From a virus, in the IMG/VR virus record IMGVR_UViG_3300009183_000015, positions 1 through 40,201 of that record: 40,201 bases of DNA. One strand, written 5' to 3'. This document shows positions 1-40,201 of the stretch, in pieces. The number at the start of each line of letters is the position of its first letter. Position 1 is the first letter of the stretch. The translations under genes and the position numbers were made by a program. A model generated the notes under the pieces. That model saw nothing but the letters and a program-made list of their open reading frames with translations. It did no database searches and was not told the DNA's origin.

Positions 1-106
1 ATCGGGTGCAGCAAGCTATGACGCTTTTGGTGGAGGCGTGCCTGTTGCAGCCAACTACATCGAAGACGTATTCAGCACTTGGCTGTACACCGGTAACGGC
101 ACAACG
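1..106. repeat. Terminal copy of a 106-bp exact repeat (left end)
   Basis: These 106 bases are identical to the last 106 bases (40096-40201). The repeat lies inside one continuous tail-fibre reading frame. The simplest reading is that the molecule was assembled as a circle and cut arbitrarily, leaving an assembly overlap. A genuine direct terminal repeat in the middle of a fibre gene is less likely. Confidence 0.95.
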
Positions 107-1972
107 CAGACCATCACCAACGGGATTGATTTGGCAGGTAAGGGTGGGCTGGTTTGGACGAAGTACAGAAATGTCGCCTTCAACCACTGTCTTATAGATA
201 CAGCTAGAGGTGCTTCCGTTTATTTGAGGTCAAACTCAACCGGAGCAAACGTCAGTGACTCCACACAACTTTCTTCTTTTAATAGCAGCGGATACACCCT
301 TGGAGACAATTCGTCTAGCAAGCTAACAAACGAAAGCGGTGGAACCTACGCCTCATGGACCTTCAGAAAGCAGCCGAAGTTCTTTGATGTGGTGACGTGG
401 ACGGGGGATGGTGTTAATGGTCGGCAGATTGCACACAATCTTGGCTCCACACCCGGTTGCATTATTGTAAAAAGCACCACGTATGGAACATCTACGTATA
501 ACTGGGCGGTTTGGCACAGGTCGCTAACCGCAGGGACTGGTTTGGCGTTAAACCTTACCTCAGCCGCAGGTACGGGGTCTACACTTGGCTCGCAAATTTC
601 AAACGTCACATCAACAACCTTTACGGTAAGTTCTGCATCGGTTGTCAATAACGACACTAGCTCGTTTGTCGCCTACCTCTTCGCCCACAACGCAGGAGGA
701 TTTGGCCTGACGGGTACGGACAATGTGATTTCGTGTGGGTCGTTTACTACTGATGGATCAGGCAATTTCTCTGTCAACCTTGGATATGAGCCTCAGTGGG
801 TGCTTTATAAAAGCTCCGGGGTATCTTCTTGGCGCATTATGGACAATATGCGCGGAATGCCTGTAAATGCGGCAGGTAACTCACTTTACCCCAACACGGC
901 TGATGAAGAGTCTTCGGAACTTGGTGTATCCCCCGCAGCAACAGGATTTTCTAATACCTCTGGTGCTTTTCCATCCTCAACCGCCTACATCTACATCGCC
1001 ATACGCCGTGGCCCGATGAAAGTGCCGACAACGGGGACGAGTGTGTTTGCGCCTGTGGCTCAGAACAGTGCTGGAACAGTAACAACGGGGTTTCCTGTTG
1101 ACTTGATGCTTGGCGCGTCAAGAAACATTGCCCACAACACATACTCTTTGGATCGCTTGCGCGAAAGCTCAACCACACGTTTTGCCCAACTAAGAACAGA
1201 CACAACGTCAGCAGAATCAAGCGGCACTGGTGTTGGCATCGGGTTGGACAACAACACGGGATATGTTGACAACTGGTTTGTTCCTTCTGGCTCTGGTGCT
1301 GCAAGTGGAAGTGCCACGGCTTATTGGAACTTCAGACGCGCCCCCGGCTTCTTTGATGAGGTTTGCTATACGGGGAATGGCAGTTCTCCGCAGAATATTA
1401 CGCACAACCTACAAAGTTCACCGGGTTTCATAATTGCAAAAACAAGAAGTGGAGCTGCAAATTGGTGTGTTTGGCACACAAATAATGGAGTTGCCAATCA
1501 AGCCATTAGCTGCTTGTCATTAAATTCAACTGGCGCATCCATTCAAGGCGCAGCTGAACCACAGTTTACAAGCACAACATTTGATGCCTATGCCGTTCTT
1601 GATGTCACATCAAATGCGACAGCCAATCAATCTGGCATTAACTATGTTGCCTACCTTTTTGGCAATTGCCCCGGTGTGTCAAAGTGCGGGACTTACACGG
1701 GTACTGGCGCTACACAAACTATCGACTGTGGTTTTACTGGTGGCGCAAGGTTCGTCCTTATAAAGCGCACAAACAGCACTGGTTCGTGGTTTGTCTGGGA
1801 TAGTTCAAGAGGCATGGTTGCTGGTACAGACCCACGTTTGGCGCTGAACTCAACTGCCGCCGAAGCCAACAATAACTGGGTGTACACCACCACTGGCGGC
1901 TTCCAAATTGTTACCACTGATGCATCGGTTAACGCCAACGGTGGCAATTACATCTACCTCGCAATCGCATAA
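2..1972 (+). CDS. Tail fibre protein with repeated beta domains (5' end lies at the right edge of the window)
   Basis: The reading frame is open from base 2. Its start codon is ATG 40079 at the other end, so the full gene is 1989 nt and 662 residues. The protein is Gly/Ser/Thr/Asn-rich with low charge, as expected for a beta-rich fibre. Two clear internal repeats share the pattern W-x-F-R-(K/R)-x-P-x-FFD, a (W/Y)TG(D/N)G turn, I-x-HNL-x-S-x-PG-x-II-(V/A)-K and later W-x-VWH. They begin near bases 357 and 1327. A third, diverged copy (YTGTGATQT, IDCGF, FVLIKR) starts near 1690 and ends the protein with IYLAIA. The gene follows the collagen-like fibre and precedes the tail chaperone, so a host-range or receptor-binding role is inferred from domain style and position. 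No enzymatic motif was seen. Confidence 0.8.
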   Translation, partial: SGAASYDAFGGGVPVAANYIEDVFSTWLYTGNGTTQTITNGIDLAGKGGLVWTKYRNVAFNHCLIDTARGASVYLRSNSTGANVSDSTQLSSFNSSGYTLGDNSSSKLTNESGGTYASWTFRKQPKFFDVVTWTGDGVNGRQIAHNLGSTPGCIIVKSTTYGTSTYNWAVWHRSLTAGTGLALNLTSAAGTGSTLGSQISNVTSTTFTVSSASVVNNDTSSFVAYLFAHNAGGFGLTGTDNVISCGSFTTDGSGNFSVNLGYEPQWVLYKSSGVSSWRIMDNMRGMPVNAAGNSLYPNTADEESSELGVSPAATGFSNTSGAFPSSTAYIYIAIRRGPMKVPTTGTSVFAPVAQNSAGTVTTGFPVDLMLGASRNIAHNTYSLDRLRESSTTRFAQLRTDTTSAESSGTGVGIGLDNNTGYVDNWFVPSGSGAASGSATAYWNFRRAPGFFDEVCYTGNGSSPQNITHNLQSSPGFIIAKTRSGAANWCVWHTNNGVANQAISCLSLNSTGASIQGAAEPQFTSTTFDAYAVLDVTSNATANQSGINYVAYLFGNCPGVSKCGTYTGTGATQTIDCGFTGGARFVLIKRTNSTGSWFVWDSSRGMVAGTDPRLALNSTAAEANNNWVYTTTGGFQIVTTDASVNANGGNYIYLAIA

Positions 1973-1981
1973 GGAATCAAA

Positions 1982-2467
1982 ATGCAAATTCGACACAGAG
2001 AAACAGGCGCAGTAATGTACGAGAGCGAATTCCGTGCATACCAGCAAGCCAACGGTGGCCCTACATGGGATCAGACAACAGAGGAAATCCTCGACAGCTT
2101 AGGCGCTGATGTGGTCTTTGAAGGCCCACAAGCTACAGGCGGTACGGTCTATCAGTTCTCCATGCCTGACGGTGTGGAGCAGGTCGATGGCAAGTGGTAT
2201 ACCAAGTACATCCTTGGCCCTGTCTTTACTGACACAGAAGAAGCCACTGCTGCTGAACAGGAAGCTGCTTACAAGGCCGCTAAAGACGCTGAACAGGCTA
2301 AGTCTGTGCGTCAAAGCCGTAACGACAAGCTCAAGGAGTGCGACTGGACTCAGATTGCTGATAGCACTGCTGACAAAACTGCTTGGGCTGTATACCGTCA
2401 AGCCTTGCGTGACATTACTACACAGACAGGTTTTCCTTGGACTGTAGAATGGCCCGTGGCTCCGTAA
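1982..2467 (+). CDS. Tail fibre assembly chaperone-like protein
   Basis: This 161-residue protein ends with a segment typical of the phage tail assembly chaperone family (Phage_tail_APC/TAC type): RNxKLxxCDWTQ, then DKTAWAxYRQALRD, then GFPWxVEWP at the C-terminus. The middle is Ala/Glu-rich and probably helical (around residues 88-110). A Shine-Dalgarno AAGGAA precedes the ATG by about 7 nt. Genes of this type usually sit directly after a tail fibre gene, as here, and help fold or attach the fibre tip. The family assignment is from recognised motifs; the partner (the fibre encoded upstream) is inferred from adjacency. Confidence 0.8.
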   Translation: MQIRHRETGAVMYESEFRAYQQANGGPTWDQTTEEILDSLGADVVFEGPQATGGTVYQFSMPDGVEQVDGKWYTKYILGPVFTDTEEATAAEQEAAYKAAKDAEQAKSVRQSRNDKLKECDWTQIADSTADKTAWAVYRQALRDITTQTGFPWTVEWPVAP

Positions 2468-2469
2468 TG

Positions 2470-2488
2470 TGGCATAATTCAAAGCATG
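2470..2488 (+). promoter_or_regulatory. Extended -10 promoter element abutting the HNH gene start
   Basis: TGG-CATAAT (2470-2478) matches an extended -10 (TGn plus 5 of 6 of TATAAT). Only seven bases (2479-2485) separate it from the ATG at 2486, so transcription would start at or within a base or two of the start codon. No Shine-Dalgarno is visible before that ATG. No good -35 box is present at 17 bp. Confidence 0.5.
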
Positions 2489-2974
2489 AATATAGATGCT
2501 TTGAAATCACTGTTGCGATACGATCCTGAAACGGGTCTGATCTATTGGATTGCCAAAGGTAAAGGCAAGATAAAAAAGAAAGCTGCTGGCACTTTGTTGC
2601 ATAGCGGTTATCTTGGAATCTGCATAGGCCCAAAACGATGGCAAGCACATAGGCTTGCTTGGGCATTGCATCATGGCGCTTGGCCTAAAGATCAAATTGA
2701 CCACATTAATGGCATCAAAACTGATAACAGGGCTTGCAACTTGCGTGAGGCAACAAACTCGCAAAACGGCAAAAATCTTAAGTTGTCAAAAGCCAACAAA
2801 ACAGGAATTGCTGGAGTTTCTTGGAGCAACCATCATCAAAAATATCGCGCACACATTAAAGTAGATCACAAGTCGAAATATCTTGGCGCGTTTAAGACAA
2901 TTGAAGAAGCGGCAAAAGCAAGACATGATGCTGAAGATCAATACTTTGGCGAATGGAAAAGGAACAAAACATGA
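2486..2974 (+). CDS. HNH homing endonuclease with C-terminal AP2-type DNA-binding domain (copy 1)
   Basis: A 162-residue free-standing endonuclease. Residues 10-24 are the usual N-terminal strand (YDPETGLIYW). The HNH core includes H55 (AHRLAW), D72-H73 in IDHINGIKTDN, then N81, N85 and N91 in NLREATNSQN. Residues 107-154 form an AP2-like domain (GIAGVSW, YRAHIKV, KYLGAFKTIEEAAKARHDAE). Such enzymes nick or cut DNA to spread their own gene. It sits between the tail chaperone and the glycosyltransferase. Its last codons overlap the next ATG (ATGA, 2971-2974) and contain that gene's ribosome site (AAAAGGA), so the insertion keeps the downstream gene expressed. It appears to carry its own promoter. 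Confidence 0.93.
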   Translation: MNIDALKSLLRYDPETGLIYWIAKGKGKIKKKAAGTLLHSGYLGICIGPKRWQAHRLAWALHHGAWPKDQIDHINGIKTDNRACNLREATNSQNGKNLKLSKANKTGIAGVSWSNHHQKYRAHIKVDHKSKYLGAFKTIEEAAKARHDAEDQYFGEWKRNKT

Positions 2975-4035
2975 CATTAAAAATCTGTGTGTACGCTATC
3001 AGCAAAAATGAAGAAGCATTTGTTCAGCGGTTTTGCGACTCGGCAAAAGATGCTGACCTGATTCTTATTGCCGATACAGGCTCTACTGATGACACGGTTA
3101 AGCTGGCGCTTGAATGCGGCGCAAGGGTTTACGACATCTGCGTCAAACCTTGGCGCTTTGACAAAGCTAGAGATACCGCTTTGGCACTTATCCCCGGCGA
3201 CTTTGATGTTTGCGTTTCTCTTGATCTTGATGAGGTTTTAGAACCGGGGTGGCGCGAGGAAATTGAACGTGTGTGGACAGAGCAGACCACACGCTTGCGC
3301 TACAAATTTGATTGGGGTAGTGGCATCAGTTTCTACTACGAAAAAATTCACCATCGTCATGGTTATTGGTGGAAACACGCAGTCCATGAATGGCCTAAAG
3401 CAGACGGGCGCATCAACGAGATATACGCACACACTGACAAGCTGTTGGTTACGCATCTGCCGGACAACACAAAGTCTCGTGGTCAATACATGCCATTGCT
3501 TGAGTTAGCAGTTAAGGAAGATCCATACTGCCCTCGCAATGCTTTCTATCATGCTCGTGAACTAACCTTCTACGACCGATGGGAAGAGGCCATAGAGGCG
3601 TTAAATCGCTACTTGGCTATGCCTGGGGCTACTTGGGAAAATGAACGCTGTTATGCCATGAGATTGCTTGGCAAAGCACATGAAGAGACAGGCAATGGAT
3701 GGACAGCGCAGAAGTGGTACAGATTAGCTTGTGCTGAAGCTCCAAACACCCGTGAGCCTTGGGTTGACTTAGCTATGTTCTGTTACCGCAGAAGCCTGTG
3801 GACAGAGTGCTATTCAGCAGCAAAGCAAGCCTTACAGATTGTTGACAAACAGGCTGTATATACGATGGACCCATCTGTGTGGACTGAAAAGCCTTTTGAC
3901 CTAGCTTCCCTTGGTGCTTGGAACCTTGGCCTGAAGGCAGAAGCAGTTGATTTATGCAGAAAAGCTTTAGAATTCAACCCAACTGATAGCAGATTAATCA
4001 GGAATCTAGAGCAAATGACAACCACGGTGACATAA
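2971..4035 (+). CDS. Family 2 (GT-A type) glycosyltransferase with C-terminal TPR-like repeats
   Basis: A 354-residue protein. The N-terminal GT-A nucleotide-sugar fold shows KICVYAISKNEE (residues 4-15), the ADTGSTDDT turn (34-42) and a DxD-type metal motif in SLDLDE (83-88). Residues about 180-345 are helical with TPR-like spacing (AFYHARELTFYDRWEEAIEAL, RLLGKAHEETGN, WVDLAMFCYRR, GLKAEAVDLCRKALEFNP). ATG 2971 is chosen because AAAAGGA lies about 8 nt upstream and the ATGA overlap couples it to the HNH gene. Phage enzymes of this architecture may glycosylate virion proteins or modify the host surface; the acceptor cannot be read here. Its place among tail genes favours a virion or receptor-related substrate (inference). 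Confidence 0.88.
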   Translation: MTLKICVYAISKNEEAFVQRFCDSAKDADLILIADTGSTDDTVKLALECGARVYDICVKPWRFDKARDTALALIPGDFDVCVSLDLDEVLEPGWREEIERVWTEQTTRLRYKFDWGSGISFYYEKIHHRHGYWWKHAVHEWPKADGRINEIYAHTDKLLVTHLPDNTKSRGQYMPLLELAVKEDPYCPRNAFYHARELTFYDRWEEAIEALNRYLAMPGATWENERCYAMRLLGKAHEETGNGWTAQKWYRLACAEAPNTREPWVDLAMFCYRRSLWTECYSAAKQALQIVDKQAVYTMDPSVWTEKPFDLASLGAWNLGLKAEAVDLCRKALEFNPTDSRLIRNLEQMTTTVT

Positions 4036-4036
4036 C

Positions 4037-5650
4037 ATGGCCGACTATACACGTCTGAGAACACCATTTACCAATATGTCATTTACTCCGGACGTTCCGA
4101 GTAATGCTCTTGGTCCAAATGAATACAACAACGGGCGTAATATTGAATCCGATGTTCGTGGCGTTAAAAAGATCTTTGGTGAAGAAGAAATCCTGAGCGT
4201 CATTCCTAACGAGCCTATCTTCATGGAAGGCGGGTATCGTTCGGAAACTCAGTGGGTCTACATTGTTGCCACTAGAAACTCTTCTAGTGAAGGCAAGTGG
4301 TACATGCTTACCTCTAGTGGTATTAGCAACATTACCCCTGGTGTTGGTGCAAATCCAAGTGTTTTCCTTGCTGGATACACTGCTGACCTGAATATCACCA
4401 TGTCTGTTGTTGGTGGCGTGTTCTTTATCAATGACACGCTGAACAACCCCATGTATTTCCAATCCACAGCCAATGAGATCACCATTGAGTCTGATGCCAA
4501 TTGGAACTATGAGCCTGGGGTTACTAAAACCACTGCTGGGTTTGTCAGAAGCTATTCCTCTCCTAACCTTGGCAACATCTTAGTTGCTGGCAATATCACC
4601 AAGATCATTGGTGGGGTTGAGTACAACTACCCTACTACGGTACGGTGGTCACAACCTTTTGCTCAAAATGGTTCACCGGGAACATGGGAGCCAACACTGT
4701 CTAACGTGGCTAACGAGCAAGAAGTTCCTGTTCGTGGCCCATTGATTGATGGCTTTGTTTTTGGTGGAAACTTCTATGTATGCTCATATTGGGATACTGT
4801 TGTTTTTTCGCCAATTAACTACCAGAACTCCACAGCACCAGTATTTGGTATTCGACTGTATAACCAAGGTCGTGGGTTAATCAACAACAACTGCTGGTCA
4901 AACGCAGATACCAACGTCTATGGTGTTGATTCACGAGATATCTGGGTGTTTGATGGTGCAAGCTTTCAACCATTGGGCAACCAAAAGGTCAAAAACTATT
5001 TCTACAGTAACCTGAGTACGCTGTATTCCGAGCGTTTATTCATGGTTAACAACACCCAGAAGAACCAGATTGAGATTTACTATCCCGATCTGACCTCTAC
5101 TGGTTACTGCAACAAGATGCTGTCATACCGCTATGACTTGCAGATCTGGAATGCTCCTAAAGACATTGCTAACGCTTGTATGGGTGCTGAGGGCCCTCGG
5201 TTCATCTCTGGTTCATTCAAGAAGGCTTCACGCCTGGTTACCTATGCCCGTGGTGGTGTAGCCAACCAGAAGTTGATTCAGACCAACATTGGTAACTCGT
5301 TTGTCAACTCAGCACCGATTCCTGCAACATTTGAGCGCAACAACATTGTTTTGCAATCAGACAAGGGACCGATTCCTTACAGTTCCAAGATCTACACACA
5401 CAGGCTGCTTCCTGAGATCTCTGGTTCTGGTGCTATCAACATTGCTGTTGGTGGAGCTAACTCCACTGCTCAAACGCCTACATACGGTCAAACAGGCATC
5501 ACTGAGATTGACACAAACAGCCCTTGGGTAACCACTCAGCAAAATGCTGTGCGTACAGTGTCTGTCAAAGTTGAGTCCAATGATGCAACCAATACATGGA
5601 ACTTGACTGCTTTGAATTGGCAAGCAACCATTGTTGAGGACGCTTTCTAA
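4037..5650 (+). CDS. Tail hub / packaged-DNA stabilisation-like protein (P22 gp10-like)
   Basis: A 537-residue protein that looks like the beta-rich hub proteins at the base of short tails. It has an N-terminal segment ending in GVKKIFGEEEIL, repeated beta hairpins with (Y/F)IVATRN- and FINDT-like strands, a VRWSQPF...WEPT motif, DSRDIWVFDGASFQPLG, and then NQIEIYYPD...CNKMLSYRYDLQIWNAP, a pattern common to gp10-type tail proteins. The 1-nt gap from the glycosyltransferase and the TAATG overlap with the next gene (5648-5652) place it in one transcription unit. The assignment to a gp10-like role rests on motif pattern and position, not on a search. It could also be described as a tail tubular protein. 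Confidence 0.65.
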   Translation: MADYTRLRTPFTNMSFTPDVPSNALGPNEYNNGRNIESDVRGVKKIFGEEEILSVIPNEPIFMEGGYRSETQWVYIVATRNSSSEGKWYMLTSSGISNITPGVGANPSVFLAGYTADLNITMSVVGGVFFINDTLNNPMYFQSTANEITIESDANWNYEPGVTKTTAGFVRSYSSPNLGNILVAGNITKIIGGVEYNYPTTVRWSQPFAQNGSPGTWEPTLSNVANEQEVPVRGPLIDGFVFGGNFYVCSYWDTVVFSPINYQNSTAPVFGIRLYNQGRGLINNNCWSNADTNVYGVDSRDIWVFDGASFQPLGNQKVKNYFYSNLSTLYSERLFMVNNTQKNQIEIYYPDLTSTGYCNKMLSYRYDLQIWNAPKDIANACMGAEGPRFISGSFKKASRLVTYARGGVANQKLIQTNIGNSFVNSAPIPATFERNNIVLQSDKGPIPYSSKIYTHRLLPEISGSGAINIAVGGANSTAQTPTYGQTGITEIDTNSPWVTTQQNAVRTVSVKVESNDATNTWNLTALNWQATIVEDAF

Positions 5651-7332
5651 TGCCATTCTTACTAGACAGTGATTCCTTGCCATCTGAGATGGCTGAGTCC
5701 ATCAATTATCTGCTTGCAAACTTTGGAGCAAACCTTTCTGCTGACCCAAACAGTGGAGAGATCAGTGGTCCCTCAGGGATCATCATTGCTTACTTGTACA
5801 GGTACTTGTCAGTTAAGTATGCCGACAGTGCTGATGGCTCTGTTAACTTCAGCAACAGTCCAACAAACCGTCAATATTATGGTTTGAGGAACACTAACGA
5901 CACCACTGAATCAACAAACCCTGCTGATTACATCTGGAATAAAGTTGCTGGCGCTGGCTTTGGCACAACCAAGTTTCTGTTCTACCAAACAAATGGTGGT
6001 CGTCAGATTAACTTTGTTGTAGATACTGCTGCTCCTGATTCAACCTACTTGCAAGAGTCTGGTCCTGCAATTGATTTGGATGTTGTTACAACAACCACTG
6101 CGTACAACACTGCTGCTCCATCGATCTACATCTGGACATCGACATCGACTCCACCTGCTAGACCAACAACAACGTCAACGTACACATGGTCAACTGGCTC
6201 TTACATGGCTCCGGCTGGTTGGACAACAGCACCGATAACAAACACCACCCCTGGTAGCTATCTGTGGGCAATCACCATTCCTTTGGTGGTCAATGCCAAC
6301 ACTGTGACATCTACGCTTGATTGGGCAAACACTCTTTACCCACTTTATGCGTTTTCGTACAACGGTGCTACTGGAGCCACTGGATCTACTGGCATTAGTG
6401 CCATAACGGCTTATCTGGTGCAAAGCCAAGCTGGTGTAGCTCCAAGTACTCCCGGCAATACTATTGGCCCTGTAGCACCTGCTGGATGGTCTTTAACGGC
6501 TCCTACAGTGTCTGTTGGTCAAGTGCTGTGGTACAGCTTTGGACGGTACAACTCTAGCTCTGGGACCATTGATGGTGTTCCTGCTGGTCAAACATCTTGG
6601 GGTACGCCTACTGCTGCAAGCATCTTCCAAGACATCAGGTCTGATAACTGGAACGGCTCTAACCCTCCTACGTTTGGCATTCCTGGAACATACGGAACAA
6701 CTGGTTACTACATCCAAAGGACAACTGGCAACGTGTTCTTTAACAACGGCATCTTCCGTGGTGACATCAACACCAACGGAGATGCGGTATTTAATGGTGA
6801 CAATCCCACAACAATTCCTGTAACTGTTGCAGGAACCACTTACAACGTGGACTACACCTCTGCTGCAAATGCGTCAACCAATGCTCCCGGTCAAGCCAGA
6901 ACAGGTCATTTTGGTTATGCAACATCTTCTTCTAGCGGTATCAATGCTGGTGTTATCGGTATAGCAAATACGCTATCAAGAAGCTACGGTGTTGTTGGTC
7001 AAAGTGCTGGCAGCAGTGGTTCTGGTGGATTCTTTGCCAACTCTACTGCTGGTGGACTTGGAGCAGAAGTAACCAACACTGGTGGTGGAACTGCTTTGTC
7101 TGTTGCTGGTCCAATGACGACCAATAACAGCACACTGGTAACAAACTTATATGCTGGTTTAGCAAGAACACTGGTTGGCACAACAAGCAACCAATTAAGG
7201 TTTGTCAGCGGAACCTCTACTGGTTCATCTGTCGCAACATTTTCTGGAGTCAAACCTGGAGGCATGTCTACTAACGTGTGGATGACTATTCAGATTGACT
7301 CAACAACACTTTACGTACCAGTTTGGACATAA
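5650..7332 (+). CDS. Tail-tip / fibre protein resembling the C-terminal part of lambda J-type proteins
   Basis: A 560-residue Thr/Ser/Asn-rich protein. The N-terminal 60 residues contain SLPSEMAESINYLL and may anchor it to the tail. Residues about 60-135 (YLSVKYADSADG, NRQYYGLRNTND, TTKFLFYQTNGGRQINFVVDT) and the repeated Pro/Thr segments with PAGWT, plus a short GATGATGST collagen-like stretch, are typical of tail-tip attachment proteins. The centre (DIRSDNWNGS, GYYIQRTTGNVFFNNGIFRGDI) matches the region common to J-like tips. The C-terminal 200 residues are Gly/Ser-rich with no recognised enzyme. The start overlaps the previous stop (TAATG). A role in host recognition is inferred. Confidence 0.65.
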   Translation: MPFLLDSDSLPSEMAESINYLLANFGANLSADPNSGEISGPSGIIIAYLYRYLSVKYADSADGSVNFSNSPTNRQYYGLRNTNDTTESTNPADYIWNKVAGAGFGTTKFLFYQTNGGRQINFVVDTAAPDSTYLQESGPAIDLDVVTTTTAYNTAAPSIYIWTSTSTPPARPTTTSTYTWSTGSYMAPAGWTTAPITNTTPGSYLWAITIPLVVNANTVTSTLDWANTLYPLYAFSYNGATGATGSTGISAITAYLVQSQAGVAPSTPGNTIGPVAPAGWSLTAPTVSVGQVLWYSFGRYNSSSGTIDGVPAGQTSWGTPTAASIFQDIRSDNWNGSNPPTFGIPGTYGTTGYYIQRTTGNVFFNNGIFRGDINTNGDAVFNGDNPTTIPVTVAGTTYNVDYTSAANASTNAPGQARTGHFGYATSSSSGINAGVIGIANTLSRSYGVVGQSAGSSGSGGFFANSTAGGLGAEVTNTGGGTALSVAGPMTTNNSTLVTNLYAGLARTLVGTTSNQLRFVSGTSTGSSVATFSGVKPGGMSTNVWMTIQIDSTTLYVPVWT

Positions 7333-7334
7333 TC

Positions 7335-7601
7335 ATGCGAACAGTTGTCATCCCTGAATCAACAGTTACTGAAGACATCAACTTGATTGAAGAAACTCCT
7401 GGCATTCACGTCAGGTTTCTTGTTGGTCAAAAAGAGTCAAGCGGTAATTGGGTTGTCCCACAGCAGTTTGAAACATTCATTGTTTCTGGTGAGCAATACG
7501 CAGAATTAAATGGCCCTCCATTACCTTGGTGTCCTGACAAACCTGTTGGGACATATAGGAATGAAGATTTATGGCATTACGTTGATATGGCGAGAGGTTA
7601 A
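7335..7601 (+). CDS. Small virion-module protein of unknown function
   Basis: An 88-residue protein that I do not recognise. ATG 7335 is chosen over an in-frame TTG at 7323 because the latter overlaps the upstream fibre gene and has no better ribosome site. The protein is a mix of short beta-like segments (TVVIPESTV, HVRFLVGQKESSGNW, ETFIVSGEQYAELN) and has two Trp-containing turns near the end (PLPWCPDKP, EDLWHYVDM). There is no membrane segment or signal. Position between the tail-tip protein and putative ejection proteins suggests a structural or assembly role. Confidence 0.75.
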   Translation: MRTVVIPESTVTEDINLIEETPGIHVRFLVGQKESSGNWVVPQQFETFIVSGEQYAELNGPPLPWCPDKPVGTYRNEDLWHYVDMARG

Positions 7602-7603
7602 TC

Positions 7604-7912
7604 ATGGGAAGTTTTGCACCACAAATTCAGTTTCCACAGTCACCACAAACAGGCAAGGGAACCGGGATTAGTCCTGTTCCTCAGCAATCTGGTCAACAAA
7701 ATGAGATGAATGACATTTTTGCCGGATTAAAAGGTTTGGCAGGGGGTAAGGTCACCATGCCTAGTCAGGGTGGTCAGCCTGAGATGGGTATGCCGAATGC
7801 TTACGAAAATACGGTACAGCCTTATAATCCACAGCAACCCAAGCCCAGCACAGGTAAGGGAAGTCCTGCAAACAATCAGTTTGCTCAAAACGCAACTGGT
7901 AAAGGAGTTTAA
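7604..7912 (+). CDS. Gln/Gly/Pro-rich small protein, unknown
   Basis: A 102-residue low-complexity protein rich in Gln, Pro and Gly. TGKG or similar turns recur (TGKGTG, STGKGS, TGKGV at the C-terminus). The only likely helix is NEMNDIFAGLKGLAGG near residues 33-48. It is flanked on both sides by the same TTAATCATG junction, with a ribosome site (GAGAGG) inside the end of the upstream gene. It heads the block of Ala/Gly/Gln-rich genes that look like internal virion proteins, so a minor virion role is inferred. Confidence 0.7.
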   Translation: MGSFAPQIQFPQSPQTGKGTGISPVPQQSGQQNEMNDIFAGLKGLAGGKVTMPSQGGQPEMGMPNAYENTVQPYNPQQPKPSTGKGSPANNQFAQNATGKGV

Positions 7913-7914
7913 TC

Positions 7915-8637
7915 ATGGGTTTCGGTAAAGGTAGTTCCTCATCCGCACCAGTTGTCACAGAAGAGCAAAAAGAGCTTTTACGGGCACAAACTGGATTTCT
8001 GACAGAAACAGCACTTCCCCAATATGTAAAAACTATTGGTGGCGCTGAAGAGCGCATGAATCTCGCTCAACCGTTTGTCAATGATGCTGCTAAAGGCGTA
8101 TATAGCCGTGCTGGTGGTGTTGCAGAAGGTGCAATTCAAACGGGTGGTGAGCTAGTTAAAAGCGGCCAAAATACTCTTGGTGCTTTGTTTGACCCTCGTT
8201 ACGAACAAGCTCAAATTGATGCTGCCTTGCAAGCAGGTCGTGAATCTGCTCGTGAGTCACAACTTGGTCAAAACGCCATGTACGGTGCTGCTGGTGGTCT
8301 AGGCTCTGCTCGTATGGCCTTGGCTGATCGCAACTTGAGCTCTTTGAACGCTCAACGTCAAGCAACTGCTGCTGCTGGCGCTCAGGCTCAGGTCCAAGCT
8401 AACCGTATGGGTGCTGCTAGAACAGCATTGGAAAGCGGTCAAAGCTTGGGTACTTTGGGTATGAATGCTGGTCAACAGCAGATTACAAGTGCTGGTGCGC
8501 CAATGGACCTGTACTCCAAGTATGCATCGATTGTGTACGGTACACCGCAACAATCTACAACCCCAACCTTCCAAGGCACTCAAGGTGCAACAAGTTCTGG
8601 CAAGGGCTTTAATGTTTCTGCTCCAAAATGGGGGTAA
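7915..8637 (+). CDS. Putative internal virion / DNA-ejection protein 1
   Basis: A 240-residue protein that is Ala/Gly/Gln-rich and largely helical with few charges. Examples are EEQKELLRAQTGFL near the N-terminus, PRYEQAQIDAALQAGRESA in the middle and LNAQRQATAAAGAQAQVQA with NRMGAARTALESGQ later. The composition and size are like the small inner-core ejection proteins of podoviruses (T7 gp14 or P22 gp7/gp20 roles), but no specific family motif was recognised. It begins MGFGKGSSSS. The upstream ribosome site AAAGGAG lies at the end of the previous gene. The ejection role is inferred from composition and from its place between tail and lysis genes. Confidence 0.55.
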   Translation: MGFGKGSSSSAPVVTEEQKELLRAQTGFLTETALPQYVKTIGGAEERMNLAQPFVNDAAKGVYSRAGGVAEGAIQTGGELVKSGQNTLGALFDPRYEQAQIDAALQAGRESARESQLGQNAMYGAAGGLGSARMALADRNLSSLNAQRQATAAAGAQAQVQANRMGAARTALESGQSLGTLGMNAGQQQITSAGAPMDLYSKYASIVYGTPQQSTTPTFQGTQGATSSGKGFNVSAPKWG

Positions 8638-8640
8638 TCA

Positions 8641-9006
8641 ATGAACACCTATGGACTTGATTTTGGAAATCCTCAAGACTATGCAAATTTTGCAAAATAT
8701 GCTGGTCTTGGGAGTAAGAACGTAAATCCAGGAATGCCTAACTTTGCTGGCACTGGAGCAGCATCTACTGTTGGGGCTGTTGCACCAACTATGAGTCAGG
8801 TTGGCGATAGGTTTTCTGCTGTTGGCAACCAACTAAAGCAAGGAAACTTTATGAATGCTGCCAAGACTTATCAGGGTGGAATTGCTCCTGTTGCTCCTGT
8901 TGTTGCCTCTATACCTCAACCAAATGCCTTGCCTGGAAGCAAACCCATGCCTGTTGACCAAGATGGGGATGGAATGATTTCTGAGTGGGAGGAAAATTTA
9001 CCATGA
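8641..9006 (+). CDS. Small virion-module protein ending in an EF-hand-type calcium loop
   Basis: A 121-residue protein. Most of it is Gly/Ala/Pro-rich (TVGAVAPTMSQVG, GIAPVAPVVASIPQP). The last 20 residues contain DQDGDGMISEWE, which fits the canonical 12-residue EF-hand/dockerin loop: D1, D3, D5, G6, I8, S9, E12. No second loop is present. The stop overlaps the next start by ATGA (9003-9006), which implies coupled translation with the larger putative ejection protein. Calcium binding is a prediction from the motif; the protein family is not recognised. Confidence 0.75.
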   Translation: MNTYGLDFGNPQDYANFAKYAGLGSKNVNPGMPNFAGTGAASTVGAVAPTMSQVGDRFSAVGNQLKQGNFMNAAKTYQGGIAPVAPVVASIPQPNALPGSKPMPVDQDGDGMISEWEENLP

Positions 9007-10421
9007 CTGAAGCAGTTAAACCATCAGCCCAAGATTTGGGCAACATTACGGTCATGGCTAGGGCTGTATCTCCAGCCTCAACAAGTGACGACCGAATTAA
9101 AACTGCCAACTTGGTGAACCAAAAAATCACCAACGACACAACAGGCCATATCAACACGCAGACTCAATTACTGCCAATGATTGGCGCTTTAATTGGTGGC
9201 AACTTAAAAGAAGCTTACAACGCATATAACGGTGGTGTTACCCGTGTTGAGGATGCAATTCATCCAACACTTGGTAGATTCCAGCGTGAATACAACTCTC
9301 GTGGTCCTACTGGTCGAGTGTTTGATCAAAACGGCAAAGAACTTGATGCCAACAGAATTCAAGAGTTGGATAAAGCTGGTGGGTTGATTGGCAATTCAGA
9401 TCGAAATGCTTTTGATACAGGCTCGTTCCAAGCAGCCACTGCTAATCAGAAAATGTTTATGACTGGTTTGGCTTTGCCAGTTGCAGAGCAATATGCCAAG
9501 TCTGCTGAAGTTGCAAAAATTGGCTCTACCTTGCGTAACGCTCTTGAGACTCAGCGCCGTTTGGTTGCTGACAGGGAACTTGCGCCTGTTTTGGAAACAA
9601 TTGCAGGTTTGCCAGCACTTGATCGTCAAAAGCTTTTTGGTTTTGTATCTGCACAGGCAGGAACAACTTCAGGCCGAGCTACCCAAGAAACCGAAAGCGG
9701 TTCTGCAAACGTCCAAAGAGGTCAAAACGTACAAGGCACTGTTGGCGGCAAAGCTGGTGTTGGTTTGGACCTTGGTGGTCCCGGTTCAATTCCTGGTGCT
9801 GTTAACCCAAGGGGCTTTGGCGTAAGTGGTTCTCGCACTGCTGGTGGCATGAACCAAGTTGGTGTTACAGGCACAACTGGTTTGGAAACAGGCAGAACAT
9901 CTGGTGCCTCTGACACAGTCTCTAAAGATGTTTTGAGTGAAATCAGTAGGATTACTCAAGGCGCAATTAGGACTCCACAGCAATTCTCTGCTTTGCAATC
10001 TTTGGTGCAAACAACAGATTTGTTGAACAATGCTCTAGCAACCATGAAGCCACAAGACATGGCTCCTGGTGCAAAAGCACTTTCACCAAGCATCAATCCT
10101 TTGCTAAACAGCCGTGCTGACGTTATTGCCCACAGCATTGACTTCCAACGCAACAATGCTTTGAACGTGGCTTACAACAGCTTCCTTGCAAGGCAGATGC
10201 ATAGCAACATTAACAACATCAATCCAGAAGCGATTGATCAGTTAAAAGATAAGTTCTTGAGTTCGCAAACCTTTAAAGCAATCAATCGTACATACGACTA
10301 CGAACTTCAACGCGCTCAAGGTAAAAAGCCAGAACGTGAAGATGGAGCCTTGTACATTGACAGAAACAATCGGTTAAGAAAATGGTCTAACGATGATTGG
10401 GAGCCAGTAAATGCTAGATGA
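9003..10421 (+). CDS. Putative internal virion / DNA-ejection protein 2
   Basis: A 472-residue protein. ATG 9003 is chosen because GGGAGG lies just upstream and it forms an ATGA overlap with the preceding gene; an in-frame upstream start at 8985 would lie inside that ribosome site. The N-terminal half is helical (NTQTQLLPMIGALIGGNLKE, ALPVAEQYAKSAEVAK, LRNALETQRRLVADREL). A Gly-rich linker spans about residues 225-290, followed by another helical C-terminal domain ending in RLRKWSNDDWEPV. No lysozyme or transglycosylase motif is visible. Size, composition and order suit a podovirus inner-core protein, but this is inference. Confidence 0.55.
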   Translation: MTEAVKPSAQDLGNITVMARAVSPASTSDDRIKTANLVNQKITNDTTGHINTQTQLLPMIGALIGGNLKEAYNAYNGGVTRVEDAIHPTLGRFQREYNSRGPTGRVFDQNGKELDANRIQELDKAGGLIGNSDRNAFDTGSFQAATANQKMFMTGLALPVAEQYAKSAEVAKIGSTLRNALETQRRLVADRELAPVLETIAGLPALDRQKLFGFVSAQAGTTSGRATQETESGSANVQRGQNVQGTVGGKAGVGLDLGGPGSIPGAVNPRGFGVSGSRTAGGMNQVGVTGTTGLETGRTSGASDTVSKDVLSEISRITQGAIRTPQQFSALQSLVQTTDLLNNALATMKPQDMAPGAKALSPSINPLLNSRADVIAHSIDFQRNNALNVAYNSFLARQMHSNINNINPEAIDQLKDKFLSSQTFKAINRTYDYELQRAQGKKPEREDGALYIDRNNRLRKWSNDDWEPVNAR

Positions 10422-11754
10422 TATTGATTACAGTGACCTCACTGCAACTTCTACCAGTGCTGCTCCAACATCGGAGCCAAAAAAGAAATCAAACATTGCT
10501 GACCGTAGTGTTGTCAAAAAACAAGACAAGTCAGCACGAAAGGAAATTGACGTAGAGTCACTTTCTGACAAAGCAAAACAGATTGAAACAGATCTTGGCG
10601 CACCACAAATTCCCGATGCATTGGCTCAGTATGGTTTGCCAGCACTAGGAGCTTTGGGGGCTTTAGGAACAGCTTACGGTGTGTATAAGTCGATGCAAAA
10701 CAAAGCACCGACTCCTGATGCTCCTATGGCTCCAGCACCTGCTGCTGGTCCTGATTACAGCGCCTACAACTCTCCAGCATATTTGCGTAATGCACCTGTT
10801 GCTCCTCCTGTTGAGGCCGCACCAGCACCACAGGCAGTTGCACCAGATCGTCTGCAACAAGCACAGCAATTAGCTGAAGCTAACAGGCAGCTTGGTATTG
10901 GCGCTCAGACCTTGGACCCTGCAGCACCTGTAGCCGCCCCTGTAGCCCCTCTTGAGCCTATTGCAACACCCATTACAGCAGCACCTGTAGATGCTCCTGC
11001 ACCAACACCTACTGCTGGTCCTGGCTCTCCTGTGACAACCATCGTTAACGATACTGTCAAAGAGTTGATTCAGGAAACTCCTAATCAGCCTGTTCCTCAA
11101 GCCGAAACAAAGCCTGTTGCACCTGTCTACCCAAAAACAGGAACAAAATTCAAAACTGAGGCCGACATTCCGCCAGGATTTGTCGCTCGTTACGATGTGG
11201 GCAACGTAGATCGTTCTTTGGGCAACAATCTTGGGTTGGAACACAGGGCATATGCTCGTGACCTGTTCAACGAAGGCAAGCCATTTGGTCAATCGGCAGA
11301 TCAGAACAAAGCGGTTTCTGATTTGATGAAGCAGTATTTTCAACAGCTTCAAAGTGAAATTCCCGAAACGCTGCTTAGTCGTGATGCAAGACAAGCTCAG
11401 AAGATACCCTCTGAGTTTGGCGTATTTTCGAAGAACACAAACTTTGGTAAAGGCGTAACTATTGGCGGCAAAGCTGCAACATTGTTTGCTCTTGCTGATG
11501 TTGCCAATGCTCAAACGCCTGGTCAACGAGGCATGGCAGGGGCTAACTTGCTTGAGGCTATCCTGCCCCCTGGCTTCATGATGTCAGGCGCTGGTGAGGG
11601 CTCTAGCGCAGTTCCTAGCGTAGATGCTGCCATGTTGTTGGGCAGTCCCTATGCTCAATCAGAGATTGCCAAGAAGCGTAGACAGCAAGAAGAATATACT
11701 CGCAAGGTCGGTGCTGGTCGTGGCATCGCTCCACCATCTGCTTATATGAGATAA
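10411..11754 (+). CDS. Putative internal virion protein 3 with Ala/Pro-rich linker and a hydrophobic helix
   Basis: A 447-residue protein overlapping the previous gene by 11 nt, with GGGAG 7 nt before the ATG. The N-terminus is charged (KKKSNIADRSVVKK). A hydrophobic Gly/Ala helix (LPALGALGALGTAYGVY, residues about 75-91) could insert in a membrane. Residues about 95-235 are an Ala/Pro/Val-rich linker. The C-terminal domain starts near KFKTEADIPPGFVARYD and ends KKRRQQEEYTRK...PPSAYMR. It is the last gene before the lysis cassette. A role in genome ejection is inferred from context and from the hydrophobic helix; no family was recognised with certainty. Confidence 0.55.
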   Translation: MLDDIDYSDLTATSTSAAPTSEPKKKSNIADRSVVKKQDKSARKEIDVESLSDKAKQIETDLGAPQIPDALAQYGLPALGALGALGTAYGVYKSMQNKAPTPDAPMAPAPAAGPDYSAYNSPAYLRNAPVAPPVEAAPAPQAVAPDRLQQAQQLAEANRQLGIGAQTLDPAAPVAAPVAPLEPIATPITAAPVDAPAPTPTAGPGSPVTTIVNDTVKELIQETPNQPVPQAETKPVAPVYPKTGTKFKTEADIPPGFVARYDVGNVDRSLGNNLGLEHRAYARDLFNEGKPFGQSADQNKAVSDLMKQYFQQLQSEIPETLLSRDARQAQKIPSEFGVFSKNTNFGKGVTIGGKAATLFALADVANAQTPGQRGMAGANLLEAILPPGFMMSGAGEGSSAVPSVDAAMLLGSPYAQSEIAKKRRQQEEYTRKVGAGRGIAPPSAYMR

Positions 11755-11757
11755 ATC

Positions 11758-11991
11758 ATGGAAAAAGAAGTATCCCATGCTGAAATCTACTCTCGCCTTA
11801 TTCTTGTCGAACAGAAAGTTGACCGTATTGACAAGAACACTGAAGGTGTTGTTGCAGCGTTTCAGGCGGCGTCTGGTGCTTTTCTAGTCCTTGAGACATT
11901 AGGAAAGCTTGCCAAACCCATCATCTACATCAGTGGGTTATGTGTAGCTGCCACGATCTACTGGCAGACATTTAAAGATCAATTTAAATGA
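11758..11991 (+). CDS. Small membrane protein, holin-like
   Basis: A 77-residue protein. The first half is a charged, coiled-coil-like helix (EIYSRLILVEQKVDRIDKN). The second half has one strong transmembrane segment (PIIYISGLCVAATIYW, residues about 54-69). This layout resembles XhlA-type and other small lysis-associated membrane proteins. It opens the lysis cassette and ends in an ATGA overlap (11988-11991) with a 30-residue membrane micro-protein. Whether it is a holin, an antiholin or a regulator cannot be decided from the sequence. Confidence 0.7.
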   Translation: MEKEVSHAEIYSRLILVEQKVDRIDKNTEGVVAAFQAASGAFLVLETLGKLAKPIIYISGLCVAATIYWQTFKDQFK

Positions 11992-12080
11992 AAGACTGGG
12001 CCGTTAGCTTTATTGCTGCGGCCCTTGTTGTTGGGCTGATCGTTTGGTGTGCCAAAGTTTTTATTGAGGTGTTGAAGTAA
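11988..12080 (+). CDS. 30-residue single-span membrane micro-protein in the lysis cassette
   Basis: This gene starts with ATG 11988, overlapping the upstream TGA, and ends with TAA 12078-12080, whose last A begins the next ATG. It encodes MKDW followed by one hydrophobic helix (AVSFIAAALVVGLIVWCAKV) and a short basic-acidic tail. The double overlap (ATGA in front, TAATG behind) places it exactly in register between two accepted genes, which supports it as a real translated gene despite its size. A lysis-timing or holin-partner role is inferred only from location and topology. Confidence 0.7.
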   Translation: MKDWAVSFIAAALVVGLIVWCAKVFIEVLK

Positions 12081-12562
12081 TGGACCCAATTACATTGGCT
12101 CTTGCTGGCATGGCTGCTGTTCAAAAGACAGTTGCCATGATCAAGGAAGTCTCAGGAACAGTGGATGATGTGCGAAGTCTTGGCCCATTGCTTGGCAAAT
12201 ACTTTGAGCAAAAGCATGAGGTTACCAAGGCTCTAGACCAAGCCAAAAGTAGTGGTGGTTCCAACATGGGCAAGGCCATTCAAATTGAACTTGACCTTAA
12301 GTCACAGCGAGACTTTGAGGAACAGGTCAAAGGTCTGTTTTTCCCCAACAACATGGACGTATGGAATTCCATCATGGCCCGTGTTGCTGAGATGAACAAG
12401 CAAGACAAGATTGACATGCAATTGGCTCGTGATCGTGCATTGAGAGCCAAGAAGGAACGTGAAGAACTTGTTGAGATTCTTATCGTTGTTGGTGGCGTAA
12501 TACTGATTTTTCTCTTGGTAGGCTTTGGGGTCTACATTGTCATGGACGCAAGGAGCGCATAA
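12080..12562 (+). CDS. Tail-anchored helical membrane protein of the lysis cassette
   Basis: A 160-residue protein. The N-terminus is mildly hydrophobic (ITLALAGMAAVQKTVAMI). The central part is a charged helix (DFEEQVKGLFFP, MQLARDRALRAKKEREELVE). A strong transmembrane segment (ILIVVGGVILIFLLVGFGVYIV) occupies residues about 133-154, leaving a tiny C-terminal tail. The start shares an A with the upstream stop, with GAGGTG 9 nt before the ATG. A long charged region before a C-terminal anchor is unusual for a holin; it might act as a regulator or spanin-like component, but it has no lipoprotein or N-terminal anchor. I do not recognise the family. Confidence 0.72.
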   Translation: MDPITLALAGMAAVQKTVAMIKEVSGTVDDVRSLGPLLGKYFEQKHEVTKALDQAKSSGGSNMGKAIQIELDLKSQRDFEEQVKGLFFPNNMDVWNSIMARVAEMNKQDKIDMQLARDRALRAKKEREELVEILIVVGGVILIFLLVGFGVYIVMDARSA

Positions 12563-13066
12563 ATGCTATCTCTCATCTCTACCCTTGGTGGCTTGTTAAT
12601 CTCTGGCCTACCTAAGCTACTTGAATACTTTCAAAACAAAGCTGACCAGAAGCATGAACTTGCTTTGGCTGCTGTTCAAAAGGAACGTGATTTAGCAATG
12701 GCTGCTGCTGGCTTTGCTGCTCAGATGCGTGTGGAAGAGATCCGTACAGAGCAAGTTGCCATGCAGACTGATGCTCAGATGACCGAAGCTGCTCTTAAGC
12801 ATGACGAAAAGGTGCTGGAAAAGGCAAGCAAGTGGGTCGCCAACTATGTAGGGACTGTTCGCCCAACAGTCACATATATCTTTGTGCTGGAATTAGTTGC
12901 AATCAATGCTTTTATGGCAGTTTATCTGTGGAATCATCCGCATCTAATTGGAAACATAGATGATGTTATTCAATATTCTGATCTTCTGTTTAGTGCCGAT
13001 GAAATGGCCATGCTTGGCGGTTTGATGGGCTACTGGTTTGGGTCACGCGCATGGGGTAAGAAGTGA
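12563..13066 (+). CDS. Holin of the 3-TM GTA-like type
   Basis: A 167-residue protein whose architecture matches the GTA_holin_3TM family. It has a hydrophobic N-terminal helix (residues about 3-18), a long charged amphipathic helix rich in Lys/Glu/Ala (about 24-90), the VRPTVTY motif leading into a second membrane helix (about 103-123, FVLELVAINAFMAVYLW), and a third hydrophobic segment ending GYWFGSRAWGKK. The final SR-x-W/x-K pattern is typical of the family. AAGGAG lies 7 nt upstream of the ATG. The stop overlaps the lysozyme start (GTGA, 13063-13066), consistent with co-expression of holin and endolysin. Confidence 0.85.
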   Translation: MLSLISTLGGLLISGLPKLLEYFQNKADQKHELALAAVQKERDLAMAAAGFAAQMRVEEIRTEQVAMQTDAQMTEAALKHDEKVLEKASKWVANYVGTVRPTVTYIFVLELVAINAFMAVYLWNHPHLIGNIDDVIQYSDLLFSADEMAMLGGLMGYWFGSRAWGKK

Positions 13067-13569
13067 AAACTTCTGAAAAAGGCATTCATTTAATGCACTA
13101 TTTTGAAGGCTACCGCAACAAGCCATACAAATGCAGTGCAAAAATTTGGACGGTTGGGTGGGGCCATGCAATGTATGCCGATCAGCTACGCTTGCCCAAT
13201 GTGCGAACAGAAACCTATACCGGGATGATTCGTGATGATTACCAACTTAAACCTGAGGACAACCGTGTCTGGTCAAAAGAAGAATTGGTTGAGATATTCA
13301 AGAATGACCTCGCAAGTTTTGAACGTGGTGTTTTACGACTTGTTCCCGGCTGTGTTGGGCATCAAGGCCGCTTTGACGCTTTGGTCTGTCTTGCCTATAA
13401 CATAGGCTTGGGCAACCTCCAACGCTCTACCATCCGCATGAGGGCTAATAGAGGCGATTGGGAAGGCGCTGCGGAGGCCTTCATGGCATGGACTAAGGGT
13501 GGTGGCAGAGTACTGCCTGGACTCGTTAAAAGGCGTGAGGCTGAGATTGCCTTATTCCTTCAAAACTGA
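13063..13569 (+). CDS. Endolysin, T4-type lysozyme (glycoside hydrolase family 24)
   Basis: A 168-residue muramidase that would cleave the glycan chain of peptidoglycan at lysis. The start is GTG 13063, overlapping the holin stop. The catalytic triad is visible as E15, eight residues, C24, five residues, T30 (FEGYRNKPYKCSAKIWTVGWGH region). This is the E-8-(D/C)-5-T arrangement, with Cys replacing the T4 Asp. FDALVCLAYNIGLGN (about 107-121) and the KGGGRVLPGLVKRREAEIALF C-terminal motif are further family signatures. No signal peptide or SAR helix is present, so release should depend on the holin. Its 3' end overlaps the convergent DUF3310 gene by 10 nt. Confidence 0.95.
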   Translation: MKTSEKGIHLMHYFEGYRNKPYKCSAKIWTVGWGHAMYADQLRLPNVRTETYTGMIRDDYQLKPEDNRVWSKEELVEIFKNDLASFERGVLRLVPGCVGHQGRFDALVCLAYNIGLGNLQRSTIRMRANRGDWEGAAEAFMAWTKGGGRVLPGLVKRREAEIALFLQN

Positions 13570-13847
13570 GATTGCTCTGTTTCTAACTGAATGAGCAATT
13601 CAATGTAGTGGATTGCTTTACGCAGGTCAGCAACACCACCTTTTTCTCTCCACCTAGTCACATACTTCACTACGTTTCCTTCACAAAAACCTAAGTTGTT
13701 TGCGTGGATGTAGATGATTGGCTGGATGGCCTTGTCTTTGTAGTGATCACCTGATACTTGTTTATCAAGGGGTGACAACTTAACCTTGGGTATACACCCA
13801 TGTGTCATGCAGTGATTGACTGTTTGGCATTCATCGCAAAGCATCAT
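13560..13847 (-). CDS. DUF3310 family protein (T7 gp1.7-like)
   Basis: A 95-residue protein. The N-terminus is Cys/His-containing (MLCDECQTVNHCMTHGC). The DUF3310 core follows: VSGDHYKDKAIQPIIYIHANNL (from residue 31), FCEGNVVKYVTRWREKGG, and LRKAIHYIELLI. T7 gp1.7, a member of this family, is a nucleotide kinase affecting dideoxynucleotide sensitivity; whether this protein has that activity is unknown. It is the last gene of the leftward operon and starts in an ATGA overlap with the MazG-like gene, consistent with a joint nucleotide-metabolism role. It overlaps the lysozyme 3' end on the other strand. Confidence 0.88.
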   Translation of the reverse strand: MMLCDECQTVNHCMTHGCIPKVKLSPLDKQVSGDHYKDKAIQPIIYIHANNLGFCEGNVVKYVTRWREKGGVADLRKAIHYIELLIQLETEQSQF

Positions 13848-14149
13848 TTGTCCTTGTAAAAAATACCATCAGGGCCAAGAGTTCCGGTTCTATCTTTAAT
13901 CTGCTCATAGGCATGCTTAAAACACTCTACAAGGTCCAAATCAGCACAGGCGCTACCCATGACAAGGGTAACCCAGATATCGCCGTATGCGTCCTTCATT
14001 GCCTCTCTGTCGTTGGCTTGGATTGCATCAAGCAACTCTTGCGCCTCTTCTAGAGTCTTTAGAGCTTGAGCGTAAGGAGTGCTGTTCTGGACAATTTGAC
14101 GGTCCTCACCCCATCTGATTACATCCATTTCAACCATTGAGTAGCTCAT
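13844..14149 (-). CDS. MazG-like nucleotide pyrophosphohydrolase
   Basis: A 101-residue protein. The start is at 14149 (AAAGGAG 6 nt upstream, ATGA overlap with the previous gene), not at the longer in-frame start at 14173. It has the all-alpha MazG-like pattern: LEEAQELLDAI with EExxE metal ligands, then DAYGDIWVTLVMGS supplying the acidic partner residues, and a C-terminal GTLGPDGIFYKD common in phage members. The predicted reaction is NTP to NMP plus pyrophosphate. Phage MazG-like proteins are thought to shape host nucleotide or ppGpp pools. The substrate here is not known. Confidence 0.82.
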   Translation of the reverse strand: MSYSMVEMDVIRWGEDRQIVQNSTPYAQALKTLEEAQELLDAIQANDREAMKDAYGDIWVTLVMGSACADLDLVECFKHAYEQIKDRTGTLGPDGIFYKDK

Positions 14150-14373
14150 GCTTGCTCCTTTGCCAACAACCAAACACGCAGACCACCTTCTTCCTTGCGG
14201 GTAGAGATTATCTTGTTTGGATACTTCTTTTTCACAGCATTAATCTGTGCCCGAATGTAGCCAATCTTCTTGCCATCAGTACAAGGGATCAGAAACGAAT
14301 CACCATCTGCCATCTGGTCAAATGGGTAGGCACGGGTTGCAGTTAGTGGTATGTTTTTTTCAACTTGGTACAT
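14146..14373 (-). CDS. Small early protein, paralogue-like to the gene at 15698-16006
   Basis: A 75-residue soluble protein. The recognisable pattern is YPFDQM-x-DGDSFLIPC, then RAQINAVKKKY, then GGLRVWLLAK at the C-terminus. This resembles a very widespread small phage domain (possibly DUF7303; name not verified) of unknown function. The same order of motifs appears in the 102-residue protein upstream in this operon. It overlaps the MazG-like gene by ATGA and follows the structured intergenic segment 14390-14468. Confidence 0.75.
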   Translation of the reverse strand: MYQVEKNIPLTATRAYPFDQMADGDSFLIPCTDGKKIGYIRAQINAVKKKYPNKIISTRKEEGGLRVWLLAKEQA

Positions 14374-14389
14374 GATTTTCTTTGTAAGG

Positions 14390-14468
14390 GAGGCCTACTC
14401 GCTGCGTCTGGTGTTTCTCTGTGGTCTCAGGCACGTTTCCCCAATAACCAGCATCCGCTTTCGGCCTC
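14390..14468 (-). ncRNA. Candidate structured RNA element between two early genes (unassigned)
   Basis: Read on the minus strand, GAGGCC (14468-14463) can pair with GGCCTC (14395-14390), closing a 79-nt unit. Inside it, GCG and CTGGT (14458-14456, 14451-14447) pair with ACCAG and CGC (14412-14408, 14406-14404). The central 34-nt loop is rich in purine runs (GGGGAAAC, AGAGAAAC). It starts just after the stop of the Cys-rich peptide and ends 17 nt before the next ATG, so a leader/riboswitch-like or processing role is possible. I could not match it to a known class. The helices were found by eye only. Confidence 0.35.
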
Positions 14469-14473
14469 AAAAA

Positions 14474-14626
14474 TTAGAAGCAGGTGGTCGTGCAGTTTCC
14501 AGCACCATAGCAGCAGGTAGTGCATGTAATCATGCGGCTACTCTGAATGTAGGTATGAGTTGTGCAAGAAGCCCATACTGCTGTTGCAGAAGCTGCGAGT
14601 GTCAAAGCAATGATCAGTTTTTTCAT
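14474..14626 (-). CDS. Secreted Cys-rich 50-residue peptide
   Basis: A small gene with a good ribosome site (GGAG 7 nt before ATG 14626). The product begins with a typical signal peptide: MKK, hydrophobic core LIIALTLAASATAV, and cleavage likely after A-V-W-A (residue 19) or next to C21. The mature part of about 31 residues carries six Cys (C21, C35, C38, C39, C45, C49) with a TCTTCC cluster and CTTTCF end. It could fold by disulfides or, less likely, be a lipoprotein, since the residue three before C21 is Trp and not Leu. It lies inside the ERF/SSB recombination operon. Function unknown; an envelope-directed role such as superinfection exclusion is speculation. Confidence 0.72.
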   Translation of the reverse strand: MKKLIIALTLAASATAVWASCTTHTYIQSSRMITCTTCCYGAGNCTTTCF

Positions 14627-14640
14627 TTCAGTTCTCCAGG

Positions 14641-14895
14641 TTAAAAGGGCATGTCGTCATCAATTTCTGGCTTTGCCTTACGGGTAGGCTCAGAACTTTG
14701 ACGGGGGGTCTCTTGTTTTTCACGGACAGACAGACTCAAGAAAGTTTTTCCTGTTTTCTCTGACTTCTTCTTCCATCCAGAGAGCCAGTATTCCTTACCC
14801 CCTACATTGATAGACCCGTTGTAGTCAGGGTGCTTTTCTGTTTCTTTCTTGTCATTGATAAACAATGAACCCTTGTCGGTGTTGTCGTAAGCCAT
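14641..14895 (-). CDS. SSB-like small protein with acidic C-terminal tip
   Basis: An 84-residue protein. The body (GSLFINDKKETEKHPDYNGSINVGGKEYWLSGWKKKSE, then GKTFLSLSVREK, residues 9-59) matches a common small phage family of predicted OB-like beta strands. After a short basic linker the protein ends DDDMPF, almost identical to the DDDIPF tip of bacterial single-strand DNA-binding proteins that recruits repair and replication partners. It is directly downstream of the ERF annealing protein, whose last codons (AAAGG) form its ribosome site. The proposed role is binding single-stranded DNA or mediating recombination; DNA binding itself is inferred. Confidence 0.7.
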   Translation of the reverse strand: MAYDNTDKGSLFINDKKETEKHPDYNGSINVGGKEYWLSGWKKKSEKTGKTFLSLSVREKQETPRQSSEPTRKAKPEIDDDMPF

Positions 14896-14896
14896 A

Positions 14897-15511
14897 TTAA
14901 CCTTTCGCTTTTTTGAGTGCAGATCGCACAGTGGAATTCAACTGGTTTGACAGATAGACCTTCTGATCTGCTTCCAATTGCTGTTCATCAATCATGGCCA
15001 AAGCATCAACTGCCTGACCAACCTCGACTAACCCGGTAATTGAGCTTGCAAGTTCTTGCAAAAACTCCTTAACTTCTGCTGGCAGGTCATCACCAATACC
15101 GCTACGAGGGCTGATAACTGGCGCTGTACCCTTGGCTCCTGTAGTTGCGTCCAATGCATCATGCTCAACGATTTCGAGGGCTGCAACCCACAAATACCTA
15201 CGGAGGTACGTTTGTACTGCCCCAAGGTTTTGGACCTCATGACAGCCCTTTAAAGCCGCTGTAGACATGGGTGATTCAATAAGAATCATCTCTTCTGTCT
15301 TTTCATTGTTGATGATCCGCATAAATGCGGTTTCTTTGCCAAAACTGATGATGCTTGTCAAACCAATTTCATTAAAAATCTCCAAAGCCGGGATGATGAA
15401 ATCACCAAGCTCAAAATACTTGTAGCCAGCAAACTTGTTGTGGCCGGATTTCTTGAGTTGAACGCTGTGGAACTCTTTCCGAGCAGCATTAAGTTTTTGA
15501 TAGACGTTCAT
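14897..15511 (-). CDS. erf: ERF family single-strand DNA annealing protein
   Basis: A 204-residue protein. ATG 15511 is chosen because it directly follows the upstream stop (TGA-A-ATG). The ERF core is visible: MNVYQKLNAARKEFHSV, GYKYFELGDFIIPALEIFNEIGL, IESPMSTAALKGCHEVQNLGAVQTYLRRYLWVAALEIVEHD (residues about 98-135). The C-terminal 60 residues are a helical, acidic then basic tail ending KKAKG. ERF proteins anneal complementary strands in phage recombination and genome circularisation or repair; P22 Erf is the type member. Its neighbours include an SSB-like protein, consistent with a recombination unit, with RusA encoded in the opposite operon. Confidence 0.93.
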   Translation of the reverse strand: MNVYQKLNAARKEFHSVQLKKSGHNKFAGYKYFELGDFIIPALEIFNEIGLTSIISFGKETAFMRIINNEKTEEMILIESPMSTAALKGCHEVQNLGAVQTYLRRYLWVAALEIVEHDALDATTGAKGTAPVISPRSGIGDDLPAEVKEFLQELASSITGLVEVGQAVDALAMIDEQQLEADQKVYLSNQLNSTVRSALKKAKG

Positions 15512-15512
15512 T

Positions 15513-15701
15513 TCATTTCCAATTTGCTGAGTCGTATTCGTCTTGGATGATTTGATTCTGTGTCTCATCATCAAAGTCCTGGAACTCTAAAAAGTGGTTC
15601 TCACCACAGCAAGAGCGTTTGTCGTTACGGGGTTCCATGCAATAAGGGCAATACTGCACGTCATGCAGGTCTTCTTTGGCCTGTTGCAGAAAGTCTTTCA
15701 T
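15513..15701 (-). CDS. Small zinc-ribbon-like protein
   Basis: A 62-residue protein. It has an N-terminal helix (MKDFLQQAKEDLHDVQ), then CPYC, eleven residues later a CC pair followed by GENH, which together could bind one zinc. The C-terminal half is strongly acidic (EFQDFDDETQNQIIQDEYDSANW). The start overlaps the upstream gene by ATGA (15698-15701), and the stop is one base from the ERF start. Function unknown; a regulatory or protein-docking role is possible. Confidence 0.78.
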   Translation of the reverse strand: MKDFLQQAKEDLHDVQYCPYCMEPRNDKRSCCGENHFLEFQDFDDETQNQIIQDEYDSANWK

Positions 15702-16006
15702 TTCATCTCCAATACAAATACACGGGCTGTGGTCTTGGTGTAGTACATCTGTCCCTTAACAAGCCAAGGCTTTTTATTGCGTATGACGTAAGAGCGCAGT
15801 GCCTGTGCAACCTTATCGCAATCCTTTGGTTGGCAAGAGAGGGATTTCCCTATGTCTAGATCCTTAAACACTGAGTCGTACTTGTAGAACCGAGCAACAC
15901 GTTTCTTTGGTTGATCAGTAGTGACACGCAAGGTAGACAGGTCTACTTCCTTGACGTTACGAAATGGGCTTTTGCCAGCAAAGGTGGTCTTGATGACGTT
16001 GCTCAT
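15698..16006 (-). CDS. Small early protein, unknown
   Basis: A 102-residue basic protein. The start is set at ATG 16006 by an ATGA overlap with the upstream 50-residue gene; a longer in-frame start at 16036 lies inside that gene. The C-terminal 70 residues (FYKYDSVFKDLDIGKSLSC, VAQALRSYVIRNKKPW, YTKTTARVFVLEM) run parallel to the 75-residue protein at 14146-14373, so both may share one small alpha/beta domain. The N-terminal 35 residues are Lys/Arg/Thr-rich. No catalytic motif is seen. Confidence 0.78.
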   Translation of the reverse strand: MSNVIKTTFAGKSPFRNVKEVDLSTLRVTTDQPKKRVARFYKYDSVFKDLDIGKSLSCQPKDCDKVAQALRSYVIRNKKPWLVKGQMYYTKTTARVFVLEMK

Positions 16007-16155
16007 GGCTTTGTCACCGGGGTTGCGAGGAGCCATTTGTCACCCAGGAAGCGAATGGACTTGACCCATTGCTTGCAGTTGTGACGCTGTGTGTGTGTTG
16101 GAACACCATTGATGCAAAACAACTTTCGCACCTTTTTCAATGCTTGAACATTCAT
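16003..16155 (-). CDS. 50-residue basic early protein, first gene of the leftward operon
   Basis: AAAGGAGATTGAA precedes ATG 16155, the best ribosome site in the operon. The product is MNVQALKKVRKLFC, then PTHTQRHNCKQW, then KSIRFLGDKWLLATPV. The pattern RHNxxxWxxSxRFLGDKWLLA recurs in small phage proteins of unknown function. It overlaps the next gene by ATGA. The strong translation signal at the operon head suggests high early expression. Function unknown. Confidence 0.75.
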   Translation of the reverse strand: MNVQALKKVRKLFCINGVPTHTQRHNCKQWVKSIRFLGDKWLLATPVTKP

Positions 16156-16264
16156 TTCAATCTCCTTTTTGTTAAAGCAGATGTGAATGTATCAGGTTTT
16201 TTATCTGTTTTATCTAGGGGTTTACCCTGTATGGTGGATTGTATTTTTGAGTTAGGCTTACGCT
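16156..16264. promoter_or_regulatory. Divergent early control region with operator-like palindrome
   Basis: 109 bases separate the leftward operon (start 16155) from the rightward operon (start 16265), so both early promoters should lie here. CTAGGGGTTTACCCTG (16214-16229) is an imperfect AGGG/CCCT palindrome. Its first 14 bases recur exactly at 25340. AT-rich stretches (GGTTTTTTATCTG) could hold -10 boxes, but I could not fix a convincing -35/-10 pair on either strand. Confidence 0.5.
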
Positions 16265-16456
16265 ATGAGACACCAAACACACGAAATCGCATTGGCCTAC
16301 GAGCTAATTGTTCAAGCAGCAGACCGTCTAGAGCCATTGCTGGACATAGATGACCTAGACGCTGGTGTTGTTGCTGCACTAGCAACAGCCATTGAGATAG
16401 CATCCAGTAGAAAACTTAAGGAGTTACATGAAATCTACCAAACCAAGTCCATTTAA
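16265..16456 (+). CDS. Small acidic helical protein, first gene of the rightward operon
   Basis: A 63-residue protein of mainly helix (EIALAYELIVQAADRLEPLL, AALATAIEIASSRKLKELHEIY), with an acidic middle (DIDDLDAG). No clear Shine-Dalgarno is present beyond a weak AGG 8 nt before the ATG. It overlaps the next gene by 29 nt. The first position after the control region would suit a small regulator, but no DNA-binding motif was recognised. Confidence 0.65.
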   Translation: MRHQTHEIALAYELIVQAADRLEPLLDIDDLDAGVVAALATAIEIASSRKLKELHEIYQTKSI

Positions 16457-16580
16457 TTGGCAAGCAAAAGGTTCGTCCTTGTTCACAAAAACAGAGAAGT
16501 CAAACATGAATGCTCTGGCTGTGACCAAGAAGACAGAGCGTAAGGAACTGAAAATTTACTCAAAGGCAGGTGCAAAATGA
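16428..16580 (+). CDS. 50-residue Lys-rich protein, unknown
   Basis: AAGGAG lies 5 nt before ATG 16428. The product (MKSTKPSPFNWQAKGSS, MNALAVTKKTERKELKIY, SKAGAK) has about one basic residue in four and is probably partly disordered. It overlaps its upstream neighbour and joins the next gene by ATGA (16577-16580). The coupling and ribosome site support translation. Function unknown. Confidence 0.65.
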   Translation: MKSTKPSPFNWQAKGSSLFTKTEKSNMNALAVTKKTERKELKIYSKAGAK

Positions 16581-16753
16581 TCTTCAATTCATCAGCAGAG
16601 TTTCCTAGGGCTGGTTTGACACCAGATGAGAACGGTGAGTACCATATGGGCTTATCGGAGATGGCACGGTTCAATGCTTTTCAGGAGCAGCAACAGCGTG
16701 ACCGAGAGTTTGAACAGCGTCTTGATCGTTGGATGACAGATGATTGGAACTAA
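16577..16753 (+). CDS. 58-residue protein, unknown
   Basis: It starts in an ATGA overlap with the preceding gene. The N-terminus (FPRAGLTPDENGEYHMGLSEMARF) is followed by a charged helix (QEQQQRDREFEQRLDRWMTDDW). The strong helix with Gln/Arg/Glu periodicity could form a coiled coil. No family was recognised. It is flanked by 50-residue genes in the same operon. Confidence 0.65.
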   Translation: MIFNSSAEFPRAGLTPDENGEYHMGLSEMARFNAFQEQQQRDREFEQRLDRWMTDDWN

Positions 16754-16755
16754 CA

Positions 16756-16908
16756 ATGCCTAAAGGTTTATATGCGGCAATTCATGCAAAACGTGAGCGA
16801 ATTGAGGGAGGCAGTAAGGAGAAAATGCGGAAGCCTGGAAGCAAAGGCGCTCCATCTGCTGCTGACTTTAAGAAGTCGGCTAAGACTGCCAAAAAAGTGA
16901 ATAAGTGA
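16756..16908 (+). CDS. 50-residue very basic conserved phage protein
   Basis: The product is MPKGLYAAIHAKRERIEGGS, then EKMRKPGSKGAPSAADFKK, then SAKTAKK. The pattern GLYAxIHAKRxRIxxGSxEKMRKPGSKGAP is one I recognise from many phage genomes as a small basic protein (possibly DUF6321; name not verified), function unknown. About a third of its residues are Lys/Arg, which suggests nucleic-acid contact. It is the last gene before the structured region and terminator at 16925-17026. Confidence 0.75.
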   Translation: MPKGLYAAIHAKRERIEGGSKEKMRKPGSKGAPSAADFKKSAKTAKKVNK

Positions 16909-16924
16909 TATAGTTTAGCTAGAC

Positions 16925-16967
16925 GGCTTAGGTGTGGCGTGGTCGAGACGCTGATTACATCTAAGCC
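16925..16967 (+). ncRNA. Candidate small structured RNA upstream of a terminator
   Basis: GGCTTAGGTGT (16925-16935) pairs with ACATCTAAGCC (16957-16967) over 11 bp with one G-U. Within it GCGT (16937-16940) pairs with ACGC (16948-16951) around a 7-nt loop GGTCGAG. Thirteen bases later a strong terminator hairpin begins (16980-17026). Together they could form a roughly 100-nt non-coding RNA or an attenuator in the operon. An alternative AGCC/GGCT pairing (16964-16967 with 16974-16977) competes with the first stem. No known RNA family was recognised. Confidence 0.4.
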
Positions 16968-16979
16968 CTCACAGGCTGA

Positions 16980-17026
16980 CCCCTGAAGGTCTGGTGCTCG
17001 ACCCACCAGCTTTCAGGGGTTTTTTA
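16980..17026 (+). terminator. Intrinsic terminator
   Basis: CCCCTGAA (16980-16987) pairs with TTCAGGGG (17012-17019), and an inner helix CTGGTG/CACCAG (16991-16996 with 17004-17009) stacks on it. A run of seven T follows directly (17020-17026). It lies between the 50-residue basic gene and the replication genes, so it should reduce transcription into them unless anti-termination or a later promoter operates. Confidence 0.85.
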
Positions 17027-17038
17027 TTTGGAGTTCAA

Positions 17039-17251
17039 ATGAACGATAAAGAATTGAGGGATCACTTTGCAGGTTTGGCAATGGCTTCATGGATGACGGG
17101 AGTTCATCGAGATGCCAAACATCCTGTGTCTGGGAAGTTTGCCAAGGTATTGGCTTGTGCTTCATATCTGATGGCTGATGCAATGATATCTGCCAGGCTG
17201 GATTCAACAGAAGAATTGTTGAATAAATTGGAGATTGGCAATGAGCTTTGA
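17039..17251 (+). CDS. 70-residue protein upstream of the replication gene
   Basis: GGAG lies 6 nt before ATG 17039; longer in-frame starts fall in the terminator. The product (MNDKELRDHFAGLAMASWMTG, KVLACASYLMADAMISARL, TEELLNKLEIGNEL) is helical and soluble. The opening pattern (RDHFAGLAMAS-, AxxAYxxADAMI-like) is common in small phage proteins next to replication genes. It overlaps the next gene by 11 nt. Function unknown. Confidence 0.75.
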   Translation: MNDKELRDHFAGLAMASWMTGVHRDAKHPVSGKFAKVLACASYLMADAMISARLDSTEELLNKLEIGNEL

Positions 17252-17927
17252 AGTCATGGCTTGGGCTGTAAAGCAAAAAACAGCCAACTCTGGTCAGCAA
17301 CTTGTTCTGTTGCTTCTTGCAAACCACACAAATGGTCATACAGGCCAATGCAATCCATCGCACAAACTTTTAGCTGAAGAGTGTCGAATGGGTTTGTCAA
17401 CATTAAAAAACCACATAAAAGGTCTTGAAGAGGCAGGTTTTCTTAGGATTGTTCACATCTCTAGAGAAGGTGTGAGTCTTCCAAATCAATATATTCTTGG
17501 AGGGGTAGGTCAGAATCTGGCTGACGGTGGGTCAGATCTTGACCGACAGGTGGGTCAGAATCTGGCTACAAAACAGGAAGATAAACCAGTAATTAAACCT
17601 AGTAAGAGAGCAACAAGATTATCTGAAGATTTTCTTGTGCCAGATGAGTGGAAAAATTGGGCAACGGTTAACCGACCAGATTTGAATGTCAATTTAGTTG
17701 CAGCAACATTTGTTGATTACTGGATTTCTCGTGCTGATGCTGGTGCTGCTAAGACCAATTGGCTTGCAACATGGAGGAATTGGGTTAGAAATTCCAAAGC
17801 TGCTTTTGTCAAGCCAATCTCTCTTGCTGAACGAGCAACCAACATTGCTCTTGGTAGACCAGCAGACCAAAGACTACCAACCCCTGAAGAACAAGCTGAA
17901 CGTCAAAAACGTATTGCACTCCGTTGA
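17241..17927 (+). CDS. HTH replication-initiation protein (lambda O / DnaT-like organisation)
   Basis: A 228-residue protein. ATG 17241 has GGAG 7 nt upstream; TTG 17235 is too close to it. Residues about 5-70 form a winged-helix HTH_36-type domain (KQKTANSGQQLVLLLLANHTN, NPSHKLLAEECRMGLSTLKNHIKGLEEAGFLRIV). A linker with repeated VGQNLA follows. Residues about 128-185 (FLVPDEWKNWATVNRPDLNVNLVAATFVDYWISR...NWLATWRNWVRN) match the C-terminal DnaT/phage replication domain that contacts the helicase. It likely binds the origin and loads helicase. Its gene carries no obvious internal repeats, so the origin may lie elsewhere, for example 26752-26800. Confidence 0.82.
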   Translation: MSFEVMAWAVKQKTANSGQQLVLLLLANHTNGHTGQCNPSHKLLAEECRMGLSTLKNHIKGLEEAGFLRIVHISREGVSLPNQYILGGVGQNLADGGSDLDRQVGQNLATKQEDKPVIKPSKRATRLSEDFLVPDEWKNWATVNRPDLNVNLVAATFVDYWISRADAGAAKTNWLATWRNWVRNSKAAFVKPISLAERATNIALGRPADQRLPTPEEQAERQKRIALR

Positions 17928-17938
17928 AAGGCAATGTA

Positions 17939-18781
17939 ATGAGCAATCCATTTCAAATCTTAGAACCGACCTGCATCAGTTTTTCTGGTGGCAGAACCTC
18001 TGCTTACATGCTCTATAAGGTGCTAGAGGCTCACCAGATGAGCCTGCCTGAAGACGCTGTTGTCTGTTTTGCCAATACGGGTAAAGAAGACGAAGCAACC
18101 TTGAAGTTTGTCCATGACTGCTCAACCCATTGGAATGTTCCGATTGTTTGGCTTGAGTACAAGAACGCTGAAGACACCAAAGACCGTTGGACAGAGGTGA
18201 CTTACGAGACAGCCAGCAGGAATGGTGAACCGTTTGAGGCTGTCATTCGCAAGAAAAACTATCTGCCAAACCCTGTTACTCGGTTTTGCACCATTGAGAT
18301 GAAAATTCGCACAATTGCCAACTACCTGTTTTCTAAGGGTATGTGTGAGACACGTTCTCAAGGTGAGTACATGAGTTGGGTTGGAATCCGTGCTGATGAA
18401 CCTCGCCGATCAGCAAAGATTCCGAGAGACAGAACGCCCCTGGTAACTGCTGGTGTGACCAAGGAGATTGTTGGGCAGTTTTGGAAAAACCAACCTTTTG
18501 ACCTTGAGCTGCCAAACATCAATGGTGTGACCTACCACGGTAACTGTGACCTGTGTTTTTTGAAAGGTACTAGCCAAACCATGAGCCTTATCCAAGAAAA
18601 GCCTGATCGGGCTATTTGGTGGGCAAAGATGGAGCAAGAAGCCAAAACATTTTGTGACAAGACATCAGGTCAAGTCTTTAGACAAGACCGTGCTGGCTAT
18701 GCCCAAATGATGGAATACGCCAAAGACCAGACAGACTTCTTTGGCAACGATGAAACTATTCCCTGCTTTTGTGGTGATTGA
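17939..18781 (+). CDS. PAPS-reductase-family (DndC-like) PP-loop protein
   Basis: A 280-residue protein. ATG 17939 follows AAAGG by 7 nt; an in-frame TTG at 17924 overlaps the upstream gene. The PP-loop ATP-pyrophosphatase motif is SFSGGRTSAYML (residues 14-25). TRFCTIEMKIR (114-124) and VGIRADEPRR (148-157) are the family's next conserved blocks. CDLC (203-206) and CFC (276-278), with C117, could hold an Fe-S cluster or zinc as in DndC-type sulfur-transfer proteins. Phage members have no settled function. The usual DNA-phosphorothioation partners (DndA, DndB, DndD, DndE) are absent here. It may activate a sulfur or amino group for nucleotide or tRNA modification (inference). Confidence 0.85.
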   Translation: MSNPFQILEPTCISFSGGRTSAYMLYKVLEAHQMSLPEDAVVCFANTGKEDEATLKFVHDCSTHWNVPIVWLEYKNAEDTKDRWTEVTYETASRNGEPFEAVIRKKNYLPNPVTRFCTIEMKIRTIANYLFSKGMCETRSQGEYMSWVGIRADEPRRSAKIPRDRTPLVTAGVTKEIVGQFWKNQPFDLELPNINGVTYHGNCDLCFLKGTSQTMSLIQEKPDRAIWWAKMEQEAKTFCDKTSGQVFRQDRAGYAQMMEYAKDQTDFFGNDETIPCFCGD

Positions 18782-18782
18782 C

Positions 18783-19115
18783 ATGAAAGGTCATCAACCA
18801 CTTATCCAGATGAGGATGGCTGGTAAAGCTCCTCAATCTATCTCCATTGAAGACCACAAGTCTTTGAACGCCCATGATTGGCATCTCTTTGGTGACATTC
18901 CCTGCATCAATGTCGATGGTGATGAACTTCACTCCATTGACCTCCGGTTTTGTGTTGACCTCATTGTTAACATCAGCAGCTTTTCCGAAACAAGAGCAAA
19001 AACACTATTAACCATTGCTAAACAATCAAAAGCAAGGGTAATCACTAGTTGTGTACTAATTCCGAATGCTCCACACTGGAAGCAGACAGGTTGGTCAGAA
19101 ATATACACATCATGA
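18783..19115 (+). CDS. Unknown protein between PAPS-like and helicase genes
   Basis: A 110-residue protein from ATG 18783, one base after the upstream stop. An in-frame ATG near 18750 would overlap the PAPS-like gene and add about 11 residues, so the start is uncertain. Segments include GHQPLIQMRMAGKAP, HDWHLFGDIPCINVDGDELHSIDLRF and KARVITSCVLIP, a mixed alpha/beta pattern with two acidic turns. No family was recognised. It joins the helicase gene by ATGA (19112-19115). Confidence 0.7.
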   Translation: MKGHQPLIQMRMAGKAPQSISIEDHKSLNAHDWHLFGDIPCINVDGDELHSIDLRFCVDLIVNISSFSETRAKTLLTIAKQSKARVITSCVLIPNAPHWKQTGWSEIYTS

Positions 19116-20092
19116 TTATCAGTAACGACACAGTAAATTTTTCTCTTTACATGAAAGAGACAGATGCCCAGGCTAAGGTCAAGAGTGCCTTTATCTATGC
19201 TGAAGCACTGAAAAACAAGTTGCGTCTGAAGAAGACGGTTAACCCCATTGTTCTGCCTTGGATTGGACAGAAGGACAACTTTGAGTTTCGCAAAGGTGAG
19301 GTGACTCTATGGGCAGGACAGAACAGCTCTGGTAAGTCCTTGGTGACCTCTCAGATTGCTTTGTCCTTGATGGGCCAAGGTGAGAAAGTAGCTATTGCGT
19401 CTTTTGAGATGAAGCCTGTAACGACCTTACAGCGTATGGCAAGGATGTGGATAGGCATGAACCCTATGGCTCCTGAGTTCCAGACTGAGGAAGGCTTTAA
19501 ATCCATTGACGACCTGTTTGACCAGTTCAGCTATTGGTCTGACGACAAGCTGTGGCTGTATGACCAAATGGGTGCTGTATCTCAGGACCTGATCATTGGG
19601 ATGTGCAGGTACTGTGCAAAGGAACTTGGCATCCATCACATCTTCATCGACAACTTGGCAACATGTGTGATGGGTGAAGACGATATGTCTGGTCAAAAGA
19701 ACTTTGTTTCCGAGTTGATCAACATTGCTCGTGACTACAACGTCCATGTCCACTTGATTCACCATTTGCGTAAACCAGCAAACGAATATGCCATGCCCAA
19801 CAAGTACGACACCAAAGGATCTGGTGCGATTGTTGACCTTGTGGACAACGTATGGATGGTTTGGCGTAACAAGGAAAAGGAAGACGAGGTTAAGGATGTT
19901 GGAAGAGCTTCACCAAAGTACAACGATTCTGACCAGCTATTGCTTTGCAGGAAGCAGCGTAACTATGAGGGTTCAGGTAATGGTGAACCTACTGTGAAGC
20001 TGTGGTTTCTGCCTGATGCACAGACTTATGTTGAAAGACAAGGTGATGAACCAATGTTCTTCCCTAACTGGCCCCACACACGATCAGGGTAA
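19112..20092 (+). CDS. RecA/DnaB-type replicative helicase ATPase
   Basis: A 326-residue protein. ATG 19112 is fixed by the ATGA overlap. It has a short N-terminal region and then the RecA-like helicase core: Walker A AGQNSSGKS (68-76), the catalytic glutamate in ASFEMKP (96-102), Walker B IFIDNL (177-182), HLIHHLRKP with the sensor His (214-222), and KGSGAIVDLVDNVWMVWRN (235-253) typical of DnaB/gp4 helicases. No zinc-binding or TOPRIM primase domain and no DnaB N-terminal domain are present, so it is shorter than DnaB (about 470) or T7 gp4 (566). It should unwind phage DNA with host primase, in a module with the HTH replication protein. Confidence 0.9.
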   Translation: MIISNDTVNFSLYMKETDAQAKVKSAFIYAEALKNKLRLKKTVNPIVLPWIGQKDNFEFRKGEVTLWAGQNSSGKSLVTSQIALSLMGQGEKVAIASFEMKPVTTLQRMARMWIGMNPMAPEFQTEEGFKSIDDLFDQFSYWSDDKLWLYDQMGAVSQDLIIGMCRYCAKELGIHHIFIDNLATCVMGEDDMSGQKNFVSELINIARDYNVHVHLIHHLRKPANEYAMPNKYDTKGSGAIVDLVDNVWMVWRNKEKEDEVKDVGRASPKYNDSDQLLLCRKQRNYEGSGNGEPTVKLWFLPDAQTYVERQGDEPMFFPNWPHTRSG

Positions 20093-20098
20093 ACACTG

Positions 20099-20311
20099 AT
20101 GTACGAGTACAAGAAAAAGCAATCAAATCAAGGTGACCGAGTTCAAATCGAACAAGGTGAAGCAAGAGTAATATTTCACTCCTGGCAAACAACTCAAGAC
20201 AACATGTTTGTCAGAGCAATGCTGGAAAGAGCAGAAAAAATGTATGGCATGGGTGCAAAGGAGAGGATCAGATCCTACCTAACCCAAATGAAAGAAGGAA
20301 CACTTGAATGA
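20099..20311 (+). CDS. 70-residue protein, unknown
   Basis: ATG 20099 follows AGGG by about 10 nt. The product has a beta-like start (QGDRVQIEQGEARVIFHSW) and a helical end (NMFVRAMLERAEKMYGMGAKERIRSYLTQMKEG). It is soluble, with no known motif. It starts a run of very short coupled genes; its stop overlaps the next ATG (ATGA, 20308-20311). Placement just after the helicase is common for minor replication-linked genes. Confidence 0.72.
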   Translation: MYEYKKKQSNQGDRVQIEQGEARVIFHSWQTTQDNMFVRAMLERAEKMYGMGAKERIRSYLTQMKEGTLE

Positions 20312-20448
20312 CATGGCTTAAAAATCTTGCAGATTTAATTGCTCAATGGTGTTTGAAAAAAGCTAAAAAATGCCCTGACATTTCTGCAAAAGAATTTGAT
20401 CAATGGAAAAAAGATTACAAAAAAGATTTTGAAAAGGAATTTAAATGA
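20308..20448 (+). CDS. 46-residue Lys-rich micro-protein
   Basis: AAGGA lies about 9 nt before ATG 20308. The product is MTWLKNLADLIAQWCLKKAKK, then DISAKEFDQWKKDYKKDFEK, with Trp-rich amphipathic helices and a strong positive charge. ATGA overlaps on both ends (20308-20311 and 20445-20448) place it exactly between its neighbours, which supports translation. Function unknown. Confidence 0.65.
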   Translation: MTWLKNLADLIAQWCLKKAKKCPDISAKEFDQWKKDYKKDFEKEFK

Positions 20449-20540
20449 CATGGCCTTTCCCACCATTCCCAAACCCTAAAGACACGGGTAACCGAGTCCC
20501 AAAGTTCAATCCTGACAACCATGAGGAGTCACCACTGTGA
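20445..20540 (+). CDS. 31-residue Pro-rich micro-protein
   Basis: AAAAGGAA lies 6 nt before ATG 20445. The product begins MTWPFPPFPNPKDTGN and ends DNHEESPL. It overlaps the upstream gene by ATGA and the downstream gene by GTGA (20537-20540). The first ten bases of the gene (ATGACATGGC) are the same as in the previous gene. It could be a true peptide or mainly a translational relay; the ribosome site argues it is translated. Confidence 0.55.
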   Translation: MTWPFPPFPNPKDTGNRVPKFNPDNHEESPL

Positions 20541-21058
20541 ACAAAGACGAAGCATTGGACTTGGCGCTGGAGGCGCTGGAGATTTGCGAACAGGACGGCT
20601 ATATACCAGTCCGCCTTACCCGAGATTCCATCACCGCCATCAAGCAAGCCCGTTCAGCAACTGTGCAGGAGCCTGTGGCGTGGGTGCGTGAGCACGAATT
20701 GCCGCTTGCACCGGGTGATGCTTTCAGTTGGGTGGAGACCTTTGTTCATAAAACACCACTCTACATGCACCCAGCACCCGCAGCGCCTGTACAGGAGCCT
20801 GTTCACCAGTGGCGGCAAAAGCATTCACCGTACTGGTATGACGGTTATCCAGACAACGATGATGGTGGAGGCCCTTACGAAACTCGTATCTTGTACACCA
20901 CCCCACCCGCAGCACAGCGGCAATGGGTTGGGCTGACGGATGAGGAGATTTCTGAGGCATATAACGCCGCATCCCGGAAAGCGTTGTACGGCATGGGACC
21001 CACGCGAGTGGATGTGTACGAAGCCATCGAATCCAAACTCAAGGAGAAGAATACATGA
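20537..21058 (+). CDS. Phage protein of a mobile, widely found type; function unknown
   Basis: A 173-residue protein with a GTG start (20537) and GAGGAG 8 nt upstream. It begins DEALDLALEALEICEQDG, continues with SITAIKQARSATVQEPVAWV, has Pro-rich TPLYMHPAPAAPVQEPVHQW segments and ends LTDEEISEAYNAASRK...YEAIESKLKEKNT. Proteins with this N-terminal helix, an EPVAW segment, PLY-x-x-P and a final LTDEEI motif are common in phages of Proteobacteria, with no known role. Its coding sequence looks visibly richer in GC than the flanking genes, which suggests recent acquisition. Its last codons carry the first copy of a 27-bp repeat. Confidence 0.72.
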   Translation: MNKDEALDLALEALEICEQDGYIPVRLTRDSITAIKQARSATVQEPVAWVREHELPLAPGDAFSWVETFVHKTPLYMHPAPAAPVQEPVHQWRQKHSPYWYDGYPDNDDGGGPYETRILYTTPPAAQRQWVGLTDEEISEAYNAASRKALYGMGPTRVDVYEAIESKLKEKNT

Positions 21059-21059
21059 A
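21033..21059. repeat. 27-bp direct repeat, copy 1, spanning a ribosome site and start codon
   Basis: It begins CCAAACTCAAGGAGAAGA and ends ACATGAA, covering the end of one gene (KLKEKNT stop), AAGGAG and the ATG at 21055. A second copy at 21185-21211 differs at one base (T to C). Confidence 0.9.
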
Positions 21060-21210
21060 CGGAAACTGCAACACATGCGACATTGAAGACCAGTGCGGCT
21101 ACGAGTACAAACCTTGTGACTGTTGCGATTACCGCAAGTTCAAACCGAAACCGCCGCAGCCAGCGCAAGTCATTCTGTTCCCAGCCAAACTCAAGGAGAA
21201 GAACACATGA
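21055..21210 (+). CDS. 51-residue Cys-rich micro-protein, zinc-binding candidate
   Basis: AAGGAG lies 8 nt before ATG 21055, with an ATGA overlap upstream. Six Cys appear in the first 24 residues (C5, C8, C14, C21, C23, C24: CNTC, QC, CDCC), followed by a basic Pro-rich stretch (FKPKPPQPAQ) and an end AKLKEKNT identical in its last seven residues to the upstream protein. Cys spacing suggests metal binding. Overlaps on both sides support translation. Function unknown. Confidence 0.65.
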   Translation: MNGNCNTCDIEDQCGYEYKPCDCCDYRKFKPKPPQPAQVILFPAKLKEKNT

Positions 21211-21211
21211 A
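21185..21211. repeat. 27-bp direct repeat, copy 2, spanning a ribosome site and start codon
   Basis: Matches 21033-21059 with one mismatch. It again spans a KLKEKNT coding end, AAGGAG and the next ATG (21207). The two copies are 152 bp apart in the same phase relative to the genes. Confidence 0.9.
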
Positions 21212-21329
21212 TCAATGTAAACACCGCTGGATACTGACTCCATCACCACATCGCACTCAGTACCACTACCAATGCGCTAAGTGCAATGAAACGGCTTGGG
21301 CTACGTTGAAAGCAAAGAATGAGGCCTGA
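21207..21329 (+). CDS. 40-residue zinc-ribbon-like micro-protein
   Basis: ATG 21207 lies in an ATGA overlap, with AAGGAG upstream. The product has CKH at residues 4-6, RWIL, HYQCAKCNETAW at about 20-31. The C-x-H plus C-x2-C arrangement is a plausible single zinc site, and the YQCxxCxxxxW pattern is common in tiny phage proteins. It overlaps the next gene by 11 nt. Function unknown. Confidence 0.65.
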   Translation: MNQCKHRWILTPSPHRTQYHYQCAKCNETAWATLKAKNEA

Positions 21330-21510
21330 TAGTCCTTGCATAGCAGTCTGTACCACCTTGTATGACGAGGTGTGTAAGGGCTGTGGCAGAACCTACATGG
21401 AAGTTGCTTTGTGGAACGAGATGAGCCAGTACGACAAAGAGCAGATCTGGAAACGTATAGACAAAGAAGCAACAGCCTGGAGATACAACCGATACAAGGA
21501 CAGGACATGA
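21319..21510 (+). CDS. DUF1289 family Cys-rich protein
   Basis: A 63-residue protein that fits DUF1289: SPCIAVCTTL (C7, C11), VCKGCGRTYMEVALWNEMSQYDKEQIWKRI (C19, C22). The four Cys probably bind a metal or Fe-S cluster. Bacterial members are small and of unknown role. It overlaps the micro-protein upstream and joins RusA by ATGA (21507-21510). Together with the two preceding genes it makes three consecutive Cys-rich small proteins. Confidence 0.85.
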   Translation: MRPDSPCIAVCTTLYDEVCKGCGRTYMEVALWNEMSQYDKEQIWKRIDKEATAWRYNRYKDRT

Positions 21511-21935
21511 CGTTCCAAGTGATTTTTCAAGTTGATGGAACACCAGTACCCAAGGGTCGTCCAAGGTTTGCTAGACGAGGCAAGTTTGTCTCAACTTACA
21601 GTCCCAAGACCACTGTTGACTACGAAACCAAGGTTTCTGATGCTGCCAAACAAGCAATGGGGTCACAGAAGCCCTTAGAAGGCCCTGTAGTGGCCTGTAT
21701 CTACATTACCCTACCCATCCCAGCGTCATACAGCAAAAAGCGATTTAACGCCTGTTTATCAGGTGAAGAGCGTCCAACTAAAAGAAGTGACATTGATAAC
21801 TTCTGCAAAGCAATCTTTGACGGTATGAATGGGATTGTGTTTACTGATGACAGTCAGGTGGTGTCTCTACACGCAACAAAAGTTTATGGAAGTTTAGGCA
21901 TGGTTGAAGTGATGGTGCAGGAACATCTCCTATAG
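21507..21935 (+). CDS. rusA: RusA-type Holliday junction resolvase
   Basis: A 142-residue enzyme. ATG 21507 has AAGGACAGG upstream and an ATGA overlap. RusA signatures are visible: VDGTPVPKGRPRF near the N-terminus, and the catalytic acidic set D95, D97 in KRSDIDNFCKAIFDGMNG and D114/D115 in VFTDDSQVV. RusA cleaves four-way junctions symmetrically. The enzyme can resolve recombination intermediates made by the ERF annealing protein and debranch replicated DNA before packaging. It ends this run of overlapping genes; a 63-nt gap follows. Confidence 0.93.
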   Translation: MTFQVIFQVDGTPVPKGRPRFARRGKFVSTYSPKTTVDYETKVSDAAKQAMGSQKPLEGPVVACIYITLPIPASYSKKRFNACLSGEERPTKRSDIDNFCKAIFDGMNGIVFTDDSQVVSLHATKVYGSLGMVEVMVQEHLL

Positions 21936-21998
21936 GGTTTGTCCTAGTACCAATCAAGTTGATTGACAGGCAAAATCTGTTTTTCAATTGGAGAAAAC

Positions 21999-22475
21999 AT
22001 GAGGAAAAAAAGTAAATACAAACCCCGTCCTGTTCGGACAGACAACCTGAATTGGATTCTTGCTGGTATGAAAAAGGTAGGAACACTACCTACTGCTGGT
22101 ATAGCACTGAAGCTAAAGAACCATGAAGCCTTGGAATCTATTCTTAGAGGACAAGGAACAAAACATGATGTGGATGTGCTGATCAATGCTTTGAACATGG
22201 CAGAAGCTATGGTCCGTATCAGAGATGATTTAGGTGCTGATTGGGCAACAGAGATCAGAGCAGCCCAGGATGCTATTTACACAATGGCTAAACGTGGTGT
22301 TGAGAAAGGTAGTTTTGCCTTTACAGGACCAGAGATGACTGCTTTGAAGCTGGTGATGGATGTTCATGATGCCCAGCTAGACGACTGTACGGTCAAAGAG
22401 ATGGAAAGGGCTTTGTACATTGTTGCTGAAGAGATCCGTCTAAAGAAGTGCCGACCAATAGTGGAGATGGCGTGA
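21999..22475 (+). CDS. Conserved phage protein, unknown (KYKPRP family)
   Basis: A 158-residue protein. ATG 21999 follows GGAG by 7 nt. The pattern KYKPRPVRTDNLNWILAGM, LKLKNHEALESILRGQGTKHDVDVLINALNMAEAMVRI and FAFTGPEMTALKLVMDVHDAQLDDCTVKEME is one I recognise as a widespread, uncharacterised family near recombination or replication genes in phages of Proteobacteria. The protein is mainly helical. It overlaps the next gene by TGATG (22473-22477). Confidence 0.75.
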   Translation: MRKKSKYKPRPVRTDNLNWILAGMKKVGTLPTAGIALKLKNHEALESILRGQGTKHDVDVLINALNMAEAMVRIRDDLGADWATEIRAAQDAIYTMAKRGVEKGSFAFTGPEMTALKLVMDVHDAQLDDCTVKEMERALYIVAEEIRLKKCRPIVEMA

Positions 22476-22747
22476 TGGACGATCCATACCACTACGAAAA
22501 GCCAGAGTGGTTGGTACTCAAGCAAAGAGAACACAACCGCAAGTTAAGAGAAAAGCGACTTGGTAGGCCAATAGGCACTTGGGGTGGTAAACGTCAGGGT
22601 GCTGGATTAAAGAAAAAGACAGAAGAACCCAAATACACCAACCTTGTCGCATTAACTCTAAACAGTATCCAAAAGCAATTACTCATAGAAATGGGTAATG
22701 GGAATATAGATACTGGAGTACAGAATTTAATCAACGAACACATTTGA
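22475..22747 (+). CDS. Putative ribbon-helix-helix DNA-binding protein
   Basis: A 90-residue protein starting at ATG 22475. The basic N-terminal half contains RLGRPIGTWGGKRQGAGLKKK, similar to the GGxRxGAGRPKK stretch that often precedes RHH domains. The C-terminal 35 residues (LVALTLNSIQKQLLIEMGNGNIDTGVQNLINEHI) fit a beta strand followed by two helices with the N/D-T turn of RHH folds. It could be a transcription regulator of phage operons; its operators might be the AGGG/CCCT palindromes (speculative). Confidence 0.6.
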   Translation: MDDPYHYEKPEWLVLKQREHNRKLREKRLGRPIGTWGGKRQGAGLKKKTEEPKYTNLVALTLNSIQKQLLIEMGNGNIDTGVQNLINEHI

Positions 22748-22756
22748 AAGCAATGT

Positions 22757-22957
22757 ATGAAATGGAAAGCAAAAGTAGAAATTCCATTTACTGGTCAAGT
22801 CAGACATCGCAGAGTGTTTGCTTGGAAAAGAACAAAAGTTGGTGATTACATTGTCTGGCTTGAGTTTTATGGCATAGAGGAGAGATTTTTTATGTCTGTA
22901 ACTGGAAATGGATGGTGGACTCAATCAAAAAAGTACACCCTTGAATACATGTATTGA
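22757..22957 (+). CDS. 66-residue beta-rich protein, unknown
   Basis: ATG 22757 is preceded by the TTGAAAGCAATGT element also found, nearly identical, before 17939 and 27400. The product is aromatic and basic (KWKAKVEIPF, VFAWKRTKVGDYIVWLEFYGIEERF, GWWTQSKKYTLEYMY) and probably a small beta sheet. No motif was recognised. It is separated from the next gene by the hairpin region preceding HNH copy 2. Confidence 0.7.
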   Translation: MKWKAKVEIPFTGQVRHRRVFAWKRTKVGDYIVWLEFYGIEERFFMSVTGNGWWTQSKKYTLEYMY

Positions 22958-22986
22958 AAGAAAAAAATGGAACTGGTAAAATTGTG

Positions 22987-23040
22987 GCACTGACTACCTT
23001 TAGCGGGGGAAAAGGCGATTCGTTACCGCCCTGTCAGTGC
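22987..23040 (+). other. Hairpin upstream of HNH copy 2
   Basis: GCACTGAC (22987-22994) pairs exactly with GTCAGTGC (23033-23040). Inside, GGCG (23014-23017) pairs with CGCC (23027-23030) around a 9-nt loop. There is no T-run, so it is not a classic terminator. It arrives together with the HNH gene in the 119-base gap and could be part of the mobile unit or an mRNA-stability element. Confidence 0.5.
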
Positions 23041-23076
23041 TCTTCTGTAACGCTTCCACCAATAACGAGGTGCGAC

Positions 23077-23553
23077 ATGTTGACTTTTGAAAAAGTAAAT
23101 TCCGTCTTTGAATACAGGGATGGGTTGATATACAAAAAACTGAAATCTGGCGTTGTGTCAAGCAGATCATCTGGAACTGCCACTAGCAATGGATATGCAA
23201 AGGTGGGCATAGACGGTAAAAGTTATTTGGTTCATCGAGTCATCTATTTGATGCAACACAAATTTTTGCCAGATTTTATTGATCACATCGACAACAACCC
23301 ATTGAACAACAAAATTGAAAATTTGAGGGCTTGTTCAAGGGGGCAGAACAAGATGAATGCAAGAAAGCACAAATCAAATAGATCTGGGCATAAAGGCGTT
23401 TCATTTCATAAGAAGTCACAGAAGTGGATTGTTGAAGTTCAAGTAAACAAAGTAAGAAAGTACTTGGGAATTTATTCGGACTTTGATCTTGCTTGTCTTG
23501 TGTCCGATGAGGCAAGAAATTTATATCACAAGGAATTTTCAAATCATGATTGA
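23077..23553 (+). CDS. HNH homing endonuclease with AP2-type domain (copy 2)
   Basis: A 158-residue protein. ATG 23077 has GAGG 6 nt upstream. HNH core: HRVIYLMQHKFLPDFIDHIDNNPLNNKIENLRACSRGQN with D69-H70, N78, N82 and N91. An AP2-like domain spans residues about 104-152 (GHKGVSFHKKSQKWIVEVQV, KYLGIYSDFDLACLVSDEARNLYH). It shares the same domain plan as copy 1 but little sequence, so the two are not recent duplicates. It lies between two conserved genes and its stop overlaps the next ATG by 8 nt, a typical clean insertion at a gene boundary. Confidence 0.92.
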   Translation: MLTFEKVNSVFEYRDGLIYKKLKSGVVSSRSSGTATSNGYAKVGIDGKSYLVHRVIYLMQHKFLPDFIDHIDNNPLNNKIENLRACSRGQNKMNARKHKSNRSGHKGVSFHKKSQKWIVEVQVNKVRKYLGIYSDFDLACLVSDEARNLYHKEFSNHD

Positions 23554-23875
23554 GATAAACCCTGAGAAAGCCATTCGTTACATCCAAGAGCATGCAGAGA
23601 AATATGCAAAAGCAAAAGGTGATGTAGCGTACACAGAGAATTACCTGAAGGTGGTTAAGTCACAACAGATGAACAAGAGTGAATCTAGCTCTCTTGGTCA
23701 ACGAGAAGCAGATGCCTATGCAAGTGCTGAGTACAAAGAATCCATCACTGCCCATAAACAAGCCATTGAAGAAGAAGCGCACCTGAAGTGGATGCTGACA
23801 GCAGCACAGGCAAGGATAGAAGTGTGGAAGACACAGGAATACTCCAAACGCTCTGAGATGCGGAACTTGGGATGA
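23546..23875 (+). CDS. Conserved helical phage protein, unknown
   Basis: A 109-residue, mostly helical, charged protein. ATG 23546 follows AAGGA by about 11 nt and sits inside the HNH stop region. The pattern YAKAKGDVAYTENYLKVVKS, SLGQREADAYASAEYKESITAHKQAIEEEAHLKWMLTAAQARIEVWKT is one I recognise from many phages next to recombination genes; no function is established. It overlaps the Mom-like gene by ATGA (23872-23875). Confidence 0.75.
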   Translation: MIEINPEKAIRYIQEHAEKYAKAKGDVAYTENYLKVVKSQQMNKSESSSLGQREADAYASAEYKESITAHKQAIEEEAHLKWMLTAAQARIEVWKTQEYSKRSEMRNLG

Positions 23876-24537
23876 AAGTAATTCCAATTCAATCTTATGA
23901 GGTAGAGCCTTGGCTGTTGCACAAGCATTACGCCAAACGCATACCTTCAATTAGCTATGCTTTTGGATTGTTTGAAGACGGTAATTTGGTTGGTGTTTGC
24001 ACATATGGAACGCCATCATCAGCACCTTTGCGAGACGGCATAGCAGGTCCAGAAAATGCCAAATATGTGCTGGAATTAAATCGCTTGTGTGTGGACACAA
24101 AGATAAAAAACGCAGCTTCCATGCTGGTTGGCAGAAGCCTTCAAATGTTGCCAAAACCATCTATTGTCGTCAGCTATGCCGATACAGAACAAGAACATGT
24201 TGGATATGTCTATCAGGCTTGCAATTTCACTTACACAGGTTTAAGCGCCAAGCGTACCGATTGGAAGATTAAAGGAATGGAGCAATTACATGGGCAGACT
24301 ATTGCCGACATGAGTCGAGGTTGCGAAGGATCAAGAGCGGACTTCATGCGCAACAAATTTGGTGATGATTTTTATTTGGAAGATAGAGCCAGAAAGCATC
24401 GTTATATTTTTGTAACAGGCAAAAATAAACAATTAAAACAATTAATAAAATATAAACACGAGCCATATCCAAAAGGCGAAAGCAAAAAATACGATGCTGG
24501 CGGCAAAGTTGTAACTCAAGCACTTTTGTTTTTATGA
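23872..24537 (+). CDS. Mom-like DNA modification protein (GNAT fold)
   Basis: A 221-residue protein of the phage Mom-like type. Features are LHKHYAKRIPSISYAFGLFEDGNLVGVCTYG (residues 16-46), a GNAT-like central sheet, VLELNRLCVDTKIKNAASMLVGRSL with the acceptor-binding helix, and VVSYADTEQEHVGYVYQACNF. Mu Mom converts adenine in DNA to N6-methylcarbamoyl-adenine and protects against restriction. That this protein modifies DNA is inferred from family resemblance. It is held between conserved genes by ATGA overlaps on both sides, so it should be made early with replication genes, unlike Mu Mom, which is late. Confidence 0.75.
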   Translation: MKVIPIQSYEVEPWLLHKHYAKRIPSISYAFGLFEDGNLVGVCTYGTPSSAPLRDGIAGPENAKYVLELNRLCVDTKIKNAASMLVGRSLQMLPKPSIVVSYADTEQEHVGYVYQACNFTYTGLSAKRTDWKIKGMEQLHGQTIADMSRGCEGSRADFMRNKFGDDFYLEDRARKHRYIFVTGKNKQLKQLIKYKHEPYPKGESKKYDAGGKVVTQALLFL

Positions 24538-24800
24538 ACAACAAGCTGAATGCCAAAGAGAGGTTGCATCTGGCTAGGGTCAAGGAGCTACCCTGCTCTG
24601 TATGTGATGCACCTGGTCCAAGTGATGCACACCATGTAAAACAGGGTTTGCAGTACACTTGCATAGCATTGTGTAAAGATTGTCATCAAGGTAGTTTTCT
24701 TGGTTGGCATGGACAAAAAAGAGCATGGTCTATCCGTAAAATGGATGAAATCGATGCTTTAAATAAAACCATTGAAAGGTTGATCAATGAACTACGGTGA
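24534..24800 (+). CDS. Ref-like / HNH-type recombination nuclease, small
   Basis: An 88-residue protein. It has CSVCDAPGPSDAHHVKQG (C21, C24, H33-H34), IALCKDCHQGSFLGWHG (C47, C50, H51, H59), and a C-terminal helix. The paired CxxC motifs bind zinc, and HHV plus the later CH-x-H make a beta-beta-alpha metal nuclease centre as in P1 Ref and related phage nucleases. A role in recombination is inferred from the RecA-dependent Ref family; the short length lacks Ref's disordered N-terminus. It joins Mom-like by ATGA and overlaps the next gene by 14 nt. Confidence 0.75.
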   Translation: MNNKLNAKERLHLARVKELPCSVCDAPGPSDAHHVKQGLQYTCIALCKDCHQGSFLGWHGQKRAWSIRKMDEIDALNKTIERLINELR

Positions 24801-25143
24801 ATTCTTGTTGACGTTGATGCACTCATCGACCAACACACAGATCCTGCATCGCCAAACAAAGAGCTATGCAGAGCATGTTGCCTTGGGTGAGTTCTATGAA
24901 GCCATCATTCCCTTGGTAGACACTCTTACAGAGGCTATTCAGGGCTTAGAAGGCGAGATCATTGATTACCCTGTGGACTACTATGGCCCAGCAGCCAGTG
25001 GCCTTGAAGAGCTTGAACATCTAAAAGACTACGTTACTGAAGAGCGCAACAACCTGCCAGCCAACAGTGAGATCCAAAATATTGTTGACGAAATCGCTGA
25101 TTTGATTAACAGTACCCTGTACAAGTTGCGTTTCCTGAAGTGA
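24787..25143 (+). CDS. DUF5856-like helical protein (Dps/ferritin-like fold suspected)
   Basis: A 118-residue, four-helix-like protein. The pattern MHSSTNTQILHRQTKSYAEHVALGEFYEAIIPLVDTLTEAIQGLEGEI (residues 11-58) is that of a common phage family (DUF5856) reminiscent of Dps-like bundles. H21 and E35 occupy places where metal ligands sit in ferritin-like folds, but binding is unproven. It is the last gene of the rightward operon; a terminator follows 20 nt after the stop. Confidence 0.75.
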   Translation: MNYGEFLLTLMHSSTNTQILHRQTKSYAEHVALGEFYEAIIPLVDTLTEAIQGLEGEIIDYPVDYYGPAASGLEELEHLKDYVTEERNNLPANSEIQNIVDEIADLINSTLYKLRFLK

Positions 25144-25163
25144 GTTTCCTTGGGATGAGAACT

Positions 25164-25191
25164 TAGACCTCCGATTGGGGGTCTTTTTTTT
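25164..25191 (+). terminator. Intrinsic terminator of the rightward early operon
   Basis: GACCTCC (25167-25172 region) pairs with GGGGGTC (25177-25183 region) around GATT, including one G-U pair, and is followed by eight T (25184-25191). It lies 20 nt after the last gene's stop. Confidence 0.88.
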
Positions 25192-25254
25192 GGCAAAAAA
25201 CCTGTGGAAATTGACAAATAGCCTGGTCAACAAAAACAGAGGTCCAAAAAAATT

Positions 25255-25275
25255 GACCGGGGGGGGTCTTTTTAT
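25255..25275 (+). terminator. Second terminator-like hairpin
   Basis: GACC (25255-25258) pairs with GGTC (25265-25268) around a G-run, followed by TTTTTATTT. The stem is only four pairs. It may back up the terminator at 25164-25191. Confidence 0.4.
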
Positions 25276-25308
25276 TTCTACAGAAAGGCTCTGTGACAGG
25301 TCAGCGGA

Positions 25309-25346
25309 GGGCCATCAAGGGGGGTTCCGAGGGGGATGACTAGGGG
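25309..25346 (+). other. Canonical G-quadruplex motif
   Basis: Four G tracts (3, 6, 5 and 4 G at 25309, 25319, 25331 and 25343) are separated by loops of 7, 6 and 7 nt, which satisfies the G3+N1-7 rule on the plus strand. The last tract is part of the CTAGGGGTTTACCC motif. Confidence 0.6.
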
Positions 25347-25355
25347 TTTACCCCC
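25340..25355. promoter_or_regulatory. Operator-like motif, second copy of CTAGGGGTTTACCC
   Basis: The first 14 bases are identical to those at 16214-16227 in the divergent early control region. It is an AGGGG/CCCC imperfect palindrome in non-coding DNA. Confidence 0.45.
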
Positions 25356-25544
25356 ATAGATCGCATAGAATCGCCTACAATCGCACAATGCACATGCCCT
25401 TGCCATAGGTACTATGCACCCCGAATAACGCCTCAAAACGCCTTTAAATGGCCTTCTTGACGGTTTGCCAATGCATCCAGACGCTTACACCCCCACAGAT
25501 AACAGCCCACAAATGATAGTAAGCACTCACTAACTTAACAAACC

Positions 25545-25570
25545 CAAAAAAACCCGGAACGAATCCGGGA
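25545..25570 (-). terminator. Intrinsic terminator of the leftward accessory cluster
   Basis: On the minus strand CCCGGA (25569-25564) and TCCGGG (25558-25553) form a six-pair stem around TTCGT, followed by TTTTTTT. It lies 18 nt beyond the stop of the 58-residue gene and could also act weakly on the plus strand. Confidence 0.85.
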
Positions 25571-25587
25571 TTCTTTGAAATTGTCAG

Positions 25588-25764
25588 TTAGATACTGTCA
25601 ACAAGTACCCAAAAAAAGTCAGGCTTAACGCTTCGCCACTGTTTAGGGTTATCACATGAATGAACGATTAAGCCCAATTCATGTACGCCAGTGACTGTCC
25701 AGAGGGTCACATTGTCAATTGTGGTGATGACCCCTACTTGTCCAATTTGATTTTCTATGTGCAT
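25588..25764 (-). CDS. 58-residue small protein, last of the accessory cluster
   Basis: The product runs MHIENQIGQVGVITTIDNVTLW, then TGVHELGLIVHSCDNPKQWRS, then DFFWVLVDSI. Alternating hydrophobic residues suggest a small beta barrel-like protein. The ribosome site is weak (AAAGA 5 nt before the ATG). The gene ends just before a strong minus-strand terminator, supporting a leftward transcript. No family was recognised. Confidence 0.65.
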   Translation of the reverse strand: MHIENQIGQVGVITTIDNVTLWTVTGVHELGLIVHSCDNPKQWRSVKPDFFWVLVDSI

Positions 25765-25772
25765 ATGTTCTT

Positions 25773-25896
25773 TCAGTGTGTTGAACGGTAATAGCGCAAA
25801 CCGTCATAAGGGCAAACAATCCAGCGTTTGATTGATCCGTCAGGCTTTGTCTGACAATTCGTCAAAGGTGTAGATTGTGGTTTCTATTGTCCGCAT
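25773..25896 (-). pseudogene. Probable deletion/frameshift remnant of a small phage gene
   Basis: AAAGGGG precedes ATG 25896, and the first 18 codons read MRTIETTIYTFDELSDKA, then TGA (25842-25840). This N-terminus matches a common phage family that normally continues with KEKARxWYR for about 100 or more residues. Downstream, another frame is open and looks coding (PDGSIKRWIVCPYDGLRYYRS, stop 25775-25773). The simplest reading is that a deletion joined the front of one gene to the back of another out of frame. It could instead be an 18-residue peptide plus a separate short gene. Confidence 0.5.
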
Positions 25897-25907
25897 GATG
25901 TACCCCT

Positions 25908-26240
25908 TTAAAAAACAGCGTAAACAAAACCATCGGCGGTTTCGCCAACTAATGAGGTGTGATCGTTCAAGTAATCCCGAACGATTTCTTTGCATTGATC
26001 TTCATAATCATCATCTTCAGGATTCGCATCATTGAGGTCAATGGAGTAATTCCTGGCAATTCCTGACACTGATTCTTCGCAGTACTCGCAGCAAATAGCG
26101 ATTACATCCAGCACCATATCGCTGTCGATTTCTTCAAAATAATCAAAAAGAACCTCGTACCCTTGGCAGCTAAAGTTGTCCCGGTTATATGCAATAAATT
26201 GATTGCGAAATTCTGAGGCGTTATCGATTGAGATTTTCAT
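25908..26240 (-). CDS. Conserved acidic phage protein, unknown
   Basis: A 110-residue protein. ATG 26240 is preferred over the longer start at 26300, which runs through the 31-residue membrane gene. The pattern MKISIDNASEFRNQFIAYNRDNFSCQGYEVLFDYFEEIDSDMVLDVIAICCEYCEES is one I recognise as a widespread uncharacterised family in phages and plasmids; members often sit next to the family whose remnant follows here. The protein is rich in Asp/Glu (EDDDYEDQ) and Cys (four in the middle). A DNA-mimic or antirestriction-like role is speculative. Confidence 0.75.
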   Translation of the reverse strand: MKISIDNASEFRNQFIAYNRDNFSCQGYEVLFDYFEEIDSDMVLDVIAICCEYCEESVSGIARNYSIDLNDANPEDDDYEDQCKEIVRDYLNDHTSLVGETADGFVYAVF

Positions 26241-26256
26241 GATGTTTTCTTTCGGT

Positions 26257-26352
26257 TTAGTAAGTGAGGATGTCAAAGTAAGCCAGTGCAAAACCAGCAA
26301 AGATCAAGCCAAGAACAATGGCAAAAACAATGTCTGTAATGGTTTCTTTCAT
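26257..26352 (-). CDS. 31-residue single-span membrane micro-protein
   Basis: GGAG lies 7 nt before ATG 26352. The product is MKETITD followed by a hydrophobic helix (IVFAIVLGLIFAGFALAYF) and DILTY. It fits between the stop of the upstream gene (26355) and the next gene. The good ribosome site and clean membrane topology support it. It may act on the host envelope; nothing more can be said. Confidence 0.65.
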   Translation of the reverse strand: MKETITDIVFAIVLGLIFAGFALAYFDILTY

Positions 26353-26354
26353 GA

Positions 26355-26633
26355 TTAATCTCCAAGTTTGTGAGCGTCACGGGAGGGGATGAATTCGGTT
26401 GCTTTGCGGTCTGATGCTTCGGCATGAATAGCATCTTCAATAGCGTCTGTGATGTCTGTCAGATCATCATCTGTGAGCAATTCAAGAACGCTAACCCCGT
26501 CAAGCATTGCATCATTTAATTGGGTTTTGTAGATGCCTTCATCATCTGCCCAAGCACAAGCCTCAACCCACAAATGAGCACGTCTTATCTGATGCTCAAA
26601 CTCGATCTTGATATCTGGTGTTGTGTATCTCAT
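26355..26633 (-). CDS. Acidic helical protein, first gene of the accessory cluster
   Basis: A 92-residue protein starting at ATG 26633 with GAGGG about 6 nt upstream. It contains EFEHQIRRAHLWVEACAWADDEGIY and VLELLTDDDLTDITDAIEDAIHAEA and is strongly acidic and helical. It is the first gene after the operator/promoter region at 26678-26747. No family was recognised; highly acidic small early proteins in phages are often inhibitors of host enzymes, which is only a possibility. Confidence 0.72.
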   Translation of the reverse strand: MRYTTPDIKIEFEHQIRRAHLWVEACAWADDEGIYKTQLNDAMLDGVSVLELLTDDDLTDITDAIEDAIHAEASDRKATEFIPSRDAHKLGD

Positions 26634-26677
26634 GATGACCCTCTATAGGTTGGTTGGTGATGTGTCTATTGTGAGTG

Positions 26678-26710
26678 ATTTTATGCGATTGTGTACTAGG
26701 GAAAACCCTA
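26678..26710 (-). promoter_or_regulatory. Leftward promoter candidate overlapped by a palindromic operator
   Basis: On the minus strand TAAAAT (26683-26678) matches five of six bases of a -10 box and lies 45 bp upstream of ATG 26633. The -35 region at 17 bp falls in TTTTCC (3 of 6). The perfect palindromic arms of TAGGGAAAACCCTA (26697-26710) cover that -35 region, so a bound protein would block or assist RNA polymerase. Confidence 0.45.
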
Positions 26711-26733
26711 TGTTTGGTATCTTTAAACCCTAA

Positions 26734-26747
26734 TAGGGAATACCCTA
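26734..26747. promoter_or_regulatory. Second TAGGG-N4-CCCTA palindrome
   Basis: TAGGGAATACCCTA has the same arms and spacer length as the copy at 26697-26710, 37 bp away. A half-site CCCTA at 26728-26732 overlaps it. Tandem operators with this spacing suit cooperative repressor binding. Confidence 0.5.
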
Positions 26748-26751
26748 AGTC

Positions 26752-26800
26752 AATCAAGTTAAATCAAGTTATAGGTGCATTGTGGATAACTTGTGGACAA
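26752..26800. other. Replication-origin candidate: tandem 10-mers and two DnaA-box-like sites
   Basis: AATCAAGTTA is repeated perfectly in tandem (26752-26761, 26762-26771). TGTGGATAA (26781-26789) is the exact complement of the DnaA box TTATCCACA, and TGTGGACAA (26792-26800) is a near copy in the same orientation 11 bp away. Short AT-rich direct repeats beside DnaA boxes are typical of bacterial-type origins. Origin function is inferred. Confidence 0.45.
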
Positions 26801-27118
26801 CTTAGGGGTGTTTGACTAGGTGGAATTTTGGTCAAAAGGGAGGCAAAAAAGAAAAGAAAAAAGAAACCCCGTTTCGGTCTATGCCTTACTACATAAGGGC
26901 TAGAGAGACACTGACACTCTCATTAGGCTTTCCATAGCCTGACCTGACTAGACATTGGTAAACACTAGAAAACTCATAAGACATCGGGCACCTACCCACA
27001 GATAAAAGCATAGCCTCTACAGAGCGAGAACAGAGCATAGGAGCTACTACCCCCCTAGGAATGTCTAGACCCCCCTAGAATCGCGTTTAAATGCGTTTGT
27101 ATCCCCATGGAAATGAGA

Positions 27119-27153
27119 GGGGGTAGGGCTGGATTGGGTGGAAAAGGAGGGGG
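27119..27153 (+). other. G-tract cluster (extended G-quadruplex motif)
   Basis: G tracts of 5, 3, 3 and 5 at 27119, 27126, 27136 and 27149 with loops of 2, 7 and 10 nt. The last loop exceeds the usual limit of 7, so folding is less certain than at 25309. Confidence 0.4.
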
Positions 27154-27399
27154 CCCGGTAGCTCGTTCCCAAAATTTCTACAAAAACTTTTTACCCCTAT
27201 CACAATCCCGAACTGAGAATTAAACTCTTGTATTACTTCTCTGGAAGAAAAACCCTGTAAATGAGGAAAAGTGCCAGATTTCTCGGGTTTATACAAAGCT
27301 TTGACCAACAGAAAAGTAATACTTGGAATCCTGTATAAAATTTTTTGTCCAAAACTTTTCAGGTTGATAGAATGCGGCCATCGTATTGAAAGGCAATGT

Positions 27400-27969
27400 A
27401 TGGAACGTGAATGGCAACTTGCTCATCCGCTGCATGATGTTGATGACATTGTGGAGATGGCTGATAGTGTGTTTGGTAAGGAGGCTGATGGAATACTTAC
27501 GAGAGACAGGAATGTGTTCCGTAAGAATGTGACCATCACTGCTACTACCCAACTGTTTGACAAGGGTAGAGAGTTCTTAGCTGTTTGCCGGACTAAGCCT
27601 GAACACAAGAAGATTGTGGTTGATGGATTCCTTGACCATGAACTGATTGAATCTAAGCTGCTGGGATACTGCTGGTTTGACCGTGGTGGGTATACGACCT
27701 ATGCTAATGAGGAGATCTCAAATGCCAAGTTCCACCATTTGGACTTATCTCTTCCTGCTAGACAACGTGTTAAATTAATCCATGAGATGATTGACCAACA
27801 TATCTTGTGGGCAAGTACTTGGGGTATTCCTGTTATTTGTTCAACAAGTATCCGTAGTGAGCATGATGGGTTTATGAAAATCCATAAGAAACGTGGATTT
27901 ACAGTAAACGGTTCATATGCTTGGATCAGAACTGAGAATGGTTTAAAGGGTTTACATGAAAAAGCCTAA
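27400..27969 (+). CDS. GNAT-like protein at the head of the packaging module
   Basis: A 189-residue protein. ATG 27400 directly follows TTGAAAGGCAATGT, the same element as before 17939. The sequence (EREWQLAHPLHDVDDIVEMADSVFG, HKKIVVDGFLDHELIESKLLGYCWFDRGGYTTYANEEI, AKFHHLDLSLPARQRVKLIHEMIDQHILWA, GIPVICSTSI, GFMKIHKKRGFTVNGSYAWI) follows the strand-helix order of GNAT acetyltransferases, ending with a typical KRGF motif. The pyrophosphate loop (Q/RxxGxG/A) is degenerate (LPARQRVKL), so catalysis is uncertain. It overlaps the putative small terminase by 14 nt. Confidence 0.6.
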   Translation: MEREWQLAHPLHDVDDIVEMADSVFGKEADGILTRDRNVFRKNVTITATTQLFDKGREFLAVCRTKPEHKKIVVDGFLDHELIESKLLGYCWFDRGGYTTYANEEISNAKFHHLDLSLPARQRVKLIHEMIDQHILWASTWGIPVICSTSIRSEHDGFMKIHKKRGFTVNGSYAWIRTENGLKGLHEKA

Positions 27970-28441
27970 AGACGCTGATTTGCTTTTTGGTGAAATAAGG
28001 CCGGAAGGTAGCTTGGTTACTTCTCCTGAAGAACTGGAAAAGAAGAAGCACTTCATGAAAATGAAGCGGCTTGAGAAAAGGGCTATGGGTTTGGCTACTG
28101 GTGAGAAGTTTCCTAAAGAGGAAAAGAAGCCTATCGGTCGACAGAAGTCTATTGTCAATCGGGTTACTGAATACGGTGCTTTGTTCAACAAGCTCAACGA
28201 AGAGAGACTGGCTAAGGGTCTGCCTCCTTTGAAGACAGCAATGGAGGTACTGATTGATGCCATGCAATCTGAAGAAATTGATATCAAGGATAAAGCCAGG
28301 ATTGCTGACAAGCTGGCTCCGTTTGAATCATCTCGTGCCCCCATTATTTCAATTGAGCATGTGAATAACGTGAACAAAGAGGAAGAGGTGTCTGCTGATG
28401 ATGCCCTTGATGATTTCTTGACGGCCCTACGTAAAGTTTGA
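27956..28441 (+). CDS. Putative terminase small subunit
   Basis: A 161-residue protein, basic in the N-terminal half (KKPKDADLLFGEIRPEG, EKKKHFMKMKRLEKRAMG) and ending with a helical segment TAMEVLIDAMQSEEIDIKDKARIADKLAPFESSRAPIISIEHVNN and an acidic tail. The TPxxVLxxAM...IDLKxKAxIADKLAPFE pattern occurs in small packaging proteins that precede large terminases. The true terminase large gene is 2 kb downstream, after an HNH insertion and four small genes, so the assignment stays tentative. Confidence 0.55.
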   Translation: MKKPKDADLLFGEIRPEGSLVTSPEELEKKKHFMKMKRLEKRAMGLATGEKFPKEEKKPIGRQKSIVNRVTEYGALFNKLNEERLAKGLPPLKTAMEVLIDAMQSEEIDIKDKARIADKLAPFESSRAPIISIEHVNNVNKEEEVSADDALDDFLTALRKV

Positions 28442-28448
28442 CATTAGA

Positions 28449-28477
28449 TTGACAATAAAAAAGGTCTGTTGCATAAT
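28449..28477 (+). promoter_or_regulatory. Strong sigma70-type promoter abutting HNH copy 3 start codon
   Basis: TTGACA (28449-28454, perfect -35) and CATAAT (28472-28477, five of six of -10) are separated by exactly 17 bp. Only six bases lie between the -10 box and ATG 28484, so the expected transcription start coincides with the start codon, giving a leaderless mRNA. No Shine-Dalgarno is present in that position. Confidence 0.7.
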
Positions 28478-28483
28478 CTACTT

Positions 28484-29041
28484 ATGACAAGCAGACCTAG
28501 CAAAGACCTTACGGGGCAAGTTTTTGGCAGACTAACTGTTGATGGCTTTAGTCATATAAAAAAATATGACAGCGGAAGAACGCAAGCCATGTGGCATGTG
28601 ACTTGTTCTTGCGGCACAAAAAAAATTGTGTACGGCAACAACATGCTTAACGGCAGTGTGAAGGGTTGTGGCTGTTTAAGAAAAGAAGGCTTAAACAAAA
28701 AGGAGCGTGGCGAAGCTAGTTTTAATTCCAAGTATGGGATGTACAAGAAAAGCGCAGAACGAAGGTCGTTTGAATTCCATTTAACAAAGGATCAGTTCAG
28801 ATCTATTGTGGTGCAAAATTGCGCTTATTGCGGCAGCGCACCTTCTGGAGTTCACCATGCTACCCACTGCTATGGGTCGTTTGTTGGCAATGGGGTGGAT
28901 AGAATTGATTCTTCAAAGGGATACACTGTGGATAACTGTGTGCCTTGCTGCAAAACTTGTAACCACATGAAGCTTGACCATTCAGTTGATCACTTCATCG
29001 ACCACATTCAAAAGATATTGCAGCATTTGCGTAAAGTGTAA
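28484..29041 (+). CDS. HNH endonuclease with zinc-binding Cys clusters (copy 3)
   Basis: A 185-residue protein. It begins with a DLTGQVFGRLTV strand pair, then C41-x-C43 and C62-x-C64 (CSC, CGC) as a first zinc site, which is typical of phage HNH proteins that read DLTGxxFGRLTV. The nuclease centre has NCAYCGS (C113, C116), NGVDRID (136-142), VPCCKTCNHMK (C155, C156, C159, N160, H161). It differs from copies 1 and 2, which use AP2 domains. It lies between the putative small terminase and virion genes, with its own promoter. Its last residues (LRKV stop) match the end of the upstream gene (LRKV stop). Confidence 0.9.
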   Translation: MTSRPSKDLTGQVFGRLTVDGFSHIKKYDSGRTQAMWHVTCSCGTKKIVYGNNMLNGSVKGCGCLRKEGLNKKERGEASFNSKYGMYKKSAERRSFEFHLTKDQFRSIVVQNCAYCGSAPSGVHHATHCYGSFVGNGVDRIDSSKGYTVDNCVPCCKTCNHMKLDHSVDHFIDHIQKILQHLRKV

Positions 29042-29070
29042 TAATCCCATTACTTTCATGAAAGGTTAGT

Positions 29071-29337
29071 ATGTCTACCAACTTCCTGTACGCCCAAGCT
29101 CCTAACCGCAAGGGCAATATGTCCAAGCAGCCTCCATCCAAATCAGGTGGTGCTACCAATGTGACCAACACCAAACACGGTGTATCGGGGCCTACTGGTC
29201 AACAAGGCGCTCCTAAGGCTGGTGGTGACATTACTGGTCGCCATCAAAAGGTTCAAGTCAGCACCCATGCTGATTACTGTGGAACCATCAAGAACGATGG
29301 TTACATGAACAAATCTGTCAAAAACTACTTGGGGTAA
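29071..29337 (+). CDS. Small basic Gly/Pro/Gln protein, unknown
   Basis: An 88-residue protein. AAAGG lies about 6 nt before ATG 29071. It is basic, low in hydrophobic residues (NRKGNMSKQPPSKSGGATNV, GVSGPTGQQGAPKAGGD) and ends with THADYCGTIKNDGYMNKSVKNYLG. It is probably partly disordered. Location among head genes suggests a minor virion or packaging protein; no family was recognised. Confidence 0.65.
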   Translation: MSTNFLYAQAPNRKGNMSKQPPSKSGGATNVTNTKHGVSGPTGQQGAPKAGGDITGRHQKVQVSTHADYCGTIKNDGYMNKSVKNYLG

Positions 29338-29340
29338 ATC

Positions 29341-29571
29341 ATGTCCTACGGAAAAGTAATCTCTGGTGGCGCTCGGATGACCAACGGTCTGACCAAGAAC
29401 ATCAACGGCAAGCTCAAAAGCTTTGAAGAAGGCCATAAGCGTAGTCAGACTCTGGCTACTGCTGTTGGCAAAGCCTTTAACCAAAACCCTCTTTCTGATA
29501 ACCACCTGAATAACATCAACGTGGCAGCAGCGAAGAAGTTTACTGTCCCTAAACTCCCAACCAACGTATAA
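29341..29571 (+). CDS. Small basic protein, unknown
   Basis: A 76-residue protein separated from the upstream stop by the TAAATCATG junction common in this genome. It reads MSYGKVISGGARMTNGLTKNI, then KLKSFEEGHKRSQTLATAVGKAFNQN, then AAAKKFTVPKLPTNV. It is basic and helical with no motif. Head-module location suggests a virion-associated role. Confidence 0.65.
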   Translation: MSYGKVISGGARMTNGLTKNINGKLKSFEEGHKRSQTLATAVGKAFNQNPLSDNHLNNINVAAAKKFTVPKLPTNV

Positions 29572-29579
29572 GGTAATGT

Positions 29580-30221
29580 ATGGCAACGTATGACATTGAA
29601 GCACTGAAAGAAGACCTCCCAACCGCCAAAGACCTTGCTCAGTTTGTTTATGACAAAGTGGGCATCTCTTTGGACTTGGTAGGCAAGCCAAAAGAAGAGC
29701 AGTATCTGGTTGCTCGTAACGCTCTTGAGGGCAAGAAGATCCCTGCTGATTTTCAGACGGATCTCAACCCCTACATTGATCGCAAAGAGTTGATCCCTGT
29801 TGACGAGAAAATGCAATTGCCTCCTCGTCCAGCAGATCTGCCTGACCCTGGTTCGCAGGTCCATTTCTTTGGTGCAACAAACATGCCTCACCCGACAGAC
29901 CCTCAGTCTGACAGGAAGGTGCAAATCAACTTCCGCAAGTACGACAATGGCGTGATCACGTTCCAAGTAACTGGCCCTATTGAGCAAGTTGCTGTTGGCG
30001 AACGTATCAACAAGTTTGGTCAGAAGCAGCCCGAGAAGTTTTCTTGGATTGATCCTCGTACAGAAGAAATCTTGTTGCGCCGACCTGATGGCACATTCAC
30101 TGAAAAGGGTCGTGGCTTGTATGCGTTCTGTGTTGGCGAAAAAGGTGGTGGCATCTGGACTTTGATTGACCGCAACGTAATGAACATCGCTGAGAAGAAC
30201 GTCACTAACCCGTGGGCGTGA
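29580..30221 (+). CDS. Unknown protein of the head module
   Basis: A 213-residue soluble protein. The N-terminal helix (IEALKEDLPTAKDLAQFVYDKV) precedes a mixed region (LPPRPADLPDPGSQVHFFGATNMPHP) and a beta-rich C-terminus (QINFRKYDNGVITFQVTGPI, KFSWIDPRTEEILLRRPDGTF, GGGIWTLIDRNV). No catalytic motif was recognised. It overlaps the next gene by TGATG. Conserved placement upstream of the large terminase suggests a packaging or virion function. Confidence 0.65.
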   Translation: MATYDIEALKEDLPTAKDLAQFVYDKVGISLDLVGKPKEEQYLVARNALEGKKIPADFQTDLNPYIDRKELIPVDEKMQLPPRPADLPDPGSQVHFFGATNMPHPTDPQSDRKVQINFRKYDNGVITFQVTGPIEQVAVGERINKFGQKQPEKFSWIDPRTEEILLRRPDGTFTEKGRGLYAFCVGEKGGGIWTLIDRNVMNIAEKNVTNPWA

Positions 30222-30409
30222 TGGACGATCACAGCACAACCTTTCGGCTAAAGCTGTCTTCTCAAGCAGAGACATGCGCTAGGAAAACTCTTGAGTGGCT
30301 ACAAAAGGATCTTCAAGGAGATCGTGAACTAGCCCCTCAGGACGTTTACTACCTTGCGTCTGCTGCTGACCTGTTGCTGACCATGCGTGACGTGTATGGC
30401 AAAAAGTGA
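30221..30409 (+). CDS. Small helical protein preceding the large terminase
   Basis: A 62-residue protein. ATG 30221 lies in a TGATG overlap, within a 16-bp sequence identical to that at the start of the gene at 22475. It has two likely helices (LSSQAETCARKTLEWLQKDL and PQDVYYLASAADLLLTMRDVYG). It overlaps the terminase gene by 14 nt. A small-terminase-like or adaptor role is conceivable for such a gene, but it is too short for a typical small subunit. Confidence 0.65.
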   Translation: MDDHSTTFRLKLSSQAETCARKTLEWLQKDLQGDRELAPQDVYYLASAADLLLTMRDVYGKK

Positions 30410-31988
30410 AGCCAGTGACTACATCCTCCCGGTTTACAAAGATCGGGCTTTAAAGCATTTGATTAAGTTGGCTGGTGGTAAGGCTGCTATTAAGCACCTT
30501 GATGCTGACCAACTTAAAAAGATGAAGGATGCTAGGGATGTCATCGCCAAGGACATGCAGTACAACACCTTAAAGTGGTTCAGACCTTTTAAGTATCAGT
30601 CTGCATTCTTTGAGACAGGAGCAACCCACACCCGTAGAGGAATGATTGCAGCTAACCGTGCTGGCAAAACAGTCGCCTCTACTTACGAGACTGCCTATCA
30701 CTTGACGGGCAGGTATCCAAAGAATTGGAAAGGCAAGAGATGGGACAAACCCATCATTGCCATGTGTTCTGGTGAATCCTGGGAACAGGTAGCTAAGACA
30801 CTGCAAAGCAAACTGCTTGGATGCGATGACATCAAGCAATCGTACAAATTAGGCACAGGCTCTATCCCGCTTGAGTGTATTGACGAGAAGTCATACCGAA
30901 CAGACGGGGCTAACGTCCTGTCTATTGAAGTTTGGCATATCTCTGGTGGCAAATCAAAACTCTACTTCTCCAACTACACACAGCAAGTGCGTCATCTGCA
31001 AGGTTTTGAACTTGACCTTGTTGTCTTGGACGAACAACCACCAGACGAAATCTTCTCGGAACTTGTTGTCCGTACTGCACAACGGAACGGGCAGGTACTG
31101 TGTTCATTTACCCCACTCAAGGGTATGTCAGGACTTGTTCGTAAGTTCTGGGACAAGATAGATGGCTACACCCATGTCCGAGTAACTTGGGACGACATCC
31201 CTTTTGAAAACGAATGGGATGAAAAGTTCTTTAGCCAAGAAGAACGTGATCAACTGTCCCGAGACTTTATGCCTTGGGAGCGTGATTGCCGGATGAAAGG
31301 TATTCCGCTTGTTGGTCAAGGCGTGGTATTCCCATTGCTTGATTGGCCTACCTACAAGGGTATTGATTTTGACCTGAAGAACAATGAGAAGCTTGAGCGA
31401 TTGATTTCCTTTGACTTGGGTATCAAAAATGATCCAACGGTTATCAGCTTCTTTTTCCGAGATCCAGTGGAAGAGGTTATTTACCTGCACCGCCAGATTA
31501 AGGTTGCTCAAGGTGAGACACCAGACGAATACGTCCATTATTTGATGGACAGAGAAACCAAGGGTGTTCCGATTGCCCTACCCCATGATGCCACACAAGC
31601 AGGTCGATACACATTGACCGAACAATCAGTCCGTGAAGTGTTTGAAGACAACTATGGCCTGAACTGTATTGCTGGTGCTATATTGAACCCCGTGAATGAC
31701 CAAGGCAAGGTAACCAACCATAAGTCCTATGGAATCAATATAATGCGGCTAGGCATGGAACGTGGCACATTTAAGATAAATGAGTCTTGCGTAGGTTTTC
31801 TTGATGAAGCAAGGAACTATGCCATTGACGAAGCCGGACGATTTAGTGATCCTGACGACCACATTGACTCTGCTCGGATTGGCATTTTGGCGTTGATTCA
31901 AGGTCACGGAGAATCTATGGTTAGCCGAGCGAACACATTCCAATACCGCAGACCAACCGCCATTGATGGCAAGGTGCAAAGGATCTAA
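30396..31988 (+). CDS. terL: Terminase large subunit
   Basis: A 530-residue packaging motor from ATG 30396 (GTG 30387 is an alternative). The ATPase domain shows Walker A AANRAGKT (85-92), Walker B LVVLDE (208-213) and coupling motif CSFTP (236-240). The RNase H-like nuclease domain starts near LISFDLGIKNDPT with D340 as first metal ligand and includes DDHIDSAR as the last acidic block near residue 495. This enzyme cuts concatemers and pumps DNA into the procapsid at the portal, which is encoded 2 nt downstream. The sequence style is that of P22/Sf6-like and related terminases, but a headful mechanism cannot be proved from sequence. Confidence 0.95.
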   Translation: MAKSEASDYILPVYKDRALKHLIKLAGGKAAIKHLDADQLKKMKDARDVIAKDMQYNTLKWFRPFKYQSAFFETGATHTRRGMIAANRAGKTVASTYETAYHLTGRYPKNWKGKRWDKPIIAMCSGESWEQVAKTLQSKLLGCDDIKQSYKLGTGSIPLECIDEKSYRTDGANVLSIEVWHISGGKSKLYFSNYTQQVRHLQGFELDLVVLDEQPPDEIFSELVVRTAQRNGQVLCSFTPLKGMSGLVRKFWDKIDGYTHVRVTWDDIPFENEWDEKFFSQEERDQLSRDFMPWERDCRMKGIPLVGQGVVFPLLDWPTYKGIDFDLKNNEKLERLISFDLGIKNDPTVISFFFRDPVEEVIYLHRQIKVAQGETPDEYVHYLMDRETKGVPIALPHDATQAGRYTLTEQSVREVFEDNYGLNCIAGAILNPVNDQGKVTNHKSYGINIMRLGMERGTFKINESCVGFLDEARNYAIDEAGRFSDPDDHIDSARIGILALIQGHGESMVSRANTFQYRRPTAIDGKVQRI

Positions 31989-31990
31989 TC

Positions 31991-34153
31991 ATGCTAGACA
32001 AACAGAACATAATCGTTGAGTACATCGAAGCACCTGCTGGCAACAAAGGAATTGTTTTTCAAGTAGCTCATGAAGTCTATTTGAAAATGGTTGATTATTT
32101 GCGATTAACGCAAGCAAAAAACACCTTTAACCGTCTTTCTGATTACCACTACCTGAATATTGCTGTAAGCAACTCCACCGAGCCAATCCGTGGCATTGAC
32201 TACATTCACCCTGTAGTAACTCCAGGTGTTGATTACGCTACGGCCATCATTACAAAGTGCCTGATGCCTAACGGCAAGGTTAACTTTGAGTTTGAGCGTT
32301 TCAGTGAGGCTGATAGCGCACAAGCTAACCAAGCTACTGAGATGGTCAAGTACATGATCAACTCAAAGAATGATTCTTACGCTTGCATCCGTGATTGGGC
32401 ACAAGACTCATTGCTTCACAAGAACGGTATTGTGATGGTGTCACCAGTGCGTGAACCCATTACCCAATACAAAGAGGTTGAGGGGACGAAGGACCAATTG
32501 CGTGTGTTTGAGACTATGGCTGCTGAAAAGGGCCTGACAGTCAAACGCCAGAACATGCGTAAGATTGACGTTGACCTTGAAGGTGTCATGCAGGAGATGA
32601 TGAATCCTGATGACGACCAAGGAACAATCCAAGAAGAGGTCAATGAGGCTATTGCAGCCAATACGGTGTACCGTGCCAAGTACAAGATGACAGGTTTCTC
32701 AACATCTGTCCGTATCAAGCATGTTGCCCAGCATTATTTTGTCTGCAACCCCACAATTCCCGGCATTCAGGACCAAGACTTTGTTGGGTTCTATGACCCA
32801 ATGACAATCCATGAGTGCAAAGCTCAATTCCCTTATGTTGACATTGAAAAGCTTGCTGACCATGCTGCCTACGGTCCTGCTGGTGCTTATCAAGCAGGTG
32901 CATTGGAAAACGATCTTGCTTTGCATGCTCGTGATTCCACTCCTGTTCCAGGTCAAGGCGTAATTGCTTCTGCTGGCGCTGATCGCTACAGCCGAGTCAT
33001 CATGTTGACAACAGCATGGATTCGCAAAGACGTAGACGGTGACGGTGAGGAAGAAATCGTTGAGGTTTGCTTCTCAGGCTCGTATGTTCTGTACGTCAAA
33101 GAGGTGGACTTCATTCCTTTGGCGGCAATGTGCCCCAAACCCATCACTGGTAACTTCTTTGGCTACTCTTTGGCAGAACGTCTTGTGCCAATGCAGGAAT
33201 ACGCTACCTCCATTGCTCGTGCTGAGATGGCTTTTGCCATGCAGTCGTCTACACCTCGTATTGGTGTAAACCCTGAGTTTATGGATGCCGAAGAGATCCA
33301 ACGTGGTGTCTCTGCCATGTTCATCTTGGACCGTAAGTTTGATCCTGCCAAGCACATCTATGAGTTTGCGCCTATGCAGGGTAACTTGGCCTACGTTCAG
33401 TCGTCTATGCAGCGTTTTGAAGCTGACAAGATGGCAATGATTGGCATGACAAGCCCTAACGATGTGCTGAACCCTGAAGTAATGAAGGATGGCAACTCTG
33501 GCTTTAAGCTGCAATTGGCTATGGGTCCAAACCAGCTTATCCAAGACGAGATGGTCAAGAACTGCGCTATTGGTCTGCGAGACATGATCTACATTGTCTG
33601 GAAAACACTGATTCAGTACTCTGACGACTACAACATTCAGCAGTTGGCAGGTGTTTGCGGTAAGGGCGCTCCATTCATGGATGCCATCTCAATGGAAAAC
33701 TATGAATTCATTGACCGCAAGCTGATTAACATTGATTTGGCCTTGGGCTTTATGTCTGATGAGAACCGTTTGACCCGTCAACAGTTGATTGGTCAGGCTC
33801 AACAGCAGTTTACCCAGGCCATGATGGGTTTAGACCCAAGCGTTCCTGAGTTGTTTGGCAAACTGCGTAGGCCTTTTGAAGATACTCTGCGTGTATTGGG
33901 TGTCAAAGACGTTGATGCCTACTTGCCTACCTTGGAAGAAGCTGCAAAGATTATTAAAGCTCAATCCGAGAAGGGTCCAAGCGCAGAACAGCAGAAGATT
34001 CAATCTGAAACAGATTTGAACAAAGCCAAGATTGAAGACACAATGGCAAACACTGCGTTTACTCAGAAAAAGGCTGAGGACATTGATACAGACAACATGT
34101 TTGAGGCTTTGGCTGCTAAACGAGGAAAGCTGCATTCAGTACAAGTTGATTAA
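31991..34153 (+). CDS. Portal protein (P22-size)
   Basis: A 720-residue protein, close in length to P22 gp1 (725). The N-terminus has helical YLKMVDYLRLTQAKNTFNRL. The core contains YATAIITKCLMPNGKVNFEFE, SLLHKNGIVMVSPVRE, FVGFYDPMTIHECKAQFP, a calcium-like acidic loop DVDGDGEEEIVEV, and GYSLAERLVPMQEYATSIARAEMAFA, typical of portals. The C-terminal 60 residues are a charged helical barrel/tail (EKGPSAEQQKIQSETDLNKAKI). TAATCATG links it to the terminase. Twelve copies would form the DNA channel. Confidence 0.9.
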   Translation: MLDKQNIIVEYIEAPAGNKGIVFQVAHEVYLKMVDYLRLTQAKNTFNRLSDYHYLNIAVSNSTEPIRGIDYIHPVVTPGVDYATAIITKCLMPNGKVNFEFERFSEADSAQANQATEMVKYMINSKNDSYACIRDWAQDSLLHKNGIVMVSPVREPITQYKEVEGTKDQLRVFETMAAEKGLTVKRQNMRKIDVDLEGVMQEMMNPDDDQGTIQEEVNEAIAANTVYRAKYKMTGFSTSVRIKHVAQHYFVCNPTIPGIQDQDFVGFYDPMTIHECKAQFPYVDIEKLADHAAYGPAGAYQAGALENDLALHARDSTPVPGQGVIASAGADRYSRVIMLTTAWIRKDVDGDGEEEIVEVCFSGSYVLYVKEVDFIPLAAMCPKPITGNFFGYSLAERLVPMQEYATSIARAEMAFAMQSSTPRIGVNPEFMDAEEIQRGVSAMFILDRKFDPAKHIYEFAPMQGNLAYVQSSMQRFEADKMAMIGMTSPNDVLNPEVMKDGNSGFKLQLAMGPNQLIQDEMVKNCAIGLRDMIYIVWKTLIQYSDDYNIQQLAGVCGKGAPFMDAISMENYEFIDRKLINIDLALGFMSDENRLTRQQLIGQAQQQFTQAMMGLDPSVPELFGKLRRPFEDTLRVLGVKDVDAYLPTLEEAAKIIKAQSEKGPSAEQQKIQSETDLNKAKIEDTMANTAFTQKKAEDIDTDNMFEALAAKRGKLHSVQVD

Positions 34154-34162
34154 AGGATTGCA

Positions 34163-34480
34163 ATGAAAAGCTTGGTATATAAAATACGTGAATATTTCAA
34201 CAGACGGACAAAATCCGCAGACTCAAGTAAAGGAGCCGATGTACATCGAAAAACTTTAGCCATAGAAAACGGGGAGTGCGCTTCCCGCCTCATCAAGAAT
34301 GAGGATTTTGCACTGTTGTTTAACCTTTACAGGTTTAACTTACTGGAACGGTTGGAAGATTGTCGAACCGATCCAGAACGCATCGAAAATGCATTTAATG
34401 TTGCTGGAGTACGAGATTTCATCGGTTTCATTGAGAAAATCGAATATCTTGGAAAAGTGGCTCAGAAATCTAACACTTAA
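34163..34480 (+). CDS. Unknown protein between portal and scaffold
   Basis: A 105-residue protein with AAAGGA 7 nt before ATG 34163. The N-terminus is basic (MKSLVYKIREYFNRRTKS). The rest is helical (ASRLIKNEDFALLFNLYRFNLLERLEDCRTDPERIENAF, VRDFIGFIEKIEYL). It is well placed to be a minor head or assembly protein. No family was recognised. Confidence 0.72.
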   Translation: MKSLVYKIREYFNRRTKSADSSKGADVHRKTLAIENGECASRLIKNEDFALLFNLYRFNLLERLEDCRTDPERIENAFNVAGVRDFIGFIEKIEYLGKVAQKSNT

Positions 34481-34496
34481 CCAAAGAGAGTAAACT

Positions 34497-35606
34497 ATGT
34501 CAGACGTAATCACGCAAGTGACCGCCCCTGAGCAAACTGGTGTCGTGAATCCCGCCGATGCTATCGCTGCAATGATTGCCGCTAACAAGCGTAACAGTCC
34601 GCAACCCGATGGCAGTTCACCTCCACCAGCAGGACAAGAGGCTAAACCCTCCCCTGAGGCGGCTCCTGTTGAAGGAACCGAACCTGAAGATGGCAGTTCA
34701 ATTGAGTCGGATGCCGCAGAGTCAGAAGTTGAAGCCGAGTCCTCCGATGGAGTAAACGAAGCAGTCGATTTCCTTGAGTTTGCGAAAGAGAATCCTACTG
34801 TGATGTTGAAGATTCCTAACAAGGACGCAGAAGGCGGCTTTGTAGAGTTAACAGCAGAACGGGCAGCTTCTATTCTGGGTCAAGGTAGTGCTATCCATGA
34901 AAATGCTCGTAAGCTTAAAGCTGAAAAAGCAGATTTTGAAGAGTATGAATCGAAGCGCAAGAGTGAACTTGATGGTTTGCAGATAGGCTTGGAGTTAACA
35001 ATCGTCCCTCAGTTGAAAACTGCTGCTGATGAACTGATTACGATCCAAGAATATAACCAGCAATGGCAGCAAATCTATCAAAGCACGACTGATCCTGCTC
35101 AAAAGAGCCAAGCTGAAGCAGCAATGCGACAGAACGCTCAATTGATCCAAGAAAAGTCTGAGTTCATTAAGGCGAATCGGCCTAAAGTCGAACAGTTTTA
35201 TCAGCATCGTTCTGCAATGGTCCAAGAGAGCTTGGAAAAAGCCAGGCAGTCGTTTACTGATAAAGAGTTGGGCAATAAGGCTATCTTTTCTGAGATTCGT
35301 GAGAAGCTTGGGAAGGATTGGAAAGGTGCAAACAGTTCGTTTGTTCCTGGTGTACCAAACATTGATTTGGTATCCAGTGATGAATATCTGTTGGGTCTGA
35401 TTCGGGATGGTATGAAGTTCCGAGAAGGACCAAAGGTCAAAAATGCTGGTGGATCTCTAGCTGCTGCTAGTCGTCCTGTAGCAAAGGCCAAAACTGCTCC
35501 AGATAACGAGATGGAAAAACTTCAAAAGCAAGCTAAGTCCGGCGATAAGAATGCGGCTCGTGACCTTTTAGCAACCATGCTTGCAGCAAACAAACGCAAG
35601 CGATAA
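34497..35606 (+). CDS. Scaffolding protein
   Basis: A 369-residue protein with scaffold hallmarks. It has an acidic, Pro/Ser/Glu-rich disordered N-terminus (residues about 30-85), long charged coiled-coil helices (KLKAEKADFEEYESKRKSEL, QQIYQSTTDPAQKSQAEAAM, VQESLEKARQSF) and a very basic helical end (KLQKQAKSGDKNAARDLLATMLAANKRKR) that would bind the capsid protein. Its place between portal and capsid genes is standard. The sequence AANKR occurs near both ends (residues about 28 and 363), each after a short hydrophobic helix. Confidence 0.82.
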   Translation: MSDVITQVTAPEQTGVVNPADAIAAMIAANKRNSPQPDGSSPPPAGQEAKPSPEAAPVEGTEPEDGSSIESDAAESEVEAESSDGVNEAVDFLEFAKENPTVMLKIPNKDAEGGFVELTAERAASILGQGSAIHENARKLKAEKADFEEYESKRKSELDGLQIGLELTIVPQLKTAADELITIQEYNQQWQQIYQSTTDPAQKSQAEAAMRQNAQLIQEKSEFIKANRPKVEQFYQHRSAMVQESLEKARQSFTDKELGNKAIFSEIREKLGKDWKGANSSFVPGVPNIDLVSSDEYLLGLIRDGMKFREGPKVKNAGGSLAAASRPVAKAKTAPDNEMEKLQKQAKSGDKNAARDLLATMLAANKRKR

Positions 35607-35619
35607 ACAGGAGTTTTAA

Positions 35620-36777
35620 ATGGCTACCATCACCTCTGCAAACCTTGGTAACGGCAACGGCTCGTATACTACCGACATCGTGGTCAAAGACCTCGACATG
35701 ACAGTCTCTAACTATGTTAAAGACCGTACCCCCCTGACCAACATGGCTATGTCCAAGAAGCGCAAAGTCAATTCGACTCTGCACATCTGGCCTGTGGATT
35801 ACTACCGTACTCCCGCCCTAAACGCCAAGTTGGAAGGCGCTGCTGTCCAAGCTTCCCAAGCTGAAAACAACACCCGTGCCAACTGCGGTAACTACACACA
35901 GATCTTTACGACTGTGATTGGTGCTACAGGTACTGCCCGTGCTGTTGAACAAGCTGGTGGCGATCCACAAGCCTACCAAGAAGTCAAGCAATTGACTGAG
36001 ATCATGTTTGACGTTGAACTTCAGATGGTTCGTGCCGATGGCGCTTCTATCAAGTACAGCGGCCAAGCTGCTACTCAAGGTGCATCGCCTAACAACGGTC
36101 GCCGTTTTGGCTCCTTGTACTCTTTCGCTGGTACACGTTCCGGCAACGAGACAGATGGCACTTCCGTCCTGAACTTGGCTACCAGCGATGGTAACGATGT
36201 GACTTCTGCCACTGCTACTAACCAGCCTTTCAACGGCTTGTTGAGCAACGCTGGCTTGGGTTACTTTACCTTCAACACTGGTGTTACCCTGCAACAGTTC
36301 AGCCCCTTCCTGTACAAGCAATTGGTTACCACTGCTGAACAGCGTTTCAATGCCAAGATTACGAACATGGTTGTCCCCACTTCCATGCGTACACACATCT
36401 CGGACATGATGCCTACCAGCCGTTCGATCAACCGTTTTAACCCTGCTGACAAGGGCGACACGATTGGTACTTACGAAGGTGACTTCAACTACACCTACCA
36501 AATCGATGACTCTTGGGTTATGGACCAAACAGGCGCAGACAACACTTCTGCCCTGTTCCTGAACCCTGACGTTATCCAGTGGGGTAGCTTGCGTGAACTC
36601 GGTCCAAACAACGAAGTGTTCAGTTCTGCTGACGCTTCTTTGGATCAGTACATCATGGAAGGTACACTGATTGTTCGTAACCCAGCAGGTGTTGCTGTGT
36701 TGGCTAACATCAGCCCAACTGGTGCTGCTGTGACTGCTCCACGTCCTGCTGGTCAAGTCCAGCGTTACCTGGCTTAA
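35620..36777 (+). CDS. Major capsid protein, SU10/DUF5309-like (HK97 fold)
   Basis: A 385-residue protein. GGAG lies 8 nt before ATG 35620. N-terminal VVKDLDMTVSNYVKDRTPLTNMAMSKKRKVNSTLHIWPVDYY (residues 20-61) matches the DUF5309/SU10-type capsid pattern (DxTPxxxM, then a Trp-containing strand). QAYQEVKQLTEIMFDVELQMVRADGAS would form the HK97 spine helix. The C-terminal half has beta-rich A-domain segments, ending TLIVRNPAGVAVLANISPTG. Codon use is visibly more regular and GC-richer at third positions than in its neighbours, as expected for the most abundant virion protein. Confidence 0.85.
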   Translation: MATITSANLGNGNGSYTTDIVVKDLDMTVSNYVKDRTPLTNMAMSKKRKVNSTLHIWPVDYYRTPALNAKLEGAAVQASQAENNTRANCGNYTQIFTTVIGATGTARAVEQAGGDPQAYQEVKQLTEIMFDVELQMVRADGASIKYSGQAATQGASPNNGRRFGSLYSFAGTRSGNETDGTSVLNLATSDGNDVTSATATNQPFNGLLSNAGLGYFTFNTGVTLQQFSPFLYKQLVTTAEQRFNAKITNMVVPTSMRTHISDMMPTSRSINRFNPADKGDTIGTYEGDFNYTYQIDDSWVMDQTGADNTSALFLNPDVIQWGSLRELGPNNEVFSSADASLDQYIMEGTLIVRNPAGVAVLANISPTGAAVTAPRPAGQVQRYLA

Positions 36778-36820
36778 GCTTTAAAGCTTTTCTGAAGGGG
36801 CTCCGAAAGGGGCTCCTTTG
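36775..36820. other. Palindrome and short direct repeats after the capsid gene
   Basis: AAGCTTTAAAGCTT directly follows the capsid stop and is a perfect 14-bp palindrome. AAGGGGCTCC is then repeated (36795-36804, 36807-36816), and AAAGG/CCTTT around GGCT could form a small hairpin. No T-run follows, so it may protect mRNA ends or attenuate expression rather than terminate fully. Confidence 0.45.
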
Positions 36821-36839
36821 GTAAAGCATGGAGAAAGCA

Positions 36840-37337
36840 ATGACTGAAGACGATGACATCAAAGTTAACGAAGAATATTATTCAAAGGGTATTCTTGAAG
36901 CCGGAGTAGATGGCGTATTCCGTCATAACGACAAACTTTTTAATGAGGTCAAGTCTGGTACTTGGTCACAAACATTTAAAACAGACAATATCGACTATAA
37001 AGTTGGTGCTGTTAATGGAAACAGGTATGTTCAATACGAACAAAAAAACGTAGAGAACGTAAAAGAGTTTTGTAAGCAGCAACGTGAGTTTTACAAGATC
37101 CACGGTACTGACAACCCTTTCTTTGCTGGTACTGCTCACATGATGCAGCTACCCAAATGCTTTGCCCATGAGATCAGTTCTAGGTGGTTTAACAACCGTC
37201 CTTGGGAATTGATCAAGCAAGAAAAGAAGGACAAGATTCTGTTCTACGCAATCGTCAATGAGTACTACTCAGATTTCGTTTGTCACCCTAGCGGAAAAAT
37301 CCCTATTCCGTATAATCCCGCAATACCGACTAAGTAA
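36840..37337 (+). CDS. Unknown protein between capsid and adaptor genes
   Basis: A 165-residue protein. ATG 36840 has GGAG 8 nt upstream, better than ATG 36828. It is a mixed soluble protein (VNEEYYSKGILEAGVDGVFRH, YKVGAVNGNRYVQYEQKNVEN, FAGTAHMMQLPKCFAHEISSRWFNNRPWELI, YYSDFVCHPSGKIPIPYNP). No motif was recognised. Genes at this position often encode a minor head or head-completion protein. Confidence 0.7.
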   Translation: MTEDDDIKVNEEYYSKGILEAGVDGVFRHNDKLFNEVKSGTWSQTFKTDNIDYKVGAVNGNRYVQYEQKNVENVKEFCKQQREFYKIHGTDNPFFAGTAHMMQLPKCFAHEISSRWFNNRPWELIKQEKKDKILFYAIVNEYYSDFVCHPSGKIPIPYNPAIPTK

Positions 37338-37346
37338 GGATGAACT

Positions 37347-38330
37347 ATGGCTCTCTTCATTCAATCAGCTAACACGCTTGTTAGTCGAATTGCAAATTGG
37401 GTGGGAGCTATACCTTCAAGTGTTGGCATCAACGCTACGGCTTACAACACCACAACCAAGGTCATTACCTGCTCTGCAAACCCAACGTCTGTAGTTTCTG
37501 TTGGTGACTTTATTGGTTTCAGCGTAATGGGTCCTTACGCATTGGCTGTATCTGTTACCAGCACAACAATTACAGTTAACGACCCTGAAGGCATTTGGGA
37601 TGACGCAGTAGTTCCCACAGCAATCATTAAAGTTCCTACACAATCGACTATTGAGATTACACAGTCTATTCAAATGGCTGAACTCAAGATGAGGACGATT
37701 GAGTTGCCAGCTTTGCGTAGCAATCCCTACGATGATGTTGAACCAGCCCATCTGATTACAGATGCCAAAGGCATGGCCCCCATTCCTGCTGACATGTGCT
37801 TTCCGATTCTGTTCTTCCAAGAGAGTCAGCCAAGCAACCAAGAGTATGAAGGCACAAACCTTGGCCCTTGGATTGTGTATGACCGAGTTGGGGACCGAGA
37901 GATCATTCGCCGCAGAATGATTGACCAGTTGTACATCCGTCCATTTGGTGTACCACGGGTTATTCGTGCTTCTTTCTCTGAAGTCGGACCAAACTATGTG
38001 TTTACGCCCAATCCTGGTGAGAACGTCATTATCAAGGCGTATTACCAGCGAGTATTTCCGTTCTTGTTTAGCTCAACTGCTGACGTTGAGTACCCTGTTG
38101 TCCAAAGCAACGCAATTCTGGCCTCATTCCCTGAAGGATACTTCTACGGGACATTGTGGGCTTACTACGACAAGAACAAAAACACAGAAGAAGCCCAGAA
38201 ATGGCTTTCTCGTTTTGACGACTCATATGGTCTGATTGAAGACCAGAACTACAAGGGCAAATGGCGTGGTGGTGATCAGCATTTGACATCTGAATTCCAG
38301 CCACGCACGTATCGTTACAGCTTCAAGTGA
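37347..38330 (+). CDS. Head-to-tail adaptor (P22 gp4-like)
   Basis: A 327-residue protein. The N-terminal 110 residues form a beta domain (STTITVNDPEGIWDD, IIKVPTQSTIEITQ). The rest includes PADMCFPILFFQE, WIVYDRVGDREIIRRRMIDQLYIRP, VIIKAYYQRVFPFL and ILASFPEGYFYGTLWAYYDKNKNTEEAQKWLSRFDD, a pattern seen in podovirus adaptor/tail accessory proteins whose C-terminal helices dock under the portal. It follows the capsid gene region and precedes the fibres. The role is inferred from motif pattern and gene order. Confidence 0.7.
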   Translation: MALFIQSANTLVSRIANWVGAIPSSVGINATAYNTTTKVITCSANPTSVVSVGDFIGFSVMGPYALAVSVTSTTITVNDPEGIWDDAVVPTAIIKVPTQSTIEITQSIQMAELKMRTIELPALRSNPYDDVEPAHLITDAKGMAPIPADMCFPILFFQESQPSNQEYEGTNLGPWIVYDRVGDREIIRRRMIDQLYIRPFGVPRVIRASFSEVGPNYVFTPNPGENVIIKAYYQRVFPFLFSSTADVEYPVVQSNAILASFPEGYFYGTLWAYYDKNKNTEEAQKWLSRFDDSYGLIEDQNYKGKWRGGDQHLTSEFQPRTYRYSFK

Positions 38331-38338
38331 GATAACAC

Positions 38339-40075
38339 ATGCCATATCAAGCACAACCCAGCACTGAAACAACAAGCCTGTACGGTACGACTGTAAAGTT
38401 TGGCGTTACAGGTCCTACTGGACCAACGGGTCCCACAGGTCCTACAGGCGCTCCATCTACTGTTGTTGGTCCAACTGGTCCTACAGGTAGCACTGGTCCA
38501 TCAGGCCCAACAGGTTCCGCATCAACAGTTGCAGGTCCAACAGGTCCTACGGGATCTATTGGTGCTACTGGCCCCACTGGCTCTCCGTCTACCGTAGCTG
38601 GTCCTACTGGCCCAACAGGAAGTACGGGTTTAACTGGTGCTACTGGCCCTACAGGTTCGACAGGTGCAGCATCGACTGTAGCTGGTCCTACAGGACCTAC
38701 AGGCGCACAAGGCAATACAGGTCCTACAGGCCCTACAGGAGCGCAATCTACAGTAGCAGGACCTACTGGTGCAACAGGTCCTACGGGTATGCAAGGACCT
38801 ACAGGCCCAGGTGGTGTGTTGGGAAATTGGGGTTCTTTTTATTCAACCCAAGACCAAGTAGCAGCCAGCACAACAGTTGCTTATCCCTTAACACTGAACA
38901 ACACTGACCCTGACTCTAGTGGTGTAAGCATTGTTTCCAACAGCAGAATTACTTTTGCAAATGCTGGTGTTTACAACATTGAGTTTTCTGCTCAAGTAGA
39001 CAGGGTTTCAGGCTCAGGTACTGATACTGTTGATATCTGGTTTAGAAAAAATGGAACAGACATTCCTGAAAGCAATACAGTTGTAACTGTGTCTGGTGGT
39101 GCTTCTGCTGCAAAAACTGTTGCAGCATGGAACTACATGCTTGATTTGTCTGCCAGTGACTATGTGGAATTGGTTTGGAGAACTTCAAATACCAATCTTG
39201 AGTTTACTCATGAGCCAGCCGGAACAAGCCCGACCCGACCAGCAGTTCCAAGTATTATTGTTACTGCTCATCAGGTGATGTATCAACAGATTGGCCCAAC
39301 AGGATCTACTGGTCCTACAGGCCCTCAAGGCATTACAGGTCCTACTGGTCCACAGGGTATTCAAGGTGCTACTGGCCCAACAGGCTCTCAGGGAATTCAG
39401 GGTGTTACAGGGCCTACTGGACCACAAGGAATTCAGGGTCCAACAGGACCAACAGGCAGTCAAGGTGATCTCGGCCCAACAGGTCCAACGGGTGCAGCGT
39501 CTACCGTAGCAGGTCCAACTGGTCCAACTGGCAACACTGGCACAACAGGAGCTGTCGGTCCAACAGGCCCACAAGGCGCTACAGGCCCAACAGGGCCATC
39601 TGTTGGTGACTTGACAACAGACAACACTTGGACGGGTACGCAGACCTTCTCAGGTACAACTGCCAAACTATCTGTTGTTCTGAACGATGCCGCTGAAGTC
39701 ACAACCATTACCGCAACAGCAGCTACAGGCACGATCAACTACGACATCACCACACAGTCGGTGCTGTTCTACACCTCCAACGCATCAGCGAACTGGACGG
39801 TGAACTTCAGGGCTTCTAGCGGCACATCGCTGAACACCGCATTGTCCACAGGTCAGTCGGTGACGGTTGCCTTCTTGGTTACTCAAGGCGCTACAGCGTT
39901 CTTCAACAACGCAGTGCAAGTGGACGGTACAACCTCTGGCGTGACTACACGCTGGTTGGGTGGTGCGCCTACAGCGGGTAACGCAAGCGGCATCGACAGC
40001 TACCGCTACCTCATCATCAAGACAGGCAGTGCCACATACACAGTGCTGGCTTCTGTCACACAGTTCAAGGCCTAA
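38339..40075 (+). CDS. Collagen-like tail fibre with a central C1q-like domain
   Basis: A 578-residue protein. Residues about 24-160 are Gly-x-y repeats, mostly GPT, broken at regular intervals by (S/A)STVAG/VVG. Residues about 162-315 form a globular beta domain ([70 protein letters not shown]) resembling C1q/TNF-like jelly rolls. A second collagen-like block (about 318-420; [10 protein letters not shown] type) follows. The C-terminal 155 residues are beta-rich ([12 protein letters not shown]..., [12 protein letters not shown]). Such proteins form triple-helical trimeric shafts. It precedes the second fibre by 3 nt. Host binding is inferred. Confidence 0.85.
38401..38815 (+). repeat. Collagen-like Gly-x-y repeat block 1
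   Basis: The coding repeat has a 9-bp unit (GGT-CCT-ACT and variants) with a higher-order period of about 22-30 codons set by STVAG interruptions (near 38451, 38520, 38586, 38668 and 38746). Codons vary between units, so the block is old or under selection against slippage. Confidence 0.85.
39292..39600 (+). repeat. Collagen-like Gly-x-y repeat block 2
   Basis: [10 protein letters not shown]-type repeats dominate. One STVAG interruption recurs (about 39499-39513), linking it to block 1. It separates the central globular domain from the C-terminal domain. Confidence 0.85.
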
Positions 40076-40078
40076 GCC

Positions 40079-40201
40079 ATGCCATTACAAGCAACATCGG
40101 GTGCAGCAAGCTATGACGCTTTTGGTGGAGGCGTGCCTGTTGCAGCCAACTACATCGAAGACGTATTCAGCACTTGGCTGTACACCGGTAACGGCACAAC
40201 G
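40079..40201 (+). CDS. 5' end of the tail fibre gene that continues at position 2
   Basis: ATG 40079, 3 nt after the collagen-like fibre stop, opens MPLQATSGAASYDAFGGG and VPVAANYIEDVFSTWLY. From 40096 the DNA is identical to positions 1-106 in the same frame, so the gene is completed by 2-1972. No strong Shine-Dalgarno is visible; translation may be coupled to the upstream gene. Confidence 0.9.
   Translation, partial: MPLQATSGAASYDAFGGGVPVAANYIEDVFSTWLYTGNGTT
40096..40201. repeat. Terminal copy of a 106-bp exact repeat (right end)
   Basis: Identical to positions 1-106. Joining the ends through this repeat gives a 40,095-bp circle with an intact tail-fibre gene. Confidence 0.95.

Follow-up and report, generated by a model that had tools for sequence, protein, structure and literature searches.

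How a homing gene that has inserted into a foreign operon can be expressed there without harming it is an old question that has been answered mainly for T4-like phages. The genes I-TevI, I-TevII, I-TevIII and segB, and mobE of Aeromonas phage Aeh1, have their promoter within a hairpin, with the result that the ribosome site is masked in long transcripts and left free in short ones (PMC2988022). For the hidden HNH insertion of ShiLan, in the mycobacteriophages, the authors propose leaderless initiation and name no promoter (PMC11855218). In the Deinococcus-Thermus phylum, a -10 box adjoining the reading frame drives leaderless mRNA, a common cellular pattern (PMC12340547). A promoter starting on the ATG itself does without a ribosome site and takes up only a few bases, and could therefore work almost anywhere; thousands of phage genomes could be screened for such a layout from their sequence alone. 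Here we describe a candidate for it, upstream of an HNH gene.

The window, i.e. the whole stretch of 40,201 bases that was analysed, has a podovirus-like layout with terminase, portal and capsid genes at 30387, 31991 and 35620, respectively. The gene called HNH1 (28484-29041, + strand) encodes an endonuclease VII-like HNH protein of 185 aa and is predicted to be leaderless, transcription being expected to start at or beside 28484. The protein matched the PHROG HNH and endonuclease VII families with E values of about 1e-16, no Pfam HNH model matched it, and residues D139, R140, N151 and N160 are invariant in the alignment of its relatives. Judging from its sequence, HNH1 appears to be a free-standing mobile HNH endonuclease gene with a putative role in homing. 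It follows a gene of 161 aa with no assigned function (27956-28441, + strand), whose 3' end was identified by locus comparison as the insertion site of HNH1. Elsewhere in the window we noted a Mom-like DNA modification gene (23872-24537; phrog_1384, E value 2.4e-53), and the two most stable local hairpins, at 16973-17022 (-29.7 kcal/mol) and 36781-36830 (-27.6 kcal/mol), the latter directly 3' of the capsid gene.

A promoter scan detected a -35 box TTGACA (28449-28454, + strand) and a -10 box CATAAT (28472-28477, + strand) upstream of HNH1, separated by 17 nt. The -10 box is followed by the 6 nt CTACTT (28478-28483) and then by the ATG (28484-28486), a geometry that the earlier note had described exactly. 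Eleven of the 12 positions agree with the sigma70-type consensus, which may not be that of the host, the only departure being CATAAT for TATAAT. No other site of at least 11/12 is present on either strand of the window. Dinucleotide shuffles contain 0.52 such sites per window on average (sd 0.90), so that one 11/12 site somewhere in the window is unsurprising and its position is the unusual part: by our rough estimate, about 0.002 sites per window are expected on the right strand and 5 to 8 nt before a gene start. Between positions 1 and 20000 of the window, sigma70-like sites are depleted, with 7 observed against 24.3 in shuffles (sd 5.4). The earlier note had also claimed that HNH1 lacks a ribosome site, and this is confirmed: no usable Shine-Dalgarno site precedes the ATG, and the sole Shine-Dalgarno-like run, AAAAAAGG, ends at 28464 and is wrongly spaced, 19 nt from the ATG being too far. 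A core Shine-Dalgarno word is present upstream of 28 of the 54 likely genes of the window. On these sequence features we consider it fairly probable that the site serves to express a free-standing mobile HNH gene, from its own sigma70-type promoter and as a leaderless message. The host RNA polymerase would begin the transcript at the A of the ATG or at most one or two bases away from it. Translated as a leaderless mRNA, this message would free HNH1 from any need for a ribosome site or for the promoter of a neighbour.

Relatives of the upstream gene are present in 72 IMG/VR loci, and in none of them is this gene followed by an HNH1 relative, except for a single contig, 3300027759_000342 (L003, L004, L164 and L324). 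The latter is the same phage, being 100% identical to the window over 6,483 bases, and was for this reason rejected as independent support. The HNH1 layout is thus known from one phage only. In the closest relatives the empty junction measures 32 nt (52 nt in L010, L011 and L014), e.g. ...TTTGCGTAAAGTGTAATAATCCCATTACTTTCATGAAAGGTTAGT-ATG, and contains neither TTGACA nor CATAAT. Comparison with L045 and other relatives, in which the site is empty, places the insert approximately at 28428-29025 (+ strand); L045 matches window positions 29026-29070 (approximate limits). About 600 nt long, the insert interrupts the end of the upstream gene, and both genes stay complete: the HNH1 reading frame terminates in the original ...LRKV-stop of the upstream gene, which has received a re-coded end (CCTACGTAAAGTTTGA) from the insert. 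Since the junctions of close relatives have no HNH gene and no promoter, we deduce that the promoter arrived with the insert, and the proposal that a mobile HNH gene had brought its own promoter is borne out in this respect.

Such rebuilding of the ends of entered genes was observed for HNH1, at the 3' end of the upstream gene (28426-28441 and 29026-29041), and for the HNH gene of Pseudomonas phage PSA11 (L076), which rebuilds the start of a small MPLKKGKS-type gene. L010, L011 and L014 carry, at the HNH1 insertion point, a 20-bp tandem duplication of the upstream-gene end with a re-coded first copy, possibly the footprint of a lost insertion.

The frequency of this layout among HNH genes was measured on all fetched loci, using ORFs of at least 100 aa with their first ATG taken as the start, made non-redundant at 80% identity, and with HNH genes assigned by profile homology. 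A box was counted when at least 5 of the 6 positions of the -10 element matched, together with a TG extension or else a -35 element giving 10/12, and when it ended 5 to 8 nt before the ATG. The contigs come from mixed hosts, and some of them, e.g. L413 (a Chitinophagales genome), belong to groups using other promoter types. Such a box was found in 13 of 232 HNH genes and in 2 of 464 other genes of the same loci (odds ratio 13.7, one-sided p 2.6e-5). Its distance to the ATG is exactly 6 nt in 8 of these 13 genes, among which no core Shine-Dalgarno word was found (0/13; flags raised by the loose word TGAT were discarded and the count was repeated with core words). Considering all boxes within the last 45 positions, 13 of 33 lie at 5 to 8 nt in HNH genes (p 2.2e-6) and 2 of 14 in other genes (p 0.36). 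The enrichment persists for AT-rich upstream regions only (10/160 HNH versus 2/247 other genes, p 0.002) and after removal of all previously seen examples (7/226 versus 2/464, p 0.007). One of the box-bearing genes is gene 72 of Streptomyces phage Annadreamy, with TGCTATAAT-GTTTAC-ATG. A first positional test, run on 159 HNH relatives with our own start calls, had shown only a slight excess, with 11 boxes at 6 to 8 nt for about 5.7 expected by our estimate from the remaining positions. The first control set was seemingly as box-rich, but 12 of its 13 matches were HNH genes that had been missed by the start caller or belonged to HNH3 loci (see below), which was corrected in the class test. PF13392 found almost no match in 58 cellular genomes.

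As judged from sequence, the -10 layout predicted to be leaderless is thus a real and recurrent trait of a minority, about 6% of the sampled HNH genes. The same -10-to-ATG distance, which the earlier note suggested seeking in related HNH genes, does recur in this minority (13/232) and in the three contexts of HNH3, and about 94% of the 232 genes have no such box. Consequently, the general statement that the note had made about mobile endonuclease genes fails for the class.

The promoter match of HNH1 could be fortuitous, the gene being weakly expressed by read-through from the upstream operon. This would resemble the situation in T4, where seven free-standing endonuclease genes, of the seg/mob type, are promoter-less cassettes (PMC2988022), and it would fit the number of 11/12 sites obtained in shuffles and the genes around HNH1, which all lie in the same direction. 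We nevertheless regard it as unlikely: the site is exactly where it would act and is confined to the insert, the start codon would be buried in a read-through RNA, which has no ribosome site to offer, and the class enrichment and the HNH3 case both argue against chance.

The burial of the start codon is predicted from a hairpin, AGGTCTGTTGCATAA-TCTAC-TTATGACAAGCAGACCT (28462-28498, + strand), detected by RNA folding, which joins the -10 box and the start codon of HNH1 on its opposite arms, CATAA of the -10 box being part of the 5' arm. Folded as RNA it reaches -15.7 kcal/mol, a stability matched by none of 200 shuffles (z -6.4), and the start codon is paired. The RNA beginning at 28484 is devoid of the 5' arm and has an ordinary structure (z +1.2). 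With the -10 box in the 5' arm and the expected start at the ATG, the geometry implies that the gene's own transcript would be without one arm. In a read-through transcript from the upstream gene the hairpin may, with less certainty, bury the HNH1 start codon, so that only the gene's own transcript, without the 5' arm, would be translated. This suggests that read-through transcription is ignored rather than merely unneeded.

At z below -3, hairpins at the start codon were present in 2.5% of HNH genes and 0.9% of controls, which is not a clear enrichment. Strong hairpins over or beside the start codon were seen in other HNH relatives, in L082 (708-710), L128 (971-973) and L129 (about 983), with z between -3.6 and -5.7. 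A further HNH relative, in Xanthomonas phage phiXaf18 (L077, 581-642), has an annotated promoter and terminator over its start codon; this annotated 'terminator' has GGTCCC/GGGACC arms just 5' of the ATG and could be a start-site hairpin.

The same palindrome may be read as a DNA operator: the promoter would be repressed by binding of the HNH protein or another regulator, just as the late promoter of I-TevI is by I-TevI itself. Autorepression by I-TevI is established (PMC2988022), and the inverted repeat of HNH1 does span the -10 box and the start site. However, this analysis showed no similarity between operator and homing site, and the palindrome of HNH3 differs in sequence. We find this reading distinctly unlikely and, being compatible with leaderless transcription, it would be an addition to the leaderless unit rather than its replacement.

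The window also offers an internal contrast to HNH1. HNH2 (23077-23553, + strand), which combines HNH_3 and AP2 domains, has a leader and a GAGGTG ribosome site and is not leaderless. A promoter-like site, TTGAAA-17-TAAAAT with a TG extension (22954-22982, + strand), lies upstream of it and ends 5 nt before an int-alpA RNA (Rfam RF02996; 22987-23052, + strand; E value 2.5e-6) located in its leader. The 11/12 site and the TG-extended 10/12 site of the window are thus each found upstream of an HNH gene. An int-alpA RNA was also observed upstream of the HNH genes in L436 and L437.

Searching with HNH2 identified a relative of the HNH_3/AP2 type, HNH3 (2486-2974, + strand), which is unrelated to HNH1 and yet shows, in the same phage, the same layout. 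Its ATG comes 7 nt after an extended -10 box TGTGGCATAAT (2468-2478, + strand), with no Shine-Dalgarno site, the upstream sequence being TAA-TGTGGCATAAT-TCAAAGC-ATG. Relatives 74-90% identical in further loci bring the number of distinct cassettes, including that of the window, to six, all of which retain TGGCATAAT-TCAARGC-ATG. These cassettes occupy three upstream contexts whose mutual identity is only 14-32%. Across the six, 0-1 changes occur in the 16 nt preceding the ATG, while fourfold-degenerate sites of the gene differ by 13-53%. As the homology starts at the -10 box, the mobile unit begins, on its left, with this promoter element. From our reading of the junctions, HNH3 has entered a glycosyltransferase gene at its start, which the 3' end of HNH3 rebuilds. 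A hairpin TTCAAAGCAT/ATGCTTTGAA (2478-2505, + strand) is predicted by folding over the HNH3 start codon. Its pairs are kept in 5 of the 6 cassettes (two changes give G-U pairs), three of them are broken in L444, and no covariation supports it among the six; hence the evidence for the -10-to-ATG unit is stronger than for this hairpin.

The conserved 16-18 nt of HNH3 might instead be the end of the cassette recognised by a recombination or nuclease activity and not a promoter, given that they mark the left limit of homology in all three contexts. We give this little credence, because they contain a good extended -10 box at leaderless distance from an ATG with no ribosome site, and because unrelated HNH genes of different sequence share only the -10 box and its spacing.

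Translation of HNH1 from the in-frame TTG at 28469, on a longer transcript and with an incidental -10 likeness, would have AAAAAAGG as ribosome site 4 nt upstream, but was rejected as highly improbable since AAGG would need a wider spacing, TTG codons initiate weakly, this one lies inside the long-transcript hairpin, and the N-termini of relatives agree with the ATG start. A group I intron or an intron-encoded endonuclease was also rejected: at gathering thresholds, Rfam models retrieved only int-alpA from the entire window, with no intron RNA around HNH1, and the insert sits between two complete genes.

Beyond this locus, we propose tentatively, and with rather less assurance than for HNH1 itself, that leaderless expression could be an evolved and recurrent strategy of phage HNH homing cassettes. 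The cassette would carry a -10 box at its edge, start transcription on its own ATG and silence read-through mRNA with a start-codon hairpin, thereby being uncoupled from the promoters and ribosome sites of the invaded locus. The leaderless transcript anticipated in the earlier note is favoured for HNH1 by the layout and by its recurrence in a minority of genes, and does not extend to a general rule, since about 94% of HNH genes are without such a promoter. Expression independent of neighbouring genes, also anticipated there, holds in part: a promoter or a -10 box is carried by the insert, but the HNH3 cassette takes its -35 region from whatever DNA lies upstream, which makes its independence only partial.

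Like the seg and mob cassettes of T4, HNH1 and HNH3 would be free-standing genes placed between phage genes, the T4 cassettes encoding HNH or GIY-YIG enzymes (PMC2988022). They differ in that the T4 cassettes rely on upstream phage promoters, whereas HNH1 and HNH3 bring with them a -10 box if not a full promoter. The ShiLan insertion resembles HNH1 as a mobile HNH insert with neither intron nor intein, but it lies out of frame within a gene (PMC11855218). Its sequence has no -10-like box at 5 to 8 nt and has GGAGG upstream of one candidate GTG, and we rejected it as a further case for want of a -10-like box in place. It is the sole related leaderless proposal that we found for phage HNH genes, with no promoter named, in a partial coverage of the literature in which an earlier report may have been missed. 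The pattern of Deinococcus-Thermus is a cellular one, common in that phylum (PMC12340547), and only a minority of the mobile HNH genes of phages have the layout described here. Among known systems the T4 I-TevI/Aeh1 mobE group comes closest: in it, as predicted for HNH1, a mobile endonuclease gene has its own promoter and a hairpin in the long transcript blocks translation. In that group the promoter is a middle or late one and the hairpin hides a Shine-Dalgarno site; HNH1 has a sigma70-type promoter, no Shine-Dalgarno site and a paired start codon. As the hidden Shine-Dalgarno site is missing, HNH1 would work in the manner of the hairpin-and-promoter control known for T4 homing endonucleases while being, by this analogy, a variant of it suited to leaderless expression.
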